Assembly: GCA_021826795.1 (NCBI GenBank)
Contig: JAKAYM010000029.1
Span: forward strand, 1-15,313
Length of the DNA stretch: 15,313 nucleotides
Direction: 5' to 3'
Origin: Thermoplasmata archaeon
GTDB lineage: Archaea > Thermoplasmatota > Thermoplasmata > Thermoplasmatales > Thermoplasmataceae
Shown here one piece after another: positions 1-15,313 of the stretch. The notes under the pieces are model-generated. The model was not told where the DNA came from. It saw only the letters and a list, made by a program, of their open reading frames with translations, and did no database searches. The first letter of the stretch is position 1. Each line of letters opens with the position of its first letter. The translations under genes and the position numbers were made by a program.

Positions 1-2
1 CA

Positions 3-56
3 AATTTTGATGCATATGTGGAAACCTATAAAAATGGAGATTTTGATGGTAAATAA
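3..56 (+). CDS. 3' end of an unidentified gene (partial)
   Basis: The third frame is open from the left edge and gives 17 residues before a TAA: NFDAYVETYKNGDFDGK. The polar, charged ending looks like a normal soluble-protein C-terminus, while the other two forward frames give a stop at once or a less natural peptide. It is too short to name a family. The next gene starts 40 bases later with its own possible TATA box, so co-transcription is uncertain. Confidence 0.4.
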   Translation, partial: NFDAYVETYKNGDFDGK

Positions 57-96
57 TATTTAAAAATATTTAATAATGCATTTATAATATAGTATT

Positions 97-387
97 ATGT
101 TTAAAGTATATAAACTGGCAAAAACTCAGAGGGAAATACTCGACAGTTTGCTTGCGGATGACATAGTAGGCCGCCAGACAGTATTGTATAAGGATGGTTC
201 CAATTACGGTTTTGATTCTTCCTATATTGTTATAATAGAAGGTTCAGAAAATATATTCAAGAATGTAGATTCAATTACAAATGGAAAACTGGAAGAGCTA
301 AAAAAATCAAAGGAAGAGGAGATATATAAGCAAATCAAGGATGAGGAGAACAATTCAAAGGATGGTCTCGGTTTTATTTTCGGATGA
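97..387 (+). CDS. small conserved-looking hypothetical protein, 96 aa
   Basis: I do not recognise this protein. It has no membrane segment and no cysteine. The first half is mixed beta/alpha in character with a repeated aromatic/hydrophobic pattern around SSYIVIIEG. Residues 62-88 are a highly charged Lys/Glu helix, and the protein ends in a hydrophobic GLGFIFG tail. The ATG at 97 lies about 22-31 bases after an AT-rich TATA-like stretch (66-75), which suits a leaderless transcript. Its stop overlaps the start of the UPF0200 kinase gene by 4 bases (ATGA), so the two are probably translated together. A link to nucleotide metabolism is only suggested by that coupling. Confidence 0.75.
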   Translation: MFKVYKLAKTQREILDSLLADDIVGRQTVLYKDGSNYGFDSSYIVIIEGSENIFKNVDSITNGKLEELKKSKEEEIYKQIKDEENNSKDGLGFIFG

Positions 388-956
388 ATATGCTAATAAT
401 AACAGGTATGCCAGGATCCGGCAAGGATGAATTCGTAAAGGTTGCCAAGGAACTTGGGTTCATAGATGCCCACATGGGAAATACTGTAAAGCAGAATGCA
501 TTGAAGCATCATATAGATATGGATGATAGGAGCATCGGGGCCTATGCCACAGAAGAGAGAAAAAAATATGGTATGGACATATGGGCAAAGAGAACTGCGG
601 AATTTATCTCAAACCCTGATATAACAATAGTAGATGGTCTGAGGAACGAAGAAGAGCTTGAATATTTCAAAAATAATTTCCAAAATATTTTTGTTATTGC
701 TGTTTTTGCAAACGAATCCGACAGGCTTGAAAGAATACTCAACAGGGATCGTGAAGATGATGGCCATGATTATTCCGGAATGCATCAAAGGGACACCAGG
801 GAGCTTTCATGGGGTATAGGCAAGGTGATATCATTAGCTGATTTCATGATTGTAAACGATTCAACCCTGGAAGAGTACCACAAGAATGTAAGATTATTGC
901 TTTCACATATAATGGAACGACATCCTGAAATAAATCCTGAAAAATCAGGCAGGTAA
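384..956 (+). CDS. UPF0200 family P-loop nucleotide kinase-like protein
   Basis: A 190-residue P-loop protein. The Walker A motif GMPGSGKD is at residues 8-15, followed by the helix and the TEERKKYGMDIWAKR segment that I associate with archaeal UPF0200, a family annotated as dephospho-CoA-kinase-like or adenylate-kinase-like. The cellular substrate is not established for the family as far as I know; archaeal dephospho-CoA kinase activity has been assigned to a different, GTP-dependent family, so a CoA role should not be assumed. The ATG at 384 overlaps the upstream stop; the ATG at 390 would also keep the P-loop. The last 12 bases overlap the convergent purQ gene. The protein is presumably cytosolic. 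Confidence 0.85.
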   Translation: MNMLIITGMPGSGKDEFVKVAKELGFIDAHMGNTVKQNALKHHIDMDDRSIGAYATEERKKYGMDIWAKRTAEFISNPDITIVDGLRNEEELEYFKNNFQNIFVIAVFANESDRLERILNRDREDDGHDYSGMHQRDTRELSWGIGKVISLADFMIVNDSTLEEYHKNVRLLLSHIMERHPEINPEKSGR

Positions 957-1727
957 TTTTCTGGTATAATTATAAAGAGAATCAAAAAATAATTTTCCAG
1001 TACCGTTTTCGTAAAAATTTCCATCATGCATCAGCTGATAGTTGTAATACACCCTTTCGGGATGTGGCATTAAACCTATTACATTTCCTGATTTGCTGGT
1101 TAATGCCGCTATATCCATTACTGAACCGTTCGGATTCCATGGATATGAGGAATCTGTACCGTCTTCATTTGTATACTGGAATAACATCTGGTCATTATCC
1201 AGTACACTGTCCAGTGTTTTTTCACTGTCGAAAATAACTTTTCCCTCCATATGGGCTACAGGAACCTGCATTATTTTACCTGAAAAATATTTGCTGAAAA
1301 TTTTATTTTTGGATGTATATTTTACATAGGTGTATCTGCATTCAAATCTGTTAGAGCTATTTACTGCAAGAACCATATTTCTGTTTTTCCTGCCATCCAC
1401 ATCCGGTAAGAGACCCAATTCACTTAAAACCTGGAATCCGTTGCATACACCAATTAAAACCTTTCCTGAATCTATAAATTTTTCCAGATCAGTCATGTGA
1501 GGCAAAAGCCTTGCTGCAAAAATAGATCCTGCCCTTATGTAATCTCCTGCAGAGAATCCACCCGGAATAAATAACAGGTCATAATCTTCAAATTTCTTTT
1601 TTCCTATCTGGGAGATATGTATATATTCAGAATTAAAACCGGATCTCTTCAGGGAATAGAAAGCCTCCTCCTCATTGTTGGTACCTTCCATTCTGAGGAT
1701 TCCGGCTTTTAACTCATTATTTGGCAC
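945..1727 (-). CDS. purQ: phosphoribosylformylglycinamidine synthase, glutaminase subunit PurQ
   Basis: PurQ hydrolyses glutamine and passes ammonia to PurL, which makes FGAM from FGAR in purine synthesis. The 260-residue protein is a class I glutamine amidotransferase. It has an oxyanion-loop PGGFSAGDY (55-63), the nucleophile elbow GVCNGFQ with Cys95, the PVAHMEGK segment (155-162), the PurQ-type YPWNPNGS (195-202) and the catalytic pair in PHPERV (His222, Glu224). These are complete, so it should be active. The start is GTG at 1727, inside the last codons of the L40e gene (11-base overlap), with an AGGAGAG ribosome-binding site just upstream. purS and purL are not in the window, so the complex must be assembled from genes elsewhere. 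Its 3' end overlaps the UPF0200 gene by 12 bases. Confidence 0.95.
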
Positions 1728-1866
1728 TCTTTCTCTCCTTTGATTTAACTCTTAATCCAGTATATCCGCATTTTCTACATTTTGTTGCGTTAATCGAATT
1801 TCTGGCATAACATCTCATACATATTTTACGTGTTAGTCTTCTTTCTATTGCTTCTGCGAACGGCAT
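1717..1866 (-). CDS. rpl40e: 50S ribosomal protein L40e
   Basis: A 49-residue basic zinc-ribbon protein of the large ribosomal subunit, too short for most ORF lists. Translation begins [20 protein letters not shown], and the zinc ligands are Cys16, Cys19, Cys30 and Cys33 (CMRC and CRKC), followed by GYTGLR, the usual L40e signature and size. In eukaryotes the homologue is made as a ubiquitin fusion; here, as in other archaea, it is free-standing. It is the first gene of a two-gene unit with purQ, which starts inside its 3' end in another frame. Upstream on the minus strand an AT-rich TTTAAAG/AAAATATG stretch (about 1884-1903) could be the promoter. There is a weak AAGTGAT ribosome-binding-like sequence before the ATG. 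Confidence 0.93.
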
Positions 1867-1953
1867 AAAATCACTTAGTCCTTATCTTTAAAGCATATTT
1901 TAACTTTGTTGTGTACTATTGTGTTCGTATATTATGAGATTTGGCTATCATTT

Positions 1954-2055
1954 TCAGTTTTTTATTGTTATTAAATTATTATCTATCTTTATTTCTACGG
2001 GGCCGGACCGCCACTCCGGCATCATGCGGATATATTCAAATGCAGGTAGTCTCAC
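1954..2055 (-). pseudogene. short ORF of 33 codons, possible gene remnant
   Basis: A minus-strand frame runs GTG (2055) to TGA (1954) and encodes a peptide starting VRLPAFEYIRMMPEWRSGPV and ending in DNNLITIKN. The composition (Trp, Pro, Arg, alternating hydrophobics) is protein-like, and the frame stays open upstream to a TGA about 27 bases before the GTG. No ribosome-binding site is clear. It could be the tail of a decayed gene, a real micro-protein, or a chance frame over a structured RNA, because the same bases carry the GC-rich hairpin at 2002-2020. I do not recognise the family. Confidence 0.25.
2002..2020. repeat. GC-rich hairpin in AT-rich intergenic DNA
   Basis: GCCGGA (2002-2007) and TCCGGC (2015-2020) form a perfect 6-bp all-but-one GC stem around a 7-base loop. 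The surrounding 1999-2029 stretch is strikingly GC-rich compared with its flanks. There is no U-tract directly after it on either strand, so it is not an ordinary intrinsic terminator. Confidence 0.5.
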
Positions 2056-2408
2056 TTCTCTTATCCTATTGATAAATACAGCTCAAGGAATAATTTATTC
2101 AATAATTTGTTTAAGTTAAGCAGAATCGGAACATACTAATCGAGTCCTTTCTTTATCATCCATTATTTATTATTTTGCAGCTGTATTATATGTGTCATCT
2201 AGTATGTTTAGAAACCAGTATACTGGCATTAATAGGAATTTTTTCGTATATCTATGGCTTTATGGAGCTTTTTTTAACCATCAAGAGCTGTTCTTCTGAC
2301 CAATGAAAGACACATATATATTTAAGACAATATATGTAAAATCGAATGAACGTGAGGTAAATAACAGAAAAAAATTAATATTGACGTAAAATTAAGAAAA
2401 CATATAAT

Positions 2409-2433
2409 AAAAATATAAGAAAAATTAAAAAAA
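2409..2433 (-). terminator. T-rich terminator after the FBP aldolase/phosphatase gene
   Basis: Immediately after the TGA at 2434 the minus strand reads T7, then AATTTT and further T runs. Archaeal RNA polymerase commonly terminates at such oligo-T stretches without a hairpin. Confidence 0.5.
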
Positions 2434-3579
2434 TCAACTTTCTATTTTCATTTCTGATTGTGCCCCTTTGTCCTCTATGGTCTGGAACTTGGGAGCAAGT
2501 TTTTCGAGTATTCTTGGAAGTGCGGTGTATTCCATATCCTCATCTGGAAGCCTGTGTGGTTCAAATACGCCCATTCTTCTCATATAATTGGCCATATTCA
2601 ATGCCTCCGTTCTTGCATAGTCGAAAGCCACATCGTTGAACATATCAACCGGGCCCGCAAGCTTTCCATCCTTCATGGTGAACCCAAGTGCAACAACCCT
2701 CGGTGGTCCATCGAATCTGGTCATCTGTGCATTATTAAGTCCAACTGGCATCATGGGGCCATTGAACGATCCTCTCATCCATCCTGATACAAGATACGAA
2801 TTGGCAAAAGGCTCAAGGGCCTCTCCTGATGCAGGCAATCCTGACTGTATTCTCACTATACCTGCCGGATCATCTTTGCCTACGTATTCCCCTGCTATGA
2901 ATGAAAGTTTATCCGTTGTTATAACTGCAACATTTTCATCGGGGAGTTTTGTATGGCTATCCCTTGTAAAAACTCTCTTTATGACATATTTGCTCTTTGA
3001 CCCTATGAATGCAAGTAGGTCATATGTATCCTCAGGAAGAGATAGATATATCTTTTTCCCGTTGTATATATCCCATACTTCGAACTTGAATCCCATATGC
3101 ATATTCGGGTCTATTACCAGACCTGGCGTATTGAATGGATCGCCAAACATTTTGTATATTGGATAGTTGAATGCCCCGGGCTCAGTTTTATCCATCATAT
3201 AAATTATGAACGGTTCAGCCTTTCTCGGTGTAATTTCCAGCTCGGCAACACCAGGTCCCATCCCCTTAATGTTACCGGAAAATGCATCCTTCAACAAATC
3301 CTGGCCTGCTCCGTAAAGACCGACCTTTTTTGCAACTTCAGTTCCTGCCTTGAATGCATTCCATGCAAGACCGTGAATTTCTTCGTTATCTGCACCCCTA
3401 GTATGTACCATGGTAATTTGTATATCATCCCCTATATGGGATATATGGAAATCTGAAATTAAACCCTCAGAATGATTTTTGACATAACTCTTTACGGTGT
3501 CAACCACTGGTTGATATACAACTGTATGCCCAGGCAGGCTACCTATATCTGCCTTAATATGTGAAATTGTTGTTTTCAT
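2434..3579 (-). CDS. fbp: fructose-1,6-bisphosphate aldolase/phosphatase (class V FBPase)
   Basis: The bifunctional archaeal gluconeogenic enzyme condenses dihydroxyacetone phosphate with glyceraldehyde 3-phosphate and then dephosphorylates the product to fructose 6-phosphate. The 381 residues match the usual family length. It opens with the typical KADIGSLPGH (Asp11, His18 as metal/substrate ligands) and has the Asp51-Asp52 pair, Gln93 and Asp130. The lysine that forms the Schiff base is Lys235 in YVGKDDPAG, with Tyr232 and Asp236-Asp237, and the C-terminal catalytic tyrosine is Tyr351. The equivalence to the Thermoproteus residues (Tyr229, Lys232, Tyr348) is by my own alignment. All key residues are kept, so both activities are expected. 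It is a single-gene unit with its own TATA box and probably a leaderless transcript. Confidence 0.97.
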   Translation of the reverse strand: MKTTISHIKADIGSLPGHTVVYQPVVDTVKSYVKNHSEGLISDFHISHIGDDIQITMVHTRGADNEEIHGLAWNAFKAGTEVAKKVGLYGAGQDLLKDAFSGNIKGMGPGVAELEITPRKAEPFIIYMMDKTEPGAFNYPIYKMFGDPFNTPGLVIDPNMHMGFKFEVWDIYNGKKIYLSLPEDTYDLLAFIGSKSKYVIKRVFTRDSHTKLPDENVAVITTDKLSFIAGEYVGKDDPAGIVRIQSGLPASGEALEPFANSYLVSGWMRGSFNGPMMPVGLNNAQMTRFDGPPRVVALGFTMKDGKLAGPVDMFNDVAFDYARTEALNMANYMRRMGVFEPHRLPDEDMEYTALPRILEKLAPKFQTIEDKGAQSEMKIES

Positions 3580-3602
3580 GAATTATCTATATTCTTTATG
3601 AC

Positions 3603-3610
3603 TATTAAAT
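3603..3610 (-). promoter_or_regulatory. TATA box of the FBP aldolase/phosphatase gene
   Basis: The minus strand reads ATTTAATA 24-31 bases before the ATG at 3579. That spacing puts transcription start at or next to the ATG, and no ribosome-binding site is seen, so the mRNA is probably leaderless. Confidence 0.55.
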
Positions 3611-3722
3611 TTTATGTAATAATTCACAGAAATTCTCGCATAAGTACAATAAGAAGCATATTTTGTGCATTATATAAAAATATATTCAGGAAAACGAAAT
3701 TAATAATACAAATATTTATATA

Positions 3723-4712
3723 TTATAGCTCTTTTACATGATTAACGGTAAGTGCCACTGCTGCCTCTTTTATTATTCTGGCTCCTATTCCATGTATAAA
3801 TGTATTTCCAACGGTTCCGAAATAATTTTTGCCCACACGTATTATATTTGCAAAATTATTGGGTTTAAATTTGCTTTTAAAACCCATGGCATTTTCCATG
3901 GCTGTTATACCAGAGGATCTGGCAATTATGGCAGACATGGGAATGAAGCCTCCGTTTTCAATGGCCATTATGTCACCGGCGGCGTAAACATCAGGATAAT
4001 CTACGGACTGGAGGTATGAATTAACAACCATCCTGGAGTTTTTTGTAGTTATATCCTGAATGGTATCTGGAAGGTTTCCGGTAAAACCACCGGCGAACAC
4101 TGTAAGATCTGATTTATAATTTTTTCCACCGGTAACTACCATGTCCTTTCTTACCTCAATAACGGGGCTTTCCAGTTCTATACTGACTCCTGAACTGGAT
4201 AATAACTTCGAGGCCGTTTCTGAAAACTTCCCGGGCAATCCTGCAAGGATCTGTGTTCCGGCTTCTAATATTGTAACCCTATTACTACCAATGGCACCAG
4301 CAAGCTCAACTCCAAGATATCCGCCTCCTATGATTATAATATGTTTTTTATTTGCTATTTTATTTCTTAGTTCCAGTGCATCGTGATACCCTGAAAATCC
4401 ACTTATATACTTTGATCCCTTGATAAAGCTATAGTCCTGCGAATGCCCGAGGGCAATTATAACCTTATCATACATAATGTCCCTGTTATGAAGATGTAGT
4501 GTTTTATTTTCAAAATCTATGCTTTTTACACTTCCCGTATAATCAAGTGGCCTTGGTATGAGAGGATAATCTGGATTCTGCCCGGATATAACATCAATAA
4601 TTCTCGGTGCCATGGTCAGATACGGATTTTCGTCAACCAGTGTGCCCTGCCTATTTCTCAACTTCGCAGAGATTCCGGCGATACCACCACCTAGAATAAT
4701 TATCCTTTCCAT
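3723..4712 (-). CDS. FAD-dependent pyridine nucleotide oxidoreductase, NDH-2-like
   Basis: A 329-residue two-dinucleotide-binding flavoprotein. FAD site: GGGIAG (8-13) and the C-terminal YAAGDI (243-248) that contacts the flavin. NAD(P) site: GGGYLGVE (129-136) ending at Glu150, which favours NAD over NADP. The ENPYLTMAPRI segment (28-38) and the ATG/ALGH loop near 87-90 resemble type II NADH dehydrogenases and sulfide:quinone oxidoreductases. It contains no cysteine at all, so it is neither a disulfide reductase nor a classical SQR. It is shorter than typical NDH-2 (about 400 or more) and lacks a clear C-terminal amphipathic membrane anchor, though the last 25 residues are partly hydrophobic. 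The electron acceptor is unknown. It has its own promoter and stands alone between the FBP gene and a divergent gene. Confidence 0.85.
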   Translation of the reverse strand: MERIIILGGGIAGISAKLRNRQGTLVDENPYLTMAPRIIDVISGQNPDYPLIPRPLDYTGSVKSIDFENKTLHLHNRDIMYDKVIIALGHSQDYSFIKGSKYISGFSGYHDALELRNKIANKKHIIIIGGGYLGVELAGAIGSNRVTILEAGTQILAGLPGKFSETASKLLSSSGVSIELESPVIEVRKDMVVTGGKNYKSDLTVFAGGFTGNLPDTIQDITTKNSRMVVNSYLQSVDYPDVYAAGDIMAIENGGFIPMSAIIARSSGITAMENAMGFKSKFKPNNFANIIRVGKNYFGTVGNTFIHGIGARIIKEAAVALTVNHVKEL

Positions 4713-4738
4713 TTAGTTCCATGGGTAATATTTTGTCC

Positions 4739-4747
4739 TTTTATTAA
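4739..4747 (-). promoter_or_regulatory. TATA box of the NDH-2-like gene
   Basis: The minus strand reads TTAATAAAA 27-35 bases before the ATG at 4712. It shares the 111-bp divergent spacer with the promoter of the gene at 4824. Confidence 0.45.
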
Positions 4748-4794
4748 TTTTCCCAGAAGAACTTTAAGAATTATACTTGAAGTAATCAATGAAT

Positions 4795-4803
4795 TATTAA
4801 ATA
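4795..4803 (+). promoter_or_regulatory. TATA box of the 354-aa unknown gene
   Basis: TATTAAATA lies 21-29 bases before the ATG at 4824, consistent with a leaderless or nearly leaderless transcript. A weak AGGTAAT just before the ATG could also serve as a ribosome-binding site. Confidence 0.5.
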
Positions 4804-4823
4804 TAATGAAATGATAGGTAATA

Positions 4824-5888
4824 ATGAACGAGAACGACCTGAACGAGCTGAAAAATATTTTTTCGTATCTGGTGGACTCGTTTTCATATGAAGTAGAAAG
4901 AGATACCAAATCCACACATATCGAGGAAATCACACAAATGCTTGAAAATGATAAAAAATCCATAGAACTGATGAAAGGCAAAATCAAGGAAGAAATGGAT
5001 CACTTTGTTACAAACTATGAAGATTTTAGGATCTATGAAGATCATATAATGGAATCCATTAACACATATACAGATCAATTCTTTACAAGGAATTCACATC
5101 AGGCACTCTCGGAGATTGCAGATCTGAAATTAGGGATGGAAAAGGATGTGGAAAACGGTACACGAATAATGGAGGCATTCCTTTCTCTCAACCCATTTAC
5201 AATTTTAAATTCAGAAATAAAAATTACTATAGATGAAAACAATTCTGAAATCCGTGAATCTATAAATTCCAGTTACGGTCTCTCATATGTTTTCCTCTTA
5301 AATCAGATGGAAAGCCAGTTTATGGCCAATCCATTTTTCGCATCACTCTATAACGGGATAAGAATTCCTGTATCAGTTATTGGAGATGATGTGACATATG
5401 AGAGTCTTGACGGATACCATATGGTATCCGGTTACATTAAGGGCAATAAATTTGAGTGCAGATTTATCAGGTCCAGAGAACAGAAATCCTTTTATTTTGT
5501 ATTCGAGAAAGGTGCTTCAGTTATGGATATACAGTTCGAAAATCCTGAAATTACAGTTAAAATAACAGAAAGCCCGGAATTAGTGAAGCATCTTGATTTA
5601 AAAATACTCATAGATGCCCTAGAAAAACTTTTTAATGAAATTATGGAACTTGAAAAGAAAAAAAAGAAGCTTGTATCACTTAAAATGGACAATGCTGAAC
5701 TGTTAAATACCATGGACTTTGAAAAAATATTTTATAGAATAATAGAATCAGATTCTATAAAATCCCTGGTGCAGGCCCTGCCAGAAATAAGTGAAAACCC
5801 AGATGAACTTTCGAAAGAATTTATTACCCAGAGAATACATACGATTGGAAGGGATCAGGATTATATTATATCAACTCTTTTCGGATGA
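4824..5888 (+). CDS. hypothetical acidic coiled-coil protein, 354 aa
   Basis: I do not recognise this family. Residues 1-115 are rich in Glu/Lys/Asp with heptad-like spacing and probably form a long helical or coiled-coil domain. Residues about 120-255 look globular and beta-rich, with alternating hydrophobics (around FECRFIRSREQKSFYFVFEKG). Residues about 258-300 are a second Lys/Glu-rich helix containing EKKKKKLVS, and the tail is helical, ending ISTLFG. There is no signal peptide, membrane span, P-loop or cysteine cluster, so a cytosolic structural or scaffolding role is possible but unproven. It is transcribed alone, divergently from the NDH-2-like gene, and its last 18 bases overlap convergently with cbiF. 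Confidence 0.85.
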   Translation: MNENDLNELKNIFSYLVDSFSYEVERDTKSTHIEEITQMLENDKKSIELMKGKIKEEMDHFVTNYEDFRIYEDHIMESINTYTDQFFTRNSHQALSEIADLKLGMEKDVENGTRIMEAFLSLNPFTILNSEIKITIDENNSEIRESINSSYGLSYVFLLNQMESQFMANPFFASLYNGIRIPVSVIGDDVTYESLDGYHMVSGYIKGNKFECRFIRSREQKSFYFVFEKGASVMDIQFENPEITVKITESPELVKHLDLKILIDALEKLFNEIMELEKKKKKLVSLKMDNAELLNTMDFEKIFYRIIESDSIKSLVQALPEISENPDELSKEFITQRIHTIGRDQDYIISTLFG

Positions 5889-6632
5889 TTTTCTGAAAAG
5901 ATGTGTAAAATCAGGATTATAAAGGTAAGATTTTTTATCAGAATAATATGAAATGTTGCCGCCCACCAGTATCAACGCCTGTCTGTTTATCTTATTTTCA
6001 AACATGGCATGTTCCAGATTTCCAACAGTTGACATTATCATTTTTTCATCTGGCCATGACACCCTGTACGCTATAACTGCACGGTCTTCAGGAGAATATC
6101 CGGCACCGATCAATTTGGTACTCACTTTTTTGGCATTGGAAGCGCTGAGAAATATTGCCAGTGATGTTTTATGCGCGGCCAGCAATTCCAAATCCTCTTT
6201 TTCGAAATGTTCTGTTCTTCTCGGCACCCGTGTGAGTATAACAGACTGCGTTGTACCCGGCGCTGTCAACTCCATACCCAGGCTTGCGGCAGCAGCAAAC
6301 ACAGAACTGATTCCGGGAATTATTTCAAATTTCATGCCATTTTCCCTGAAAAATTGCATTTCATCATTTATTGCACCGTATATGGATGGGTCGCCGCTGT
6401 GAAGCCTTACAATTTCCTTTTCCTGGTCATAATACTTCTTAACTGCTTCATTAATTTCATCGATGTTCATGGTTGATGTTTTTATTATAGTGTTTGCCCT
6501 GCTATCCGAAAAAACTTCAGGGTTTACCAGCGAATCGGCATAAATTATAACATCTGCCGAATCTATAGTTCTTTTTGCCTTTACAGTAAGAAGTTCAGGG
6601 TCACCGGGGCCAGCTCCTATTATATGTATCGT
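5871..6632 (-). CDS. cbiF: precorrin-4/cobalt-precorrin-4 C11-methyltransferase CbiF, apparent ACG start
   Basis: This SAM-dependent enzyme methylates C11 of the corrin ring. From ACG at 6632 the product is 253 residues, the usual CbiF length. It shows the class III methyltransferase motifs IIGAGPGDPELLT (4-16), YADSLVNPE (31-39), VRLHSGDPSIYGA (75-87) and EIIPGISS (103-110). An ATG exists only at 6470, but starting there would delete the first 54 residues including the GAGPGDPE loop that binds SAM, so I reject it. The frame is open back to a TGA at 6666-6668 with no ATG, GTG or TTG. ACG at 6630-6632 follows GGTGAT (6636-6641) at a normal distance. It is the last gene of the operon, its start inside the end of cbiL, and overlaps the gene at 4824-5888 by 18 bases. 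Confidence 0.85.
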   Translation of the reverse strand, partial: TIHIIGAGPGDPELLTVKAKRTIDSADVIIYADSLVNPEVFSDSRANTIIKTSTMNIDEINEAVKKYYDQEKEIVRLHSGDPSIYGAINDEMQFFRENGMKFEIIPGISSVFAAAASLGMELTAPGTTQSVILTRVPRRTEHFEKEDLELLAAHKTSLAIFLSASNAKKVSTKLIGAGYSPEDRAVIAYRVSWPDEKMIMSTVGNLEHAMFENKINRQALILVGGNISYYSDKKSYLYNPDFTHLFRKSSEKS

Positions 6633-7279
6633 TTTATCACCACTATAGTCATGTAATCCCTTATATCATCAATATTATTATAAATTCTTTCCCTATCGGT
6701 AGACACATCACTCATGATGAAATAGTGCTTTATACCATGTTTCTTTATAATATCATTAATTATATCCTTCGCTTTTATAGCCTTGAATATAACTGTATTA
6801 GGCATGGACATTATTCTTTCCTCCATGTACGTGTAATCCTTTATGGCCGGAATTATCTGTAATGGTTCATTCTTTGTTGCCAGAATAATTCTCATTGCAG
6901 CGGAAATCCCGTTCATGGAACTGATTCCCGGAATTACTGAGTATTCCATATTCAGAAATGGCATTATGTCAAGAAAAGTGCTGTATAACATGGGCTCACC
7001 CTCCACGGCATATACTGATTTAATATTCGTACGAGATGCTTCCATGATCATTTTTCCGTATCCTGCACAGAGCTCTGTCAATTTTGCATCCCATATGGGA
7101 AATTCCATTGGTCTCATTTTGTTTCTGTTAATTCCCAGTGCTAACAGTATATTTTCTGCCGAATTCAATGATGTTTTGGGATAAAATACTATATCAGCAT
7201 CATTCAGAGCCCTGTATCCCTTCACCGTCACAAGCTCAGGGTCTCCGGGGCCGAGACCGACAACGGTAAAATTACTCGT
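6620..7279 (-). CDS. cbiL: precorrin-2/cobalt-factor II C20-methyltransferase CbiL, apparent ACG start
   Basis: CbiL adds the C20 methyl to precorrin-2 or cobalt-factor II. From ACG at 7279 it has 219 residues, close to family size. Motifs are VVGLGPGDPELVTVKG (6-21), the CbiL-type VEGEPMLYSTF (92-102; the family usually has EGDP) and VIPGISSMNG (115-124). The first GTG in frame is at 7231 and would remove the GLGPGDPE SAM loop, so it is unlikely to be the true start. The frame is open back to a TAA at 7292-7294 without ATG, GTG or TTG. ACG at 7277-7279 lies 5 bases after GGTGGT. It begins inside the 3' end of the cbiE-cbiT fusion gene and itself overlaps cbiF. Anaerobic versus aerobic substrate cannot be told from sequence alone; the CbiE-T/CbiL/CbiF set fits either. 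Confidence 0.85.
   Translation of the reverse strand, partial: TSNFTVVGLGPGDPELVTVKGYRALNDADIVFYPKTSLNSAENILLALGINRNKMRPMEFPIWDAKLTELCAGYGKMIMEASRTNIKSVYAVEGEPMLYSTFLDIMPFLNMEYSVIPGISSMNGISAAMRIILATKNEPLQIIPAIKDYTYMEERIMSMPNTVIFKAIKAKDIINDIIKKHGIKHYFIMSDVSTDRERIYNNIDDIRDYMTIVVIKRYI
6630..6643 (-). promoter_or_regulatory. ribosome-binding site and presumed ACG start of cbiF
   Basis: The minus strand reads GTGGTGAT-AAA-ACG. GGTGAT is the archaeal 16S 3'-end complement, and the ACG is the first of the few codons before the GAGPGDPE loop. The site lies inside the last codons of cbiL, so translation is probably coupled. ATA codons immediately downstream (6629, 6623, 6620) are alternative non-standard starts. 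Confidence 0.5.
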
Positions 7280-8465
7280 TCTTGACCACCTTTATGATAT
7301 AAATCTGATCCATGGGGATAAATCTTTTGTATTTTGACAGAGGCATAAGTTTGGATATGTTTATCTGCCTTATTTCCGCTTTCAAATTTCTGGATTCAAT
7401 ATAATCAATTGCCTTCTCCAAATTTTCAATGGTTGTTATATTCATAACCAGCCTTCCATTTGTTCTCATTCTAGTGTATGAATAATCCATTATGTCCATA
7501 ATTTTGCCTGACGAACCCCCTATAAAAACGCAATCCGGATCAGGAAGATCATGAAGCGCACCCGGAGCCATTCCATTTATAATATTTATATCGGTTGCAC
7601 ACATCTCCATATTTGTCTGTATATTTTCGCAGAGTTCCGTGCTTTTCTCTACTGCATAAATATCTCCAGTCCAGTTCTGGAATGATGCCGCTATTGCCAC
7701 AGACCCTGAACCTGAACCTATATCCCAGAATGTTTCCCCATCCTCTAGTTCCAGATTGGAAATTGAGATATTCCTTATTTCCTGTTTTGTAATATTTCCC
7801 TTATGCCTGATAAACACGTCATCATCCGGTATTGAGATTTTATGATTGTTTTCTGATGTAAGTATTATAAGATTCAGGGGTTCAAATTCTCTATCCACCA
7901 ATTCATTTATGGAGGAACTTGATATTTTCTCGTTTTCATATCCCAGGTCCTCGAATATATACGCTCTGTATGATATCAGCCCGAATCTGACCATGTATTT
8001 TGCTATGACCCCGGGCGTATTTACGCTGTCTGTAAATATACAGACTTTATTTTTATTGCGTATTTTTTGGGCCAATCCCTTTAAAGGCCTTCCATGGAGA
8101 CTAACAGTGTAGATCCCCCTGGAATCAAGTGCTATTTTGGAAAGTGCAACCTGAATCGAACTGACTTCTGGAATAATATTAACCTCATCTGATTTATAGT
8201 TGTCAGTAATATACCTTCCAATGCCATAAAATAGAGGGTCTCCAGTGGATATTACGGTTATCACTTTGCCGGTATTATACGCTGATATCAGGTCCTCCTG
8301 GAATTTTTTGAATTCTCCAATTTTTACCATAGTCTTACCAGAATGTTTAAAAAGATGCATATTACGCGCACCGGAGAAGATTATATCGCTGCCGTTTATG
8401 CACTCAATAGCCTCCTGTACAGGTATCCTTCCAGGGAAAATTCCCACAACGTTAATTCTCTTCAT
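7272..8465 (-). CDS. cbiET: CbiE-CbiT fusion (CobL-like precorrin-6B C5,15-methyltransferase/decarboxylase)
   Basis: A 397-residue fusion of the two activities that methylate C5 and C15 and decarboxylate the C12 acetate. Residues 1 to about 205 are CbiE, a class III methyltransferase with INVVGIFPG (4-12), ISTGDPLFYGIG (72-83) and IIPEVSSIQ (97-105). Residues about 218-397 are CbiT, with RHKGNITKQEIR (220-231), the Rossmann-type SAM loop WDIGSGSGSVA (247-257) and GGSSGK (316-321). I place the start at the ATG at 8465, directly before KRINVVG and behind a GGAGGG ribosome-binding site; a longer frame to 8510 adds 15 residues not expected in the family. The start overlaps the end of the upstream gene by 14 bases. 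The fusion order is that of CobL. Confidence 0.93.
   Translation of the reverse strand: MKRINVVGIFPGRIPVQEAIECINGSDIIFSGARNMHLFKHSGKTMVKIGEFKKFQEDLISAYNTGKVITVISTGDPLFYGIGRYITDNYKSDEVNIIPEVSSIQVALSKIALDSRGIYTVSLHGRPLKGLAQKIRNKNKVCIFTDSVNTPGVIAKYMVRFGLISYRAYIFEDLGYENEKISSSSINELVDREFEPLNLIILTSENNHKISIPDDDVFIRHKGNITKQEIRNISISNLELEDGETFWDIGSGSGSVAIAASFQNWTGDIYAVEKSTELCENIQTNMEMCATDINIINGMAPGALHDLPDPDCVFIGGSSGKIMDIMDYSYTRMRTNGRLVMNITTIENLEKAIDYIESRNLKAEIRQINISKLMPLSKYKRFIPMDQIYIIKVVKNE
7277..7290 (-). promoter_or_regulatory. ribosome-binding site and presumed ACG start of cbiL
   Basis: The minus strand reads GGTGGTCAAGA-ACG within the last codons of the upstream gene. From this ACG the product would begin (M)SNFTVVGLGPGDPEL, the expected CbiL N-terminus. 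No standard start exists between the in-frame TAA (7292-7294) and the SAM-binding loop. Confidence 0.5.
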
Positions 8466-9741
8466 AATGCCCTCCGAAGAACCACATAATCCTACTGTCC
8501 ATGTTGTCATATGGATATTCCACTCTTATTACCGGAATTTTCCTGGAAATTTTTATATCTTCCGGAATGGAATTCGATGTGCCTGCTAGAACTATCAGAT
8601 CAGATTTTTCAATGTAATCCTGAATATAATCATTGAAGTTAACCTTTCTAAGCCTTGCTATAGGTACATCATCACCCCTGTTATATGATAGTTTCGTATA
8701 CGAACTATCTATTTTTGAAATATCTTTGACGTCGAAAATCCCATACGATTTCAGTAATTCTTTTCCCATTCTGTCAGTTGCAATTTCTCCTATCTTTCGC
8801 AAATCTAACATGGAGGATTTGAATAATTCTAAAACTATTTCCACATATCTGCCCTCAAATGCTATATTTTTCCCCGATAAATACTCTGCATCTATTTTTT
8901 CGGGGAATATTTGTGACTCCCTTATTTTATATACAGTAAATCCTTTATTTTCAAGGTATTCCGTAGATGGCTGGTAAAAATCATAAAATACCGTTACAAT
9001 TTTACCTGAATATTTTCGATTTTCAATAAACTGAAAATTACTATGATAATTAACAACATTTCCAACAACAATAATTGAAGGAGAACCGTTGTATGTATAA
9101 TCTATATTCGCCAGTGTGCCTGTGAATGTTTTCTGATGGTTGTAAGTTCCATTTTCAATGACTGCTACAGGTGTATCATTGCTATAGCCCGATAACAGCA
9201 GTTTTTCTATTAAGCCTTTCAAATTATAAGCCCCCATGAAAATCACCAGGGTGTACATGCTGCACGTAGACTTTTGGCACTGTGGAATGCTCAGATTCTC
9301 AATGCTGTTTCCTGTGGTAACTATCACTCCATGGTTCACATTTCTATGTGTTAGTGGTATTCCTGCAAATTCAGGTACGGAAATCAGGGCTGAAACACCG
9401 GGGATAATCTCGTATTCTATATTGTTCCTTATCAGTTCCTCGATCTCCTCTCCCCCACGGCCGAATAAAAACGGGTCTCCCCCCTTAAGCCTTACCACAG
9501 TATTTCTTTTCATGGATTCGCTGACTAATATTCTATTAATTTCCTCCTGTGATATTCTCTTAGTATACGGTTTTTTACCCACGTAAATTTTATTGGATCC
9601 TGGTTTTGCCATATCAAGAATCTCAGGATTGATAAGGTGATCATAAATTAAAGTATCTGCCTTGGCTATTATCTTTGCACCAGCTACAGTGAGCATGTCC
9701 CTGTTTCCGGGTCCACAGCCAACTATATACGCCTTTCCCAT
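8452..9741 (-). CDS. cobA: uroporphyrinogen-III C-methyltransferase (SUMT) with C-terminal HemD-like domain
   Basis: The N-terminal half methylates C2 and C7 of uroporphyrinogen III to make precorrin-2, the entry to cobalamin (and siroheme). Its motifs are complete: YIVGCGPGNRDMLTVAG (5-21), YDHLINPEIL (33-42), VVRLKGGDPFLFGRGGEE (82-99), EIIPGVSA (111-118) and GIPLTHR (127-133). SUMT proteins usually end near residue 240-260; this one continues to 429. Residues about 245-429 start with a new beta-strand (GKIVTVFYDF) and show two alternating alpha/beta blocks, with IATDRMGKELLKSYGI (320-335) and DLIVLAGTSNSIPED (381-395), like the two lobes of uroporphyrinogen-III synthase. That assignment is a fold-level inference; HemD sequences diverge strongly. 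It is the first gene of the cobalamin operon, read from a TATA box 20-29 bases before its ATG, and the message is probably leaderless. Confidence 0.92.
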   Translation of the reverse strand: MGKAYIVGCGPGNRDMLTVAGAKIIAKADTLIYDHLINPEILDMAKPGSNKIYVGKKPYTKRISQEEINRILVSESMKRNTVVRLKGGDPFLFGRGGEEIEELIRNNIEYEIIPGVSALISVPEFAGIPLTHRNVNHGVIVTTGNSIENLSIPQCQKSTCSMYTLVIFMGAYNLKGLIEKLLLSGYSNDTPVAVIENGTYNHQKTFTGTLANIDYTYNGSPSIIVVGNVVNYHSNFQFIENRKYSGKIVTVFYDFYQPSTEYLENKGFTVYKIRESQIFPEKIDAEYLSGKNIAFEGRYVEIVLELFKSSMLDLRKIGEIATDRMGKELLKSYGIFDVKDISKIDSSYTKLSYNRGDDVPIARLRKVNFNDYIQDYIEKSDLIVLAGTSNSIPEDIKISRKIPVIRVEYPYDNMDSRIMWFFGGHYEEN

Positions 9742-9760
9742 GAAAAGGATATTTTAATCT

Positions 9761-9770
9761 TGTATATAAT
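9761..9770 (-). promoter_or_regulatory. TATA box of the cobalamin operon
   Basis: The minus strand reads ATTATATACA 20-29 bases before the ATG at 9741, with no ribosome-binding site, indicating a leaderless first gene. It shares a 143-bp divergent spacer with the SQR-like gene. I see no cobalamin-riboswitch-like structure in the spacer. Confidence 0.6.
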
Positions 9771-9856
9771 ATTACAAATTTTCTAATATAAATACCAGCC
9801 TCCAATGAAAATTATATTAATAAAACTAACTTATAAATCTTTTTATCTGGAAATAA

Positions 9857-9863
9857 TTTAAAT
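9857..9863 (+). promoter_or_regulatory. candidate TATA box of the SQR-like/DUF1641 operon
   Basis: TTTAAAT lies 22-28 bases before the ATG at 9885, which suits a leaderless mRNA. A second candidate, TTATAAAT at 9831-9838, would give a leader of roughly 20-25 bases. I cannot decide between them from sequence. Confidence 0.4.
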
Positions 9864-9884
9864 AATCATTAGGACTTATGATGT

Positions 9885-11018
9885 ATGAATAAAATCAACG
9901 TTCTTATACTGGGCGATGCCAATGCAGGAATAATAACTGCCAATAAGTTGAGAATGCACACGGGAAATGATGTTGAAATAACACTTGTGGGCAATTCTGA
10001 AAAAACATATTTTAAACCAGAGGGTGTTCTCATACCATTTTTCGGTATTGATTACAGGGACACGGTAAAGCCTACAGATTCACTTATAAATTACGGAATT
10101 AAAAGAATTAAATCCATGGCCAAAAAGATTAATCCTGATAACAGACAGGTTGTTCTGGAGAATGGCGCAATAGTGGAATATGATTATCTTGTTATTGCAA
10201 CAGGGGATAGACTTGTACCAGAAAATGTATCCGGATATAACAGTGATATTTATCATTTCTACGATATGGAAAATGCTATAAGATTGAGAGAAAAACTCAA
10301 AACCATAAAAGGCGGAAAAATTGTGGTTGGTCCTGCAAGCCTTCCCTTCCAGTGTCCCGTTGCACCTGAAGAATTTGTATTCGGGCTTGATGCTCTCTTG
10401 AGAAGGAAGGGTATAAGAGACAAAAGTGAAATTACACTCATAGTTCCCATGGATGATGTTCTTCCTTTTAAAAATGTCTCAGACCTTGAAAGAAAGGGAT
10501 TTTCAGACCTCGGAATAAATTTTGTTCCGAAATTCAAAACACAGAATGTTGATGGTGAAAAGCATACAATAGTATCGGAAAGTGGCGACTCTATTGATTA
10601 TGACACACTGATCCTGATACCTCCACATAAGGGACAGAAAGTTATACTAGACTCCGGTATGGGCACCGAAAATGGTTACATTAATGTGGATAAATTTACA
10701 CTACAGTACGGGGATTATGACAATATTTACGTTGTTGGTGACGCTGCCAATTTTCCAATGAAGGTTGGGGCGCTGGGACATTCTGAGGCTGCCTACGTTG
10801 CAGGAAGAATTGCCTCAGTGACAGATGGAACTTACAACGAAGATAAATTTGATGGATTCATGGGATGTTCAAGTGTGTACCCCGATCAAACCGGGTTCAC
10901 CCTCTCCTTTGATTATAATTCCAAACCCTTTGTAAATTTTGCATCAAAAACGGATTATTTTCTTAAATATATTTCAGGAGATACATATTTCTCCTCAATA
11001 ATAAGAGGTATACTTTAG
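9885..11018 (+). CDS. sulfide:quinone oxidoreductase-like FAD flavoprotein
   Basis: A 377-residue flavoprotein of the SQR/flavocytochrome c sulfide dehydrogenase type. The N-terminal FAD loop is LGDANAG (9-15), a variant of GxGxxG; the second part is the ATGDRL loop (105-110), and the C-terminal FAD contact is YVVGDAANFP (282-291). The only two cysteines are Cys157 in LPFQCPVAPEE and Cys328 in FMGCSSVY; these match the positions of the two cysteines that flank the flavin in SQR. The third SQR cysteine (about position 129 in archaeal SQR) is absent, as in several SQR-like subtypes. The C-terminal 30 residues contain amphipathic aromatic segments that could attach it to the membrane. The downstream DUF1641 gene follows directly, a common arrangement for these proteins. 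Sulfide oxidation with quinone reduction is likely but not proven. Confidence 0.88.
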   Translation: MNKINVLILGDANAGIITANKLRMHTGNDVEITLVGNSEKTYFKPEGVLIPFFGIDYRDTVKPTDSLINYGIKRIKSMAKKINPDNRQVVLENGAIVEYDYLVIATGDRLVPENVSGYNSDIYHFYDMENAIRLREKLKTIKGGKIVVGPASLPFQCPVAPEEFVFGLDALLRRKGIRDKSEITLIVPMDDVLPFKNVSDLERKGFSDLGINFVPKFKTQNVDGEKHTIVSESGDSIDYDTLILIPPHKGQKVILDSGMGTENGYINVDKFTLQYGDYDNIYVVGDAANFPMKVGALGHSEAAYVAGRIASVTDGTYNEDKFDGFMGCSSVYPDQTGFTLSFDYNSKPFVNFASKTDYFLKYISGDTYFSSIIRGIL

Positions 11019-11027
11019 GTGGTTGTT

Positions 11028-11492
11028 ATGAATGGAAATAATGATTTATTGAAAGATAACGAGTTAGAATCTGCACTTGAGAACAATATGGATGTTGTGC
11101 TTGCATTTCTCAGGGTTATAGAGAGATTGAAGACAGCAGGTCTCGTGGAGGCACTGGATTATATTAACAATGACGTAATTCCAGACAACCTGGTATTTTT
11201 TGCCAGAGCATTTACATCCAAGGATATGCTTGAAACCATATCGAAATCAGGCAACACACTGATTTCAATGTTATACCTGCTCTCCAACAGGGAAATGTCA
11301 GATATGATAAAGGCTATCTCCTTCAATTCACAGGGCATAGCGGAGGCAGTTCAGGAGGGAGCATCAGGGTCCCACCCCCTTTCAGTCCTAAAAATCATGG
11401 GAATGTTAAAGGATCCAGAGGTGGCAGCAGGTCTGAACGCAATGATTTCAGGATTGAAAGCTTTCGGAAATGTGCTCAAAAAGTTAGACTGA
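11028..11492 (+). CDS. DUF1641 family protein, partner of the SQR-like enzyme
   Basis: A 154-residue helical protein of the DUF1641 type. The signature region is the C-terminal third, with SHPLSVLKIMGMLKDPEVAAG (117-137), GLNAMISGLKAFGNVLK, preceded by an amphipathic helical N-terminal part. Such proteins are frequently encoded beside SQR-like or formate-dehydrogenase-like genes and are thought to be accessory or membrane-docking subunits; their biochemical function is not established to my knowledge. I start it at the ATG at 11028, after an AGGTGGTT ribosome-binding site (11017-11024) that includes the upstream stop; a GTG at 11019 would add three residues. Its final 9 bases overlap the convergent vWA gene. 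Confidence 0.82.
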   Translation: MNGNNDLLKDNELESALENNMDVVLAFLRVIERLKTAGLVEALDYINNDVIPDNLVFFARAFTSKDMLETISKSGNTLISMLYLLSNREMSDMIKAISFNSQGIAEAVQEGASGSHPLSVLKIMGMLKDPEVAAGLNAMISGLKAFGNVLKKLD

Positions 11493-12743
11493 CCTTGCAA
11501 GCTCCAGGAGCTCAAGGGCCCCTGATTCATTCAATTTTGCATCCATATATGATGTGCTTATTTTTTTCAGCCCCTCGTTATATCCATTAATCATGACTGT
11601 TATAAGTTTTGTCCTGGAATCTTTCCTGAGAAGATCACCGCTATTTACTCTGTCCTCTCCATCGGTAATAATTATAATTGTATTGGTTTCATCCGCAATA
11701 TGTCCGTTTTCAAGGTCCATCATGGCGGTTCTCAGTGCACATTCAATACATGTGCCCTTATTTGCCTCTACAGTTAGGATATTATCTACTATATCCAGTG
11801 GGCTATAAAGGAGTTCATGCGGCTTGTTATCAAAAAATCTGAAGAAGTATTTTCTCCCCCTGCTTCTCGCTATTCGGAAAAGGGCGAGGGCAACAGACCT
11901 AGACCACAGTGTTTTGTCTCCCTCATACATGCTTCCGCTTTTATCCAGTAATACATAGTATGCGCCCGGACTCAAAAGACGTTTTTCCTTTCCGGTAAAT
12001 CCATTGATCATTTTAGAATAAAATATTTCATCAGGCATTGCCAATTCCCTTGAGAGAACATTGGATATGTGCCTAGTTTTGTAATAACCTGCAAGTTCGC
12101 CTGAATTTGAATACGCACGCATTTTTTTAGTATACCTGGGCATTATGTCAATAAGTTTGTTTGCCATTGTGAGTATCTTATCTGCATTTTCAACATTCAT
12201 TGCCCTGTCGGTTAGGTCTATCAGGCTTTCCACCGATAATCCCTCTTTCTGTCCTGTATTTCCACCCGGACTCCGATCCTTTATTATTTTTTCAATTTCG
12301 TGTGCAGTTTCCATTTTTCTTGATGCATCCTCCATGGATTTTTCAACCGTTTTTGAATTAATAGAAGGATTTGAATTTCCATTTCTGTTCATATTTTTTG
12401 CTTTGCTGTTCAGTTCCTTCATGAAATTTATGCTGTAGAGCATTGATAGCCTGTCATTTAGCATTGAATATGTCTTTGCCTGGCTAAAATCCTTTGTTTT
12501 TGTCATATACTCCATTTTTAGCCGGACACTTTCCATGAATTCATTTTTATTTATGGTCCGGTTTACATTTGCAATACCGGAATAGAATAAAAAGTATAGG
12601 TCTGATGCTGCAGTCTTTATTTCCTCTGCCGTATTCCTGTCAAGGTCTATATTAACACGCCTTACGAGCCTTTCCATTGTAATCCTGTAAACCGTGCTAT
12701 TTTCTGGAATACCACTTATATTGCTTTTAGGAGCATTTTCCAT
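11484..12743 (-). CDS. von Willebrand factor A domain protein, partner of MoxR ATPase
   Basis: A 419-residue protein. Residues 1-255 are a helical, charged region without a motif I recognise (a low-complexity NRNGNSNPS stretch near 119-127). Residues 260-419 are a vWA domain with a complete metal-ion-dependent adhesion site: DKSGS (Asp267, Ser269, Ser271), Thr331 in NKGTC, and TDGED (Asp361). The layout, long N-terminal part plus C-terminal vWA, is like ViaA/CoxE-type partners of MoxR ATPases. It starts 5 bases after the MoxR stop, with GGGAAGGTAAT before the ATG, so the two are co-expressed. There is no signal peptide, so it should work in the cytosol. Its 3' end overlaps the DUF1641 gene. 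Confidence 0.88.
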   Translation of the reverse strand: MENAPKSNISGIPENSTVYRITMERLVRRVNIDLDRNTAEEIKTAASDLYFLFYSGIANVNRTINKNEFMESVRLKMEYMTKTKDFSQAKTYSMLNDRLSMLYSINFMKELNSKAKNMNRNGNSNPSINSKTVEKSMEDASRKMETAHEIEKIIKDRSPGGNTGQKEGLSVESLIDLTDRAMNVENADKILTMANKLIDIMPRYTKKMRAYSNSGELAGYYKTRHISNVLSRELAMPDEIFYSKMINGFTGKEKRLLSPGAYYVLLDKSGSMYEGDKTLWSRSVALALFRIARSRGRKYFFRFFDNKPHELLYSPLDIVDNILTVEANKGTCIECALRTAMMDLENGHIADETNTIIIITDGEDRVNSGDLLRKDSRTKLITVMINGYNEGLKKISTSYMDAKLNESGALELLELARSV

Positions 12744-12748
12744 TGCTA

Positions 12749-13915
12749 TTACCTTCCCTTGAGTTTTTCATATCTTTCTCCTGCAAAGTTAAGGGATGAA
12801 TTGATCCGGTTCACAATATCCTTATGGTAGGGGGATTTATCACTACCAAGATCGAATTTCATTCTTTCCAGCTTCTTTATATAAATTTCCAGCAGACTTA
12901 GCTGGTCCAGTACAACGTTGTACGGAGAATTTCTATTTATAGCATCTTCTGTAGCCTGTATCAGGGATTTTGTTTCTTCCATGGTGGTCTCTGCCTTCTG
13001 TACAATCTCAGATTTATTTTCCAGTTTTGAGTCAATTATGGCTGCCTCTATTTTCGGTTTGTAATCCTCACTGTCTGCACTATACCGCAGTGCCATGGCT
13101 ATGTCATTTCCTGTAATGGTTTTTGAGTTCATCAGTATGCTAAAGGCAGATGCAATCTTCAAAAGTTTTATTTTCCTTCTATCACTGAGTATCACATCAT
13201 TTTCCTCCATCTGGAACAGTGCCTCCATATACCTGTCTATAACTTCATTGTTTAAGCTCCTTAGCTGGTTCAGCCTTTCTACAGCCTCAGCCTGAAGGTC
13301 CATGACCCCTTCTATGGTTATAAATGGTTTTTCTTCATCCTTACTGGCCTCCATGTTGATGCCCCTGTCAAGAAGGTCTCTTAAAATGGTTCTTTCAACA
13401 TATCCATGAAATACCTTAATGGGGTACCTATCATATAATGCCATATCCTCTTCATCATCGGAAATCTCATTGCTTGCAGAGTAAATACCTAAAAGGTCAA
13501 GATCCATCATCGTCCCACCATTGGGAAGCCGGCGGTTCAGCATTATGTCAAGAAGGGTATTCCTTATTGCGGAACTTGCCTTGAAAATTTCATCCAGAAA
13601 TACTATGTTTGCATCGGGCAGCTTTCCGGCTATAATATTCCTGTATTCGCCATTTTTGAGAGCATTGATATCTATGGGACCTAGCAATTCTTCCGGTTCA
13701 GTGAATTTTGTCAGAAGATAATAAAAATAACGGGCATTCATGAGCTTGCTCATGGTATCTATTATGGATGTTTTAGCGGTTCCAGGTGGGCCTATGAGCA
13801 GTGTGGGCTCTCCAGATATCAATCCTGCAAGCACGCCATTAATTACGTCTTCCCTGCCCACAAATGTACTGGTAAGATAGTTCTGTACCTCAAAAATTTT
13901 ATTGATGCTTTTCAT
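12749..13915 (-). CDS. MoxR-family AAA+ ATPase (RavA-like)
   Basis: A 388-residue AAA+ protein. Walker A is GPPGTAKT (42-49), the MoxR-type insert FTEPEELLGP is at 71-80, Walker B is NIVFLDE (103-109), sensor 1 is YSASNE (145-150), and SDRR (244-247) is the sensor-2 arginine motif. Residues from about 285 to the end are a charged helical extension, as in RavA, where the C-terminal part mediates contacts. MoxR ATPases act with vWA proteins as chaperones that insert cofactors or remodel complexes; the client here is unknown, but respiratory or sulfur flavoproteins nearby are candidates only by position. It is the first gene of a two-gene operon, read from a good TATA box. Confidence 0.93.
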   Translation of the reverse strand: MKSINKIFEVQNYLTSTFVGREDVINGVLAGLISGEPTLLIGPPGTAKTSIIDTMSKLMNARYFYYLLTKFTEPEELLGPIDINALKNGEYRNIIAGKLPDANIVFLDEIFKASSAIRNTLLDIMLNRRLPNGGTMMDLDLLGIYSASNEISDDEEDMALYDRYPIKVFHGYVERTILRDLLDRGINMEASKDEEKPFITIEGVMDLQAEAVERLNQLRSLNNEVIDRYMEALFQMEENDVILSDRRKIKLLKIASAFSILMNSKTITGNDIAMALRYSADSEDYKPKIEAAIIDSKLENKSEIVQKAETTMEETKSLIQATEDAINRNSPYNVVLDQLSLLEIYIKKLERMKFDLGSDKSPYHKDIVNRINSSLNFAGERYEKLKGR

Positions 13916-13939
13916 TCTTATAACAAATTAAAACGATGT

Positions 13940-13948
13940 TTTATAAAG
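13940..13948 (-). promoter_or_regulatory. TATA box of the MoxR-vWA operon
   Basis: The minus strand reads CTTTATAAA 25-33 bases before the ATG at 13915, a near-consensus archaeal TATA box placed for a leaderless start. It sits in the 51-bp spacer after the mscS-like gene, so the MoxR-vWA pair is transcribed separately from mscS. Confidence 0.65.
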
Positions 13949-13966
13949 TTTTGCCAGATCGATAAT

Positions 13967-15142
13967 TTATTGTTTTTTATCATCTGGTTTTGTCTCCGTT
14001 TCCGTTTTCAGTTCAGTGTATGCCCTTTCAAAGGCAAGGTTTGTCTCATTTATGGTTTTTTCCATGGTTCTTCCAGATAATTTTACCTTTGCAAGAAAGA
14101 TATTTGTGCCTGCACCTCTTGTCAAAAGTATTATTTCGGTATCTGGCAGCAGTTTTCCGGTTTCCTCAATTAATTTTTCGGATGGAACATCAGAATTCAG
14201 TGTAACGGTCACCGGATAAACTATTTCGGAACCCTCATACATCGAGTTAGGTCCAAGTACATTGAATTTTGATTTTATGTCCCAGTATGCACCGTCTATT
14301 GCCATATTTGCTCGAGCAGTCTTTTCATTTATCTCAGTAACCTCGTTGAATGAGATCAGAGCCTCGAATGTATTGCTTACGCCGTTTTTGCTGGAAAGGA
14401 AGAATCTCATATCTTTTAAATCATTCCGTGCATCTACTTCTTCCAGGATCTTATCCGCAGGAACATCCGCCTGTGCAGTTATATTCAATGGATAAATATA
14501 ATTACCCCCATTGTTCCTGAATTCAGTTATCACACTGTTTCCGAGAATTTCTGAATTTGGTAAGTATATCACATTATTGTCCTTTGTCAGTATCTTTGAA
14601 AACAGAGTTTTAACATCTATTACCTTTCCTGTGGTTTCCACGCTCCATACCCATGAGTTGACAGATATTACCTCCCCGAATTTTATGGTATTAGAGGATG
14701 TTGCAAATATACTGGATAAAACATTTGAGGCAACTGTCTGCACAGCAAGACCCAGTACCACACCGCCGATAGCACTCCCGGCCAGTATTCCTGTGACGCT
14801 AACATGGAACGCACTCATTACCAGTGCTAGTATTATTACGTAAAAAATTATTCTGACAATGAGCGAAATTCCATAAAGTCCACGATTTGTTTTTATTAAT
14901 ACTTCCCTGAGATACTTAATAAATGACCCAACTATTAACAATCCCACTATCAGTATAATTACAGCATGTACCGATTCTATTATGAATACCTCATCCGATT
15001 TATATTGCGGTAGGAATGTTTTTATAACCAAATCAGCCACATAGCCTGAGAGAATGGCTAATACTACTCCTACTACCACCTCAGATGCTATTTTCAAAAC
15101 TTGGTCTCTTCTAACAGCAAGATTTGACTTAGTTTTTGGCAT
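13967..15142 (-). CDS. MscS-family mechanosensitive channel with duplicated C-terminal domain
   Basis: A 391-residue small-conductance mechanosensitive channel that releases solutes under hypo-osmotic stress. Membrane segments are at about 17-40, 53-75 and 88-112, followed by the pore helix with GSAIGGVVLGLAVQTVASN (122-140), the Gly/Ala-rich TM3 of MscS. The beta domain follows (FGEVISVNSW, then VIYLPNSEIL at 191-200, a conserved MscS signature). The C-terminal part contains two similar blocks: residues 214-291 (YPLNITAQADVPADKILEE ... INEKTARANMAIDGAYWDIK) and 307-380 (YPVTVTLNSDVPSEKLIEE ... INETNLAFERAYTELK). The start ATG overlaps the serS stop (TAATG) and follows a strong GGAGGT, so it is translated with serS. 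Confidence 0.93.
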   Translation of the reverse strand: MPKTKSNLAVRRDQVLKIASEVVVGVVLAILSGYVADLVIKTFLPQYKSDEVFIIESVHAVIILIVGLLIVGSFIKYLREVLIKTNRGLYGISLIVRIIFYVIILALVMSAFHVSVTGILAGSAIGGVVLGLAVQTVASNVLSSIFATSSNTIKFGEVISVNSWVWSVETTGKVIDVKTLFSKILTKDNNVIYLPNSEILGNSVITEFRNNGGNYIYPLNITAQADVPADKILEEVDARNDLKDMRFFLSSKNGVSNTFEALISFNEVTEINEKTARANMAIDGAYWDIKSKFNVLGPNSMYEGSEIVYPVTVTLNSDVPSEKLIEETGKLLPDTEIILLTRGAGTNIFLAKVKLSGRTMEKTINETNLAFERAYTELKTETETKPDDKKQ

Positions 15143-15312
15143 TATTTTACCTCCGTTGTTATCTGACTGAATCCGGTATATGGCACAAGAACATCCGGTA
15201 CTTTGATGCCATTCTCCTGCTGGTAATTTTCCATTATGGCAACAAGTACTCTCTCCGTTGCAATAGCAGTGCTGTTCAGTGTATGAACAAATTTATTCCC
15301 ATCCGGTGTCCT
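15142..15312 (-). CDS. serS: seryl-tRNA synthetase, C-terminal 56 residues (partial)
   Basis: The gene enters from the right edge; its last 56 codons end at the TAA at 15142. The visible part contains class II motif 3, [20 protein letters not shown], including the motif-3 arginine in TER, followed by the usual YQQENG...[11 protein letters not shown] ending of SerRS. The enzyme charges tRNA-Ser. The usual bacterial-type SerRS tail is seen, not the methanogenic variant. Its stop overlaps the ATG of the MscS-type gene by one base, so the two are in one transcript. Confidence 0.92.
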
Positions 15313-15313
15313 G

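Follow-up and report, generated by a model that had tools for sequence, protein, structure and literature searches.

A Shine-Dalgarno-led ACG as the Probable Start Codon of cbiF in Two Genera of Thermoplasmata

The cbiF Reading Frame and Its ACG

The window, a stretch of 15,313 nucleotides from a Thermoplasmata archaeon, carries on its minus strand three genes that lie head to tail and overlap: a 412-aa gene (7272..8510 in the ORF list), cbiL, and cbiF. The first, called cbiT in the original prediction, presumably encodes a CbiE-CbiT fusion. Read from an ACG at 7277..7279, which overlaps the end of the 412-aa gene by 8 nt, cbiL spans 6620..7279 and falls in the precorrin-2 C20-methyltransferase family; its best NCBIfam model, TIGR01467, gives 137.1 bits, below the cutoff of 163.25, and PF00590 gives 98.7 bits. 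cbiF (cobalt-precorrin-4/precorrin-4 C11-methyltransferase), read from an ACG at 6630..6632, spans 5871..6632 with 253 codons and a stop. It matches PF00590 and, as a full-length family member, NCBIfam TIGR01465 (cobM_cbiF) with 293.6 bits against a cutoff of 259.65, residues 2-247 aligning with profile positions 1-247 of 247.

The reading frame of cbiF is bounded upstream by a TGA (6666..6668), and neither in the 11 codons that separate this stop from the ACG nor anywhere from the TGA down to the GAGPGDPE loop is there an ATG, GTG, or TTG. The earliest standard start is the ATG at 6470, codon 55, and a product beginning there loses the glycine-rich GAGPGDPE loop, which we take to have a role in SAM binding and which is present in the protein started at ACG. 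Directly upstream of the ACG (6632-6630) lie AAA (6635-6633) and GGTGAT (6641-6636), a Shine-Dalgarno (SD) site 3 nt from the proposed start. The original prediction that cbiF lacks a standard start and has an ACG behind a GGTGAT ribosome-binding site, giving 253 residues, is thus borne out by the sequence and by the TIGR01465 match.

The two genes share 13 nt (6632-6620), ending with the cbiL stop TAA at 6622-6620. The last codons of cbiL read GTG GTG ATA AAA CGA TAC ATA TAA, and the -1 frame over the same stretch reads GGT GAT AAA ACG ATA CAT ATA ATA and runs on into the GAGPGDPE loop of cbiF. An ATG in place of the ACG would turn the CGA codon of cbiL into TGA and so remove the last three residues of CbiL.

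Strength and Spacing of the Shine-Dalgarno Site

We located the 3' end of the 16S rRNA in the Ferroplasma genome G007 (GGATCACCTCCT), and the GGTGAT of cbiF is complementary to it. The calculated duplex energy is -8.4 kcal/mol for cbiF, -8.3 for cbiL, and -11.0 for nuoM, a third gene with an ACG that is described below. Among 594 first-ATG sites of the G007 sample the median is -3.1 kcal/mol and 17.5% reach -8, so that all three ACGs are seen to stand behind strong SD sites. The spacing is also an ordinary one. SD-preceded ATG sites of the G007 sample lie 3-5 nt from GGTGAT in 86 of 113 cases, and the 3 nt found at cbiF occur at 25 of the 113.

Conservation of the cbiF Start

We compared the start region of cbiF in three genera: one identified as Ferroplasma through one of its 10 genomes (G001-G010), a second genus taken as Picrophilus (G028 and G091), and a third (G027, G063, and G062) that is probably Acidiplasma, to go by the name of a similar protein (P0016). 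Among 77 genomes searched in the family, 21 match cbiF at E values up to 1e-30. The ACG is present in the window, in 10/10 Ferroplasma genomes, and in both Picrophilus genomes (13/13 sequences), and the SD is identical in the same 13, an agreement beyond what chance would give. The original prediction had made its case hinge on whether most relatives carry an ATG here. None of the 12 genomes of the two ACG genera does, whereas the third genus has ATG at exactly this codon in 3/3, behind SDs that are weak in G027 and G063 (-1.9 kcal/mol) and stronger in G062 (-7.8 kcal/mol). Four distant loci (L079-L082) have AAG at the codon and an ATG two or three codons upstream. Among 45 loci of the cbiF search, the three from Thermoplasmata whose starts were compared (L031-L033) repeat G001, G008, and G004. 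The cbiF tree is compatible with more than one branching order of these genera, and with either a single origin of the ACG followed by loss in the third genus or two origins.

G001, whose cbiF groups with that of the window in this tree, is flagged as 5% contaminated. It carries one core gene twice (C41 and C73), one copy being equally close to G005 and to the kin of G001; this duplicate fits the contamination figure.

An 18-nt block around the SD and the ACG, TGGTGATAAAACGATACA (6625..6642, minus strand), is invariant in 12 distinct sequences, a set that leaves out G010 as a near-copy of G005 at cbiF. Within 180 nt on either side of the ACG the second-longest invariant run is 5 nt, and 33% of the 360 positions are invariant. 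Part of the block owes its conservation to the cbiL gene that it overlaps, which counts against its value as evidence for a start. We compared third bases in columns where the amino acid is itself invariant. The third base is invariant in 5/5 such cbiL columns within the overlap, as against 1/7 in the rest of the cbiL tail and 1/17 in cbiF codons 5-60. Fisher tests give 0.008 against cbiL and 0.0002 against cbiL and cbiF pooled, values that, given the small samples and related sequences, are indications and not exact probabilities. In ten Ferroplasma sequences (the window included, G010 left out) the cbiL background is 4/17. The pattern suggests that conservation of the block is not explained by the cbiL frame alone.

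The ACG of cbiL Is a Separate Event

The original prediction had also treated the ACGs of cbiL and cbiF as one paired device, with joint regulation of the two enzymes. This did not hold. The cbiL ACG is common to the window and to G001 alone of the 10 genomes of the genus, and the other nine have ATG at the position, so most relatives do carry a standard start here. Since 9/10 genus genomes have ATG at cbiL, the two ACGs differ in age, and we rejected the idea that their match reflects shared control. Nor is the C of the cbiL ACG forced by its overlap with the upstream gene, where AAC and AAT both encode Asn.

A Second Independent ACG in nuoM

The comparison of G007 and G005 orthologues revealed another ACG in nuoM, which encodes NADH-quinone oxidoreductase subunit M of complex I and scores above the cutoff of TIGR01972. 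Its front reads GGGGTGATCTAA-ACG in G007 and GGGGTGATCTAA-ATG in G005, and in G007 the next standard codon after the ACG is number 37. Within the genus the ACG occurs in 3/10 genomes (G007, G008, and G001, so that the G001 allele is also present in two other genomes) and ATG in 7/10. The same codon is ATG in 3/3 genomes of the third genus and in one of two matches in G028; in the second G028 match and one match in G091 an ATG lies one or two codons further upstream, and the remaining G091 match is incomplete. No overlapping frame constrains the nuoM ACG, as the upstream frame stops at a TAA or TGA directly before it. That ATG and ACG exchange in a complex I gene speaks against a device special to the cobalamin pathway, and the suggestion that ACG tunes these enzymes to a low level is unsupported.

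Surveys for Further ACG Starts

The orthologue surveys drew on 2.4 Mb from three genomes (G007, G005, and G028). Reciprocal best matching of 800 kb from G007 with 1.2 Mb from G005 yielded 614 non-overlapping ORF pairs, in a comparison blind to ACG starts a few codons from a standard codon and to genes outside the sample. In 124 of the 614 pairs the alignment extends at least 4 codons ahead of the first standard start of either genome. cbiF shows the longest and clearest codon-like evolution in this region among all 614: its upstream stretch of 46 codons, 11 of them before the ACG, has 15 synonymous against 5 non-synonymous changes, distributed 5, 2, and 18 over codon positions 1, 2, and 3. Third-position changes outnumber the rest in 10 of the 124 pairs. 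Synonymous changes exceed the others in five, the four besides cbiF on the strength of one synonymous change and no other. Among the other ORFs listed in which conservation reaches beyond the first standard start, the changes fall mostly on positions 1 and 2, the pattern expected of overlap with a gene read in a different frame.

ACG starts are rare by this measure (2 of the 614 paired genes in the G007 sample). In the 2.0 Mb sampled from G007 and G005, the codon preceded by an SD at the front of an ORF was ATG 107 times, TTG 10, GTG 4, ACG 3, AAT 3, and any other codon at most twice. The ACG total comprises two instances of cbiF and one of nuoM, and as such the number lies at noise level. Where one genome had an SD-led first ATG, the other had ACG in 1/114 cases from G005 to G007 (nuoM) and in 0/113 from G007 to G005. 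A further comparison of 400 kb of G028 with the G007 and G005 samples yielded 336 orthologue pairs. In 34 of these at least six aligned codons preceded the first standard start, and no clear further ACG start was seen among the 34.

Whole-genome searches for GGTGATN{3,4}ACG gave 10 sites in G007 against 11 in the reversed control, 11 against 9 in G001, and 14 against 4 in G028, the only genome with a clear excess over the control. On inspection two sites in each genome resembled gene starts. One was cbiF in all three; the other was nuoM in G007 and G001 and a gene of metallo-beta-lactamase fold in G028. The latter (L221:1503-271), which we take to be RNase J/CPSF-like, and its orthologue in G091 (L236) have the ACG behind GGTGAT, and its orthologues have ATG in all 8 genomes examined from Ferroplasma and the third genus (9 copies). 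We regard this start as unproven, since the SD itself contains a GTG in the same frame, three codons ahead of the ACG.

Several other candidates were left uncounted. The ATG/ACG pairs A2-194172 and A2-395715 lack a clear SD and share an ATG further down. At L205 and L207 (G007:C1:1462848 and 1666704) an ACG directly follows a stop, with a standard codon four codons on. Both loci hold one and the same 102-codon ORF, whose front reads GGTGATATAA-ACG and which resembles, we presume, a transposase fragment. On the minus strand at G007:C1:533185 lies a 1562-codon ORF with GGGTGATTTAA directly before an ATA, a possible ATA start; a signal-peptide-like front, IINKKKTIAYTFVAIMIISAFAG, follows the ATA, and the first standard codon comes 15 codons on. 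The sample contains no orthologue of this ORF, nor of the second ATA candidate or the ATT and CTG candidates (one each). The 800 kb of G007 contain three tRNA-Met genes (CAT) and no tRNA with the anticodon CGT.

Alternative Explanations

One alternative concerns the reason why ACG persists and is compatible with initiation there: the codon might be a frozen by-product of the overlap, cbiL needing its CGA arginine. The TGA that an ATG would create in cbiL favors this, as does the ATG found where cbiF is clear of the end of cbiL; in G027 and G063 the gene begins some 200-300 nt past the end of the cbiL alignment. G062, on the other hand, has both an overlap and an ATG, which meets the cbiL stop as ATGA, with cbiL ending at that TGA. 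No constraint of this kind acts on the ACGs of nuoM and cbiL, and the CbiL protein does not require the third bases that are invariant in its codons within the block. We consider the by-product account a serious contender, slightly short of an even chance. Given G062, the overlap would act as a constraint on a cbiF ATG, but not an absolute one.

A programmed -1 frameshift near the end of cbiL, slipping on A AAA at ATA AAA CGA, would yield a CbiL-CbiF fusion and dispense with a cbiF start altogether. The A run is invariant together with the bases around it, the cbiF frame is open for 8 to 12 codons between its stop and the ACG in 13/13 sequences, and -1 frameshifting is discussed for archaea in the matched text of one source (PMC5009743). 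The site consists only of the A AAA run and is not a tandem slippery heptamer, and the separate cbiF genes of G027 and G063, with their own ATG, indicate that a fusion is not required. The explanation also does not extend to the other genes. If the three loci were recoded, cbiF would need -1 slippage, cbiL +1, and nuoM same-frame read-through of a TAA or TGA, which leaves SD-anchored initiation at ACG as the simplest account. The original prediction had ranked frameshifting below an ACG start for the opposing shifts, and it fared well here; we regard frameshifting as improbable.

About equally improbable is a start at the next codon, ATA. AUA is one base from AUG, the ATA is found in 13/13 ACG-type cbiF sequences, and the database record for the G007 gene (P0001, 252 aa, MHIIGAGPGDPE) begins at it. 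The ATG of the third genus nevertheless aligns with the ACG and not with the ATA in 3/3 genomes. Starting at ATA would lengthen the spacing from GGTGAT to 6 nt, which is found at 8 of the 113 ATG sites, against 25 for the spacing of the ACG. The codon behind the ACG is AGT in cbiL and ATT in nuoM, so the element that the three genes share is the ACG.

It is very doubtful that C-to-U editing of the mRNA turns ACG into AUG before translation in the manner of plant chloroplasts, although the ATG and ACG forms differ only by T or C at the middle base. We know of no C-to-U mRNA editing of this kind in archaea. In chloroplasts the starts of rpl2, psbL, and ndhD are made by such editing, which the matched text of the same source describes as not observed in bacteria or algal chloroplasts (PMC9845219).

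The least likely account is a truncated CbiF from a downstream ATG, GTG, or TTG, as database entries such as the 241-aa Picrophilus P0121 (front MELLTLK) are annotated: the part upstream evolves as coding sequence, the GAGPG loop is kept in 13/13 ACG-type sequences, and the first standard codon always lies behind that loop, scattered from index 11 to 76 with no common place.

Discussion

We propose that CbiF begins by SD-anchored initiation at the ACG at 6632-6630, a reading to which we give a probability of about 0.82. The missing standard starts, the conservation, the homologous ATG, and the strength and spacing of the SD are properties of the sequences themselves. The GGTGAT site would position the small ribosomal subunit so that its P site holds the ACG, which the usual initiator tRNA (anticodon CAU) would read with one mismatch at the middle base. 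Given the 13-nt overlap, we infer translational coupling, in which much of cbiF translation would probably be done by ribosomes coming straight off cbiL. Such tolerance of ACG would have let ATG and ACG exchange at cbiL (the window and G001) and at nuoM (G001, G007, and G008), and the overlap itself may keep the codon in place at cbiF. Its retention in Ferroplasma and Picrophilus suggests that these cells are able to begin proteins at ACG, and the comparisons are best read as evidence that ACG, though rare, is a genuine start codon of the lineage.

Initiation at ACG in eukaryotes and viruses resembles this proposal in that the initiator tRNA reads the ACG, and differs from it in that the codon is reached by scanning and without an SD. 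In archaea, SD-led initiation as treated in the matched passages of a review shares with cbiF a strong SD at a common spacing and probably the same factors and initiator tRNA; the start codons named there are AUG, GUG, and UUG, and ACG is not among them (PMC7531240). Aeropyrum, in an excerpted source, has starts rich in TTG and not ACG (PMC5911459), and aIF1 is described in another excerpt as destabilizing complexes on non-AUG mRNA (PMC6237735). Like cbiF, the edited chloroplast starts have ACG in the DNA at the start site, but they need C-to-U editing (PMC9845219, matched text).

The nearest prokaryotic precedent among the sources found, all in excerpt, is the tape measure gene of the mycobacteriophage Corndog, which has ACG where its relatives have ATG (PMC4351075). 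As in cbiF, no standard start lies in the available stretch and the ACG takes the position of the relatives' ATG; peptides reach the residue adjoining the ACG, and expression is not obviously reduced. The Corndog case differs in being a phage gene in a bacterium, for which its authors left ribosome bypassing possible, and its excerpted account is without the SD comparison and the conservation between genera that are both present for cbiF (PMC4351075). No archaeal ACG start was recognized among the literature matches listed, a search with most subscription journals outside its range.

Public CbiF entries of the clade (P0121, P0001, and P0002-P0012) start inside the protein or at ATA, and their N termini are probably mis-annotated. 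A separate predicted protein, P0013 (376 aa), consists of the front part of CbiL followed by the rear part of CbiF with the junction missing, either a real fusion with a deletion or an assembly error. A start codon outside AUG, GUG, and UUG in two genera would mean that some archaeal database proteins are without their N-terminal catalytic loop, as is P0121, which has no SAM loop.

More tentatively, and at somewhat below even odds, the Ferroplasma-Picrophilus lineage could use ACG regularly, if rarely, as a fourth start codon led by strong SDs, one that is efficient enough for core genes and stable across two genera. The core genes would be nuoM and perhaps, in Picrophilus, the metallo-beta-lactamase-fold gene. 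If true, this would point to relaxed proofreading, for instance in aIF1 or the initiator tRNA, or to an archaeal form of C-to-U start editing. The ACGs of cbiF and nuoM would offer a natural system for the strictness of start-codon checking in archaea, and as the nuoM alleles of G007 (ACG) and G005 (ATG) stand behind nearly the same SD, they would make the efficiency of ACG directly measurable.
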